From Polytrichum commune (taxonomy: Eukaryota > Streptophyta > Polytrichopsida > Polytrichales > Polytrichaceae): a stretch of 64,000 nucleotides of DNA. Below, in pieces: positions 1-64,000 of this stretch; the first letter of the stretch is position 1, and each line of letters opens with the position of its first letter. Where the stretch lies: positions 13,302,501-13,366,500 of the forward strand of contig OX485805.1 of assembly GCA_950295325.1 (NCBI GenBank), written 5' to 3'. The notes under the pieces are model-generated. The model worked only from the letters and a program-made list of their open reading frames with translations. It did not search any database and had not been told where the DNA came from. The position numbers and the translations under genes are program-made.

Positions 1-1427
1 GGAAACCTTACCATGCACATATTTAGCTATATTTGAAAACAAGTATACTTTACCATGCAAACAAGTTCTTGGCTACAAATGTGAATGTTGAAAAACAAGT
101 TGAAGGAGTTTGGGGAAAATTCCCACTCACCCACCCTTGCATTCCAATAAAGAAGAGTTTGAAAGGTTTGGCCTTTGAAAAGAGGAAGTTCAGCTTTGAA
201 AGAAGTTTTGAAAAGTCAGCTCTCTCTCTCTCTCTCCACCGTGCCTACAACAATGTCAGTGCGTTGAGGAATTGCAAGCCCAAACCAACCGCCACCATGC
301 CTTCCACACCACTTGGTGCAATGACATTGACCCCCAACCAATCACATGGTTGGCCTTGTGAATGCATCCACCTTGCCCCCCCCCCCCAAACTATTGCATG
401 GGAAGAGGTCGCATTTACTTAGTTGAGTGACCAAGTTGGATGGGGACGAGAATATGTCTTGAAAAGGTGCTACAATTATACCTTATGGATGTTTGTAACA
501 AATAAATTCAGCCTGGAAAATGAGTGAGATTCGGGTGAAACACCGTCACTAAATATTACGAGAACGGAACGACTGATAACAAATGAATAAATGTTATGTT
601 AGTTAGATTATTTGTTGGATGGTTTCAAAAGACTCGGTTTAGAGAATTGTGCCAGATTGAAACGTTGTTGCGTTTTACTTGTCCCACATGGACCATCTTT
701 GCATCGAAAGGGTCCTCGATCTCATTCCCACCATGCACGAATGACATTGGAGACGAGTGACGATGGGGCCTTGGAAACACTTCCTAAAGCCGCTCCGCGT
801 CGAGGGCCAATGAGGCGCCGCCACGTCGTTCCTCCACAACTTCTTTAGGTGGTGTGTTGTGGGATGCAAGTACTTTGTACCTTTTCCGACCTTTTCCCCC
901 CCTTCTCAAACATTGTGTTGCGAGACTATGTTATTGCCGAGGTGCTTCTAACTTATGTATTCTTCTTTGGCGTTGTGCTCTCATGGCCTACTAGCCGTCA
1001 CTAAGTGGAGATAAACGTGAGCCAATAACAAGCACTCTTTCAACACAACCCATGTTTGTTGAATAACTAGGAACTGTTTCATTCTAGAAGATTCGGGCCG
1101 CTTTACAATAGGTGTGCGAAGTATTAGGTTCACATGTCTTCTATTATTTTATGAACGTGTTTCTCGAAATTTCAACCCGGATACGAGACCCAAAATAGTC
1201 AAAATGACTCAATTGGCCATTCACGACCACTATTTGGGCATATTGGTTGAGATCCTAGTGTTTCACGTTGACATCTTTTGGTGTGTGTGTGTTTTTTTTT
1301 CTTCTTTCTTCCTTCATTGACTTTATATATTCTCCACATTCCTCTAACACGATCAGTAAATTTTGTGATGTTTTGAGCGTCAACCAATTATTTCTCAAAC
1401 TCAACCGCTTCGTTTGTAACTGCATAG
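1..1427. other. Intergenic, no gene recognised
   Basis: No open reading frame here resembles a known protein. The only visible structures are a short CT-dinucleotide run near 219-237, a C homopolymer near 378-387 and a GT/T-rich run near 1281-1300. Confidence 0.6.
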
Positions 1428-1430
1428 TTA

Positions 1431-2508
1431 GGGCCGGTTCAAACTATGGCTGTCGAAGTCGAGAGGCCGTGGGATTGAGTGGCCAAACTTTGTTGAGAGT
1501 CCAAAGAAATGAGCTGAAAATAGTCAATAAAATATAGTAAGTGGAGCCTTTAGCCGGGCATAGTGTGAAGCCTCCAAAGGCTAAGCCCAAAGTCCTAACC
1601 TTTGGCCATGAACTCCCACGGCCTCTCGACTTGGACGGTCATAGTGTGAAGCCTCCAAAGGCCGAGCCCAAAGTCCAAACCCAAAGGAGCATCCCACTTT
1701 ATTCCTTGCTCAAAATAACCCCTCCAATCTAATGGTCAAGATCTTGTCAATGATTGATATTTTAATGAAAAAAAGTTCGGCCTCTCGACGGAAGTTTGGG
1801 TCGAGCATTTTGCTCAAGAGGCCGAACTCTTGGCGCCATAACTTCCGAAAAGTGCTGCCACCTAGGCTCTTTTGGAGCACGGGTAGATCACTTAGTGCAT
1901 TTTAAAAACTACGTGCGGCATAATATAGAGAGGATTAAAATCATTTGAAATAAAAATTATAAAGGAATTCCAAATAATGAAGGGGCCATTAAATGTAGAC
2001 AATCCCATTATAAGTAAGTTAGATGGGTATAAAATGTGGGCCATTATTTTATTGTAAAATTAATATAGGGCCTGAAGATAAGGATCATAGAAGGTATGTT
2101 TAGTATGGTATGTAAATGGGTTTAGGACTCACGGGGATGGATGATAATTGGGATCTCCGTCTATCCAAAATTACTTAAAAGGAATATAGAGTACAAAAAA
2201 TAACAGTGACTTGGACAATTTAAGTAATGGAAGGGTGCAAACAAATGGGCCATTTTTGAAATTTAAGTAATTATAGGGAGGCTTTAATTCAGCCCTTGAA
2301 GGTAAATAGCCCCAAAACAAAAAAAAACCCAGCCGCACTTGGTGCACAAAAATGCCTTAGAGTGATCTACCCATGTTTTGGAGGCGACGTCCTTTGGACA
2401 TCGGCCTCTAGTGTGAAGGCTGAGAGGACGGACTTTGGACATTTATGCATTTTCATTGGTCCAAACGCTTCTCCTCTCGAAGTTTGGCCATAGTGTGTGA
2501 ACCGGCCC
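1431..2508. mobile_element. PIF/Harbinger-type non-autonomous element, TTA target duplications
   Basis: The left end reads GGGCCGGTTCAAACTATGGC and the right end is its imperfect inverse, GCCATAGTGTGTGAACCGGC followed by CC. Both ends are flanked by the trinucleotide TTA (1428-1430 and 2509-2511), the target duplication typical of PIF/Harbinger transposons and Tourist MITEs. The interior has no coding capacity. It contains a diverged direct repeat around 1553-1600 and 1638-1685 built on the motif CATAGTGTGAAGCCTCCAAA, and a related block near 2400-2510. At 1.08 kb it is long for a MITE. It may be a deletion derivative of a larger element. Confidence 0.72.
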
Positions 2509-2511
2509 TTA

Positions 2512-5411
2512 GTGTCACCAATTCTAATTGTCTTGCTCAATCCCGATTGTAAACCAAGGTATAGTATTGCCAACACTGAATCTTAATCCAACACTATTTG
2601 TCAATAATAAGATAAAACTAGATAGGTTATTGTGTGTTTCAAATAAGGATTAGTTTTCTTACATTAAGGGCAAGTAGGGTATTAACATTATAAGCATACG
2701 CCCATTTCTTGACTGATTCATGATTTGTGTATGTAGATTAAGATTTTGCTTGTTGAAATTGATATCGAGAATGCACATACATGAGAATCATACCTACATT
2801 TTGTATCCATGTGATTGTTATTCAATACAATGTTCCTTAATGGGGGGTCCATGTTCTCTAAAACTCAAAGTTTTGTGCATAAATCTCATGGAGCAACAAT
2901 TGTACGAGTTTAAAGTTTTGAGCACTCTCTTTAAACGGTCACACATGTCCTCAATTTGGAACTTAGAATGGTTAACATATTTTGTACACATCATCCAACC
3001 TCATTATACAACACGTCTTGTTTGTGTCCATTCTTAACAATGAGCCAAGTTCCATATGGCATCAAAGTACAAGTGTTTGATTAACAAAGGATGACCACAA
3101 AAGGCCTACGTACCTTATAATGGAGTGAAATGGGTTAGGTGCTTTATTGCGACTTGGATTTGTGTGCCGATAAGATGAGTTTAAATGATTGTGGTCCAAA
3201 TTTGTCAACATTTCAAGTTTTGAGGATGCTTATTTATTTAGCACCATAACCACATGGGAACATCGAATGCTATATTTAAGTTATTCTCATTGAATGATTC
3301 TCGAGTCTAAATTCTCGGTGAAAAGGGTAGGGTGTTTATATCAATATGAGATTATTAAAACCCTAGTTTAGGAGCATAAACATAAGGGGGGCACTTGATT
3401 TAGTTGATAGGTAGGCGGTTGGCATGGTTCATCTAGCTCATAATTGGACATGGTAATAATACATGGAGCAAAACAATTAACCCATTATGTATCTCAACAT
3501 CATTGGGGGGGGGGGGGTATGAGATTACATGGCAAAAGATTACGTGATGAGGACCAAGCACTCCCTTAGTTGAGGCCTTCAGAAAACTAAAGCAACCATA
3601 GTTGCAACCGGAGTACATGATTTAGATACCAACACATGAAACGTGAAAGCTCTCCATATAGAAAGTCTCTTCAAGAGGGGCCATACTTATAATTTTGTCC
3701 TCTTTCCGAGACACTTTACACATAACTTTAAGGGCCTACATTTACAAAACACTTGCATGAACTATGGAGCCTCTTTGCTCGCGCACTTTTGTCCCAATGA
3801 CGACCACGGCTCTTGAATGCTTAATGCATAATATGGGATCTTTGAGCAACAAAACTCGTTAATTTTTTGCACCCCAAACAAGCCCCCTCACATCCCATAT
3901 GGTTAAAGTGTATTGTAGAAACTAAGGTATGGTAGAGAGCTCTCTATTGAGACAAAAATGAATTTATCTCCCCTCAAGGTTGCCACATACCAAATCTACG
4001 ATGGTTGAGATCCTCTTGAATCCCAGTGGAAACTATGTTCCAACAATACATTGTTTATCCAGTTAGTGAGGGTGGGTTAAATGTGTGTGGGGGAAGTTAG
4101 TGCAGTTGAAATTAGTAGCGACCATAAGATCTAGGGTTTCGGGAGCCCAAAGTGTCAGAGTATTGGAAACTCTCAATGCAAGCTCTCTTCGGTTTTTTAA
4201 TGATAGGAGATGCCTCTAGAGTGAGTGGCGATGGCTAACAAGGAGTAGAAGAAACCTCTTCGAGCTCACCAAAACAAACCATGCACTCTACAAACACATG
4301 AGAACACGCACTACCGTTTCTTGAGACGTTCGGTAAATGAGCATGTATTCATGAATTTAGTATCGCTCCGTAAAAAATTCAGCCCTCGCTAATTTTGAAA
4401 TTTGACAAAATAGTGTGTGTTTTGGGGAATTACTACCACATGCATTAAATAAGACAATCAATGTACTAACGATGAAATAGTGCACCCTCTGCAGTAGTAC
4501 ATATAGAAGGATGTGCACAAATATTTAATTTGACCGGAACCACTTTCATGCTAGGCTATTTGCCTCTACTAAGAAAACAAAAAACATTTCACCTACACAT
4601 TTCATTAGGACTGCATGTAGTTGGGTCTCAACCTAACAAAAGTATTAGTATTATTTTGGCAAAGGGTGGTTGGTAATCAAAGCATTGGGACTTCATGCAC
4701 AAGCGTTTCATTGACACCACATGAGCATTCCAATGATGGAAGATGAGATCAACTCAAAAGGATGGGATTTTAGTGAAGGAGCTCATAAAGCTTTGCATTC
4801 GTACATATGTGGGTTGGAATCTCCCGGTACACCATTTAACGCAAAGCATGTGAGTTCTAAGCCTACATCAATTGTAAAGTGGCCAAAATCTTATAGAATG
4901 CAATACTTATACCAATTTGTTCAAGAATGTAAGTCGAGCACCACCATACATTGATAACCAACATAATTTACAATAGTCCACATGCCTTTTGTAATAAATA
5001 TCACACTAGTTTTTAAAAACTCACTTTCCATTCAACAAAGCATTGTGCATCTCGTACAAATCATGACTGGCATGTTTTTTTGGAACATAACGTTACTCAA
5101 CGACGTGGACCCTCATAATATAACAATGAGATGTTGGGGTTAAGTCTGAATATGGGTTTCCTGACATAGTTTACTGACATCTCATTGTACTATTTTGAAG
5201 GCCCATGAAACGAGAGTTGAACACCAAGTAATGTTATGATTAGTTATATAGAGGCATTGAGTATACATAAAAGACAAATAGATGGATAGTTAGATGTTTA
5301 GACTTGAGAGCGGATTGAAAGGAATAGGCACAATTAATGTTTAGAATCCACCAAGGGAGGGGAACCGCAAGACCAAGTATCCCAAAACTCTTAATAACAA
5401 TAGCTCATAAC
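2512..5411. other. Intergenic, AT-rich, no gene recognised
   Basis: Only short open frames without family resemblance are present. There is a poly-G run of about 13 bases near 3507-3519. Part of 4260-4440 resembles, in inverted orientation, the decayed dispersed repeats seen again at 35-36.5 kb. Confidence 0.55.
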
Positions 5412-5636
5412 ACTACACCATTCATGGTATTCAATGTCACTTACTATTTGGAGTTATGCAATGCTATAATTCTTTATTGAGAATGTAATATTTTACTAAG
5501 CAAAGTCATTTATGTTCTATAACATATGAACAACCTATAGAACCTATGTTAGTAAAAATTGGACTCTATAGTAAGGAGTTATTGCACTGCATAATTTCAA
5601 ATATTAAGTGACACCAAATACTATAAATGTTGTAGT
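5412..5636. mobile_element. Small inverted-repeat (MITE-like) element
   Basis: The left end ACTACACCATTCATGGTATT, followed by CAATGTCACTTA, is matched by an imperfect inverse at the right end (GTGACACCAAATACTATAAA, then TGTTGTAGT). The same terminal motif bounds 25002-25574 and occurs at about 38541, so it is a dispersed family. I could not identify a clear target-site duplication. Confidence 0.5.
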
Positions 5637-6156
5637 AGGATTATGGTGTTTAAAACACACTTGGCTTTTATACAAACCAAACTCTGTGTCATTTGAAAGG
5701 ACCATTTGGACGGTCACTTTTACACCCTAGTAATATGGCTCAAGGCCATAATCTTTTTTATTGTTTTGTGTCAAAACATGTGGTCACTTTGAGTTGCATG
5801 CACATATATGGTCACTCTGTAAGCTTAGTCATTTGGCCTCATTACCTAGGTAGATATTTAGAGCCTAAGATAGTCATGAGACCTAATAGTGTATTATAGT
5901 TTAATATAGTTTAATATACGAAATATTTAACTTTAGTCATCTTAAATAGCTTGGAAAATTTCAAAAAATCCCCATAGATATGGAAAATTATAAAATTATA
6001 AAATTTTCTTAAATATAATTAAATTCATATGAAACCTACATAAATTTACAAAATAGTTTTAATAAATTATCCTTTAGACATGTTAAATAGCTTGGAAACA
6101 TTTACAAAAAAATCATAGATATGAAAACCTATAAAGATTCTACCATTTAAAAAAAA
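5637..6156. other. AT-rich spacer, no gene recognised
   Basis: Very AT-rich DNA rich in poly-A and TA runs up to the left arm of the foldback element. There is no convincing coding or RNA feature. Confidence 0.5.
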
Positions 6157-7312
6157 GGAATTGTTAAAACCACCACGCCTTTTGTTAATGCCACCACGCT
6201 CGTGATTTGTAGTCACGTCATTTGGGATTTTACGCGCGATGTCGGAGTATCTTAAATTAAACTAATCTCTTGGCGGGCCGGACGAGGGCCGCTATATGAA
6301 CCATTTATGGCGGGGGAAGATCTTTACTATATGCGGGCCGGTTCTAGGGGGCCGGACATTGGTGGGGCTCACTTATGCCGTCGGCCTCATGTCTTATTTC
6401 GGGGAGCCCACCTTTAGGCTCTTGTTGGGCTAGGCGGGCTCGGTGGCTACGTGGCTAGGCGGATTAGGCAACTAAGTATAATTCCTTTCTAGGCCTACTT
6501 ACTACTAAATAACTAGTTGCTTAGGCCTACTTACTACTCCCTCTGTTTCAAAATAAAATTGTGGTTTCTATTTCAGTGCGGGATTAAGAACAGTGACCGG
6601 ATTTGAACCACAATGCGCTTTTTAACCAAAATTGGGAGCTGCCGAAAAGTTGCCGACGTCTCTGTCATGCCCGGAGGAGGTCCGTAACGAAACCATGGTT
6701 TTATTCTGGCACGGAGTTTATGCAGAAACCATGGTTTTATTGTGAAACAGAGGGAGTACTAATTAACTAGTTGCTTAGGCCTACTTACTACTTAATAACT
6801 AGTTGGTTAGGCCTACTTACTACTAAGGCCCATCCAAGGGCCGTTGATCCACCAAGGTCCATCCAAGGGCCATAGTGGTCCTAGGTGGCGGGGGGGCACT
6901 AAGCAAGTAAGACTAAGCAACTAGTTAATTAGTAGTAAGTAGGCCTACGCAACTAGTTATTTAGTAGTAAGTAGGTCTAGAAAGGAATTATACTTAGTTG
7001 CCTAATCCGCCTAGCCACGTAGCCACCGAGCCCGCCTAGCCCAACAAGAGCCTAAAGGTGGGCTCCCCGAAATAAGACACGAGGCCGACGGCATAAGTGA
7101 GCCCCACCAATGTCCGGCCCCCTAGAACCGGCCCGCATATAGTAAAGATCTTCCCCCGCCATAAATGGTTCATATAGCGGCCCTCGTCTGGCCCGCCAAG
7201 AGATTAGTTTAATTTAAGATACTCCGACATCGCGCGTAAAATCCCAAATGACGTGACTACAAGTCACGAGCGTGGTGGCATTAACAAAAGGCGTGGTGGT
7301 TTTAACAATTCC
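6157..7312. mobile_element. Foldback element with long (~400 bp) terminal inverted repeats
   Basis: The two arms are near-perfect inverses. They start GGAATTGTTAAAACCACCAC on the left and end with its inverse on the right. The left arm runs about 6157-6534 and resumes at 6759-6830 after a nested MITE. The right arm is about 6905-7312. The arms are GC-richer than their flanks and contain repeats of GGCCTACTTACTACT near the centre. Long arms suggest a Mutator-like or foldback transposon. The 9-bp flanks (taaaaaaaa and caaaataaa) match at 7 of 9 positions but are simple AT sequence, so the target duplication is uncertain. No transposase is encoded. RNA read across it would form a long duplex. 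Confidence 0.8.
6537..6756. mobile_element. Stowaway-type MITE (Tc1/mariner), TA target duplication
   Basis: A 220-bp element with terminal inverted repeats CTCCCTCTGTTTCAAAATAA on the left and the inverse (TTATTGTGAAACAGAGGGAG) on the right, flanked by TA dinucleotides at 6535-6536 and 6757-6758. This is the classic Stowaway terminus and TA duplication. It lies inside the left arm of the foldback element, so it inserted later. Confidence 0.9.
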
Positions 7313-8685
7313 CAAAATAAATACTAAGTTCATATGCAACCCAATTGTTTTTGCAAAGTACACAAGGACTCTATGTAGTAGTTGTGGAGTGACTTTGCAT
7401 GCAATAACTAGCTGCAAGAACTAAGTGCAATAACTTCGTTACCCAATAAGTCCATTACCTACTATTTATGTGCACATGTGATGTGAGTAGAGTTGATGGC
7501 TAATGACTTAAGTTGGGATGTATGAGGTCCTAGGTGCAAATCCCCTTGGCTTTCATTTCTCCGAGGCCAACAACCATGATAGCTATTATGTAGTTGCTTT
7601 TGAACTGTGGAAGGTCATGTGAAAAGTGGAAATTGAGACATGAATTACGTTGGCTCGTAAAATTTCAAGTTTTTTTTAACACCACTTGCGCACAGTTGGC
7701 TAATATGGAATAATGCATTTAAAGCATATGTGCAATGCAAAAACAACGTTAGTCTTAGCAACGTGGCCTCAAGGACAAAGTTTTCATTGAGGTACTTGAC
7801 ATATGTGGGAATGATTGTAGCTCAATAAAATAGTCATTTAGGCCCAGAGATCCTCCTAGTGTAACTAGGTTGTTGTCCATCCATTGGATGGACATATTGC
7901 TCCTACAAGACAAGCAATCACGAACTCACCAAGTGTTGTCGAGTTTTCAACACATCAAGACATCATGGTAACCGACATCCAAGGTTTTACCATAATCAAC
8001 ACAAGCTTTCTGCCACTTGAGCGCCCCATAGTTAGTCAGACCATTCCAAAGGATCTGTTGGCTCTACCACGAGGGAAGTGACGTAGAGGTGATCTCTAAA
8101 ATGAACCAAAATTTGACAACCAACCGGAATTGGCCACATATGTGTTAGTAACTCACTATTCAAGTGGAGTCCAATTGCAAATGAGCGTTGATCTAGAGTG
8201 GTCTATGAAATGAGCCAAAATTTCACCCTGGTCAAGCTGCATCCATACTGTGAGGTGCATAAGTTAACGTATTGGTGAAAATTGCAAATGAAGTCTAGAA
8301 CTTAAGTTTTTTTTTGTTTATTGGACATAATTACATTACGATATTCCTATTAAAAAGAAATGAAAATAAAAGCTTGAAACGATAAAAGAAACAACTTCCA
8401 ACTTATTCAGCGGAAATTGTGACTTCAACCTTAACATCCACTCATTGGGATATTAATAACCGTGAAAGAATGTGAAATTTATACTATGCCTAGTGAGGAA
8501 AAGACTTGCATAACATTACACAATTGTGGTCCGGGGTATTTGTGGGCCCAAAATAAGATAGACATGCTTGATTCATTTACGTATTTGAATTGGACACCTT
8601 TATTTGAGTGATACTTATGAGGTTCAGTGTGCTTTCAAGAATGAGTATACAAAAAAACACATGTCTTAAGAAATTGGACTACGTG
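7313..8685. other. Intergenic, no gene recognised
   Basis: No protein-like frame. Around 7497-7543 there is a weak tRNA-like pair of RNA polymerase III boxes (TGGCTAATGAC and, 26 bases on, GGTGCAAATCC), which could be an old SINE head. I would not call a gene from it. Confidence 0.4.
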
Positions 8686-8750
8686 TTTGTGGAATGAACA
8701 GACACTCCATTCACGTCGGTCCCTTTCTAGGGATCGAAGTTTCTTCTCTC
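8686..8750 (+). mobile_element. 5'-truncated SINE copy with 12-bp target duplication
   Basis: This 65-bp piece matches the 3' end of the SINE at 51865-52230 (motifs GACACT, ATTCACG, CGG and the terminal AGTTTCT). It is bounded by perfect 12-bp direct repeats TTGGACTACGTG at 8674-8685 and 8751-8762. The duplication shows that it arrived by target-primed reverse transcription and stopped early, rather than being a decayed full-length copy. Confidence 0.78.
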
Positions 8751-8762
8751 TTGGACTACGTG

Positions 8763-9700
8763 CCCAAAATATGATTAACCATTCTAGACTCATAGGTCAA
8801 CATAATTGGGGGGCAGTGTTCAAGTTTGAAGTGTGTACATGTATTTCAATGTGAAGGGCTTCAAAATAATCACACTTCACTCAGACTTTCAGACTTTTTT
8901 GCAACAATTCACAAAAAAAACTTGATATTGGTTGTTTTGTATTGAATATGGAAATAATATGATGTCTCACTATATTGAAGAAGTACATGCAATAAAATGA
9001 TGCACTAAAATTATTTAGATTCCCTACACAATGCACTTAATCATCATCCAACTCCAAAGGCAAAGCCTCTGGTTTTTGGTCGATTTCCAAGTGTCAGAAA
9101 TTCTAGCCCAATCTATATTTTCCATCGGAAAACTGCATAGTGACATTCGCATCATTGCATTCAATGTTTAAAGTTTCAATCGACTTTTGCAATCACTCAC
9201 CCAATTATGTTTGGAAAATCCACTTTCACATATAGCTATGCTTGCCAAGCCAAAGTTGCATTTAGTGTTGAGTCAAAGTTGTAGAGTTGAAATCGTAGGT
9301 GTTATTGGAATTTGGAAGTGTCTACTAGAGTGCCAAGATTGGAGTCCAACTACGTTTCTATTTGCAAATTGTAGCCATTGTATTTTGCGACAGGCGGTTT
9401 TTGGAGAGGCCTTCACTGTGAAGGGTGGAAACTTTGCAAAGCACATTTTTGTGAAGTGCCCCCCAAATAAAAAACCTTTTTCCACGGCCAAAATGGCATT
9501 TGAAAGATGTCGAAGACTTCAATACACTGCAAACATTGATGACCCCAACACCTATATGACCAATTAAGCAACATGAGAATCTTGACTTTGATAATGAAGA
9601 AGACATTCATATGAGCTCTGAAATTAAGAGGAAAGTGGCTACGGTCTCGACTTGGATTTGCTAACCATCTCGTACTAATCATGTGTTCCACTTTTCCCGA
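8763..9700. other. Intergenic, no gene recognised
   Basis: A 126-codon open frame at 9187-9567 has no family resemblance and overlaps several equally long frames on the other strand, so it is probably chance. Confidence 0.5.
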
Positions 9701-9940
9701 CTAGTGGGCTAGTCGGGAAAAAGTAACCATTTAAGACCCATCTACCTTACGATTGGAATTGACCCAGGAGCACGGGTGCGGGGACGTGGGTCCGGGTATC
9801 TGGGGGGTTTAGCAACGCGATTGAGCTAGGGTTTTGCGAGCTTCCATTAGGGTTTGCAGAGCTTGCAGGTGGGGGTTTTTCGATCTTGTTGTGCAAGCAA
9901 CCGGTGAGGAGGAGGAGGAAGGGAACATTGCAAAGTAGCG
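9700..9940 (+). promoter_or_regulatory. Probable promoter/5' UTR of the mL43 gene
   Basis: A locally GC-rich block (about 9760-9930) in otherwise AT-rich DNA ends directly at the mL43 start codon. It includes purine-rich GGAGGAGGAGGAAGG just upstream of the ATG. No TATA box is obvious, as is common for housekeeping genes. Boundaries are inferred. Confidence 0.4.
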
Positions 9941-11197
9941 ATGGCGGTGAGGGGAGTCTGGCAGCTGAAGAAGCTCATTGTATGCTACTGTGATCACTCC
10001 GGCAGCAGCGCAGGCGCCAGGTGCGAGAGGACAAGGCTCGTGTCTGAATCTGTCGCGTTTCTTGCTGCGGATAGATAGATGTGTGGACGATGATGTTGGA
10101 TGTAGTAATTCTCGAGTTCTAGTGGTTGATACCCAATGGGGAGGTGGTGGTGTGCAGGGAGTTTATGGAGAGAATTTTTCCGAAGTTTCAGAGGCAGAAT
10201 CCGCAACTGGAGCTTGCCACTGAGCTGGTGCGAGGCCACCATCCTCACTTAAGAGGCCACTACGGTATTTCGATACATCTCAATTGAATTGAAGCATCTC
10301 AATTTAGAGTACATATAATTGCCCATGTCACCATTTCATTACTTTCTAACGTAGACGAGCCTATTACAGTTACCGGTTGCTTCCAGGAGGTTTGGCCTAT
10401 TCTGATGTGAAAAATCCATACGTCTCAATTGAATTGACAGCATTGACCGAGACTGAATTTTGCAGTGATGATCTTGCCTTGAAGTTTTGCTGATACAAGG
10501 GTTTTAGGTATTTCGAGGGCAATTACTTGCTCATGTCGCCATTTCGTTGCTTTTTAAGGTAGACAAGCCTATTACGGTTATTTCCAGGAGGTGTGGCCTC
10601 TTCTAAATTGCAATTAATCCATGAAAAAAAGCAGTCTTTTAACAAACTGTGTATGAATCCAATGCCATAAGAATGAGATCAAGGTGACTACACCTCAATT
10701 TGTGACGAATTTTCAAAGTGCAACTACGCGGCTGCCTGAAGTGGGTAGTGTTGAGTGGTGTTGAGTATCGACTTTCTGGGTATCCCAACCAATTAGCTAT
10801 CTCAAATGCTAGGGTTATGAAGAACGTTAGAATAATATTACAAGAAGAATATTGAACCATTTTGCACCCAAAAGTAGGTATCTGAATAAGACCCGTGTAC
10901 CTTAAATTGAAGTCCATTTGGTGATTGTGGTTTATGTCTTTTATGAGTTCCAATTGAGGTAGCGGTGTCAGCTGAAATCATGACCTGATACAATAATTTT
11001 CTTGTTGCCGTTGGTTGTTGCCAGTGAACAAGAATGAGAGGGTTGTGGACGTGAAGAACCAGAATGCTGAAGAGATCATGACACAGGTCATGCGATTGCG
11101 TAATTCAACTGGCAGGAAAGTTGTTAAGCTGAAAACACGGCATGTGACATTTAATCCAAGTATTCAAGGCACTTGGAGTGAAGACCTAAAAATTTGA
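9941..11197 (+). CDS. MRPL43: Mitochondrial large-subunit ribosomal protein mL43 (L43/L51 family)
   Basis: Structural protein of the mitochondrial ribosome large subunit. I read three exons: 9941-10020, 10158-10264 and 11025-11197, with GT/AG borders and consistent phases, giving 119 residues, the usual length of plant mL43. The first exon encodes MAVRGVWQLKKLIVCYC, the conserved family start. Exon 2 carries the QNPQLELATELVRG segment and exon 3 carries NERVV, RLRNSTGRKVVKLKTRHVT and the terminal QGTW, all hallmarks of the thioredoxin-like L51/S25/CI-B8 fold. There is no long presequence, as in other plant homologues. The start is fixed by the conserved N-terminus. Intron 1 is 137 bp and intron 2 about 760 bp. 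Confidence 0.95.
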
Positions 11198-13264
11198 TCG
11201 AGTAATTGTTCTTTCTTTACTGTGGACTCCCTAAATTCTATTCTCCTTGGCATGTTGATATGAATGTCGTAGTGATATGTCATATTGAGGCTCTTGTTAA
11301 TGATTTGTTGCATACATCACTTGGATGTCAATTTCTTGCTTTGAGAATGCAACCTATTCTCACTAGCAGTGTTGTGACCAGCGGATATGTTCTTCATAAT
11401 CCTGGAATTTGAGCAGGACATCAGGCAGGGCGTTTCGTTCTAATGTGGTAGACCGTGAATGACTGATCCATTTATGTTTGTTGAACAGGTCATTCAGTTA
11501 CCTCTTTGACGTGGTCATGAAGGAGTTCCTCAAGTGTAACCGTGAGCAAATTACTAGTACAAACCATTTGCAGCTTGCAACATTAGATTTTTGTGATTAC
11601 AGGCAACATCACAATGACATTGGGCTTCGCATACTCTGCAGACAAGACAGTAGCCTCATTTATTTTGCCTGTTGATCATGCGTGATCACAGCAGGGTGCA
11701 TCGACAGATACCTGTGGAGTGGTCTTCATAGAGGACTATGGTAAAGGAAATTGGAATATGAGAGCTGGTTTTTAATGTATCATACTTGTAGCCTCTCTTA
11801 GGGTGGCCTGTGAATGTGTGAAACTGAAGCTGCACATAAGGTCTCATCATCTTGTTGTAGATCAATGTGTTCGAATTGGACTTTATGTCATTGATCTCAA
11901 TGTAGTAAAGCAATCAAGTTGCAACATTTGTGCCGAGGACCAGGACCCAGCTTTTATATGCTCGCAAATCAATTTTGGGATAATCTGCGCATCTTTGTGC
12001 AGAGTTGAGTTGTGATGATTCATTCACCAGACAATGTTATTTGGGGCTCGAGAGACTAGCACACATTGGATATCACATTCTTTCACATTCTGAGCTGTTC
12101 TTCAATGTGTGATAACGGGATGTTGGCTTGAAGAGCCTTGATGTCATCTTCCACTTCAGATCTAGGGTTTGTAATTTCCCTGGAAGGGGAATGGATATAG
12201 TACCAGGATTACTGCAGAAAAACTGTGATTGGCATAGGTTACCTCCAGGGTTTAGTTCCATACCAAGAATTGATTGAGAATTCTAAGAGTCCAGCCATTT
12301 AATGGGATGACCCTCCATATAACACTGATGCACATTATGGACTAAAAAGAGGGCAAGAACTCATGGCAATCACTGTCTCTCCTGCATTGCCCACTTCGAT
12401 CCTGAGCACCAAAGTTCATTTGTAGCTTTCACTTGTGCAAACAACCATTGTTGTTACACATGGCAAACAATGTAGTCAGACCATAATCATAACATCCCCA
12501 AAGATCAATTATATGTTATATCGTGCACAATTGTTGGAAAAGTATCAAATGAAAGTTATTGAGGATAGAATTCCTATAGTCCATAACATTGCCAAGCCTC
12601 GTGCTCCCTCACCCTAGGCATGAGAATGATATGGCCAAGGGTATGGAATTAGACATGCGATTTTCAAAAAAATAACAGTGTTAAGTGGCAAGTGGCAAGA
12701 TAACAGTGGCAAGATCCCCATGGAACATGAAACTTCTTTTATTTGAAAGGTGTGAGGGAGCATGAGGTTTAACAATGTGATGCCAAGGGTCGAGAGAAAA
12801 CATCAAAAATTGACATAAAAGAGCAACTAGAGGTGTTTCCTGAAAACAGGTTAGGCGATGTGCACCACCTTTACTAGACAGTATGCTCACTTTCAAGAGA
12901 AAAATTCTACTTGTTGAACATCAGTAAACAGTGCACTATTTTGGATCCCATAACCTACAACATGGACCTCATTCTTTCATCACCACCCATCATTCATTTC
13001 ATGGCTCAAATTCTTCGAACTGTTGGAGCTTCAACAAAGCCAGGTCATCACTCTTGTATGACTGAACAATTGCTGCTGTTGTACTCTACGATGCCTTACT
13101 GTTGCTGCGGCATCTTATGTCGCAAAAGAGCAATTGTGACTAGTGCTTTACTTCCATCTTGACCTAGTCTGACGCCATGAACAAGAGACTAAAGGCAACT
13201 AAATCCAGGACCAAGCGACGGAATCATGGACACAAAAATTGCACTTAAACCTGCAAAAGTTGTT
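11198..13264. other. Intergenic/3' flank, no gene recognised
   Basis: The first part is probably the 3' UTR of mL43. The rest has only short frames on both strands with no family resemblance. Confidence 0.5.
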
Positions 13265-13606
13265 TCAAGGAGTGCTTCCTGCAATATCTTCTCGCACCTG
13301 CTCCTTGTCCGCCTGTCCAACCGGCTTCCTGTTCAACTCACCGGTGGAGTCAGTCTTGGAAGCATCATCATGTTGCTTCATAGTTTCAGCCACATCCTTG
13401 GGACTCTCCGCGCCCTCGGTGACGGACTCCCTGTCTCCGACATTCATGTCTTTGGTACCGCTCACTGATCCGGAGCCTCCCGGGCCTTTAACAGACTGCG
13501 AAACATCGTCCACTTGCTGCAGATGCTGACGAGATGTTGTGAACCATCGAAGTTTCTCAAACACCGTCGCGCGTTCGCTTAGCAACTTGGCCGCCCTCAA
13601 CGCCAT
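13265..13606 (-). CDS. Small hydrophilic protein, probable mitochondrial LEA-like
   Basis: A 113-residue single-exon frame. The N-terminus (MALRAAKLLSERATVFEKLR, then WFTTSRQ) is rich in Arg, Lys, Ala and Ser without acidic clusters at the very start and can form an amphipathic helix, as mitochondrial targeting sequences do. The remainder is very hydrophilic, rich in Gly, Ser, Asp, Glu and Lys and without hydrophobic stretches, so probably disordered. That composition resembles small plant LEA or stress-protective proteins. I recognise no family by motif. GC content is higher than in flanking DNA, which supports coding. It lies between mL43 and the TMEM205-like gene with no sign of shared control. 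It could also be one exon of a longer gene. Confidence 0.5.
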   Translation of the reverse strand: MALRAAKLLSERATVFEKLRWFTTSRQHLQQVDDVSQSVKGPGGSGSVSGTKDMNVGDRESVTEGAESPKDVAETMKQHDDASKTDSTGELNRKPVGQADKEQVREDIAGSTP

Positions 13607-14795
13607 CGCCAGAGAAAAATCTTACACTCTACAGTTTTGTCTAACTGCTCGCAGGTTCACGGATACAACACGAGAAAGAAGTTGCTTGCCGCAACTCAGT
13701 CAAGCAATTTGCAATGTTTTGTACTGTGTTCTGACGACAGTGAACAACTTGTTAGGCATCTGAAATGAGTAACTTAACTTAGCATCGATGGTCTGTGCAA
13801 GGGTGCATGCTCCAAAAGCCACAACAGACAAGTGGCAAAGCATGTGGCACTGTAGCATTGAAACGACAAAGCGACATCTGCATGGGTGCCACCTCCGAAG
13901 CATGCAAGGCAGAATGATTCTCCCAACAAAATCAATAAATAGATGTAGAGTAAATTGATGATATTCATGAGGTACGATAAAGAGATTGGATCTTATTTTC
14001 TAAGGGTTATCAGATAATTACTTCACCAATTTGAAAATGAATGAACATATATGTGCCTGCATGCGTGTACATAACATAGGAAATTAACATCCAAGAGTGA
14101 ATCATTTCTGTGAAGCAAATTACAGTATTTTTCTCCCAAAATAGAATTAAAAGTCTTTCACACCATTGGCACAATGGTCCTTACTAATGCAAAAGCTTGA
14201 GACCAAATCAGTATAATAAGGATATTGCACACATGCAATTGCAACCTGAAATTATCTTCATTGCTGAGGAAGTTAGAGTTCAAATGTAGGAGATCTGGAC
14301 ATGGAGCTCGATGGGTCACATAGAAACACCAGCAATAAGACTGATGTTTATATATTGACCTGAAGAGATCAACATAAGTTGAATGAGCTTTGAATTCTCT
14401 AAACACAGCCACCCCCAATTTCTATGATTCAGCTATGTTTGCACAGTCTACTGTTATGCCTCTCTGTGAGAGACTACAATTCTATGGCAAGATTCACAAT
14501 ATTTTGACCTGAAGAGATTGACTTGAGTTAAAGAGCTTTGAAACCTCTAAGCACAGCTATCCCAGAATTCAGCTGTGTTTGCACGGTGCACTAGTGAATC
14601 CAATCACTTTACATGTAAACTCCCTAACCTCTGCACTTATATTCTCAACCTAATTGAGCCCAGCAAATCAACATTATGTCTTTCATTGCACCCGTGAAGG
14701 AAAATTGATGTTCTCCACCTCCAAAAAGGAAAGTTTGTCAAGCTACAATGACTCTAAGGCAGTTACAATCAGTTTGCAGGAGTTGTGTGATGGGT
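13607..14795. other. Intergenic between two minus-strand genes
   Basis: No frame resembles a protein family. It holds the upstream region of the LEA-like gene and the 3' flank of the TMEM205-like gene. A motif GACCTGAAGAGAT, followed by an AGTTGAATGAGCTTTGAA-like stretch, occurs twice (about 14358 and 14503), a local diverged duplication. Confidence 0.45.
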
Positions 14796-17338
14796 CTACA
14801 GCAGCATACGGGAAGCAAGGTACCAAGAATGGAATGCAAGACAACCAACAAAGAGTAGATTGGCTAGTGACGAGAATCCGTGCACCATGCCAAACTTCTT
14901 GTTTATGGCTGCCAACTCAGGGTTCTTCTTTGCAGCCTCTAAATTCTTGGACCACCCAATTTCAGTCCCCACATTCTCCTCTTTCTCAATCCTGTGCCTC
15001 TCTTTCATGACCTGCATCAATACATCATAAACCACTTGATCAGTCACTTAATTCAGGAATCCTTTGAACTCATCAAGAATACAAAGCAGTTTCTTTCTCA
15101 GTCCAGTTCAAATAAATGGGAAACTAAGAATGACACTACTCCTTTGAAGTCCCTTTAAAAGTGCAAAGTGACCGAAGAGAGTGATTGATTCAAGGTTGGA
15201 TAAAGAGAAATTTTCCTCTCAAGGTGTGAAGACAAGTGTCCCTGGTGAGGCTAATTAAGTTAGGTTTCAGGGCTAAAGTTTGACAATCCCCTCTATGTAA
15301 GAGAACCTAGGGACAGATTGCAAGCAGCAAGGCCTATAATGGGAAGTACAAACCTTGACAGTTAGAGGTTGGAAGATCAATAAGTTGATAAGGACAGCGA
15401 AGAGCGAAATTCCAAGAGCAATAATTTGTAGTTTCTCCCTTTTCGTGGCTGTCGCCCAAGGATGCGTGACAGCCATTGCTGCCACACATATGGAGCAACA
15501 CACAAGCAGCAGCTTGAAGTAAGCTGGGAACATTTTGGCTTGTAAATTTCCAAATTGATGCCTTGGCAAGTTCCTAACAAAGCCCACCACTTGTCATCAT
15601 CAGTACAATACACACACACAAGCATAAAAATAAGATGGCTTCACTTCATGTAAAAACAAAAGCATAATCACTTCAAATTACTTCCAATCCATCAATACTG
15701 AAATGTAGGAGCATTCCAAAATTCAGTGTTTCACACAACTATTCACCTTCAACACATGTGTAGAACTTAGAGCTTGTCACCACTTTATAACCCTAACACA
15801 CAAATCTCTTCTCCACTTATGAGAACCTCTGATCCTGGGATTTTAGGTTACATCAGGGTGAAGAAAATTAAGGTGTTGTGCATAGTATGACGTGCCAGCC
15901 ACATAGAAATTTCATCTTTATTTTCACATTAGAGTGTGTTTGTGGAAACTCCCACACCCACGATCATTAGTATAAAACAGAAGACAAAGCCTCAACTCCA
16001 TAAACATCAAAGGGCTCCTTTTCACAACGTTTCCTTTCTTCCCCAAGTGCCATGAACGTCAAACACAACGTCACAAAAGCAATTCATAACAAAACAAAAC
16101 AACAAGTTTATGTCTCCATGCCTTACAATCTCATAGAATGTGTTTGTAAGGCCTTTCTTTGAGCCCCCTCAACTTAATGGAAACAGAACTCCATCAGCAT
16201 AGTAGAGTTATCCTCTAACTCAACATGACTTTTGGTCTGGACTTTGTTGTCTTGCATTACAAGACCCTTCCATGTTCGGTAAATTTTGAAGAGTGCATGT
16301 TTGGAGGTAGTGTGGAGGTTCGAACGAAGAAAATTGTACATCGGTTCATCGAGGGTCAAACTCGTTTTGCCATGCAATCAAGAGGTGCTAAAATGAGTTC
16401 GGGAATCAATTTGGCCTTCAATGAAGCAAAATAGGTTCCTCTTCATTCAAATTTGAACACTGCCTTCTCGCAAGCACCACATGTGGAAAGAAAATATTGA
16501 TTTAGTATGCGAAACAACCAATGAAAAATTGAAGGGGATCAAACCCTCCGAAAACTCCCATTGAGTTAAAAGGATAACTCTAACTCAACGTGACTTCTGG
16601 TTGGGAGGTTGCTGTTTTGCATGCAAGACCGTTCATGTTCGGTAAGGTTTTGGTGCATTCTTGGAGGTAGTGAGGAGGTTTGAATGGAGAACATTTGGTT
16701 CGAACTCACTTTCGCATGCCAAGAGGTGCTCAAATGAGTTTGGCCGGCCTTCACTGAAACAAAACAGGTTACTCTTCCTCTTCATTCAAATTTCAACACT
16801 TCCTCCGAACATGCACCACAAGTGGAAAAAAAAGTATTGATCAACCTATGGAAAATTATGGGGGACCAACTACCGAAGAAAACTCCCATTGAACTACTCA
16901 ATGATAATTCATCTTGCTACCTCCCTATTATGAAAAGAATACAGGCCGTCACCGGAAGCCTCTCTTGCAAAATGATTCCTGATGTGAGGCTTACAAAGAG
17001 ATGATCAGAAACTATGACAAAGGCGGCTTACAAAATGATTCCTGAGGTGAGCCTTACAAAATGAAAACCAGAAGCTATGACAAAGAGAGATTACAAATTG
17101 ATTCCTGACATCCTTACTTGAACATGATGATGCCTCCAATGAAAGAAGCCCAGAGGGATGTTCCCAGTGCAGTCGAAAAGCACACCAAATGCATCAATCG
17201 GATGATTCCAGACATCCCCACGGCAGCCTGCTCGCCTTTCTTTTCTTGCACTATTTCAGTCAGCTGCACAGGGTACAAAACTAACCCTGCTGCCGCACAC
17301 GCCATCACCACTCCCAAGTTTGTAAACCACCCCATCAC
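14796..17338 (-). CDS. TMEM205-like (DUF4149) four-helix membrane protein
   Basis: Three exons on the minus strand: 17338-17118, 15573-15354 and 15011-14796, with GT/AG borders and consistent phases, giving 218 residues. Exon 1 gives the N-terminal hydrophobic segment (GVVMACAAAGLVLYPVQL) and a second with HLVCFSTALGTSLWASFIGG. Exon 2 carries the family signature FGNLQAKMFPAYFKLL plus a third helix and a fourth, LQIIALGISLFAVLINLLIF. Exon 3 carries a conserved charged stretch and the terminal HGFSSLANLLFVGCLAFHSW. This matches the TMEM205/DUF4149 domain, an integral membrane domain of unclear biochemical role. In Arabidopsis it is found fused behind LEA repeats. Here the domain stands alone, although a hydrophilic LEA-like gene sits about 1.2 kb downstream. 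Intron 1 (about 1.5 kb) contains tandem repeats. Confidence 0.88.
16205..16915. repeat. Diverged ~360-bp tandem duplication in TMEM205-like intron 1
   Basis: Two copies, about 16205-16565 and 16572-16915, share CTAACTCAAC, TGTTCGGTAA, TGGAGGTAGTG, AGAGGTGCT and ACTCCCATTGA in the same order. Short frames here come from the repeat and are not coding. A smaller duplicated block (about 55 bp, ACAAAATGATTCCTGA-type) follows at about 16966-17110. Confidence 0.65.
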
Positions 17339-18240
17339 TCAACGAAACCTAACCAAAACTCTCCCACCAACTTCTCCGAGGTCCTCCCTACTAACCTTCA
17401 AAAACCACAACCCCACTTTCTTTCAAATTTCACTACCTATTGGGCTCCAAATGTATGTGCAACCACAAAATGGAAATGGCCAATTTCTGCTCAAGGTTTG
17501 AAGGACAAATCTGATCTACCAAGAATGGTTTTCTTCATACACACGACCCAATCTCTTCCACTCACTTCTCCCTCACACGCGAGCAAATCTCACTCAAATA
17601 TGTAACCAAAGAATGGCGATGGCCAATTCTGCTAAAGGTTTGAAGGAAGAATCTGTGTCACCAAGAAAGTTTTTTCCATGGATACCCGTAACCCAACTTC
17701 TTCCAGCGTCACATGCACTCAACAACTACAAATGTGGAGCCAAAACAAAACAGCGGTGGCGAAGTGCAGTAGAAAGGAAAGGAAAATTCTCTTTTCACCA
17801 AAAAATCCTTTCTCTTCCAAAGGAGAGACCAGGCTGATATGTTCTGGAGAGTTCTCTCTTGAGCTTTACGCACAGTCAGCAAAATTCAAAGCAACAACAT
17901 AAAGCTATTGTTGAACTGGAAGTTATTAGTATGTCGGAGAAGATAAATGCGGCGGTCGGGCTGCTAAGAAGCCGGTGAAGGAATTTTTCGTGCCGTCACA
18001 TTATCTGGGGCATTAAACTTTTAATTGCTGGAGCTCTCTGAACCGCGCCCTCCTCATCTACCGTGACGTTCTTTTTCTCACTGTGGCTTCCTCCTCGAAA
18101 AATTACTATTGGCTTGGCCCCAACTACCTTCCCAAGACTGTGAATGATCTTGTTCACCTCCATAACCGTCCACATGGTTAAGCCGCAGGGTTACAAGATT
18201 CCGACGCTAGGTTACGCAATCCCATAATTACATTTGATTA
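17339..18240. repeat. Upstream flank with a duplicated ~150-bp block
   Basis: Sequence around 17467-17520 and 17600-17660 is duplicated (ATGGCCAAT, TTCTGCT, AAGGTTTGAAGGA in order). The remainder is the probable promoter side of the TMEM205-like gene. No further gene is recognised. Confidence 0.45.
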
Positions 18241-18250
18241 TGTATTAGGT

Positions 18251-18340
18251 AATCATTTTATTGGAACCGGTTCTGTCAAGGTGGCGAGCCAGCTTGACAG
18301 AACCGGTTTTGCACCGATAACCGGTTCCAATAAAACGATT
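18251..18340. repeat. Nested palindrome built from AACCGGTT
   Basis: Outer 22-bp arms at 18251-18272 and 18319-18340 differ at one base. Inner 16-bp arms, 18265-18280 (AACCGGTTCTGTCAAG) and 18293-18308 (its inverse), are perfect and enclose 12 bases. AACCGGTT, itself a palindrome, occurs at 18265, 18301, 18319, 18350, 18431 and 18518, six times in about 260 bp. Confidence 0.8.
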
Positions 18341-18499
18341 ACCGGACGTAACCGGTTGGCCGCTTTGTTGAGCCGCGCATGTGACCTAAACAGTGGGTCA
18401 CCTGTCACCATAACCGATTTAGATGATCATAACCGGTTGGGATGTCGAGGTTATCGTCTGCAAACCTGTGTGCTCAGAGCCAATCGTGTGGTGCCACCT

Positions 18500-19030
18500 C
18501 GGAGAAACAAAGCGGCCAACCGGTTACGCAGTCCCCAACGGTTCTATGAAACCACATGGTTACAAATGCTTCATGGTTATTCACTGCAAGGATACACCTT
18601 CCGCGGTTACGTCCTTTTAAAGGTTAAGGTCCGAGCACGGTTACAGACAATTTTTGGGTTACGAGATACCGAGTCTTCCAGCGCCATGTTACGCAATCCC
18701 ACATTTACACACGGTTACGTGGTCCCCAACAGTCACATGGAACCCCATGGTTATGGACGCTCCACAGTTACCCAATGCAAGGATACACCCTCTATGGTTA
18801 CGTCCTTTTAAAGGTTAAGGTCCGAGTACGGTTATGGACAATTCTTGGGTTACAAGATACCGAGTCTTCCAACGCCATGTTACGCAATCGCACGGTTACA
18901 CACAATTACGTGGTCCCCAATGGTTACATGAAACACCATGGTTACGGACACTCCACGGTTACACAGTGCAAGGATACACCCTCTGTGGTTATGTCTTTGT
19001 AAAGGCTAAGGTTTGAGCACGGTTATGGGC
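18500..19030. repeat. 191-bp tandem repeat, ~2.7 copies
   Basis: The marker AGGTTAAGGT recurs at 18621, 18812 and (as AGGCTAAGGT) 19003, a 191-bp period. Units share CTGCAAGGATACACC, GGTTACGT, GTCCCCAA and CATGTTACGCAATC. Within each unit GGTTA recurs every few tens of bases. Open frames across the block exist only because the unit lacks stops in some frames. Confidence 0.8.
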
Positions 19031-21700
19031 ACGAGTCCTGGTTTAGGTTATGCATCGTCCGTAGTTTAGGTCATTTGACGGGTTGGGGTACACCCCTTCT
19101 ATGGTTTATGTGCTCCGTCCATTGTTAGGCCCTCTTGAGATAAGCTCCTTCGACGGTTACGTCTGCATGGAGTACGTTGCTTCCATAGTTGTGACCAGTG
19201 AGGGGTTCAATATTGCATGGTTTAATTTGTTTAGACGTTATGAGTGTATACAATGTTGACGTTAATTTTGTAACCCACAATAAATCCATGATGGATGGGA
19301 GTGGTTATGCAATGCCATGCACACCATGGGTATTATTAACCAGGATGGTGCCATGGTGAAGGTTAGAGTTGCAGGAAGTAGCAAACTCAAAAAAATAAAG
19401 AGGGTTTGGAGCTTCAAGGTGGTGAAACATCGCAACATCAATGCGATAGGTTTGAAAGACTGCGTCCTTTCGTGGATGAGGTAACCCATGATTGTGAGAG
19501 CAATGTGTCTCTTCCAATCCCTTCACACATCACTTCCAATAGGATATTTGAAGGAGTGCTATACTTGTGTGAGCCCAAAAATGTTGATAAGAGGATAACA
19601 CAATCAAGGAGGTGAAAACACAATTAAAAACTTAAATAACCCTAGGAATGTTAGAAACGTGCAAGGTCAAGTTGGGATGAATGAAGGGGAGAAACTACAT
19701 GAAGAAAAGGAAAGAGAGAAAAGGAAAAAAAGCAAAGGAAGAAGGAAGGGAAAGAAGGAGAAAAGAGGAAGATTTTTTTCTTCCATCAGGTTGCCCCTTG
19801 AGACCGTTGGTCACCGGGCAACCCGGGAAAAAATGAGAAAGCTTGAGGGGTCTCGGAAACCGGGAGGGAGGATGCTTTTTTTTTGGTAGGACAAGAGAGG
19901 GAGTAGGAGGAGGAGGCGGAAGCCCTGCCTCGGCGGGAAGTTTTTTTTTCTTTTGGTGAATTCAATGCTTTTGGTGTAGTTGCGTTAATTTATGTTTGTG
20001 GTAGCTAGTATTATGTTTGTTTTTTCCCCTTGCTAGTTGTCATCAAGTTTGGGTAAGCAATTGTTGGTTATGTGTAGTCTCGAATGTACGCCCCGGCCCT
20101 GTTGCCCTGGCTCTAGACCACCCAGAAGTCGGAGAGAGTGTATGTGCATCAGTGAAGCAATAAGGTCTAGGATTAGGAAGTGTGTTTCATGCGATTGGAT
20201 ACAACTCAGATGTGCCATGTGGGGTTCTATGCTCGTTGTAGAGGGTGAATTGGTTGCATCTGGTGTGGTAGAGAAGAGAGAGAGAGGGAAAATATGAAGA
20301 GATCATGTTGCGGATCGGAGTTTTTCATTTGAATCGTACTGAATGGGAGGTGTGCAAGCTAGGTTTGTGCAACTGCCTTTAGATAATGAAAGGCATCTTA
20401 GGTGAACATGCAAATTAGATGAGGAAAAAGAAGAAAAAATTCATTCGCGATTCAGATTAGGGGAGAATTCATGGGGGCTTCCACGGGGGAGCTAGGTCGG
20501 TTTGCTACACTCCACGTCAAGGTGGCATGCCTCTTCTTTCCTTAAATCTTAATGTGATCCCACGAAATGTATGCAATATCACCTATGGCGTCCCATCCCT
20601 CCTAACAACCCTGAAAATGGAAGTTCCGACTTCATTCAATGTACATGTGGTCGTGGTGGAGGGACTTACATTGCATTCTTCATGTCTTGAATGAGAGGTG
20701 CCCATCTCAACATGTACAAATCAACATAGGCAAAACATTGTTGCGTTCCTACATCGCCGAAATTGGCCATTGCACACACAACCTCGACAGAACCCTCAAA
20801 ATCACATACTACTTACAAACGATTACAAATCCTAGATTCAGATTTAGTATTGCAAATCCAAGATCTACATGTAGGAATACATAGATTCAATTGGAGAAAT
20901 ACTGAAAGCATAAGACGAAATGGTTTTGTAGAAACAAATGTGCTCAATTTTGGAGTTCAAGGTAATGGAATTTGAATGTGTGGGGAGGCCGCCCCATCAC
21001 TTTCTCACGTAACACATGCATAGGTGCTTGGAATTGCTAGAATGTCACCCACAAATACACAACCACACACTTGCCTAACAAAGTATCCACGGCACTACAG
21101 AAGCACAAAACCACACTTTTACTTTTGTACAAATGTTCAAATCCACACAACCCCATCCTCAAACCTTCAAATTTATACCATTACAAAACTTACACGTCTA
21201 CACATCCACATGTGTGCACAAGTACAAATATTAAAGAGATCTAGAATACTTATATTCTCATGTTATGAATTCGTAGGAGAATTGCATCCCCCCCATGCAA
21301 CTATAGGCGTTGACATACTTGCAACTTTGGCAAATTTCCACCAATGCACTAAAACTCCTAGCAAAATTACCTGTAGATTAGGGTTTAATATATCTCGATT
21401 ATGGTTGTTCAAATTTCTTTTATCCCTTGGGTATGGGAGGCGGGCATGTACCCATTATGCATGCCATGTACTATGGGCAATGATTTCTAATGGCCATTTA
21501 CTTTTATGTTTTATAATTGCCCATGGTTTCTTATGCCATATTTTATTTATACTTCAAGTTTTCATTTGTTGCAACTCAAATGGTTCATAGCCATGCACAT
21601 GGACAACCATCAATAATTTAGAATATTTGATATTGTTGTTGTTGAATATTACACTAAAGGATGGTTTTTTAGAGTAAAAACCACAAGACTGTAACTATGA
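19031..21700. other. Intergenic, no gene recognised
   Basis: Includes a purine-rich stretch at 19680-19780 and poly-T/poly-A tracts. A 188-codon frame at 21024-21590 has no family resemblance and a composition unlike coding DNA here. Confidence 0.5.
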
Positions 21701-21837
21701 AAGGACCCTAACCTAAACCCCAGATCACATAACCATGGAGTGTTGTCACCATTTATGTTTAATCAATTGTGTGCAACGACGTTAACAATTGTAACCAATG
21801 CCCTTCCTTAACATTGGGTTGCACAGGGGTGGAATGG

Positions 21838-22080
21838 AAAAAATTGAATGCCCGTAACCATGCTCGGACCTTAACCCTTAAAAAGACATAACCACAAAGG
21901 GTGAATCCTTGCACAACATATCCGTGGAGAGTCCATAACCATGTGGTTTCATGTGACTATTGGGGACCATGTAACCAAGTGTAACTGTGGGATTGTGCAA
22001 CATGGTGTTCGAAACTTGTAACCCTGCAAGTCACTATAACCATGTGGAAGGTTGTGGAGGTCACATGGGTCGCTCATGGT
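21838..22080 (-). repeat. Decayed inverted copy of the 191-bp repeat unit
   Basis: Read on the minus strand, this contains the same landmarks as 18500-19030 in the same order: GGTTAAGGTCCGAGCA, ATGGTTATG, AAGGATTCACCC and TGGTCCCCAA. It shows that the unit is dispersed and not only a local array. Confidence 0.6.
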
Positions 22081-25001
22081 CTGGAGAGGGCATCTTATCC
22101 CAAAAAAACTAGCAAGTTGGGACTGATAGCAAAACAAAAAAACCTAAGAAGGTTGAGAAGGAAGCCTCCATAAGGAAGAAAAAAATCACGATACACAAGG
22201 AGGGCGCGTTTTGAGAGGGGCCAACAATTAAGTTTCATGGCCCAAATAATGTGCATGTTCTCTGTAGGCCAACATTTGTGCCAAGTGATATTCCCAATAA
22301 AGTTCGAAGTTCTCATAGGTAGAATTATGTAAGTATGAGTATAAGTAATTACAATTGTGTGGACACTACGTTGATTCTACAGTGGCTTACACTTTTGATG
22401 CCACTCACGCTAAGATGTTGTCATTTTTTGTAATCATATTTTAAAACCTCTATCCGACATGAGAGGTAACGTTGTCCCATAACATTATTCAAGCCCTTGG
22501 GCATGTTCTAAAGTTGGTGAAACTCCAAGCCCACCGCCCATAGGGTTTAGGCTAGTTTGAAACGATGTATATATGCATTGGTGTTGTGGGCACTTAGAGC
22601 AACCAATCGTTGCATGACTATGCCCAAGTTGGCCACCTTCTCCATCCGGTACCTCATACTTATTCCCGTCCAACTTGCTATCATCTTGCACCATTCTTGA
22701 AAGTGAACTTGTTATTATTCTTGCACTTTGAACAAATAAGGTTCTCTGCCATCTAGAGCAAAGCAATCAAAAATATTAACAACTCTAAGAGAATGGACCT
22801 TACAATAGTTGGAACCCTTACGATCGTTTTTGATACAACATTTATTATTTGAGAAAATTTACAAAATAAGCAACATGAGTAAATTGATGGCTTTTCCTAT
22901 CAAGTTATATAACTCATGCCTCTAGCCAATGATGTCAAAGATCACATGATTTTGATACACTTTGTAATTTTCATTATCTTTTCAAGGAAGAGGATTCTAA
23001 AATGGTTCGGTAAAGGTCAAGGATATTGATCCTTATTCATACCATATGGACATGGTCTAAAATCTACTCTCTAAAACTTGCTTATGTGTGTCAACCCCAA
23101 ATAAGGTCTCTAATTTATATTTTACATCTTTAATTCAAGTTGAAACCCCCATGCCCGTAGCGGTAAAGGCATTGGGAAGCCCAATAATATTGAATTGGTA
23201 TATAGAGGAATGCATGGTATCAGTAATCAATATTGAATAATAGCATCTACAAACCCACTTGACTAGTATCAAAATTCTAATACCAATCAAATATTGGTGG
23301 GCATCCCAAGATGAGAGAATCTTTGTATACCCAAATCATTATTTGTGTCAATAAGTACCATTCTAAACTGCATTGATATTCTACTTAGGTATGAAGGTTC
23401 TTGGATGCTATATAGATCCAAACGGCATTGAAAAAAATATATATCCTTAATTTTTCTCATTGGTATCAAGAAATGTAAAATCCTCATTACAAATACCCAA
23501 AAGGTATTTTAAAAAGCAATTAACAAACCACTACCAGTCCAACACTAGAACACACCCTAGTTTTGAGTGTAGGCATTAATAGGGTTTAGAGTGGCATATG
23601 ACGCGCATTTCAAAGATTCAACCTTAACTCGGTGAGGCATCATTCTTGAAAATGGAGTCCATCAAAGGATCTCTCATATGAGGGGCGAGAGGGAATTACT
23701 GCATATGATCGTATCTCTCACTCATCCAACAGGAATGCCCTAAAATAATATGTGGGTTGGATATTACTTTTGTTAGCTAATTTGATGCCAAAATTAGCAT
23801 CAAAGACCACAAATTATTCTAGCATGACACATTGAAATAAAGCAACAACATCCAACATATAGGATGTAGTTTTTTTTTTTTTCCTCTTTTTTTTTTGTTA
23901 ATGGATGTGTGAGAGGTACACGCATATGCAACAATCCCTCTCACACTCATGAAGGGCTTAACAATGTATGAAATAACAAACTAAGTCATTACATCATATT
24001 GCCAATGTTGATGTTGACTTCATCAAAGCTTTGTGTGTGTGACACAAATGAGATCAAACTTTCAAGGTATAAGGGGGCTCAATGTTTACAACCTATGTAC
24101 ACAATTTCTACAAGTCCTCACCAATTCTTAACATTATAAATTTTACATTTACAAGTCAGATTTTTTTTTATTATATGTGCATATCATTATCAACGTACAT
24201 GATCGATAAGTTATTCAATCAAATTTAAACGTGCACTTGATGAATGAGTTAAATTTTAATCGGATCATTTCTTTACTTCATTTCTTTAAAATGAAAGTAT
24301 GTAACTCAAATACATGGATTTTTTCATAGAGGCCCTTCTGACACTTAGGGATTAATGAGCTTGTTGGCTCTACCCCATAGGTGAAGGAGCTACATATTCA
24401 TATGAATTATTATGACATTTTTGTACATTGCAATGTGGCAGGGATTGTTTGGTGTTGAAAGATTAGTTGAATTGTTCAACATTAACATGAACTAGGAGTT
24501 ATCTTGCAACAAATCATTGCCAACCCAAGATTAGGAGGTTTGTTTCTAGATTTTAAGTTTTTGATTGCTGAGAGCGTCATTGTGTGTCAATGTGTTTTCT
24601 TGATTGGTCATGGGGGGAGGTTGAAGCACATGGTGAGGTTGGATAGTTTGAGTTTGTGCAATGTTTTCTTGTTGTCGCCCGGTGATTACCAAAAGAGGGT
24701 AAATTTGTCATCCTCCTACTTCAATTGTTGCGATAAAAGGGTTACGTCTATCAAATCTTGTCAAGTCTTGTTTTAAGTAGCTAAAGCCATGGATTTTTTT
24801 CATGGCATAAGGTGGATTCAATGTAAATGGAGTTTAGGATTCTTGGATACATGGGTACAAAGGAGTTTGTTTGGAGGTCTTCAACAAGAAGAAAATCAAG
24901 AAAGACTCAACAAGGCCATTTCAAAGTTGTCTAAGGCATGAGTAGGTAGAAGCCAATTTGGGATTGTATTATGAACATGGTATGTGTGAGATGATTATTA
25001 A
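22081..25001. other. Intergenic, AT-rich, no gene recognised
   Basis: No frame resembles a protein family. There are T-rich tracts near 23868-23897 and 24163-24172. Confidence 0.5.
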
Positions 25002-25574
25002 ACTACACTATTTATGGTATTTATTGTCATGTACACTATTGGCGAAGGTTCTAGACTAGTTGTGTAGAAATGTTATGTCCGTAACTTATCAACACGACAC
25101 TATCAATCAACACAAACAACTTATTGCAGTGAATGATTTTTTTACAACATGACATTTTGTAACACATTGGGATACTTGAGATGATAGTTTTTACATTTTT
25201 TGTATGCAAGAGAAGGATATTATTGAGCATAGTAATGCCAAGTGTCATTTGTATATAATTTAATATGCAAGAGGAAAATAATATTGAGCATGTTGATGGC
25301 CAATGTCATGTGTTTGCATCTTAGTTTGCAAGAGGAAAATATTAGTGAGAATACAAATGCCAAGTGTCATGTGTTTACACTTTATGTCAACTTGTTAACC
25401 ATTATGTAACCTAAGCATAGACCTTATAATATTGTTAAGCACACAAATGCCAAATGTCATGTGTTTACACTATTGGTTAAGTTGTCAATCATTAATGTAA
25501 CCTACACATAGGGCTCATAATAGGGCAAGTGTCACTATTAGGCCAGTGACACTAAATACCATAAACAATGTAGT
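25002..25574. mobile_element. Inverted-repeat element, same family as 5412-5636
   Basis: Starts ACTACACTATTTATGGTATT and ends with the inverse (TGACACTAAATACCATAAAC, then AATGTAGT). The interior matches sequence at about 38541-39060 (CAACACGACACTATC-like, ACACATTGGGATACTTGAGA, GCCAAGTGTCATGTGTT), a third, more decayed copy. A clear target duplication was not found. Confidence 0.5.
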
Positions 25575-26310
25575 GCCAAGCACTTCAATACATATGATGT
25601 AATAGTTTGAAACAAGCAATTCTTAGACATGGTCTGGGCTTTTGTTGTGCCTATCATCGTAGAGCCCATGAGTTGTGGGATGTTTGCAATTTGAGTCTTA
25701 CTCTACACATGGGACAAATTGGGAGGGAAATTTGTTTGAGCTAAGAGAGACTTTTGTAGCAATTCCCCATGCATTGTGTGCATTGCGAAATTTGGATGTT
25801 TTGATGGTTCGAGAGAAGGGAACACTAAGGTGGTCCCAAAAGGTGTAAGATCATCACCCCACTTCAACAATATTCTATTGAACATCTCTGAATGTCTAAG
25901 TCTCTGAAACACATGAAAGCACCAGCACGAAGCACTGCATAACTAAGGACCTCCTCACTAGGTGCCTCTGTCATGATCTTCTACATGCAAATTGTCAAGC
26001 CACATCTACACTAACTTAGGAAGGTGGTTATACAATCACTTAGTAGGCTTAACTTGCAGTTGTAATATTTGTTGAATCTTGGCAGCAAAATGCCACATCT
26101 CAGCTCATGTACTGATCTGCAAAAAAATCTGAAGGCTTTAAGACCAAGATATCCAACCAGGTCTACACACTCAAAGACCAAACACTAGAATGAAATAATT
26201 CACTTAGATGGTACCAACTGCCACAAAATATAACACTTGGTCTGCCAATAATCAAATAATCAAATAATCACCCACCTGGTGGTAATGATAATGAAATCAT
26301 GTGACCTTAA
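25575..26310. other. Spacer between two MITE-like elements, no gene recognised
   Basis: No coding or RNA feature could be supported. Confidence 0.5.
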
Positions 26311-26597
26311 GGGTGGGTTTCCATGTATGGTGCTCATCCCCCAGACTCTGGTGGGAATAAGGAAAAATCTACATGAATTCTGCTGGGGTAGGGTTCGTAT
26401 GTGCCAAACAGCCATTGCTATTCTAAGTGTTAAGTGGGCAGATGGAAGTCTAGTGCCCCACGGTCACAGCCCTCCGCATTTTTAGTAGGCAACCAAAATG
26501 TGTTCAGTTGGTTGCCTTTGTTATCTTCATGAGAACACATTCAACCCCCCATTACTCTGAAATCTAGTGGGTCAGCTACGGACATGGAAACCCACCC
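26311..26597. mobile_element. PIF/Harbinger-type MITE, TAA target duplications
   Basis: A 287-bp element with termini GGGTGGGTTTCCATGT and ACATGGAAACCCACCC, flanked by TAA at 26308-26310 and 26598-26600. Both size and target trinucleotide (the TWA class) fit Tourist-like MITEs. It lies about 450 bp downstream of the stop codon of the J-domain gene. Confidence 0.82.
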
Positions 26598-27047
26598 TAA
26601 CTTCAAATTGAATCTCCTTTAGGAACAGGGGGTCTTCAGATTCTTATCCTAAATTAATTAAAGCCTTCACCAATATCTTGATGCCAAGTCACTGAGATTC
26701 TCATCAGCACACCTCGGTTATGTGGGGCAAGAGTATAAAAAATTGAATAACCGATGTGCGGCTTGAAGTGAGATTGTCAGGAGGCATAATAATGCCTCCA
26801 AATTAGATTTATCAAATCAGATTCATGTGGACATACTAGTATACATCATCAGCTTCCTATGGAAGTATGGGCAATGAAAGTGCTACCACATGACACTGCC
26901 TATCATTGGAAGGTGCTTCTCTGAGACCATTTTATACTAGACCAGTAACTCTGTCTCTGTTGAGCAAGATGTTGTGCACACTTCCAGAAATGAGTGCAGG
27001 CATGGATACACAAAAAGCATGTTGTGTCAGGCAGGGTGCTTGGAACA

Positions 27048-30000
27048 TCACCATTGCTTCTTGCCTTTCTTTCTTTTCCCTCGAGTTTTTGTGGCTCCTG
27101 GCTTAGCCGCAGAAGAAGCCTTCCCAGGGAACGGAGAATTGCCACCATTCAGGTCATTAAATGCACCTGATGCCATGGCACTTTGTAGCCACTCAAAAAA
27201 TTCTTGTTCAGTCATGTTGTTATCAAACTCCGAAAATGGAAAATCATCAGTCGTGAAGGGGGGGCGTGACCCCTTTGCTGCTGACCTAGGTCCTCGCGTG
27301 GGGCTCTTTCCTATTCCTGTAGTGCTCACATGGAATGTAGGCTTATGAGTGTTTGGTGGGCACTTGAGTCCCTGCAATACCAGCAGCAATCATTTTGTCA
27401 GCACATCACACTTCAATAAATGATGCAATATTCAGACATATCCAAATAAATTTCAAAATCTGAACACCAAATGGGCATCACCAGTCACATTTCCTGGACC
27501 TTAATTGATGGTCACCACTTTCTAAACATTGGCATGTTTGACTTTTCTTCCAGATAGGTTCCTTCAGAATTATGGTTAGGTTCAGGTCTCTTTATAATAA
27601 ACACAAGAGACCAGAAACTATGGCATCACTCAAGGACAATATTCCTAGGACCTAACAAGACCCGAGGTTTATTGGATGATTTTGACCAGTGTAGATAGGT
27701 TATAAATACTTCTTGAACAAAGTAAAGCTCTTGCACGTTAGCAACTCCTATTTGATTGAATGCTGTTGATTGTACTCCTGGCTCTCAATCCTACAGTGAG
27801 GGTATAATAATGCAGATGAACAAAGTCACTGATATATCTTATGTAGTGAGCATCAACTATCTGAGGCAAAGAGGGTGATGTAGCCATCTCTCAGAATGAA
27901 GTGCCATAGTAAGACTCTATCATAATAACAATAATCAACTGAAAAATATTTTGAACCTGGAGTATTTGAACCAGGCATATATAGTAATTGCAACGTCCAA
28001 AAAGGCACTGCAAGATTGAATGCTACCCATTGTTGACAAAAAACAGCTATTGATGTTACAGAGAATTAGTTCCTTTAGGCTAGCAGCATTCAGCCTAACT
28101 GGAACACAAAAAGGAGGAATGTACAAACCTGACAAAGCACCCATTCAGTCACGTCATACACCATCCCATCGGCACAAGCATAGGCATGCGGAACATCAAC
28201 CTGCAGGCCGAAAGATCTGAGCAATGAGGCCTTCCATAAGTGCACTGAGAGCCTACCAATTACTGCAAGGTGAAAGTTAAGTTAAAGCAAATAATTAATG
28301 ACAGAAATTCAGAATGGACAAACCTTTTGAAATATTCCAAAGAAAAAGGACTGGCCAGACTGCTCAACCCAACCATCCCCATCCTTGGCAGCATGGTGGT
28401 CTTGACACTCCTGTAGACACAGCTCATCATGTATCAGCAACACAAAAAAAAATTAAAAAATTAAAATGGCATGGCACAAGCACATGGCTTGCATGTTCAC
28501 AGAAAAATCAGACTTCTAACTCTCAACAAAACTAAGGTGCACTAAAATTCAGTGCCATGGTTGCCATCCTCTCTTTCACTTCTGTTTCTAAAGCAGGACA
28601 CAGATAGTAACCATGTCTACCAGGGGTCACACAAAGAGATGACAGATGTTGGCATGGTCCCAAATCACAATTTCCATACCAGCTCATGAAGCTGATTCGC
28701 AAACATTAATAAAATGCATGATGGTGACATAAACTTCACCTGGCACCACCGTGCTCGAGGTTTGGTCTTCTCAGTTGAGACCCACAAATGATTGTTACCA
28801 CATTTTCGACACATAATCCTGCGAGAATCTGCTGGGACGTCCTCATCACCCTCATCTTCAGAATTTCGACACCCACAATCAGGGGACCCACTTCTACCAT
28901 TCTGCAAAGTGGCAAGCAGAACCCATAAGAAAGAAATAAAGTGAATGCATCCACCCAAAGATCAGCACAATCTTTTGTGACAAACACAACAATCTGCTTC
29001 AAACTCTTGTGAACTCCCAACTTCAAGCATTTTTGCAAGGGATTCCATGCTCTATAGTGTGCTTCAGTTGTGAAGGCTTTTCATCATAGTAAGGGGAGTC
29101 GGCAGTACCACTCAAATACGACTTTGGTTAGGACTTGAAACATATCTTCAAGCACAGACTTGTTTCCACTTCAGTATCAGCTTGGACATTGTACTTATAA
29201 GAATGTGATATTCTTGATTGTCCATCTTTCTGGTATACAACAGTAGGAGATGGATGTCCTATTCCACCTTACAAAACACCTCCTTGCAAAGGTCATTTAC
29301 AGCTTGAAAAATATAGACAGAAAATAATGTCATTTAGTAAACATGTCAGTGAATTAAGTACCCAATGTACACCATGTCGATGTTTACGAAAATTCATAAG
29401 AACCTCTTCCCGCCGTAGTTCATCATCATAGCACTTCCTCTTGATTGCATCCAATAAAATCTGAAACATTGAAAATTAAGTACATTAGAGTGCTGATTTA
29501 TACTTCAGATTGATAAGTGAATAAGTAATCCACCTCACAGCAAGAACCTGCAAAAAATCAGATTCATGTCAGGTTGGGAAATACCTCATAAGCATTTTGC
29601 AATCGCTTAAAAGCTTCTTCAGCTTTTTCATTTCCTCCATTTTTGTCAGGGTGTACAAGCATTGCCTGTAATATCCAAGCATTTAGTGTGCATAAATATC
29701 ATCTAATCAAAATACAAAAAAAATACATAAACAACTTCTACATTATACTACTGGTTTCTATCGTCACCAGTCAGACTATGTTACCTAACTTGCAAATGTT
29801 GTATCGTACATGACTCTGAGAGCAATGGCTTAGACAGTAGAAAATGAGAAACTCAAAAACACCCACAACATTTGCTTTACAAATTCCACACATGGATTCA
29901 GATGAATCCATTCATGCTCTTATAAAGTACATGAATTCAAGTTTCCTAAAACCCTGTAAATCAATGTCTCCATTACACCAACAAAGCAAGCAAGCAAATC

Positions 30001-33000
30001 CTTTGACAAAGAGGAGACATGTACCTTCTTCCTATATTCTCTTTTTAAACTCGAGACATCAAAATTGTCGTATCGTGCAAATCCGAGGACAGCATAATGA
30101 TCTATACATCCTAGAACACGTATCACCTCCTCCTCGGCTGAAAGTGGGTCACCTTCATTGATCCCGCTGGTAGATGCACCCATACTAGTGCGAGCCCCAT
30201 CTACATTAGCTTGAAATTGCTCTGAGTTTGGCATACTGCCTTCTGAGGCTCTTCCCTTCGATGTCTTCTGCTGAGGGGGTGGTGGCACATATTCTGATTT
30301 TGCTTTTGAGAATTTTTCCTCTTTATCAGAGTTGAGAAAATACAAGGCAACATCTGACGAAAGAAAGGCTAGGGCAAGGCAAAGAATCAATCCAAACCAC
30401 CCACAAGAAACTTTCGCCGAATACACAGAATACGACATTGTTATAAGAATTGCCCAGCGACCCTGGTTGGCAGCGAAGAGACCACCTGACAACAGCAAGC
30501 AGAACAAGTATGCACAAGTCAGAACACTTCAGCAAGACAATCCACAGGTAAAATATTTAAAAAAGTCCACTGGGAAATCAATGTGGCATTCTAGCATTCA
30601 AGTGCAGATTCGGAAAAATTAGGGTTGCTGACCCAAATTGTCCATGAAAACCAGCACACAGTAATCCAAGCAAAAATATTTTGGCAATAACTGTTTACTC
30701 AAGAGACCTGGAGTATTCAGATGTTACTTCATCAAGTTCGCCTTTCAAATTTACTCCCAACCCCTACCGTGTCAGGCAGAGCCAACAAGTTAGACTACAT
30801 GGTAGCAATTTTATGAAACTTGCTGTCTAGAACTTGCCTTTCAAATGCAACAAGTTGCATCTTACAGCATTCAGATGATCTCATTTGTTACAAATGGTTG
30901 CTAGACCACCTTTTTACTACTATTTCAGTGAGCGTTGGCATGCAAGAAAAGATATCTCAATCCACGTGCCCACTTTCACATGAAAAATGTAATACTAAGT
31001 CTACAACTAGTAACAAATATGCTTCAAGGTTGAAATGCTTAGCGTTAAGAGCTACAGAAAAATTTCGTATTTGCAAATACTGAAAAGATAGAACCACCTC
31101 AGAATCCCCACGCCCAAAAAAATGTGACTTCTGCAAGGTGTGACAAAAGCTAAGCAACCAGATAACAGGATAGGTGAGTAAACCTCCAATTATCGTCACT
31201 GCTCCCGTCACCCAGAAGCTTCCATACAGCCAGAGCACCACTGCCGCATACAAGCCCAACAGTGCAAATGCTGGGGTGTACCCCACAAGAAACACTGCTG
31301 CAGCTGCTAGTCCCTGCAATACTGGCCCTTCTTCCCATCAACAACCTATGCTAAAGGTTATTAAGAAGGTAAACCAACCCAAGTCTCCTTGTGTAAACAA
31401 ATCCTAAATTGCTCCCAGCTCGAACCCAGAGGGAGGAATAAAATCACTCAACTCTTCCTTTGATGTACCAGAGCAGCCCAGCAAGACAGATTACACCAAG
31501 TAACTTCAGACCAAAATATTACAAGAGCTGGTTCACTTTCTTCAATTCTAGAGAAAATGACCCTCTAATTTGACTAGAAAATACAGAGGCCTTTGAGAAA
31601 TGCACGTGGAGCAGAGAGGTTCTCTTTAATTGCAAGGTATCTGATGACCCTTTCATTAGTATGCCAACCAAAGCACCGTAATACTTCACAAAACAGTGAA
31701 TACCCAAGAAGAAGCAACTAACATTTTATCCGAGATAAAAGAGCATTCGGGTTACAACATTCAAGGAGAGTATTATTATCTTTCTCCAGTGGAGAATAGA
31801 CTAGTGCAGATGAATAGATGAGAGGATATCCAAGCAAGCAAGGAAGAAAAGAGAAAAGAAAAGAAGGGAAGAAAAGATCTCCCTGCAGTGAGACACAACC
31901 ACAAACCTCAATTTGCAAAAGTGAATACTCTGCATGATAAAATGGCAAACTTTGATAATGCAGGCCTCTCTATAAGCACAATGCAGGAAAGGGGAATGAG
32001 GGTGCTGCATCTGAAGACCAGATTCTCAGCACCCAAATTTAGCCTAACATCCCAGGTTATGGAAAACATCATCAAGTTCACTGCCTAGGATAAAACATGG
32101 GGTTGAGCTTGGAATAATCAATCAGGTTCTTCAATTGAGGACTTACCAAAGCAATAAGCAAGTTGAAGAATCCTGCAAGTGCACTAAAACTGAGCACAGT
32201 GCACCAGAGAAGGAGAAAATGCGCAGCTGAACGAAGGCGAACAAGCGAGGCAAAACCACGTATCCCAGACTCCAATCCCAAACAGCTGAGCATGAGCATA
32301 ACCCTGGTAACAAGTAACAGCCATACCCGCACCGACGGCCATGCCTGTTTCACCCTAAACTCAACCCTTGTCCGCAATTGCAACCAAAAATTCTTCACGG
32401 CTATCAAAGCAGGTTCCCGATACTCAAGCCACTGTGTCAACAAAGCCACCAATTTAGCACCAACATCACCACCACTTGGTCTCTCCATTCTCTCAACAAA
32501 AGCCTCCACCACGCTAGGCTCCTCTTTTTCTGCAGCACTTCTTCTGCTCGGTGTGCTCTTCGACCTCTGCATACTTGGCAACCCATTCGCCCCAATGGTC
32601 TCCGAGCTTCTATTCCCATCCGAGCTTCTTGCTCCATCCCCTTTTCTGCTTGCTTTGCTCTCTCCCCTACTTCCTTTCCCATTCGAAGAGGCTGACCTAG
32701 ACCCACGCCCTGTCCCTTTATTATTACTATTCGCAGGCTCTTTGCCCTTAAATGATGCTTTCCCACCACCTTCCTTAGGGTTGTGGCCTTTATCCTTCTT
32801 CACCTCTGTATCCTTTGAAGCGTTCTCGCTCCTCAATTCCTCCGCCTCCGCACCTTTCGATGATGATGGTGATGTGGTGCATGTGTCTGCACCATCATCC
32901 TCCACCACCTTCTTTTCTACTTCTTCTTCGGTGTTCTTCTCCGTATTATCATGTGGCTCTGCCTCCTCTGCCTTGTTATTTTCCATGACGTCCCTCGCAT

Positions 33001-33211
33001 CCTTGGGTGGTTCGTGACCGTGCCCGTAGCCGTTCTGATGATGCACCGGCATGGGCAAGGGCATGGGCTCCGCCTCCCCATTCTGATCATGATGATGAGC
33101 CTCCATGCACGCTCTCCCACCGGAATTAGGGTTCCAAACACCACCTCCCCTGAAAAACCTCACATCCTTCGACACTTCCCTTCCTCCTCTCCTCCCGCCT
33201 CTCTTCTCCAA
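27048..33211 (-). CDS. DNAJC14-like membrane J-domain protein with Jiv90 domain
   Basis: A probable Hsp70 co-chaperone anchored in a membrane. I read nine coding exons: 33211-32147, 31313-31098, 30462-30025, 29665-29585, 29460-29362, 28901-28740, 28410-28324, 28200-28129 and 27371-27048, about 847 residues. All junctions are phase 0. The N-terminal ~290 residues are low-complexity and charged. Hydrophobic helices lie near 294-355, in exon 2 and at the start of exon 3. The J domain spans exons 3-5 (DHYAVLGF, then HPD at 578-580). Exons 6-9 form the Jiv90 domain: CRKCGNNHLW, DGDGWVEQSGQSFFFG, VYDVTEWVLCQ and PPNTHKPTFHV, followed by a basic tail. This order matches plant DNAJC14-type proteins. 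The start could instead be Met36 (MEAHHHDQ). The exon 2/3 border is the least certain, chosen because it keeps phase. Confidence 0.87.
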
Positions 33212-33759
33212 CCCCGTGACATCAACCGAACGTCACAACCGTGAACCACCATCTCAGCTAGGTTACCAACAATCCAACCCTGGAACCCAAAACCCTCGAA
33301 ACCCAAACCCTCGCGGAAGCAATCACTCCACGCACCATCACAAACACATCATCATCATCATCATCATCACCATCGTCTGGTGAATTGCGTGTCTAATCCT
33401 CTCCTGTGCTGTGCACTGCGGGAAGGGCCCGCCCGGCGGCCATGGCGAAGATGCCCATGACTGCTGCCGGTGGTGAGGGTTTAACAGCCATGGCTGGCAT
33501 TGGCCAACGAATCCAAGAGCAAAGACGCGCAAGCGCAAGCGCAAGAGCTAGAGCTCGGAGTTGGCGAAGGATCGTCGCTCGCTCTCGTATGCGTGTAAGC
33601 TTAGAAAGAGAAAATGGGGGTAAGGAGGGTCTAGAGAGAGAAAGTGAAGAAGAAAGAGAGAAAACCATCACCAAGAGGAGTGATGGTGAAGAGAGAAAGT
33701 GAGTCTCTCTCTCTCTTCTCTTGACTTTCTTTCTCCTACACTTATAAATACTCTATTTA
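33212..33759. promoter_or_regulatory. Probable promoter region of the J-domain gene
   Basis: Upstream of the minus-strand start codon. It holds an ATC/CAT trinucleotide run (33346-33372), GCAAGC/GCTAGAGC short repeats near 33530-33555 and GA/CT-rich tracts (33605-33720). GA-rich tracts with AGAGAGAAAGTG also occur at about 36.1, 37.6 and 38.5 kb, so part of this is dispersed repeat. Confidence 0.35.
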
Positions 33760-34144
33760 GGGCCCTTTCGCATGGGTCCTAAGTCCCATGTCACTTGAGG
33801 TCAATCCGTGCAATCTCAGCCGTTGAGAGCATGGAAGTTAGGACTCACCGCTTCACACATGGTTCCAAGTCTTAAGTCCCAAGTATGACATGGATACCTA
33901 CATGGCGACACTTTTTGGAGGTGAGGCTTGGGACTTGTGTTGAGAGTTGGGTCAAGCAAAAAAGCTAGACCCGACTCTCAATACAAGTCCCATGAATACT
34001 TCTGCATAAAATAATCAAGATCCGACTTCAATGATAATGAACCATATTCTAGTGGTTTCTTGAGGCCCAAAAGTTGAGAGGCCTTCATTTTGGAACTTGC
34101 TAACATGAGTGCACTTGGGACTGGGACCCCATGTGAACCAACCC
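33760..34144. mobile_element. PIF/Harbinger-type MITE, TTA target duplications
   Basis: A 385-bp element with TTA at 33757-33759 and 34145-34147. The left end GGGCCCTTTCGCATGGGTCC and the right end (GGACTGGGACCCCATGTGAA, then CCAACCC) are imperfect inverses sharing CATGGG(G)TCC and the following TCCCA. No coding capacity. Confidence 0.68.
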
Positions 34145-34515
34145 TTAGTGTCATATGATAGTTTATGTCATTATGATAGCTTTTGTAGTGACATTTCTTA
34201 TGAGCAAGTTTACAAGTGTTGCAATCTCAACCTACTATCAGTTCATATAATGCCCAAGATATTTATGTACCCTAACATTTGTGTAAGGAAATATTGTTAT
34301 GGATGATTGAAATTTGGATGAAAACACTTAGTAAGTTACAATAATTGCAACTAGCATTGAGCAAGACAAACATAAATTTTTGACACTAAATACAATATTC
34401 AGTGTAGTCTTTCTACTTATCGACTGTAATGAGAAGTGTGATTTTCCTAAAGGTACCGATTTTGAACTCGTTCATGGTAGGTTTTCTCATGTAAGTTGTG
34501 AGTTTTGACGCCTAA

Positions 34516-35000
34516 GGGGTTGTTTACATCATGGATCATGAAGTCTTCCCTTGCTCCCCTAAAATATGTGATTGATCGTTGAACTCGTCTCGGGACCACT
34601 TAGGTTTACACCTAGGAAAAAATGTAAGAGTGACCATGGAACTTGGAGTTCCCAAAAGGCCTATTTTTAGGCCTACATTATCCACTATTGTGATCCAAGA
34701 CGCTTTGCGGTGAGAGAGGCAAATGAGGTTCTCTCGCTGCAAAAATCAAGAGACCATGTCAAAGAAATGATGTTTTTCTTTTCTTTTCTTTTTTCTTGGC
34801 CAAGCATTGTTACAGTTAAGAGGGAAAAATGGACGAAGAAGAAGGAGAGAAGGTAAAACATGAAGGGGAAGGGAAAACAAACAAAAAAAACACCCTTTTT
34901 TGGGCGTATATTAAAAATATCGACACATCCATTTTTGATGCATGGTCACTCCTCTTGGTCCAGTTCGGTTTAAACCCAATGAGGGGCCCAAAGGCTTTAA
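34516..35000. mobile_element. PIF/Harbinger-type MITE copy lacking its right end
   Basis: Starts GGGGTTGTTTACATCATGGA after TAA and is collinear with the complete copy at 56516-57050 (GTGATTG, TCGTTGAACTC, ACCACTT, AATGAGGGGCCCAAAGGC). Similarity stops near 35000, so the right terminus is missing. The frame at 34829-35053 is inside this region and is not credited. Confidence 0.65.
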
Positions 35001-38000
35001 GAAATTATAATTTCCCAAACACATATTATTTTTCCAAACCTCAAAATTTTTGAAAGCTGAAATTTATATTGAGTGAAATTCAATTCATAACCACATGCTC
35101 ATTTACCATACATTTCCAAAAAAAAAATTAATGCATGCTCTAAGATGTTTGTAGAGTGCATAATTTGTTTTGGGGAGCTTGAAGAAGCTACTTCTTCTTC
35201 TTCTCCTCCTCCTCCTCCTAACTTTAAGAAGCTTAAGAGAGCTTACATTGAGAGTCTCCAACACTTTGGACTTCCAAAACCTAGATCATTCAGTGGCACT
35301 AATTTAATAGCACAAGGAAATTTGACCTCACCTTCAATAATTTCCCACACACTTTATTAGCCCACCCTTACTAAATGAGATACTCAGTGTAGTTTCTTTC
35401 TTCTTCTTCTTTCTTTTTATTAATCAATTGAAATAGAGAAGTGTGAGTTTCCAAAAGATACCAATTTTGGACGCTTCCATGGATTTTCATGTAAGTCGTG
35501 AGGCTCGTGACCTACTTTTGTTTCCAAATTTAGGTAATGACCCTATGTTAGGTTATCCAATGACAACTATATGATTCACGTAATCTACGATTGAGAGTGT
35601 GTAGAGCATGGGTCATGATATGGAATATGGGTGTTTAATGGCTACCTTTCCAACTAGCCCACTTCTCATGGGATATGAGACACACAATTAGTGCAAGATG
35701 GTTAGCAAATCCTAATCGAGGTCGTAGCCACTTTCTTTTATGATTTTTTGGAGCTCATATGAATGTCAAAGTGAAGATTCTCATGCTCATTAAGTGGTCA
35801 TATAATTCCCCCCAAGTATGTTGATTATTGAATCTAGATCATATTTTGAACACGTAGTCCAATCTCTTTTTTATACCCATTTTTATTGTCAGACCTAAAT
35901 GTATACCCCTCAAATATAAGTCTCCAATATACATCACTAATTCAATTAGGCATGTATACCTTACATTGGTTTCGACTTCCAACCCGGTGCATGTCATGAC
36001 GGTCAAAAATGGCTTTGGATGACTTTATGTGGTCAAGAATCATCCCTCGCTCTTGCATGCATGTTGAGCTTGGAGAGAAAACACCAAGAGGAGGAAAGAG
36101 GTGGTGAAGAGAGAGGGTCTCTTCGCTTGACTTTCTTAGCTTTCACACTACTATATTGATTATCCCATTTAGTGCATGCGGTACTAATTCCTGAAACATA
36201 CACTATTTTGCCAAGTCTCAAAATTAGTGAGGGCTAATTTTTTTAAGTACTCAATAATACTAAATTCATGAATACATGCTCATTTATCAGATATTTCAAG
36301 AAAATTAAGATGTGTTCCAAGGTGCTTGTAGAGTGAAAAAAAACAATTAATTGAAACACATGCTTGTCAGTGATGTTAGTATTTTCAATGAGTAATATTG
36401 TTATGAATAGTATTTTGAATGAATAATGTCAAATCGAACAATGCTTCCTAGATCTTTTGGTGGCACTAGTTACATAGTGTAAAGAAACCTAGTAACACCT
36501 TCACTAATTTCCCACACACATTATTAGCCCTCCCTCATTAATTGGGATAATTAATGTAGTGCGCTTATGCTTATGCTTATGCTTATGCTTATCTATCTAT
36601 CTATATATCAAAAAGGTGATTATGAGTTTTGTTAAGGTAGACATACCTAATTCCAACATAGCAATAACTTGGACACCTTTATTTGAGTGGTATGTGGTTA
36701 GGTGTGGATCTAGATTGGACACCGAAAACACATGTTGGGGGACCTACATGACCACTTAAACGAGCACAAGTATCTGAACCTTGATAACAAACTTAGATGT
36801 ACATGTGAACTCCAATATTTATGAAGCAAACAACTATGGTCGCGATTGAATTACATCGGACTAATTGTGTGTTCTATATCCTACAAGAAGTGGGTGCATA
36901 GAGAAAAGGATTTGAATAACACACGTCTACCTCACCTCCCCATAGCCAATGGAGTGAGATTCAAGGTGTGCGGTCCAAGTTGGCACAACATACATAAGGT
37001 ATGTGGGTATTATTTGGTTTGATTTTCATGTTCTCCAAATTCTACCCATTATATTTACACGACAAAACTTGTGTTGCAATAGCACATCTTCGATGAAATG
37101 TCTACAAAAACCTGGATTGAAAATCAAACCTCCCCTTATTTAGTTATGGTTAACATAGGGGCATGTTTGTCGATTTCTTAACTAGATACATATATCCTCC
37201 CAATTGTATTCACTATTGAGTGTAGAGTAGTTATTATTATTTGAAGATGTAGTCCAATCTATTTTAAACACATGCATTCATGATGTTTGCTCTTTGATCC
37301 TCACTGCACCACATACCAATCAAATATAAGGGTCCGTTTAAGAAAACGAGCCACTTAAGACCCATCTACCTTAAGTAATCGTATGATGGAATACCCAATG
37401 ACAACTTTAGTATCGAGACAATCTATGGCTTAGAGATGGTGTGTGTGGAGCATGGGTTAGGGTTTTTAAACCTTTCCATGGGCTTCAACCATGATGCATG
37501 TCATCAACGTCAAAATTGGCCTTGGATGAATTCATTGGTTAGGAATTGGCATTTTCGCTCGCATGAGAGGTTAGCTTAAAGATAGAGAAAAGAACCTATA
37601 TATATAGAGAGAGAGAGAGAGTGAAGAAGGAGGAAGTGAAGAGATAAGAGTCTCTTCTCTTGACTCTTTTAGATTTCTTTCTAGTAGTCTTTTTTACTTA
37701 ACAAGCAAAATGAGGACCATGTGTTTCCTAAAGACGCCTATTTTGAACACCTCCATAGATTTTCACATCAGTAGTGAGGTCCAAGTTGACTCACTAGACA
37801 TAGATAACCTTAAGTTGGAATACCCAATAACAACTAAAGTAGATGGGTCTTAAGTGACTCATTTTCTTCTTCTTTTTTTGGCACAAATTGAAAAAACAAC
37901 TGTAAGAAAGGAACCAAAGTACAACAACCTTGGGAGAACCAACGTAAACTGAGGGGAAATCAAGACATAAGTGGTTCGTTTTCTTAATCAAACCTTATAT

Positions 38001-41000
38001 TTAATTGGTATGTGGTTTGGTGAGGATCAAAGAACGAACATCATAAAGACACATATTTTAAAGAGTTTGGACTATGTTTTGAATATTAATAACTATTCTA
38101 CACTCAATGGCGAACACAATTGGGAGGGCCTATGTATTCAATCAAGAAATCAACTAACGTGCACTTCCGAGAACCATAACTAAACGAGGAGGTCCAATTT
38201 TCAATCAGTTTTTTCCATTTTTTATTTTTTCTATAGATTTGCTAATGCAACACAAGTTTTGTTGTGTAATCTAATTAGGAGGAGTTGCAGAACATGAAAA
38301 CAAAACTAAATAACACCCAATTTTTGATAAACAAATCATGAAATCTATGCCAGGTTGGGTATGGGTCTTGATTATGGAATATTACATAGGCTTCAATCTT
38401 GATACACATCGCCAATTTCACAAAAACATATTCAGATGAATTTATGTGATCCAAAATCTTCACTTACTCCTACGCGAGGGGTTTAGCTTAGAGGGAGAGA
38501 AAAATATGTCTAAAGAGAGGCAATGAAGAAGACTCACAACACTATCATTCATGGTATTTGACGTCACACACACTATCTACTAAGGGTTTATTCTAGTTGC
38601 CTAGAGGTCTAGAAATGTCATGTATGCTCATTGTCAACATGATACTATTTGCCAATATAAATATATTATGAATTGATTTTTATTTGCCTACCATGTGGTA
38701 TTTAGTGTAGCACATTGGAGTCCTTGAGAGGATAATTTACATACATTGTCTTTGTTGGCCAGTTTTGAAGATCTAAAATTCAAATTTATTTTCAAATATA
38801 GACTTCTATACAATTGAATTCAATATTTTATGTTCAATTCTTTGTAAATCTTGACATTTTATGAAATAACATGATTTCCATTGAAGCCATCTAGGCATGA
38901 TAGTAGTGTTCAAGAGGAATATTGTGAGCATACTAATTGCCAAGTGTCATGTGTTACATCATGCTCAATTTGTTGACCATTGTGTAACCTAGGCATAAAC
39001 CTCATAACATTATCAAACATATTAATGCCAAGGTATTAGTAGGCACACTAATGCTAAATGTCCTTTCCTCTCCTATTGATTTTCTAAACATTTTCTTAGC
39101 TTCCTTCTCAATTTTGTCATTAAAAGATGATCGTGCATTGCATAACATCCCAAAGGATACCTATTTATAACATATTTTGGACACACGGATTTTCACATAC
39201 ATTGTGAGGTGAGAGGTCCGAGTTGGCTTACAAGACATAGGTAATCCTTTGTCTCACCCAATGCCAACTATAGCATTTATATAACCTATGGCTAAGAATG
39301 TGTGGGCATGGATTGCGGATTTAGAATCTTACACGGACTTCAATCATAATGCACGCCATGAATGTCAAAAATGCCTTGGAATAGACTCATGGGTTAAAGA
39401 ATGTCACTTGTTTTCTTGTATGAGAAGCAAGATAAGGAAGGTCTAGAGAACCAATTAAACCAATCGTGATGCAATTCTTCAAGAAGACAATTGTCTCTCT
39501 AATTGTCTCTTGCTTTTTACTTTCTTATCGATAACTCCCTTTCTTGTTCTAATACTTATCAATCAAAAAGAGGATTGGATGTTATGTTTTCTCTCTGCAA
39601 AAAATATGATGTTTTTTGAACAACTTAATGGGTTTTTGCATAAGTTTGTGAGGTGCGAGGTCCAAGTTCATACATGCAATCTCATGTTAATATATTTTAG
39701 GCATGGAATTTTATTTTAGAAAATGTTCAAAGCAAATGTGGCAATGTCGAGTGTCCACAATATGCATGCTTTTGGCGGTTAGCGATGGATTGCCCTCCAA
39801 GGATAACTATCATCCTTCTTCACCACATAAAGTTTATAACAATGTGATATGTGGCTATCAACATGTATTTTTCCAATGTTCTTATAAATATGCAATGTTG
39901 TGGTTCACAATGGCCATTTACATTGAGGGTGGTTAACACATACCATTCACATTCGTTGACAATACCAATGTATGAATTGCTTGCGACATCTATATGTGCT
40001 ATAACAATTGGGTGTGTTCAAGTGCAAACATGTTACAAGGCATAACAATGTTGCATACTCATTTAATATGCGTTGCATGTTTATTGTTGCCCAAAGCCAC
40101 ATTCTTTAACATGCACTCCAATTGCATTGTACATAACGCAAGAATGCACTATACTTGTTACTTCATTGCACTATTTTAGACACACATGGTAACTATAACA
40201 AATGGATTTGTTTTGTCATTTTATGTCAATTTTCAACCAATCTCCAAGGCTTCTGCACAAAATATAGTGACTCCCCTCCCCTCCCCCCCAATCCCGTATG
40301 CATTTACATTGAGCCCCCCTACTCCAACACTACATTCAACACCTTCACTCTGCATCCTATGCGTCTGATGGGAACATGTATTCGTTGTCATCTTTGATGT
40401 TCTTCTACTTTGCAACATTTCCTACATTGTTGTGGATTGTGACTTCCCTACAAAACCACCTCATAGCCCCCTCCTCCCCCCAAACAATGCCTTCCCTTCC
40501 ACATATGTTCATTGCATGCGATTGCATATGTTGTTGTCAACGCAATATTGCCCAATACATTTCTACATAAGTACACCCCAATATATGACCACCATTGTGT
40601 CTCCAACCACATCGCAAGTGGGTTTCCAATTCCACTAAGGTGACATGAGTTTCACAACCCATATGGCCAACCTCTTCTTCCATAACATATACATGTTGGC
40701 CCATTTTTGTGTATACATGGAGGGTTCATTCATCATTGTCACATCATCTACAGTGAGCATATGGAATGGCAACTACCACATTTTGGCAAACAACCAACAA
40801 TGCAAAATGCATTCCTTGCAAAAGATGTCACAGGCAGTCACATAGAGCCTTACAACTCCTTGCCTTGCACATTCAATACAATAAAATTGATGGCACATGT
40901 TATGTGCATTTTCATGATCCTCCTCTCTCGCATCTTTTAGTCCTATACATAGGGTTGCTCCAATAATGATGGAGTTCAAAACACGCAACCACAACGTATT

Positions 41001-41180
41001 GCATGCTTTACGGCTCTTAAATGTAATGAGATTCTTATACAAAAAACACACTTTCATGTCTATGTTGCTAATATGTGTTACAATGTGTGGAAATGTGTTG
41101 TACAACTTGATACTGATTGGAAATCCATCTACAATGTTAGCCATGTCACAAGGGACATCACTCACAATCTAGTAGGCACT
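35001..41180. repeat. Gene-free region of decayed dispersed repeats
   Basis: Blocks at about 35430-36150, 37250-37690 and 39120-39450, and part of 38350-38540, share landmarks in order: a GTGAGGT(C) block, CCCAATG(A/C)CAACT, AATCTA(C/T)G, a CATGGGT block, ATGTCAA and GATGAATTCAT-like sequence, then AGAGA tracts. A second pair, about 35030-35400 and 36225-36565, shares CACATGCTCATTTA, GTAGAGTG, GTGGCACTA and CACACA(C/T)TATTAGCCC. Inverted arms ACTTAAGACCCATCTACCTTA and their inverse lie near 37349 and 37836. A GCTTAT hexamer array is at 36563-36592. No gene is recognised. Confidence 0.5.
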
Positions 41181-41634
41181 TTGGACTTCAAATTATGCCT
41201 CGGAGGCAAGGATATTGTCTTAGGAGGTTTTTGCAATGTGGATTGAGTGGGAGATGCAAACAATTGGCGATCCACCACGGGGTACGTATTTTTTGTTGGC
41301 GTCGGAATCATTTCATGGAAATGCAAGAAACAACCAGTCATTGTATTGTCTACAACGGAGGCGGAGTACATGGCTACTACACCATTGTACTAAGGAAACG
41401 GTTTGGCTTCGGCAACTTTTGGTGGATGTGGGATATGTGCACGAAGGACCAACATCCATCATGTGTGACAATCAAGAATGCATAGCACTTGGAAATAAAC
41501 CCATACACCATTCTTGCACCAAACATATTGATGTACAACATCACTTCATTAGAGAGAAACTAGAAAACCAAGATATATGTTTGAAGTATTGTCCTACGGA
41601 GGATATGATAGCGGATGTGCTAACCAAACCACTT
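41181..41634 (+). pseudogene. Ty1/copia pol remnant (RNase H end), interrupted
   Basis: Shows the end of a copia polyprotein: [42 protein letters not shown], and TEDMIADVLTKPL, the RNase H landmarks in order. It carries an in-frame stop near 41249 and a frameshift near 41385, so it was dead or dying. The frame is cut after ...TKPL at 41634 by the gypsy insertion and continues at 51506. No 5' portion of the copia element is visible to the left. Confidence 0.85.
41631..41634. repeat. Target-site duplication ACTT, left copy
   Basis: ACTT at 41631-41634 is repeated at 51506-51509 immediately outside the other end of the retrotransposon. Joining the copia sequence across one copy restores the copia frame, which supports a real insertion duplication despite its shortness. 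Confidence 0.7.
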
Positions 41635-41741
41635 TGTCGTGTAAACTAAGATCGTTAAACACAACAGATCGAGTGTCGGCGTCAACATCAATTAGCAAAA
41701 TAAAATAGCAAACTAAAATGCTAAACAACCACCTCTTCAAG
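41635..41741 (-). repeat. Terminal repeat part B2 (outer 3' end of element)
   Basis: A 107-bp segment that ends the element in the sense direction (…ACACGACA) and directly abuts the host ACTT. It is identical by eye to B1 at 42176-42282 and directly follows A2. There is no copy of B next to A1 at the other end of the element. Confidence 0.88.
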
Positions 41742-42173
41742 ATGAGGGTTTCTCTCTCCAAGCTTAAGAAACTAAAATGTCTCCTTACAAAGCTTAAGAA
41801 ACTCTAAAATTCACACACAAGAGTCAAGCTATCTCTCACTCCACGAAGGGAGAATCCAAGAGTGCAAGTGGTGGAGAAAGAATGCAAAGGCTTTACTCAT
41901 AATCTACTACACCATAGCCATGAGAAAGCAACAACAAGCTCTCTTTCTCTCAAAACACACTCACAAGACTTGACTTGACAACAATGGCAAGTCAAGAGGC
42001 CTTCCTCTCCATACAACCCCAATCCTATGTGGAGTTCATCCATGGAGTGGATGAACAACTAACTAGGACTCCCAATGGAGTCCGTTACTCATCCCAACAC
42101 ACATGGACTCCTAGTGGAGTCCATTTACTCCTAAATCGACGTGACTTAGCCCCCGATATCACCTCACGTGACA
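41742..42173 (-). repeat. Terminal repeat part A2 (3' copy)
   Basis: A 432-bp segment, identical by eye to A1 (51074-51505) except position 42158 (A) versus 51490 (G). The sense strand starts TGTCACGTGAGG and ends AACCCTCAT. It contains a hairpin with 9-bp arms CTTGACTTG/CAAGTCAAG at 41969-41996. An 81-residue-type frame inside is shared by both copies and is not credited. Confidence 0.93.
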
Positions 42174-42175
42174 GC

Positions 42176-42282
42176 TGTCGTGTAAACTAAGATCGTTAAA
42201 CACAACAGATCGAGTGTCGGCGTCAACATCAATTAGCAAAATAAAATAGCAAACTAAAATGCTAAACAACCACCTCTTCAAG
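42176..42282 (-). repeat. Terminal repeat part B1, inner copy
   Basis: A second 107-bp copy of B between the candidate PPT and A2. It is separated from A2 by GC only, giving the perfect palindrome GACAGCTGTC at the B1/A2 junction. This looks like the two element termini (GACA and TGTC) joined through 2 bp. Confidence 0.88.
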
Positions 42283-42292
42283 TGCCCCCACT
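42283..42292 (-). other. Candidate polypurine tract
   Basis: The sense strand reads AGTGGGGGCA directly upstream of B1 (preceded by GGAGGGGCTCC 12-20 bases further up). Its place at the start of B1 argues that plus-strand DNA synthesis begins with B, so that the RT-made terminal repeat would be B-GC-A. There is no purine tract directly upstream of A2. Confidence 0.45.
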
Positions 42293-42607
42293 AGCAGATA
42301 AGGAGCCCCTCCAATCGGCTAGGAACAAACACACTCATCGGTAGAGTTGTTGAACATGATGAAGTTGTTGCTACATCTATACATATTCAATTGGGTAGTG
42401 GTAATCTAGGGAATTAAACTCATGATTGAGAAAGTAATCGAAGAACTATAGGCTGGGTGCAATTTGAGCCCCATCCTTAATCGCCTTCAACCATTTATGT
42501 TGAATTCTTGGATAACTCTTTCAATGTGATTTTCAATCCCATAAAATTTCCAACCAACTAAATAATAACTTCACCACTAAAACATGTGGTAAACATCCAC
42601 AAAATCC

Positions 42608-43363
42608 TCAATCATGACCATTAACGGCCACAGAATGAGAGGCTTTCCGACAACGAGGACAAACCCAATTGCCAGAATGAAGAGTCAAAAGGGGAGGTGT
42701 CAAACATGCCATGTGCCATCCACGTTGACATTGGTCGCACAATAACATTGTTGCAGCTCCTTTCTTCTCTCCACAAACATAACAAGGCAAACCCTGTGGT
42801 ACAACCGCCAACTCGGGTTGCACAGAGCCGTCGATGGGAAGGTGACATGGAGCACAATTCTTTGAATGCTCACGACATTCCCGTCCATCCTTGTCTTCAA
42901 GCAATAATATACCACTTGGCAAGACATATTTTACCCGCAAAATCGTGCGCCCAACCTTAACATCCAATGTCGTAGGCGCCTTCCGTTGCAAGTAAACATA
43001 ATCCCCCTTGGAAAATCTACGAACCTGAGGTCGATAAGCTCCACTGCGGATCCGGGCATACCGTAATGTATCACGATGTTGAGCAATATTTAAGTTCTCT
43101 ATAGCCATAGGCATGGCCTTTTGGAAGAACGTTGCTCGGTCATGAAGACATTGAGCCCAAACATCTGGATCATCCAAGTTTACCACAGGAGCCAATTTCT
43201 CTTGCACCGAGCTAGGTAAAATTGGTTCCCGTCCATATAAGAGTTGGTAATGACTATAAGATGCCAAAGATGCTTGCCTGTTGAAACGATAACCCATTGC
43301 TATCCATGGTAACATCAAGTCCCAATCGCGATGGTTGCCATGAAGCAATCCATACTTCCGCAA
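42608..43363 (-). CDS. Integrase C-terminal region with PHD finger
   Basis: A 251-residue frame continuing the integrase frame after an in-frame UGA at 43390-43388. Residues 1-170 are the usual post-catalytic integrase region (RDWDLMLPWIAMGYRF, HYQLLYGREP, FSKGDYVYLQRKAP). Residues 194-238 form a complete C4HC3 PHD finger: C194, C197, C209, C212, H217, C220, C235 and C238, with the conserved Trp in GNWVCPRC. PHD fingers read histone H3 tails. The LLCDQC..GWH..CL pattern resembles readers of unmodified H3K4 such as ATXR5/6-type fingers, which is inference. It occupies the place where chromoviruses carry a chromodomain, so a role in target-site choice is likely. ORF end: TGA-type stop at 42608, about 325 bp before B1. 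Confidence 0.88.
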   Translation of the reverse strand: MRKYGLLHGNHRDWDLMLPWIAMGYRFNRQASLASYSHYQLLYGREPILPSSVQEKLAPVVNLDDPDVWAQCLHDRATFFQKAMPMAIENLNIAQHRDTLRYARIRSGAYRPQVRRFSKGDYVYLQRKAPTTLDVKVGRTILRVKYVLPSGILLLEDKDGRECREHSKNCAPCHLPIDGSVQPELAVVPQGLPCYVCGEKKGAATMLLCDQCQRGWHMACLTPPLLTLHSGNWVCPRCRKASHSVAVNGHD

Positions 43364-43387
43364 ACCGCGTTTAACCGTCTGAACAAC

Positions 43388-44674
43388 TCATTCAGCTAAG
43401 CCATCTGCCTCAGGGTGATTTCTGGAAGTTGTCCGATGATCAATCAAAGCCTTGGTACACAAAGCCTCGAAAGATCCAAGGAATTCTCTCCCTTGATCCG
43501 TCAACACCTCTGCAGGTGCTCCAAACCGTGCCAAAACTCGATCAAGAAATGCCATAGCCGCCAATTCTGAGGAATTTTGGGGAAGAGCTACGAGTTCAAT
43601 CCACTTACTAAAATGCTCCACCATCACAAGCACATACTTGGAACCACGTGGAGTGATAGTAAGCGGTCCGGCAAAATCCAAAGACCAACGATATCCCAAG
43701 CCCATAATAGGTAAAGGCTGAAGTTGAGGTGACAAAGTGTTAAAACTTGACCTGATCCGGTCACATATTTCACACCGAGAAACATAAGTGGCAACCTGTT
43801 GATACATACCAGTCCACCAATATTGGTTGCGCAACATAGAGTGCGTCCTTCGCACTCCAAAATGTCCAAGCTCCTCGTGCACTTGCCGCACCAAAGAAGC
43901 TCTTTGATCTGGCCTTGGAACGATGCGTCTCGTTCCGTTCGGCCACACACGAAATAACAAGCTGTTTGCCCAACGAAACCTTGTTATCCGGTGACTAACT
44001 CTATCTCGCTTCATAGCAGATAGTCCAAGAAGAAATATCCCGTGTTGAAGTTTGTGCAAGACCGCCTGGTCTTCCCACACATCACTAACAACGAGAGATT
44101 TATCAACCTCCTCATCTTGTTCTTTTACAAGGATCTTAGCAGCTAATCCCGATATCATTGTGAGATATGTGGCAGCATGCCAACCCGGAACTGCCTCACG
44201 ATCACAATTTCCATGCCACCTGGCTCCAGTTAAATCCTCATTTGAAGGACTTGGATTGCGAGACAATCCGTCTGCATCCAAGTTGGCAATTCCTGCTCGG
44301 TGAACAACTTCAAAATCATATTCCTGAAGTAACAATGCCCACCTAGCCAGTTTCCCGGTGAGTTTATCTAATTCCATAAGCCATTTTAAAGGCTGATGAT
44401 CAGTCACCAAAGTAAATTTTTGCCCATACAAATAAGGTCGAAAATGTGCAATGGTCCAAACGGCCGCCAAGGCCTCGCCTTCATAAGAAGAATAATTAGA
44501 TTCAGCACTATTATTGCTTCTAGATGCATAAGCCACCACATATTCCTTTCCCTCTTCATCCTTCTGTGTCAATACCGCTCCCAATCCCACTGCACTCCAA
44601 TCCGTGTGCAATTGAAAAGCTCTAGACACATTCGGGCGTCGAAGCACTGGCGCTGAACCGAGCCTCTGCTTCAA
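43388..44674 (-). CDS. Retrotransposon RNase H and integrase core
   Basis: A 428-residue frame, in the same frame as the RT upstream (split from it by UAG at 44713-44711). RNase H spans about 20-140 with D25 (HTDWS), E65 (YEGEA) and D92 (TDHQPL), and ends near DADGLSR. The integrase zinc domain has H266, H271, C301 and C304. The catalytic core has D333 (SLDF), D393 (LTDQG) and E428 (GLAE), giving DD35E spacing exactly. The frame stops one codon after the catalytic Glu at UGA where Arg is usual (AER), consistent with CGA to TGA. Without readthrough the integrase lacks its C-terminal part. Confidence 0.92.
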   Translation of the reverse strand: MKQRLGSAPVLRRPNVSRAFQLHTDWSAVGLGAVLTQKDEEGKEYVVAYASRSNNSAESNYSSYEGEALAAVWTIAHFRPYLYGQKFTLVTDHQPLKWLMELDKLTGKLARWALLLQEYDFEVVHRAGIANLDADGLSRNPSPSNEDLTGARWHGNCDREAVPGWHAATYLTMISGLAAKILVKEQDEEVDKSLVVSDVWEDQAVLHKLQHGIFLLGLSAMKRDRVSHRITRFRWANSLLFRVWPNGTRRIVPRPDQRASLVRQVHEELGHFGVRRTHSMLRNQYWWTGMYQQVATYVSRCEICDRIRSSFNTLSPQLQPLPIMGLGYRWSLDFAGPLTITPRGSKYVLVMVEHFSKWIELVALPQNSSELAAMAFLDRVLARFGAPAEVLTDQGREFLGSFEALCTKALIDHRTTSRNHPEADGLAE

Positions 44675-44710
44675 TGTATCAAATGTCTGTTGTTGTTCCC
44701 GACTCCAAAT

Positions 44711-45688
44711 CTATGGTTGGTCTTTCCCCGTGAGAATGGTAAGAGGTTTGGCAATCAAACTAAAGTTTTTGACAAACCTCCTATAATAATTTGCCAATCC
44801 TAGAAATGCACGAAGCCGTGGTACATCACTAGGTGCGGGAATTTTGTGCAAAGCATCTACCTTCGCCTGTTGCACACCAAGACCGCCAGGAACAATCATG
44901 TGGCCTAAATAGGGCAATTGATCATGGAAAAACTTACATTTTCCATGTTGTAAACGGAGTCCCCACCGTTGAAGTCGTTCAAATACCGCTTGCAAATATC
45001 TCACATGATCCTGTAGACTATTACTAAAGATGATAACATCATCAATGTAACATCTAGCAAACGGCAAACCAGCCAATAATTGGTCCATCACCCGCTGAAA
45101 TTCAATTGGTGCATTCTTGAGACCAAATGGCAGAAATTTCCAATGATAAAGTTGATCCTTGCCATCTTTATCAATTCTCCAAAATGCGGTTTTCACCCGA
45201 TCACCCAACAACAAAGGTAATTGGTGATAACCAGACCTCAAATCCAGAGTGCTGAAGATTCTAGAAAATCCCAGTGCATCAAACAACTCCTCCGGCATCG
45301 GCATTGGATATCGATCCGACTTGGTCTTGCGGTTGACTGGACGATAATCACCACACATCCGTTTTTCCGTCCAGTTGCCAAATATATCCTTCTTTGACGG
45401 CATAACCGTGGCACAAGCATACTCTCCATTGGAGAGTTCAATCAATTCCGCTGCCAATAACTCTTGACATCGAGTTTGAACACCCAACCTTTCAGAGGTA
45501 CTAAGTCTGTACGGCCGTCTGAAAATAAGGTGGTCGTCCTCGAGTTGAATACGAACAGGTTTACCTTTATATCCTTCAAGATCATGAAGACTAAAGGCAA
45601 AACAATTACGGTAAAAGCGAATAAATGTCCGTGCATTCGTGCTTCGGCACCAGTAAGTTTGGCCCCACTTCAATTGGCCAATCGTCAA
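44711..45688 (-). CDS. Retrotransposon reverse transcriptase
   Basis: Ty3/gypsy reverse transcriptase. Landmarks in order: IFRRPYRLS (55-63), MCGDYRPVNRKT (111-122), FSTLDLRSGYHQ (145-156, with the first catalytic Asp), FLPFGLKNAP (185-194), YIDDVIIFS (214-222, the catalytic Asp pair), YLGH and the LRAFLGLANYYRRF connection region. The annotated Met is only where this frame opens. The upstream protein continues in another frame (residues like VGPNLLVPKHE), so a one-base indel lies near 45640-45655. UAG at 44713-44711 separates it from RNase H in the same frame. Confidence 0.93.
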   Translation of the reverse strand: MTIGQLKWGQTYWCRSTNARTFIRFYRNCFAFSLHDLEGYKGKPVRIQLEDDHLIFRRPYRLSTSERLGVQTRCQELLAAELIELSNGEYACATVMPSKKDIFGNWTEKRMCGDYRPVNRKTKSDRYPMPMPEELFDALGFSRIFSTLDLRSGYHQLPLLLGDRVKTAFWRIDKDGKDQLYHWKFLPFGLKNAPIEFQRVMDQLLAGLPFARCYIDDVIIFSNSLQDHVRYLQAVFERLQRWGLRLQHGKCKFFHDQLPYLGHMIVPGGLGVQQAKVDALHKIPAPSDVPRLRAFLGLANYYRRFVKNFSLIAKPLTILTGKDQP

Positions 45689-45749
45689 ACTCCGTGGTTT
45701 CCTTCTTTAAAGAAGGATTGCCACTTGGTACCAGCATAGCCTGTGATTG

Positions 45750-46280
45750 CTAGTCCGTGGAGAGGGCAACACCTTTGCCCCCATCATCTGCACTTGAATC
45801 CAAATGCGTATCTTCTCCACTACAATCAGTTTGTGTAGCTAAATAGCTACCCACATATGAAGTATCACCAAGAAATAGAAGTGGAAACATTTTATGGACC
45901 TTCAACTTCCCAAACTCTTGGGCCAAAGCCGAAAAAACACGTTGGGCTCGAAGCTCTTCCGCAACATGAAGTTTCAAAGGAAATAATTCCTCGGTGTCAT
46001 TGACCTCAATATGACCCTTGGATTGCGGCTCCATTGCCCCCTGACCATTGTTCTCTGTCCTCAGAGTAAGCAATTGGTCATCCATACGTTGTTGAGCAGC
46101 AAGACAAATTCCAATTATCCACACAATGCTATTAAGATCCATAGCTTGTCCCAATAGGAAACGTCTCTGACCTTCCTGAAGCCCGTGAGCAGCCGTGGTA
46201 CCTGTAAGAAAACCCATGGCGCGTTCCCGCTCATCTGCCGTAGGCTCCTCATAAGTTTGGAATTTTGAATCCCAAACCAT
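45750..46280 (-). CDS. C-terminal part of the methyltransferase plus linker
   Basis: Same frame as the protease-methyltransferase frame, separated by one UGA at 46298-46296. Residues 14-25 (PTADERERAMGF) match cytosine-5 methyltransferase motif IX and residues 43-50 (LGQAMDLN) match motif X (usual LGNA..). The methyltransferase therefore extends past the stop. Residues ~60-176 are a hydrophilic linker towards reverse transcriptase with no recognised domain. It ends at UAG 45752-45750. The same frame then continues for about 45 codons towards the RT before the frameshift. Confidence 0.75.
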   Translation of the reverse strand: MVWDSKFQTYEEPTADERERAMGFLTGTTAAHGLQEGQRRFLLGQAMDLNSIVWIIGICLAAQQRMDDQLLTLRTENNGQGAMEPQSKGHIEVNDTEELFPLKLHVAEELRAQRVFSALAQEFGKLKVHKMFPLLFLGDTSYVGSYLATQTDCSGEDTHLDSSADDGGKGVALSTD

Positions 46281-46295
46281 GCCAGGTCCACGAAA

Positions 46296-48167
46296 TCAAA
46301 ATGCAAAAGACTGTGGATATGTCACAAAAGTAGGTAGTGCACCTCTCGGAATGCCCACCTTGTTAATTAATGCAAATGGCAAGGTGTCATCTTTGGTAAC
46401 TGCCAAGGAAACACGATGATCATCTAAAATGTCATCCACCTTGCGATCCATAAGGCGGGGAATGCGGGGAATGCGGGCAATCGCCGCTGAAAGCACCCGA
46501 GGTGATACCAAGTTGGTCCAAAACCAACGAGGCCGATGAGCAAAGGATCCCAAAGATGCAGCATCCAGAAATGTTGGAGTACCCAGAATTTGGTTAATGT
46601 ACTCACCATCCTTCACCACTTTGTGCCAGGTATCACCCAATAATGGTACATTTTCGAAAATGTACCCTGGCGGAGTTGATTGGTGGGTAAACCACCATTG
46701 CGTCAATCGCGTCAAATCCGCAAACAAACTAGACCTAGGATCATCCAATCCCTGGCCAGTTCCTGCCCGCGAATGGCCTTGACAAGGCCATCCTGCAATA
46801 ATCAAATCCACGTGGCCCAACCTTCTCAAATCCTCATCACTAATCATAGTGACATCTTGAGGAAATTGACCACAACATCCATGAATGGTAGAGGCTGACA
46901 ATTGTGCGGGGTACCTCAACAACAATTGTTGGATGTGGTGTCGGACGGCTCTGTTGGCTGCATACCCATTGTTCACATGAATATATCGCCAAACTGTAAT
47001 TCCAGCTTCCAACACTGCCGCCAAACATGTGCCAATGCCTCCAAAGATCTCCACAAGGACAATACCTTCAGGTGACGGTTGCCAATGAATGGGTTGAGCA
47101 AAAGAAAATGAGGATGAAGTTGGAGGTGCCTCTCCAAGCTCCAAATCCGCTATAATGTGTTGACAATGGTCGGATAACTCCTTAGGAGTTCGCCATGGTG
47201 GAGGTGGATCCTTGAAATGTCGAGCAGGAATTTGAAAAGATGGTAAAAATTGTTGTTCTGCCGCATTACAAATGTAGTCCATTGTTTCCTCCAATAAAAC
47301 TGGAGCACAATGCAAATCTGCAACTGAACCGCTGCAACCAAACATTGCCTCCGCAACCATAGTCATAGCAGGGGCTGCAAATGTGACGGGAATAAATACC
47401 TTCCTGCCATCTCCAGTGGACCATCCCGGTCTAATCCATGCCTCTTCCGTCCAATTATCCAAACCAAAGCCAAGTGGGTAAAGAGCTTGCTGACCAACAA
47501 GTATATCATAGTTGGTAGCATTAGTAACAACACACTTCATTGATAAATGAGTATAAGTAGGCCCTGCCCCCACATGAAAAATCAAACGTAGAGGTGCCTT
47601 GGTGTAACCTGTTGCACGTTCAGTGCCCCCTACTGAAGTCACAATAGTAAATGGACAAGGATCCAAGCTTGCTGGCGTCAATCCAAGACTGTCAGCAAGT
47701 CCTTTGTCAATCATAACCGGTTGAGCACCGGAATCCATCATAACTCTCAGTGGTGTAGCACGGATAGTGGGCATATCCGTGCGTGAAACGACAAACAGAG
47801 ATTTGTCGTTCATCAACCGTACAACTCCAGGTTGCAAATTATGGCGTTCGCGAGCAAGCCTTGCAGAAATGTCTGCAAGATATGCCGCTCCCGAAGCATA
47901 ATTCGAAAATGACGTATCCACTGCTAAAATTGATGCTGGAGGAATATCAGCTTGCTTACCAAAAGCAATGATCGCCGCATCCGCAAGACTCGCTCGCAAA
48001 TTGGCTAAGTCCTCCACCTCCTCAGCCACAGGTACGTCAACCACAGCTTGGGATACTTGAAGGAATGGCAAATCCGCCTTACCTTCTAACATTCTCCCAG
48101 CTAAATGAAAAACTGCAGCAGGCTTGAAATCCGAAGCCATAAACTCCGAACCCGAGAAAATTGGCAT
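46296..48167 (-). CDS. Aspartic protease fused to DNA cytosine-5 methyltransferase
   Basis: A 623-residue frame continuing the gag frame after a single UAG. Residues ~130-235 are a retroviral-type aspartic protease with the active-site DSGA at 145-148. Residues ~365-623 are a cytosine-5 DNA methyltransferase: motif I EIFGGIGT (373-380, cofactor binding), motif IV GWPCQGHSRAG (459-469) with catalytic Cys462, the following GLDDPRSSLF, motif VI FENVP (504-508) and motif VIII-like HRPRWFWTN (544-552). Motifs IX and X follow after an in-frame UGA. The product would methylate cytosine in DNA. No target-recognition assignment is possible by eye. It sits between protease and reverse transcriptase inside pol, so it would be made with the polyprotein. 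Which host methyltransferase family it came from is unresolved: VWRYI and YIFENV recall DNMT3-like, while PCQGHS is closer to Dcm/DNMT1-like. Confidence 0.9.
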   Translation of the reverse strand: MPIFSGSEFMASDFKPAAVFHLAGRMLEGKADLPFLQVSQAVVDVPVAEEVEDLANLRASLADAAIIAFGKQADIPPASILAVDTSFSNYASGAAYLADISARLARERHNLQPGVVRLMNDKSLFVVSRTDMPTIRATPLRVMMDSGAQPVMIDKGLADSLGLTPASLDPCPFTIVTSVGGTERATGYTKAPLRLIFHVGAGPTYTHLSMKCVVTNATNYDILVGQQALYPLGFGLDNWTEEAWIRPGWSTGDGRKVFIPVTFAAPAMTMVAEAMFGCSGSVADLHCAPVLLEETMDYICNAAEQQFLPSFQIPARHFKDPPPPWRTPKELSDHCQHIIADLELGEAPPTSSSFSFAQPIHWQPSPEGIVLVEIFGGIGTCLAAVLEAGITVWRYIHVNNGYAANRAVRHHIQQLLLRYPAQLSASTIHGCCGQFPQDVTMISDEDLRRLGHVDLIIAGWPCQGHSRAGTGQGLDDPRSSLFADLTRLTQWWFTHQSTPPGYIFENVPLLGDTWHKVVKDGEYINQILGTPTFLDAASLGSFAHRPRWFWTNLVSPRVLSAAIARIPRIPRLMDRKVDDILDDHRVSLAVTKDDTLPFALINKVGIPRGALPTFVTYPQSFAF

Positions 48168-48179
48168 ATGGAGAATTTT

Positions 48180-49856
48180 CTATGCCAATGTCTGCGTAAC
48201 ATCCTTCGAGATGGAATCCCCATCTCTCAAAGGTACAGGGTTTTTAACCCCAACAACAGTGGTGTCTACCAATCCAAATGAAAAAGGTAAATGTGCTTGA
48301 CCAATTTGATCAGTTGGTCCGGCATGGCGAGGATGTAGCACCTCGTTGCTACCACCACTCGTGGAAGCCACCGCATCTGCCAATGTTTGTGAGCGAGTAG
48401 AAGCCGCCGCCATCACCTCTCCGGCTGCTCCAAACATATACATGTCTGAACCCGAGGTGCCACCACCCACATGCGGCTCAGAAATTTGAGCAAAAGATGC
48501 AGAAGATTTGAGCTTTTGCTCAAGCTCTGCCACCTTAGCCTCAAGACTCTGCTCCCTTGGAGACTTTCCAGTGACATAACTGGCAGGCCGCATCTCAGGA
48601 TGAAGTTGGAAACAATGATCCACATCGTGATTAGTGCCACCACAATGGCTACATTTCAATTGTCTCTTCTTAGAATTGTCCCCTGCCCTTACTGGTTCCA
48701 TCTTTTGTTTTAATTTTCCCAAAGGCTGAGTTTTCTTCTTCTTAGGACAATTGGGATCATTCTTCGAATGACCAGCTTCTTCACAACCCCAACAATGCAA
48801 AATCTTTTGCTCCTTGACGGGTTGAGTCTCAGCTAAACTACTAGTAGCTGTGACAATTCTTCTTGGTTTCGGACTCTCTGTCATCCAAGATACCATATCC
48901 GTGGCATCATGTTGGCAAAGAGCCCGATCACATCTTTCAACCACGGCAAACGCTTGTGCAAGCGTAGCTCGGTCCTCGTAGTCGAGGATAATCCGAGGTG
49001 ATGCCAACTCAAGTAGCCGCTTGTCAATCTTAGACAAAAAGATTTTAACAAGCTGACTCTCAGCAAAAACACCTCCCGACTCCACAGCAAATTGCGCGAG
49101 TCGCGTATACATGGTCCGTGGAGTATCATCCTTCTCTCGGCGGAAATCCTGGATGCGCTGCATCTGGTCTCGCCGAAACCCACCATACTCCACTTCCAAA
49201 TGTGCGACAAATTCAATAAGGGGGTTAAACGGAGGTGGTGGACCAACAACCGTCAATGCTGCTTGTGTAGCACGTGCCACCCGTGAAAGGGTTGCCGTGC
49301 TACTGCTAGCCACCATTGGCCCAAGTGCCAGTTCCGTGTCCTTAGACTCCGCCGGCGATTCCTCCTCCTTTAAGGTAGGTGGAGCTAAGGTAGCAACCGC
49401 CCCATCCTTAAGGGCTGAAATGAGCTCAACCCGAGCCTCCCAATACTGCTCCACCTCCCGAAGTTGTCGCTGATGACCCTCTGTCCAGCGTTCATAAGTT
49501 TGGAGTGCCTCATACTCCAAATGTTGGGGCAGAAGTTCAAAGGCATACCAATCATTGAAATTGGAAGACCTTTGGCGTTTCTCCTTAATCCAGGTACGAA
49601 ACCGGAGTTTCCAATCGGGCAAGGAAATGCCCCCAGCTCGACCTGAAAACCGATCACGCACTGAATTGTGGCGATCGTCCTCCATTTCGTCGAACGTGCC
49701 GACACTCCAAATCCGAAGCCTACTAGTAGTGTCCAACGCCGAAATAGGCTCAAAAGCCTCGTTGGTATCTACCTTTGGCTCAAGATTTGTGGTATGCACG
49801 TCCTCCAAGTAATCTGGTGATGGAGATCGATAATATCGGCTCCTAGTTTGCACCAT
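48180..49856 (-). CDS. Retrotransposon Gag with two zinc knuckles
   Basis: A 558-residue frame, the only intact large one. It starts MVQTRSRYYRSPSPDYLEDV. A helical capsid-like region spans about 210-330 (FVAHLEVEYGG, TRLAQFAVES, LVKIFLSKIDKRLLEL). Two CCHC zinc knuckles follow: C355, C358, H363, C370 and C402, C405, H410, C415. A coiled-coil-like segment is near 435-455. It forms the particle that packages element RNA. It ends in UAG at 48182-48180. The protease frame continues in the same frame four codons later, so gag-pol may be made by stop-codon readthrough as in murine leukaemia-type retroviruses, rather than by frameshift. Confidence 0.9.
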   Translation of the reverse strand: MVQTRSRYYRSPSPDYLEDVHTTNLEPKVDTNEAFEPISALDTTSRLRIWSVGTFDEMEDDRHNSVRDRFSGRAGGISLPDWKLRFRTWIKEKRQRSSNFNDWYAFELLPQHLEYEALQTYERWTEGHQRQLREVEQYWEARVELISALKDGAVATLAPPTLKEEESPAESKDTELALGPMVASSSTATLSRVARATQAALTVVGPPPPFNPLIEFVAHLEVEYGGFRRDQMQRIQDFRREKDDTPRTMYTRLAQFAVESGGVFAESQLVKIFLSKIDKRLLELASPRIILDYEDRATLAQAFAVVERCDRALCQHDATDMVSWMTESPKPRRIVTATSSLAETQPVKEQKILHCWGCEEAGHSKNDPNCPKKKKTQPLGKLKQKMEPVRAGDNSKKRQLKCSHCGGTNHDVDHCFQLHPEMRPASYVTGKSPREQSLEAKVAELEQKLKSSASFAQISEPHVGGGTSGSDMYMFGAAGEVMAAASTRSQTLADAVASTSGGSNEVLHPRHAGPTDQIGQAHLPFSFGLVDTTVVGVKNPVPLRDGDSISKDVTQTLA

Positions 49857-51057
49857 AAAATAATCACTTGAGTACCTGCAACTATCTACAAGGTAATGGC
49901 AACCTGCACTTGTTGCGGGCTATCTAAATGGCAATCCCTTGCCAAATGCCAAGTGTTTATGCCCCCAGAATTCCAAAATTGTGCAAAGGTTTGAGATTGG
50001 TAATTAAAATGAAAAATCAGCGTTGAAAAGGCTCATTTCCAAGGTGATTATGGACTCCAATCAACAAACTAAGTGCACCAATGGACTCCTAGGAAGATTT
50101 CACACAAATTAGGCTCAAATTTCACTCCGTTCGGAGTTAATTTGCTCCCAAAAACAAAAATCAGCGTTGAAATTAATAATTTCAGCAATGATTTTGAATT
50201 CCAATCAACAATCCAATTACACCATTGGATTCCTTGGCAAATTTTACACAAGATAGGCTCAAATTTCACTCCAATCGGAGCTAGTATGCCCCCAAATTTG
50301 AACCTCAAAGTTGTGAGAGTCAAATGCCAAGTATGAAAGGGGAAAGTAAAAATGTGAAAATAAAAGTAAAAAATACTATAAAAAAATTTTAAAAATAAAA
50401 AATAAAGGGTTTTTTTAATAAATAAACCAAAAAAACAAAATAAAAACAAAAAATAAAAACAAACAAACAAAAACAAACAAACAAAAAAAACAAAAAAAAC
50501 AAAGGTAAGCTTAGCTTACCTTAAGTAAGGCCTAAGCCAGCCAGGCTTGGCCGGCGTCCGCCCGCCGGTGGGGCCCGGCCGACGCCCGCCCGCCTGGCCC
50601 GCTCCCACCTGGCCGCGGGGCCCGGCTGGCGCCCGCCCGCCCCCGGCCCGGGATTTGGCCGCCCCCGGGGTGCAGAATTGGAGCTCCAAGAGCTCCAAGA
50701 GCTCCAAGAGTGTCCGTGGAGCTCCGGAGCTCAAAAAAAAAATTATATAAAAAAATTTTAAGTTTGGTTTGTGTTTGTTTGTAAATTTAAGAAAAAATAA
50801 ACTTTGCTTTTACAAATTGCAAGCAAGAATGATGTGACTTGAGAATCTTGAGACCAAATGGAATCTCAAGATTCAACCATCAACACTTGAAGAAAACACA
50901 AAGAGACAACAAAAGAAAAATGGGAAGATTTCTCTCAAAATCTTCTTGAGGGTTGCAAGAAATGACAAACTAAGCTTTCAAACACTTGTATCACTCATTT
51001 GCTCTCAATACTGGGCCATTCTAGCTCAGAAATACAACCAAAAAATGAAAAATTTGA
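49857..51057 (-). other. Long 5' leader of the retrotransposon
   Basis: About 1.2 kb between the putative PBS and gag. It holds a diverged tandem repeat with a ~144-bp period (about 50010-50300; TCAGCGTTGAAA and TCCAATCAACAA recur), an A-rich block with AAAACAAAC-type repeats (50340-50505) and a sharply bounded GC-rich block (50535-50730) ending in four AGAGCTCCA-like units. Probably packaging or translation-control RNA structure. No protein is credited here. Confidence 0.55.
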
Positions 51058-51073
51058 GCCATTGTTGTCAAGT
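51058..51073 (-). promoter_or_regulatory. Putative self-priming primer-binding site
   Basis: The sense strand reads ACTTGACAACAATGGC directly after A1. It is a perfect 16-nt complement to GCCATTGTTGTCAAGT inside A (sense; plus-strand 51305-51320 in A1 and 41973-41988 in A2). It does not resemble the tRNA-iMet site TGGTATCAGAGC. The arrangement matches self-primed Tf1/sushi-type elements, where the 5' end of the RNA folds back to prime. Confidence 0.65.
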
Positions 51074-51505
51074 ATGAGGGTTTCTCTCTCCAAGCTTAAG
51101 AAACTAAAATGTCTCCTTACAAAGCTTAAGAAACTCTAAAATTCACACACAAGAGTCAAGCTATCTCTCACTCCACGAAGGGAGAATCCAAGAGTGCAAG
51201 TGGTGGAGAAAGAATGCAAAGGCTTTACTCATAATCTACTACACCATAGCCATGAGAAAGCAACAACAAGCTCTCTTTCTCTCAAAACACACTCACAAGA
51301 CTTGACTTGACAACAATGGCAAGTCAAGAGGCCTTCCTCTCCATACAACCCCAATCCTATGTGGAGTTCATCCATGGAGTGGATGAACAACTAACTAGGA
51401 CTCCCAATGGAGTCCGTTACTCATCCCAACACACATGGACTCCTAGTGGAGTCCATTTACTCCTAAATCGACGTGACTTAGCCCCCGATGTCACCTCACG
51501 TGACA
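51074..51505 (-). repeat. Terminal repeat part A1 (5' end of element)
   Basis: A 432-bp copy of A that begins the element in the sense direction (TGTCACGTG) directly inside the host ACTT. It should contain the promoter: a weak TATA-like TTGTATGG lies about 27 bases upstream of the PBS-complementary segment, as expected if RNA starts at that segment. It is followed directly by the PBS instead of by B. Confidence 0.92.
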
Positions 51506-51611
51506 ACTTGCAAAGGATAGGCATCAAACATTGTCAAATGCAGTGGGTTTAGAAGCCTTTGACTACTCGCAAAGTGGGAGTGTAGAAGGTAGAGCATTAG
51601 ATTGTTCGTAG
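51506..51611 (+). pseudogene. Copia pol C-terminal end, continuation after the insertion
   Basis: Reads on from 41634 in frame: AKDRHQTLSNAVGLEAF follows TKPL, the usual end of copia polyproteins, and stops at TAG 51609-51611. The purine tract AAAGTGGGAG (51571-51580) precedes TGTAGAAGG, the expected PPT/3' LTR border. Confidence 0.82.
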
Positions 51612-51845
51612 TCAATAAAAATATAAAGGAAGAAGCAAGAGAAGGAATAAGGTTAGAATAAGGCTATCATGCTAGTCCGAAGAGGGATACGAGTTATCCC
51701 ATATTGTTTGTCTGAACCAATGAAAAGAAGAAAAACAATAAAAGACAAAGCAAGGAGAGCATGAGACCATCTCACTTCAAGCATTGTTCATATGCCTTTG
51801 TATAAGTGTCTATACTTGTGCAATCTTATCTCCTATTGATTCCAA
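51581..51845 (+). repeat. Probable copia 3' LTR
   Basis: Begins TGTAGAAGG right after the polypurine tract. The right boundary (near ATTCCA, ~51845) is a guess because no second copy is in the window and the copia 5' part is missing. Confidence 0.4.
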
Positions 51846-51864
51846 TAATATGTAGGGTTGTTTA

Positions 51865-52230
51865 GGCACCACGGGCCTTGGCTTGGTGGTTAGGGCTCAT
51901 GGCCCCCAATGAGGAGGTTGTGGGTTCTATTCCCCATGCCGGCGTGGTGCTCACCACCTTAGTCCACCCAACTATGGTGGGGGGTCCTTGGACCTTGTTG
52001 TATGGGTACCTCAAAGCCCTTTGGGGGGATACCATGTCCGGTATCTTCAAGGCACTAGTGGCTAGCTAGGAACTAGTATAGTGTGTCACTATAGTGTCCA
52101 TCCTCGAAAGGGGAGAGTAGTATTGTCCCAATGTCCCCTTGTCCGGTGGGCATCGGGTCATTGGCATTACGAACGGACACTTTATTCACGCCGGCCCCTT
52201 AAAAGGGACCGGAGTTTCTATCTATCTATC
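51865..52230 (+). mobile_element. Full-length tRNA-derived SINE with 12-bp target duplication
   Basis: A 366-bp element with an RNA polymerase III A box TGGCTTGGTGG (51879-51889) and B box GGTTCTATTCC (51923-51933), then a unique body and a (TCTA)n tail. It is flanked by perfect 12-bp repeats TAGGGTTGTTTA (51853-51864 and 52231-52242). The last ~60 bp match the truncated copy at 8686-8750. Open frames across it come from the repeat. A partner LINE with a similar 3' end would be expected elsewhere. Confidence 0.92.
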
Positions 52231-52242
52231 TAGGGTTGTTTA

Positions 52243-54584
52243 CAAATTTTGAGAAGCCATTTCAAAAAGCAAATGGCAATGGAGGGTGTGGTTGGCATCC
52301 AAGGCTAGTTTGTGGTTTAGGTTGGTAGTTGGTGGAATGGAAAGAATGCCATCCATAACCTCCACATTTTATATAAAAATTTCAAAATTGAGGCTTAACA
52401 ACAAAGAAAACACGTTATAATTTTACAACGTGCCTTACTTTTAGGCTCACATGGAAGGCTTGTATCAGGTGGACCATATACACATTTGCCCCATCTTACA
52501 CATATTGTAATACACTTATGAATACACACACCAATAATAGGTATAAACATTAATCTCAAAAGGAGTGTTCCAATAAGATATCACATTGCCTATAATGTTC
52601 CATGCTACGCACATAGATTTGCAATAAAGATTACAATGTACAATGTAGCCCAATTAATGGTGTATAAACATGACATAATTAAATGAGTGAGAATTGGGGA
52701 ATGTAAACCCAAATGCTTCGAACAACAACCATTCATGTGGCGTCATTGAGCTTGCAACACATGCTTGGCTTCACATTGCACTTGCACGTGTGGATGTCAA
52801 GAAAGAGATTTGTAAATACACATGAACCACATTAGATGGCAACCATTGCACACTGCATGCCATCCAACATGAAAACAATTCACCTCCGAATCAATTGCCA
52901 CCTTTTTGTCGCAAGATTTGAGAACCACATTGCCTCGTTGTTGGTGGGCAAGGAATGGCAGCCCATCACATGCATGTGGTGAAGAGAGCAACCACACAAA
53001 AGCCTCGTATGGGGCCCACTTTTTGACTCAACAGTCCACTCAACACACGAGTCAACAAATGAGTCATCACATGTATCTACAACCATCACAATGTTCATAA
53101 ACTTTGTCATAAAGTTTTTTTACATGTTGCGCAGGCAAGCATGCCATGGCAACACCACTAGGACCGTGCAGTGCAATCACATCGACAACAATAGAGCATG
53201 GCAATGGCATGGTATTTTTTGTTGCAAAGGCCAGATGCAACGTGCATTTCCTTCTAGGGAACAGTGAAGATCATAAAAATGTAGTCTAACCTCCCATAAT
53301 TTAACACTCAATTACACGGCACCTCGACTATTCAACACATTTTCCGTCGACCAAATTTTCTAATGTTAATTTACCTCCATACTATGATTGCAATGCTCAT
53401 AACAAATAGAGGCAATTTATGTGCATAAATAGTGGGACCCATATGTATTTTAAGGTTCATATGTCATTAGTACTTTGGAACAAGGGAACCATATGGAACA
53501 TTGGGGGAACCTTGGGAGCATTGGAGAACCTTGGGAAACGTTGTAAGCATATTTCTTCAATACACATGTTCTTTCATACTTATGTATCTTCATTACATAT
53601 AGAAAATGCCATTATCCTTGAAAAACCTCAACAGTACAACATTTGAGACCAAAATATCACATTATTGAGAATACAACATTTGGATAATACGACACTTTCT
53701 TGTGCAACCAAGTGTGTATTAATAAAGGTGGAGAACAATAAATCATATTCTTCAAACCACAAGTCGTACTTTAGATCCATCATTCAGAGCAACATTGAAG
53801 ATAATGGAAGTTATACAAGCCTTCGTATTTTCCCTTCCCTTTGTTTTCGTCCAACTACCGAAAGGTAAACATTATCCCCTTTACCACACTCTCTTTGATG
53901 TCATGTTCCAATCGTTGAAGAAAATGTTTCTTCATGTTGGTGAATATTGTACATTAAGTGTAAGGTGCTCCATGCTTTGATTTGAACACTCGATTTATTT
54001 TTTATTTTTTATTTTTTAAAATTGCCACACACAACTCTTATATATCTATGAGAGTGAGAGTGGTTATGTGGCCACCTTATTTAAGTGGCCAAAGTTTTCT
54101 CACATGGTGGCACTTTTAAATTGTGAAGTGTAATTTATTGTGTTCCTTGGGGCAACAACACGTGCTTTCTTCTTCTTTACTAAACTTATTTTTCTTTCAC
54201 AAATCTTATTTTCTCAATAAGTTTGGTTTTGTTGCAAAGATCTCAAGAAGATGAATCCAATTATACCTTGTTTGACATAGTTGACCTCCGCATGTTCCGC
54301 AAGCAATGGACAATAAAAGGAAAATAAGGAAATTCATTATGTATGAGCCTTATGATATAATTAGAGTTTCAAACAATGGAATGATATTACTGATTATTAC
54401 ATCTTACTACACCTTAATTTTTCATTTGGTATTCTTATTATAACAATTTTTTGTTTTATTATGAATTTTATTATAAGTTTGTATAACCCTTTTTTGTCAG
54501 TGACCCTTGCTTATTATACAAGCATTACCTCCTGGCATGATTGTGTTCACTTGTCATATTGTGTCATATGGTAGAGTAGGGTTA
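52243..54584. other. Intergenic, no gene recognised
   Basis: No frame resembles a protein family. T-rich tracts lie at about 53995-54020. Confidence 0.5.
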
Positions 54585-54706
54585 AGGTTAGTTTCCATGT
54601 AGGCCACTTCCTCACCATATTCTAAAGGAAATGTAGATTCCACCTAGTGGAATCTACATTTTACACTAGAATCTGGTGGGTGAGCGGCCTACATGAAAAC
54701 TAACCG
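54585..54706. mobile_element. 122-bp hairpin MITE, TTA target duplications
   Basis: Termini AGGTTAGTTTCCATGTAGGC and the imperfect inverse (GCCTACATGAAAACTAACCG), flanked by TTA at 54582-54584 and 54707-54709. The centre is itself a palindrome (AAATGTAGATTCCAC / GTGGAATCTACATTT), so the transcript would fold into one long hairpin. A PIF/Harbinger-type ending. Confidence 0.75.
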
Positions 54707-54709
54707 TTA

Positions 54710-56515
54710 TTACTATACCGATAGGTATCAATAAAGTCCTTCCAACATTAAGCCAACTTCCTACAAACAATAGAGTCTTCTAGAAAACACATGTTCTCTA
54801 CAAACAATACAGTCTTCTAGAAACAAAAGTCCTTCCTCACTAAATAACTTCTTTGGGCCAAAAAGGTTATCATATATTACTACTTAAGGTAGTCAAATAC
54901 TTTAGTCGGTACCTAGTATTACTAGTTTAGGTACTTTTGAAGTTGACTCTCAACATTACACAACTCTTTGGTTGTGTTCCATGGGCCATGTATCACGTGA
55001 GCATAGTTATTGTTTATTTCCGAGATTCCCCATTTATTCGGGTATTCGGAGTATTCGGGTTGTGTGCTGTGAAATTTTCAATGAGCAATTAAAAAAATTA
55101 GAGTTTTTTAAAGTCACAACCTGTTTCTTTGGAAAGGGACCATCATGTAACTACTTAGTAATGTTAGGCTTCCTCGGATTTTCTTTCTTTCTTGTTTCTT
55201 TTTATTGTTATCATTTTGTGTTGTTTGGTAGTCATAACAAATATCACTAGTCTTAAGGCAAGTCATTGCATCCACTTTAGTGGTTGGTTCTTAGCATGTA
55301 GCATTACTGAGTTTCATTCCAATATTGAACTTATTAGTCTGAAATGCCTCGAGGCAAATTATTGGGATTTTAGTCCACAACACTTGTCAGAGGATTGGGG
55401 CAATACAATTTGAAGCTTTTTTGGATCAATTTGGGGTCTTTGATCCCAAAATAGATGTTAAATTATATTTAATAATGTAATATGAAGGCTCTAACATAGT
55501 TATCAACTTTCTCATCCTCCCCCTCCCCCATGGTAGGTATTAAGAAACTTTATCCAAGTTAATGTATCCATATGACTTGAAACATGGGAGATGAGTTATT
55601 TGTAGGATGGGAATGGGGTATGAAACACCATACCTAGATTTTCAAATCATGAATTTAAGGGCTCGACAATGCTCCACCCAACCATTGATGACAATATATG
55701 ATTTAGACAGTAGAGAGTAAAACCAATTATGCTATATTTATTTAGAAATGAATAAGATGTTCATTTAAATATCAACATATACCGTGGGGGGTGGGATGGG
55801 GGGAAGTGAAAATTGTCCCCTACATGTTCGATTTGAAAAATCATTCTCATAATAATAAATTTTCATGTGTTGTGCTATCATTCTATATGAACACAAATGA
55901 AATAATTCAGGGGTAAAATGATTGCTATAAGTGTGGAGGTTCCAAGTCAAATCATTAAGATTACATATAATTAAATGTAAGATCTAGGGCCTTTTCCTTT
56001 AGCTCAAGCAAATGAGGATCCTCAATGTTGTCCACTAACACAACATCAATACATTTGGCCACTATCTTTCTTGTGGTTGCACAAATCTAGACATATGGAT
56101 TTACAACCCAGAGTTGATAGAACCCATCTTGCACCTTGTCATTGTAACCTAAGTTGCCCTTTACATAGAAACAAGGTTTTACAAGTTGATAAGATATCAA
56201 ACACATGAATTGGATTGGAGCCCTAGACTGCAACAGGGAATCAAGTGCTCTCCTAATTTTGCCAAACACAAAGTATCATATTGATACATGACCCACAATC
56301 GACAATGAGAGGTTATCACCAATACAAACAAGATTTAAAGATGTGTTCCATAATGTAGAGGATTTCATAAAATATATGGACACTAAGCTTTTATCATATT
56401 CAACCATGATACTTACAAACAATTAGAAGACTTCAATCCGATATTTTGTAATGAACTTCAATTTGTATTACTAAAATCATGGGGCAGTTGAACCGAGTAT
56501 GTGAGTTGAGACTTA
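54710..56515. other. Intergenic, no gene recognised
   Basis: Two short plus-strand frames (54972-55250 and 55192-55413) have no family resemblance. Composition is that of the surrounding AT-rich DNA. Confidence 0.5.
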
Positions 56516-57050
56516 GGGGTTGTTTACACCATGGACTGTAAAGTCATCCCAAGGTCCCGTAAAATTTGTGATTGGTTGTTGAACTCATCCCAAGACCACT
56601 TCGGTTTACACCAAGGAAAAAAAATGTTAGAGTGAGTATGGAGTTTGAGGTCCCCAAAAGACATAATTTAAGGCCTATATTATCCCACTGGTATGGTCCA
56701 ATGGGTTTTGCGGTGGGAGAGGCAAAAGAGGTGCTCTCGTAGAAAAAGGCAAAGGCCCATGATAGAGAAATGATGTTATAATAAATATTTAATGATTTTT
56801 TTGGGGGGAAGAGAAGATGAAGAGAAGAGAAGACAAAAGAATGGTCAAACTTGACCTATTCGGACATATATTAAAAAAATCAACACATTCACTTTCTGGT
56901 GCATGGTCATTCCTCTTGGTCTACACCTAATGAGGGGCCCAAAGGCTTTATAAATTGATTTTTTTAATAAATCAGACCATGCAAGTTGGACCATGATAAA
57001 AGGCCATCTTTCATAGTCCAACTTCATGGTCCATGATGTAAAACCATCCC
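56516..57050. mobile_element. PIF/Harbinger-type MITE, TTA target duplications
   Basis: A 535-bp element starting GGGGTTGTTTACACCATGGA and ending with the inverse (TCCATGATGTAAAACCATCC then C), flanked by TTA at 56513-56515 and 57051-57053. It is the complete relative of 34516-35000. Confidence 0.82.
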
Positions 57051-57053
57051 TTA

Positions 57054-60000
57054 GGATTGCCTTCATTGGCATGTACTTCCTGCCCTTAATTCTCTAATGC
57101 ATCCCTCATTTCATTGCAAGGTTATCACAAATCCTCAAACCTTTGAGATTAATCTCTTCTTCATCTACTGAGAGGATCTTAATCAATGAACGGGGAGAAG
57201 CGACCGCTAGATTACAGATGAACCAGTTGAAGTTCAAAACTTCAGGAAAATTACCCATCATTTTAGAATAATTAATGGAATATACCTTAAATCAATAATA
57301 AAGAAAAACCAAAAGATCACAACATGTAACCGATTGGACTTGGATACAGTAGGGTTTTGATCAATTATGCCCAAAAATCTCCTCGGGCACTGATCTTGTT
57401 CAGCTGAGATTGGACTTCATAAGTTAGAAAGGTACTTATATATATAATTGAAGTATGAAATTATATGTTCTATGATGTATATAATATCTAATATATTGGT
57501 TTATTGCTAAGTAAGTAATTTAAGACTTCTCAAATATTAAGATATTATCAATTTAAAATATATACTAATTAGTAATTCAATTTTAAATGTATGAAATTTA
57601 TCACATAATTAACATATGAAATACTAAAATTTAGGATGTAGGGTTTAGAGAAGCTAGATTAAACCTATATTAGGCATTGTGAGGATACAACCGGTTATCA
57701 ATTTGTTATCAAATGGTTGTCACATGCGAATGATGAGAATGCATGGTTTGTCATGATGTTTGTTGAGTTGTTATGATGTGGAATAGAGTGGAAAACTTAA
57801 TTGTTGTTGTTGTTTGTTTGTTTGTTTGTTTGTTTTAAAAATAAATTTTAAATTTTAAATAATAATAATTATTATTATTTTGAAATTATTATTCACAACA
57901 ATCACTTCAATCTTCACGATGTGAGTATGTCTTGAGCTACGTAGTAGTGTGATAACTTTTATTTGATATTTTCAACATTTATGTTTGAGTTTATTTTCAC
58001 AACTTGAATGAATGAAGGAGTCTCATAGTGCCGGCTTACTTAGTAGATGCTATTCAACGACTTCAAAATATTAAGGTGATGACTTCTGATGAGGTGAGTT
58101 CATTAAATGTTTGGGTTTATTAGTTATGCATAAATTAGATTCAAATGTGAATTTTGGATTGGGTTATTTTGTCGTTTAACCTTAGAATTTTGACGTTGTT
58201 TTTAATGAGATATTAAACAACATTTACTATTGGGTCCCCCTTCATCATATGAACCAAGATCATCGGCAAAAAATGGGCAGGAGAAACTAGAAAATACGGT
58301 GCAAAATCATATAAGGTCAAATGAATATGACGTAAGCAAGCTGAAGGAGGAGATAAAAGAAATTGAAAGATGAAATAAAAGAACTATGAGAGAAAATAAA
58401 AAAGAAGAAAGAACAGTGAAGAATATTGCCCATGCTTCGGGATCAAAAATGAGAAAAAACCTTGAACAGAAGTTGTAGTTCGTACGCCAATAAATAATAA
58501 GCTATGATCAATAGATAATTAGCTTTTGGCAAGAAATAAACATGGTTTGGTATGTGTGAGAAACGTTGACATCGGTAACTATATAATTTTAGAATAAATC
58601 ATGATATCACTATATTCGTTAATTTAAGACTTTCTCTTGTCTCAAATTAATATATGGACCACAACAACATGGTCTAATGTTTGGGTCGTCCTACCTAAAC
58701 CATCTTGATATGAGTTGTTAATTGGGTTCTTGATATGAACACCCGCTTCAAAGTATTTGCATCTTACAACATTCTCCAATATCTGTGTGATTTTATCCAT
58801 GTTCTTATATTTGTAACTGTCTCAAAATGCCGAAAAAATCCCAAATTAACGAATATAGTGATTGATATGTGAAATGATTATTGTGTACTCTACTATGTTT
58901 ACTTGTTCCTTAGGATATATATATATATATAATTATTTATTGTGTTGAGCTGGTCAATTGATTTCCTTATGAAACTTGGTATGAAATTTATGATTAATTA
59001 AGCTAAAATAAAATAATAAATATTATGTAAGAAGAAGATTTATGAGTATTCCGATATCCGATGTGACTACATCGCAAAATGATGAAATGAATGGAATAAA
59101 CGATGCTTATTACTGAAAATTATTTTTGACTTAGTCAATTCACCTCCATAAGGTAAAATTCATTTTCACAAGTGTCTTTCAACTTTACTATATCTACAAT
59201 AAATGAGATGCTTGAATAAAATGTTGACGGTTATTATATTTTTGGAAAAAAAAATTCAACCACCTCCGACTTCAATCAATCCCATCTTTGGTTGAATAAC
59301 TCAATTCTTAGTTTATTTTATAAATTTTAGTGATAATAATTCTTAAGAAAGGTGAGGTTGTTGTATTCATTTAATATAAATAATTTTTATAGTTAATTTA
59401 ATTCTTAATGTTTTTGTTAAATTTACACTTTAATTCCTCTTCTTTTATTGGTAGATAATAATTAGTTTTTATAAATTTTCTCATTGGTTAATGATCTTGG
59501 GGGAAAAATGACTATGGTTTCAAAAGCTTATCACAACTTGCTCTTAAATATAATTTTAGCATGTCTTATATGTGTAGCTAGATACTAAACTTATTTCGAA
59601 CACAAATAATCCTATCTCAAATTTTCAATTTTTTTGTCTAGAAGTTATCATCATTTCTATGAGACAACATTTGATTATGTATTGTTGATTTTATAGCTTC
59701 ATTTTGGCTTGCTAGAGTGTTCATTTTATATGAATTTTATATATCTAGGTAGATATTAAAATTATATTTTTAGTATAGGTAATTTTGTTTCATTTCAAAA
59801 ATCTCACATGAAATTATGGGCATTTTTATGAAAAAACTCATAAAACTTCCAATCTTCTTTAAAAAAACATTTTAAATTAAAAAGGTCATATTAGTTTTTA
59901 AGCCATCTTGTATTTAATTATAATAAAAAATTGCATTACAAGGATCTAAGTTATCTACTCTACAGCAACTACATTCAGGTTGGACTAATTAGATGTTTAG

Positions 60001-61410
60001 TATGACTAACTAGAACATTTTTATTAACAAATTTTTTTTGAATATTTGAACAATTTATTTGTGAATTAAAGGTAAGTGCAAACTAACCTTTGGCTTGGAA
60101 CCCCAAGGGATGTTTACTTTATTTTAGAACGTGCGTAGATCATCATCTAAGTTTTTTTTATATAAAAATATTTCTTGCTTGTAAGATGAATTAATCTATT
60201 TAGAGGTTGATCTTTGAAAATAATACAAAAATTTGTTTTAAAGTTGTTTCAACCTCCCTAGACTTTGTATTGTCTTGTCTGGTTCAAACGAGGCCGTTAT
60301 TAACAACAAAGACAGTGGATTATTTTCTAGTTTAGTGTCTCGGGCAGTTGGGATTTGAGAAACTATGGCCATCTATGAATTTGCTACTAGTGATGCTATT
60401 GCATAGGAATATTGATATGGAATCTTTAGAGATTGGGCCTAGGTTTTTTAATTTTTTTATAGGTGTAATCTAACTTCACATGTAGAGGGTTATGCTCATT
60501 TAGAGAGTTTGGAAGGCCTGGAAAAAAAGAACATTTATGGGATAACTTTTTTCACTGGTACTCGATTAAAAGCCCTAGCTTGAAAATCTAACTAGGAACA
60601 TAAACAAGGTGGATGAAATTTCCACCATTGATTTAGTTAGTTTGGAAAACGGGAAGTATATCCAGAAGAAAAATAGTGGGAGCCATTATGATTTTAGAGA
60701 TTCACAACTGATTGCAATGGCAAGTGAAAATGCCAATTTGGAAAATGTGGAGGGATGGGTATTAGTGTTGCTTTTGAGAGATTTTTTGAGACCTCAATTT
60801 TTTTGGTCTTTGGACAAAGAAGTTTCTAGAGATCCAAGTATTGCATGGCAATCTCACAAATAATTGTGAGATTGATGGGTTGTTTGTTTTTTCTGCGAAT
60901 GTGAGATCATTTGTTCTTTCAATAGATTACATAGTGTTCAAAGTTGGGACAAGTTCTTTTGAGCCACCCCAATCATTTGAGTGTAGAAGGGAAGAGACAA
61001 TGTACCAATTAGCACAAAGACCTAACTTTGTGTTGAACATTATTCTTTACTTTTGTTAGTGTAGTGAATGGTGAAATCATAGGGCAAATGCCATCAACTT
61101 ACAACCATGTTGACATCTCTCTACAAGGGAAGTATATTAGTGAAGACAAAGAAATAATTGGTGTGACAATCTTCCTGCATGATTTACTGGCCCTTCTCCT
61201 TGCCGTGAAGATGACCCCCTCTTCATACTCACGGAGATGAATATCTCACAAATGATCCCGTAGCTGGGACTAGGTTTTGTATACAACGTGGATGAGGATT
61301 TGCAAGAAGGAGCACGGATGGACTTGTGCTGGTGTGTACGAGAATGTCACTGAGCATGCATTTGCCACAGGGTGCAAGAATGATTGATGTGGACTATGGG
61401 TGAGAGCAAC
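57054..61410. other. Very AT-rich intergenic region, no gene recognised
   Basis: Contains a TTGT tetranucleotide run (57800-57834), AT microsatellites (near 58918-58931) and long poly-A/T tracts. Two adjoining plus-strand frames (60609-60863 and 60841-61059) are the only ones with a fairly protein-like composition, but I recognise no family and they could be remnants of a decayed element or gene. Confidence 0.45.
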
Positions 61411-61654
61411 AAGGAGGCGACAATCTTAACCTTTGAATGCTTTTAGCATGTCCATACTCATAGAGTGTTCATTCTTTGTTATTGGATGATACGAATTCTT
61501 AATCAAACCGTTTTCAAGTTATTTTGTGTGGGTGTTGAGAAAAACAACCTTGCAAACCAACAAGCTACCAGAATCTACAAAAAAAAGTCACAACATGACG
61601 ATCTATATTGGAGAAGTCCAACCAAGATTGTCATGTTCAAATAAGAAGATGGTT
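61411..61654. repeat. Direct repeat, left copy (pair with 63422-63665)
   Basis: Collinear with 63422-63665 over about 240 bp (CAATCTTAACC, TTTTCAAGTTATT, TGTGTGGGTGTTGAGAAAAA, GAGAAGTCCAACCAAGATTG). Similarity ends at ATGGTT, after which the copies differ completely. Confidence 0.75.
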
Positions 61655-63421
61655 CAACTCGCATGAATTGATCAGATCAAATAGTGGAATACACGATATA
61701 AGCTCCTATTTAAATGCCCACAGCAATCTAAGCTCCTATCAGGTCTTGGAATTGTGCGTTGTTGATCAGGTGAGCGCGGGATTCAGCTGATCTATTTGTG
61801 AGGTAGCTACTTTTTGTGCATGTGACTAGGGGAGTGAAGATTTTTGGTTTTGGCTGCACAAAAACCCAGAGCTATTCATTTCTACTCTTCAGCACAAATT
61901 CTTTTGAATTCGACCAAATCCTTGGGATGTGTTATGCCACAATCGCACGCTTCTGATGTTCCTCATCGTCCTTGCAATCTTCTTTGCGGGTTTTTGTTAG
62001 GTGTAACCTCGTCCTAGACGTAATTTAGAATTTTCAGGGTTTTCTCCGAGGTAGTGATTTGCTCGTAGCAGGTTTGCTTTTGATGTTTGTCTGCACAGGG
62101 AAGATCGTACCCGTAGAATAACATACAACACAATGGTAGAATTGTTGCCCAAAAACAATTATTTTGTGTAAAACCAGACAACACTCTAGGGTGTCGTCCG
62201 GCACCAATGCAGGGTTAGTTACCTGGGGAATGAGCTCTCTCAGGAGTGTGGCAGGTTTGTGTCGTGAAGTCACTACAAACTTGTCCTTGTGTTAGGTATA
62301 ATTCAGCAGAATGAGTCGTGCAGCAAGAATAACACATAATTGATATTCAAAAGGTTGTATTTGGTCTGTTTGAAGTCCCACTCTCTCTCGCATAGTCGTA
62401 TCCTATCATTGCAAACGTTAGTGCAAAAACCTATGTCACGTCACAGTTCCTTAGGCTCATGTCTTCAAAAAAACCAACCTCTCCATAAGAAAATTGGAAA
62501 AAGTTGACATCGAAAGTCGCACTCGAACAACAAACTGTAGTTTTCTTGCCTTCGAGAGCCATGAGATGCTGGCAAGTTATGATCAAATTCTTAAACTGTT
62601 TGCCCCAACTATCCTTCTCTCAACCAATAGGTAGCCGGATTAGCTGTGCAACTGCTTCAAATAAGCAATGTCCACAATCCCAATCCAGAAGGTGATGCAG
62701 AAGTCTACTTTCTCAAATCTCAGACAGTGAAACATCTTCTCGCCAACCACCAAGGTGTATCCAATGGTCATTGAGCGAAAGGGCTAGAATATATAGCGTC
62801 CTGAATCTGTAAACCGAAGGCCTTCTAAAGTCTTCTTCCACTCCTTGGATGGTTGCCAATCCTGTATAATGTATGCATATATTCTACACAAGAGACAGAA
62901 ACTAGAGTTTGTCAAGTTTAGGATGTCAAAATCAAGATTGGCATGGTTTTCCACAGATATCAAACACCAGAGCAGTGTTCCACTTGGACTTCAAGGCTAA
63001 GTCTTCATTCCCTAGAACTTGAGAGAGTGCTTTCTCTCAAGTTTTGTGACTCTACACTTAGAGTATCACTTTAATTTTGTCAAAGGTATGACGAAGACCA
63101 AATTATGAAGACAACAGCTGCAGCAATTCTTCACACAGCAAGTACCACATGCCAAGAACGTTCTCGCTACTAGTAATGTCATGTGCGCTAAATTTGTACA
63201 ATGAGTGACACTATCAGCTTCTCAACTTGTCTTCATGCACTGAAAATCCACTACACCCTTCACTATAAACCTGGATAAATGCAATCAAGTCATCTTGTTT
63301 TCTCTTATCAACTATGCCCATTTATCAGGACAGATGAAATTGCAAACGTTGGACTTCAATTGAATACGACACTTTAGGCTGGCATAAGATATGACTCTCA
63401 GATGCATCTCCATGTGGCGAC
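61655..63421. other. Spacer between direct repeats, no gene recognised
   Basis: Contains one arm (about 62252-62330) of an inverted repeat whose partner lies at about 63925-64000. No coding feature is supported. Confidence 0.45.
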
Positions 63422-63665
63422 GAGGAAGCGTCAATCTTAACCCTTAAATGCTTTTAGAATGTCCGATCCATACTCACAGTGTGTTCACTCTTTTGTATTG
63501 GATAATACGAAATCTCCATCAAACTGTTTTCAAGTTATTCTGTGTGGGTGTTGAGAAAAACAACCTTGCAAAACAACAACCTACCAGTATCTACCAAAAA
63601 GTCACAGCACGATCTATATTGGAGAAGTCCAACCAAGATTGTCAAGTTCAAATAAGAAGATGGTT
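63422..63665. repeat. Direct repeat, right copy (pair with 61411-61654)
   Basis: See the left copy. Distance between copies is about 2.0 kb. Termini are not TG...CA, so LTR status is not supported. Confidence 0.72.
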
Positions 63666-63924
63666 GGCCAAGTGGATAGAGCTCGAGGCATGCACTGAAG
63701 CTCGAATGTCATGGCAGGTTTATCCATAACCATGTTCAGTAGACAAACGAAGTGGGAGTAATTGAATGCGCTAATATACACGATAAGTATCCTCCATGGT
63801 CACCATTTTCTCCCCCATGCCACAAGCACGGTGATACATGAAACTCTAAATTTGTGAAGAAAGTGCAGCATGTGCAAGTAAAGATGCATCTTCCTTACTG
63901 AGTATCCAAACTTGTATTATTCTT

Positions 63925-64000
63925 TCTGCACGACTCATTCTGCCGAATTATACCTCACACAAGGAGACATTTGTAGTGACTTCACAACACAAACTTTCTA
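63925..64000. repeat. Inverted repeat arm (pair with ~62252-62330), runs to window edge
   Basis: The minus strand reads TTTGTGTTGTGAAGTCACTA and later AATGAGTCGTGCAG, matching 62252-62330 in order. The arm may continue beyond the window. Confidence 0.65.

Follow-up and report, generated by a model that had tools for sequence, protein, structure and literature searches.

A Ty3/gypsy retrotransposon of Polytrichum commune carries a DNA cytosine-5 methyltransferase (DNMT) domain between its protease and its reverse transcriptase (RT). The copy described here was confirmed in the window, the 64,000-nucleotide stretch of genomic DNA that was analysed. The DNMT lies at the end of ORF1 (Gag-PR-DNMT), ahead of a UAG stop of predicted leaky type, an arrangement newly found here.

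Anatomy of the element

The window copy has termini of the form TGTCACG..ACGACA and is flanked on both sides by AAGT (41631-41634 and 51506-51509). It is larger than the span 45750..48167 of the original prediction. Its features are as follows.

41635..51505, minus strand: whole retrotransposon copy, in the order A1 - ORF1 - UAG - ORF2 - B1 - A2 - B2
51074..51505, minus strand: A1, left terminal segment and 5' end of the element, 432 nt, 99.8% identity with A2
48180..49856, minus strand: Gag part of ORF1, with a premature stop at its end in the window copy
47100..48167, minus strand: aspartic protease region, DSGA at 47724-47735 (PF13650, E 8e-5, 23.7 bits, narrowly missing the cut-off of 24.3)
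46050..47087, minus strand: DNMT3-like C5-methyltransferase domain (PF00145), with one premature stop in the window copy
45744..45752, minus strand: UAG CAA UCA, a TMV-type leaky stop motif dividing ORF1 (Gag-PR-DNMT) from ORF2 (RT-RH-IN-PHD)
44711..45688, minus strand: reverse transcriptase (PF00078, E 3e-30)
43388..44674, minus strand: RNase H, integrase zinc-binding region and DDE core (PF17917, 5e-38; PF17921, 4e-18; PF00665, 2e-14)
42608..43363, minus strand: integrase C-terminus and PHD finger, the latter at 42650-42784 (PF00628, 8e-11)
42176..42282, minus strand: B1, right-end segment repeated internally, 107 nt, 100% identity with B2
41742..42173, minus strand: A2, left-end segment repeated internally
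41635..41741, minus strand: B2, right terminal segment

The order RT - RNase H - integrase with a DDE core, which defines Ty3/gypsy elements, was found by Pfam in the open reading frames scanned. The Gag region displays two zinc-knuckle-like motifs (48753-48794 and 48612-48653); in the open-frame copy P0001 the zf-CCHC match has an E value of 0.0038, below the Pfam cut-off. The PHD finger and the split terminal repeats, both part of the original prediction, are confirmed in the window copy. The predicted span does hold the DNMT together with the protease, but not in one open reading frame: a premature stop divides it into two open reading frames, 46296-48167 and 45750-46280. This in-frame stop falls within the DNMT, after motif VIII and ahead of motif IX, and makes the window copy a dead one. 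Copies with open frames, unlike that of the window, are present elsewhere in the genome.

The methyltransferase domain

Every motif named in the original prediction was found on the minus strand of the window copy: motif I LVEIFGG (47037-47057), motif IV PCQGHS (46770-46787), motif VI FENVP (46644-46658), a motif VIII-like HRPRW (46524-46538), motif IX ERERAMGF (46209-46232) and motif X LGQAMDL (46134-46154). They are in order, and all are downstream of the protease DSGA. A Pfam search of the frame, proposed as a possible refutation, was significant: the open reading frame 46296-48167 scores 43.3 bits with PF00145 (cut-off 22, E 4.1e-11); the scores of three open frames of ORF1, including a partial one, are 45.2-46.0 bits.

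Motif IV with its catalytic cysteine is present in 26 of the 27 loci examined, ENV and HRPR in all 27, and motif I in 26, the exception being a partial locus. This retention argues against a domain that no longer methylates DNA and serves Gag as a nucleic-acid-binding or RNA-methylating part. In favour of such a role, de Mendoza et al. (2018; PMC5890265) observed no DNA activity for the enzymes of Klebsormidium nitens and of SymbioLINE, and suggest an RNA substrate for the LINE. We regard it as the least probable of the functional alternatives considered here.

The closest solved C5 enzymes in a PDB profile search by sequence are DNMT3A (E 2.3e-12) and DNMT3B (2.5e-11). Next come 4ONJ, entered as 'DNA methyltransferase' and which we take to be a DRM (3.6e-7), HaeIII (4.6e-6), HhaI (2.7e-5) and DRM2 (2.6e-4). 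In a fold search with a predicted model of pLDDT 54, all 50 matches listed are DNMT3 entries; a single-sequence fold of the window piece gave a pLDDT of 35. The domain therefore resembles the DNMT3A/B catalytic domain, its top PDB match by sequence and fold, with which it also shares an unrearranged motif order. It differs in its low identity, 18-22% in the fold alignments listed, and in motif IV, which reads GWPCQGHS in the element and GGSPCNDLS in DNMT3A/B.

A DRM-type enzyme was rejected, as the element does not have the rearranged motif order (VI-VIII before I-IV) that is present in the host's own DRM-like gene. A chance match of motifs was likewise rejected on the Pfam score, the PDB profile and the conserved copies. 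Six distant phage enzymes were found in a viral_contigs search, matching at 30-44% over 39-112 residues, by motif patterns that favour phage enzymes. DNMT3A is ahead of these six for all four queries, but by only 2.2 bits for locus L015 (37.2 vs 35.0) and 0.5 bits for L039 (36.5 vs 36.0); for these two the distance to the phage enzymes barely exceeds that to DNMT3A, and a bacterial or phage origin of the domain is conceivable. No host DNMT3 gene was recognised among the scored matches of the genome search (149 matches, one place followed up); that place, C2:4703600, has the motif order of a DRM.

Copies and lineages

The union of both searches gives 206 distinct methyltransferase places in the genome, at least one of which is a host gene. 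PF00145 is above its cut-off at all 123 scored places, one of them the host DRM-like gene. The DNMT piece matches 148 scored places, and 100 of these have no internal stop. Of the 123 scored RT places, 105 are preceded on their own strand by a DNMT place, at a distance of 0.8-3.5 kb; the other 18 are without a listed DNMT. A third lineage, represented by L039, comes from a metagenome bin, apparently as eukaryotic contamination, and the DNMT is at the same position in all three lineages.

A retrotransposon-encoded methyltransferase kept across many element copies is thus supported. An artefact, or the private capture of a host or bacterial methyltransferase gene by the window copy alone, has only the broken state of that copy in its favour; it is refuted by the genomic places, by the DNMT alongside most scored RT places and by the site shared between lineages, and its probability is negligible.

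Open reading frames and the UAG stop

In copies with long open frames, ORF1 consists of Gag, protease and DNMT, and ORF2, after the UAG, of RT-RH-IN-PHD. The methyltransferase had been placed inside pol. Its location between protease and RT is correct, but in these copies it shares one open reading frame with Gag and protease.

In all 20 copies examined from this genome, and in L039 as well, an in-frame UAG-CARYYA separates the DNMT from the RT. This motif matches exactly the TMV-type leaky stop context, UAG CAR YYA (PMC2754532), but is here situated in a retrotransposon, behind a methyltransferase. Leaky stops between GAG and POL are called very rare in LTR elements (PMC3441728). Readthrough of the UAG is inferred from the conserved motif, and because this motif lies between DNMT and RT, the DNMT is expected at the Gag level and not at that of Pol. 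A specific and cheap prediction follows from it, namely that the methyltransferase is a Gag-level component of the particle.

Selection on the methyltransferase

Within one subfamily the DNMT displays a dN/dS of 0.185-0.189 (two pairs, dS 0.23), and the ORF1 tail of the same pairs one of 0.74-0.80. Between lineages the DNMT values are 0.11-0.16 where dS could be computed, dS being saturated, and RT-RH is far more constrained, at 0.05-0.06. A very close pair, L015-L009, gives 0.77 for the DNMT (dS 0.020). These ratios are simple counts, given without a statistical test; the range of 0.11-0.19, with one close pair at 0.77, points to purifying selection on the domain.

The PHD finger

Among the best 60 of 83 matches to the PHD finger, CHD4 and KAT6A are at the top, PHF21A, ATXR5, UHRF1, AIRE and BAZ2A/B are included, and neither ING nor BPTF is found. 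Fingers that read unmodified H3 are among those matched. By similarity, the integrase PHD finger may resemble readers of unmodified H3K4, and it could direct new insertions towards chromatin that lacks H3K4 methylation.

Split repeats and integration

Two identical flanking LTRs are not found; a split layout takes their place. Repeats are arranged as A-int-B-A-B in 8 of 11 copies and as A-int-B in the other 3, and all 11 have a 4-bp target duplication, read by eye from the flanks, and TGTCACG..ACGACA ends. In the window element the B1/A2 junction is the palindrome GACAGCTGTC. The A-int-B-A-B layout is that of PAT elements. DIRS/PAT elements, however, are defined by a tyrosine recombinase and the lack of target duplication, whereas the present element has a DDE integrase and duplicates its target; no tyrosine recombinase was found in the element open reading frames scanned, the integrase there being PF00665. 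The repeats are thus DIRS-like, yet the ends and 4-bp duplications fit the action of a DDE integrase. This combination is a second oddity of the element, unexplained by standard models of reverse transcription.

The repeat halves are nearly identical, with 11 changes in the eight copies compared, a number too small for inference on methylation from their sequence context. CpG observed/expected ratios are 0.57-0.72 in pieces of six copies and 0.27-0.63 in eight 8-kb blocks of the window, with no clear signal.

Possible functions

Transposons are the usual targets of cytosine methylation. The present element appears to be built to write this mark, and self-methylation is a plausible role for the DNMT and the likeliest one. 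It is proposed that the catalytic domain, of DNMT3 type, is an ancient acquisition of a Ty3/gypsy family and that purifying selection retains it. The main ORF1 product would be Gag-protease-DNMT, and a fraction of ribosomes, judging by the conserved motif, would pass the UAG and add the RT-RNase H-integrase-PHD extension. The methyltransferase would be packed at the Gag level into every particle, the site of reverse transcription, and there would most likely methylate the element's own cDNA or a fresh insertion, with the PHD finger possibly directing integrase to chromatin free of H3K4 methylation. Writer and reader would jointly put a new copy into silent chromatin at once, which would reduce harm to the host and hide the copy. 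For the proposal as a whole, from the old capture to the steering by the PHD finger, we consider the chances about even.

An extended form of the proposal is tentative and rather doubtful. The element would represent a rebuilt de novo silencing machine, with a Gag-level DNMT3 writer and an H3K4me0-type PHD reader, whose new copies would enter H3K4-unmethylated chromatin in pre-methylated form. It would use an end-to-end junction (the palindrome) with a DDE integrase, unlike the standard LTR route, and the family would be common to streptophytes, from Klebsormidium to land plants.

The DNMT might instead act on the genome and not on cDNA, such that established copies silence sister copies and competing elements, controlling copy number and sparing the host. 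The 206 places and the constraint on the domain suit a shared trans-acting function, and a slowing of retrotransposition is named as an option by de Mendoza et al. (PMC5890265). The position in a Gag-protease polyprotein suggests the particle as the site of action, however, and a trans-acting silencer would be hard to maintain by selection on single copies, so that this alternative is judged unlikely.

Protection of cDNA would draw on an anatomy identical to that used for the main proposal: methylated cytosines would withstand host nucleases, deaminases or the sensing of unmethylated foreign DNA. We know of no host defence of this kind among early land plants, which counts against this role. 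It was put forward for SymbioDIRS, but elements without a DNMT thrive in the genomes studied in the same work (PMC5890265), and we deem it improbable.

With self-methylation as the preferred role, the approximately two hundred copies, many of them open-framed, and with near-identical repeat halves in the eight compared, offer a direct test of methylation at birth and of why selection keeps it.

Comparison with known elements

The literature was searched for bryophyte DNMT-bearing elements, PHD fingers on integrases, split repeats on Gypsy elements, leaky stops and moss DNMT3. No report of a DNMT-bearing element in a land plant was found among the titles and abstract openings covered, subscription journals being mostly outside the search. 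As the original prediction recognised, the principle is already known, from KnitGypsy-Dnmt3 of the green alga Klebsormidium nitens and from dinoflagellates.

KnitGypsy-Dnmt3 is described as having Gypsy domains, a Dnmt3 and DIRS-like repeats (de Mendoza et al., 2018, PMC5890265, Fig. 4 legend), all of which the present element shares. Compared by description, the present element differs in being many-copied, in a DNMT that closes ORF1 before a UAG, in its integrase PHD and in 4-bp duplications; K. nitens is said to carry fewer copies than Symbiodinium (PMC5890265). On their described architecture, the two perhaps represent one lineage. The PHD finger and split repeats had been considered an undescribed pair. 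Split repeats are known for KnitGypsy-Dnmt3, but the pair itself may stand, as neither 'PHD' nor 'readthrough' is mentioned in the main text of PMC5890265. No activity of the K. nitens enzyme was seen in yeast, a result its authors call inconclusive, and K. nitens copies bear CHH/CHG methylation (PMC5890265). As other silent elements there carry it too, methylation of copies alone is no proof of self-methylation.

SymbioDIRS-Dnmt3 of Symbiodinium likewise has a polyprotein that holds Dnmt3 and RT, with A and B repeat sets, and in yeast its enzymes are reported to methylate CG (PMC5890265, section 10). It integrates by a tyrosine recombinase, in contrast to the DDE integrase and target duplications of the present element. 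SymbioLINE-Dnmt is also a retrotransposon carrying a methyltransferase, but it is a LINE with an endonuclease among its domains, and its DNMT is described as of an orphan class. The Polytrichum element extends this phenomenon, previously described in a green alga and in dinoflagellates, to a land plant.

The window element and its relatives

The DNA carries one methyltransferase-bearing Ty3/gypsy copy:

41635–51505, minus strand: retrotransposon copy, flanked by AAGT on either side

In its own sense, the element reads A1 (432 nt), Gag, aspartic protease, C5-methyltransferase (DNMT), reverse transcriptase (RT), RNase H (RH), integrase (IN), PHD finger, B1 (107 nt), A2 and B2, A and B being terminal repeat segments. 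The methyltransferase motifs named in the original prediction are all found, in correct order, and with PF00145 the open reading frame reaches 43.3 bits, where 22 is the cut-off. This copy is dead, because its coding region is broken into several open reading frames. The repeat halves are 99.8% identical (1 of 539 bases differs), and in view of this near-identity despite the broken frames, the copy was probably mobilised recently in trans by proteins from other copies.

The leader between A1 and Gag contains a tandem pair of a 144 nt unit (50006–50293, 77% alike), and a similar pair of ∼140 nt (80%) is found in all six copies of the type with a 1386-codon ORF1. A GC-rich leader stretch followed by T-rich low-complexity runs lies at 50430–50700. 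At 41236–41649 (plus strand), an open reading frame has a translation that looks like the final part of a Ty1/copia RNase H, and the element seems to have landed in an old copia remnant.

The domain is not confined to this copy. In the 408 Mb genome (64 contigs), PF00145 matches at a minimum of 123 places (123 of 123 scored; 352 first-look candidates). The window DNMT piece, used as query, matches at least 148 (148 of 148 scored; 517 candidates), and at least 100 of these have a stop-free matched piece. Pooled, the searches give at least 206 distinct places, not inspected singly, of which at least one is a host gene. Among 123 scored RT places (2066 candidates), at least 105 have a DNMT place 0.8–3.5 kb upstream on the same strand, with start-to-start differences of 1.15–2.65 kb; for the remaining 18, no DNMT is among the matches listed, from which it may simply be missing. 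A private insertion of host sequence, the reading that would have undone the original prediction, is thus not what the genome displays. One PF00145 place, C2:4703606 (locus L051), has motifs VI–VIII upstream of I–IV, the DRM order, and is a DRM-like host gene.

Open reading frames and a predicted leaky stop

Ten copies, selected for long open frames, were fetched for architecture. ORF1 spans 1360–1386 codons from stop to stop and holds Gag, protease and DNMT; ORF2 (RT-RH-IN-PHD) comes after a stop, and in L011, L017 and L025 this second frame is either interrupted or shifted out of frame. ORF1 terminates in UAG in nine copies, followed by CAAUCA (six) or CAAUUA (three). L025, the tenth copy, meets another stop just ahead through a minor frame change but retains UAG CAAUUA. 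The UAG-CARYYA motif is also found at the DNMT/RT boundary in 9/9 further loci, L032 and the best PF00145 matches L001–L008 (once as CAGUUA), and in the window copy, for a total of 20/20 distinct copies examined. UAG followed by CAR YYA is a TMV-type leaky stop, and readthrough of the TMV sequence in plants has been measured at 32% (PMC2754532). The stop and hexamer stand out in their retention because the adjoining ORF1 tail, directly upstream, is poorly conserved (30–43% identity between lineages, dN/dS 0.36–0.55). If functional, the motif would supply DNMT with every Gag, and RT, integrase and PHD finger solely via readthrough.

A third lineage, L039, has UAG CAAUCA between a Gag-PR-DNMT frame (PR, protease; Gag partial) and an in-frame RT. 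It is the sole confirmed match in the prokaryote genome collection, where its contig belongs to an uncultured isolate that bears the label Synechococcales cyanobacterium. The same assembly has five more RT matches on other contigs, and the two inspected (L041, L042) resemble, by eye, gypsy-type eukaryotic polyproteins. Because these contigs look like eukaryotic LTR retrotransposons, the source of L039 is probably eukaryotic contamination of the bin.

The methyltransferase domain

A ten-copy profile against the PDB ranked DNMT3A top (2.3e-12), then DNMT3B and 3C, 4ONJ (3.6e-7; presumably a DRM), HaeIII and HhaI. A model of the L039 domain was of moderate quality (pLDDT 54, pTM 0.60; alignment of seven rows, element and phage sequences); the 50 fold matches listed, out of 111 at E ≤0.001, are without exception entries for DNMT3A, 3B or 3C, in some cases together with DNMT3L. 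Element HRPRW(I/F)WTNL aligns to DNMT3A HRARYFWGNL. DNMT3A outscores phage C5 enzymes, a set drawn from a motif-biased scan, for four of four queries, narrowly for two. A DRM-type identity is ruled out by the unrearranged motif order. From the profile ranking, fold matches, motif order and phage comparison, the predicted enzyme is called DNMT3-like, a class by resemblance and not origin. Phage enzymes L033–L038 and the element enzyme have in common a long motif IV block, IAGWPCQG.S..G..LGLDDPRS, reflecting either convergence or distant kinship.

Across 27 loci, entered by best scores or long frames and so not a random sample, motif IV with the catalytic Cys is retained in 26, motif I in 26, ENV and HRPR in all, and motif X in 22, the other five being truncated, broken or altered there. 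DNMT protein identity is 62–65% between two own-genome subfamilies and 64–68% to L039. By simple pairwise counts, without significance test, DNMT dN/dS is 0.185 (dS 0.23) for L021–L023, a pair of one subfamily; the same pair gives 0.74 for the ORF1 tail, 0.68 for the Gag linker and 0.42 for the protease region, at smaller dS (0.02–0.09). Between lineages, values are 0.11–0.16 for DNMT in four pairs, at near-saturated dS (a fifth gave no value), and 0.05–0.06 for RT-RH. A counter-example is the very close pair L015–L009 (dS 0.02), with DNMT dN/dS 0.77. We judge it likely that the domain in open-frame copies is an active methyltransferase.

Termini and repeats

All 11 copies (window plus ten) start with TGTCACG, end with ACGACA and have 4 bp target duplications, as read by eye from the flanks. 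The arrangement is A-int-B-A-B in eight, where int is the coding interior, and A-int-B in three (L009, L011, L021). All eight copies of the former kind contain the B1/A2 junction GACAGCTGTC, which is absent from the 3′ pieces of 3/3 of the latter; these three (L009/L010, L011/L012, L021/L022) stop after B1 yet have proper 4 bp duplications. The short form may have arisen from a circle with a single repeat or by deletion. Both forms would be expected if a circular or end-joined intermediate were cut at the B/A junction. In L013/L014, a ∼130 nt segment is duplicated within A1 and also within A2; a change in one half was therefore copied into the other. The A-int-B-A-B layout is that of DIRS/PAT elements, which differ in using a tyrosine recombinase where this element has a DDE integrase.

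PHD finger and a working model

The nearest solved PHD fingers, among the matches listed, are those of CHD4, KAT6A, PHF21A, PHF12, DPF2/3, lid/KDM5, ATXR5, KMT2C/D, UHRF1, AIRE and BAZ2. Many of these bind unmodified H3, and the chromodomain of chromoviruses occupies the same place as the element's finger. A reader-writer pairing of PHD finger and DNMT is suggested because DNMT3A's own ADD domain likewise reads unmodified H3K4. Gag-PR-DNMT would build the particle, readthrough would append RT-RH-IN-PHD, the DNMT would methylate cDNA or the new insertion, and the PHD finger may steer integration; we give this model as a whole an even chance.

Relation to known elements

DRM is described as restricted to streptophytes (PMC12344493). 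The moss Physcomitrella has host DNMT3 genes (PMC6453930), and a moss would therefore have had a DNMT3 donor. In the literature searched, as far as its available text extends, no report was found of a DNMT-bearing retrotransposon in a land plant, a leaky stop behind an element-borne DNMT, or target duplications on split-repeat elements. The pairing of PHD finger with split repeats, of which the original prediction knew no example, may be new in part: split repeats are already described, and no PHD finger on a DNMT-bearing element was found in the same literature.

The principle, as that prediction had cautioned, is already known, even to the repeat oddity. A 2025 paper reports DNMT3 members in 'LTR Copia and DIRS' elements of streptophytes and dinoflagellates (PMC12344493), whereas the element here has a Gypsy domain order. 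SymbioDIRS-Dnmt3 enzymes produced CG methylation in yeast; the Klebsormidium nitens enzyme produced none, an inconclusive result (PMC5890265). KnitGypsy-Dnmt3 of K. nitens has Gypsy domains, a Dnmt3 within the Pol polyprotein that is under purifying selection, and DIRS-like repeats (de Mendoza et al., 2018; PMC5890265). Compared by description, it and the moss element may well share a common descent, a reading towards which we lean.
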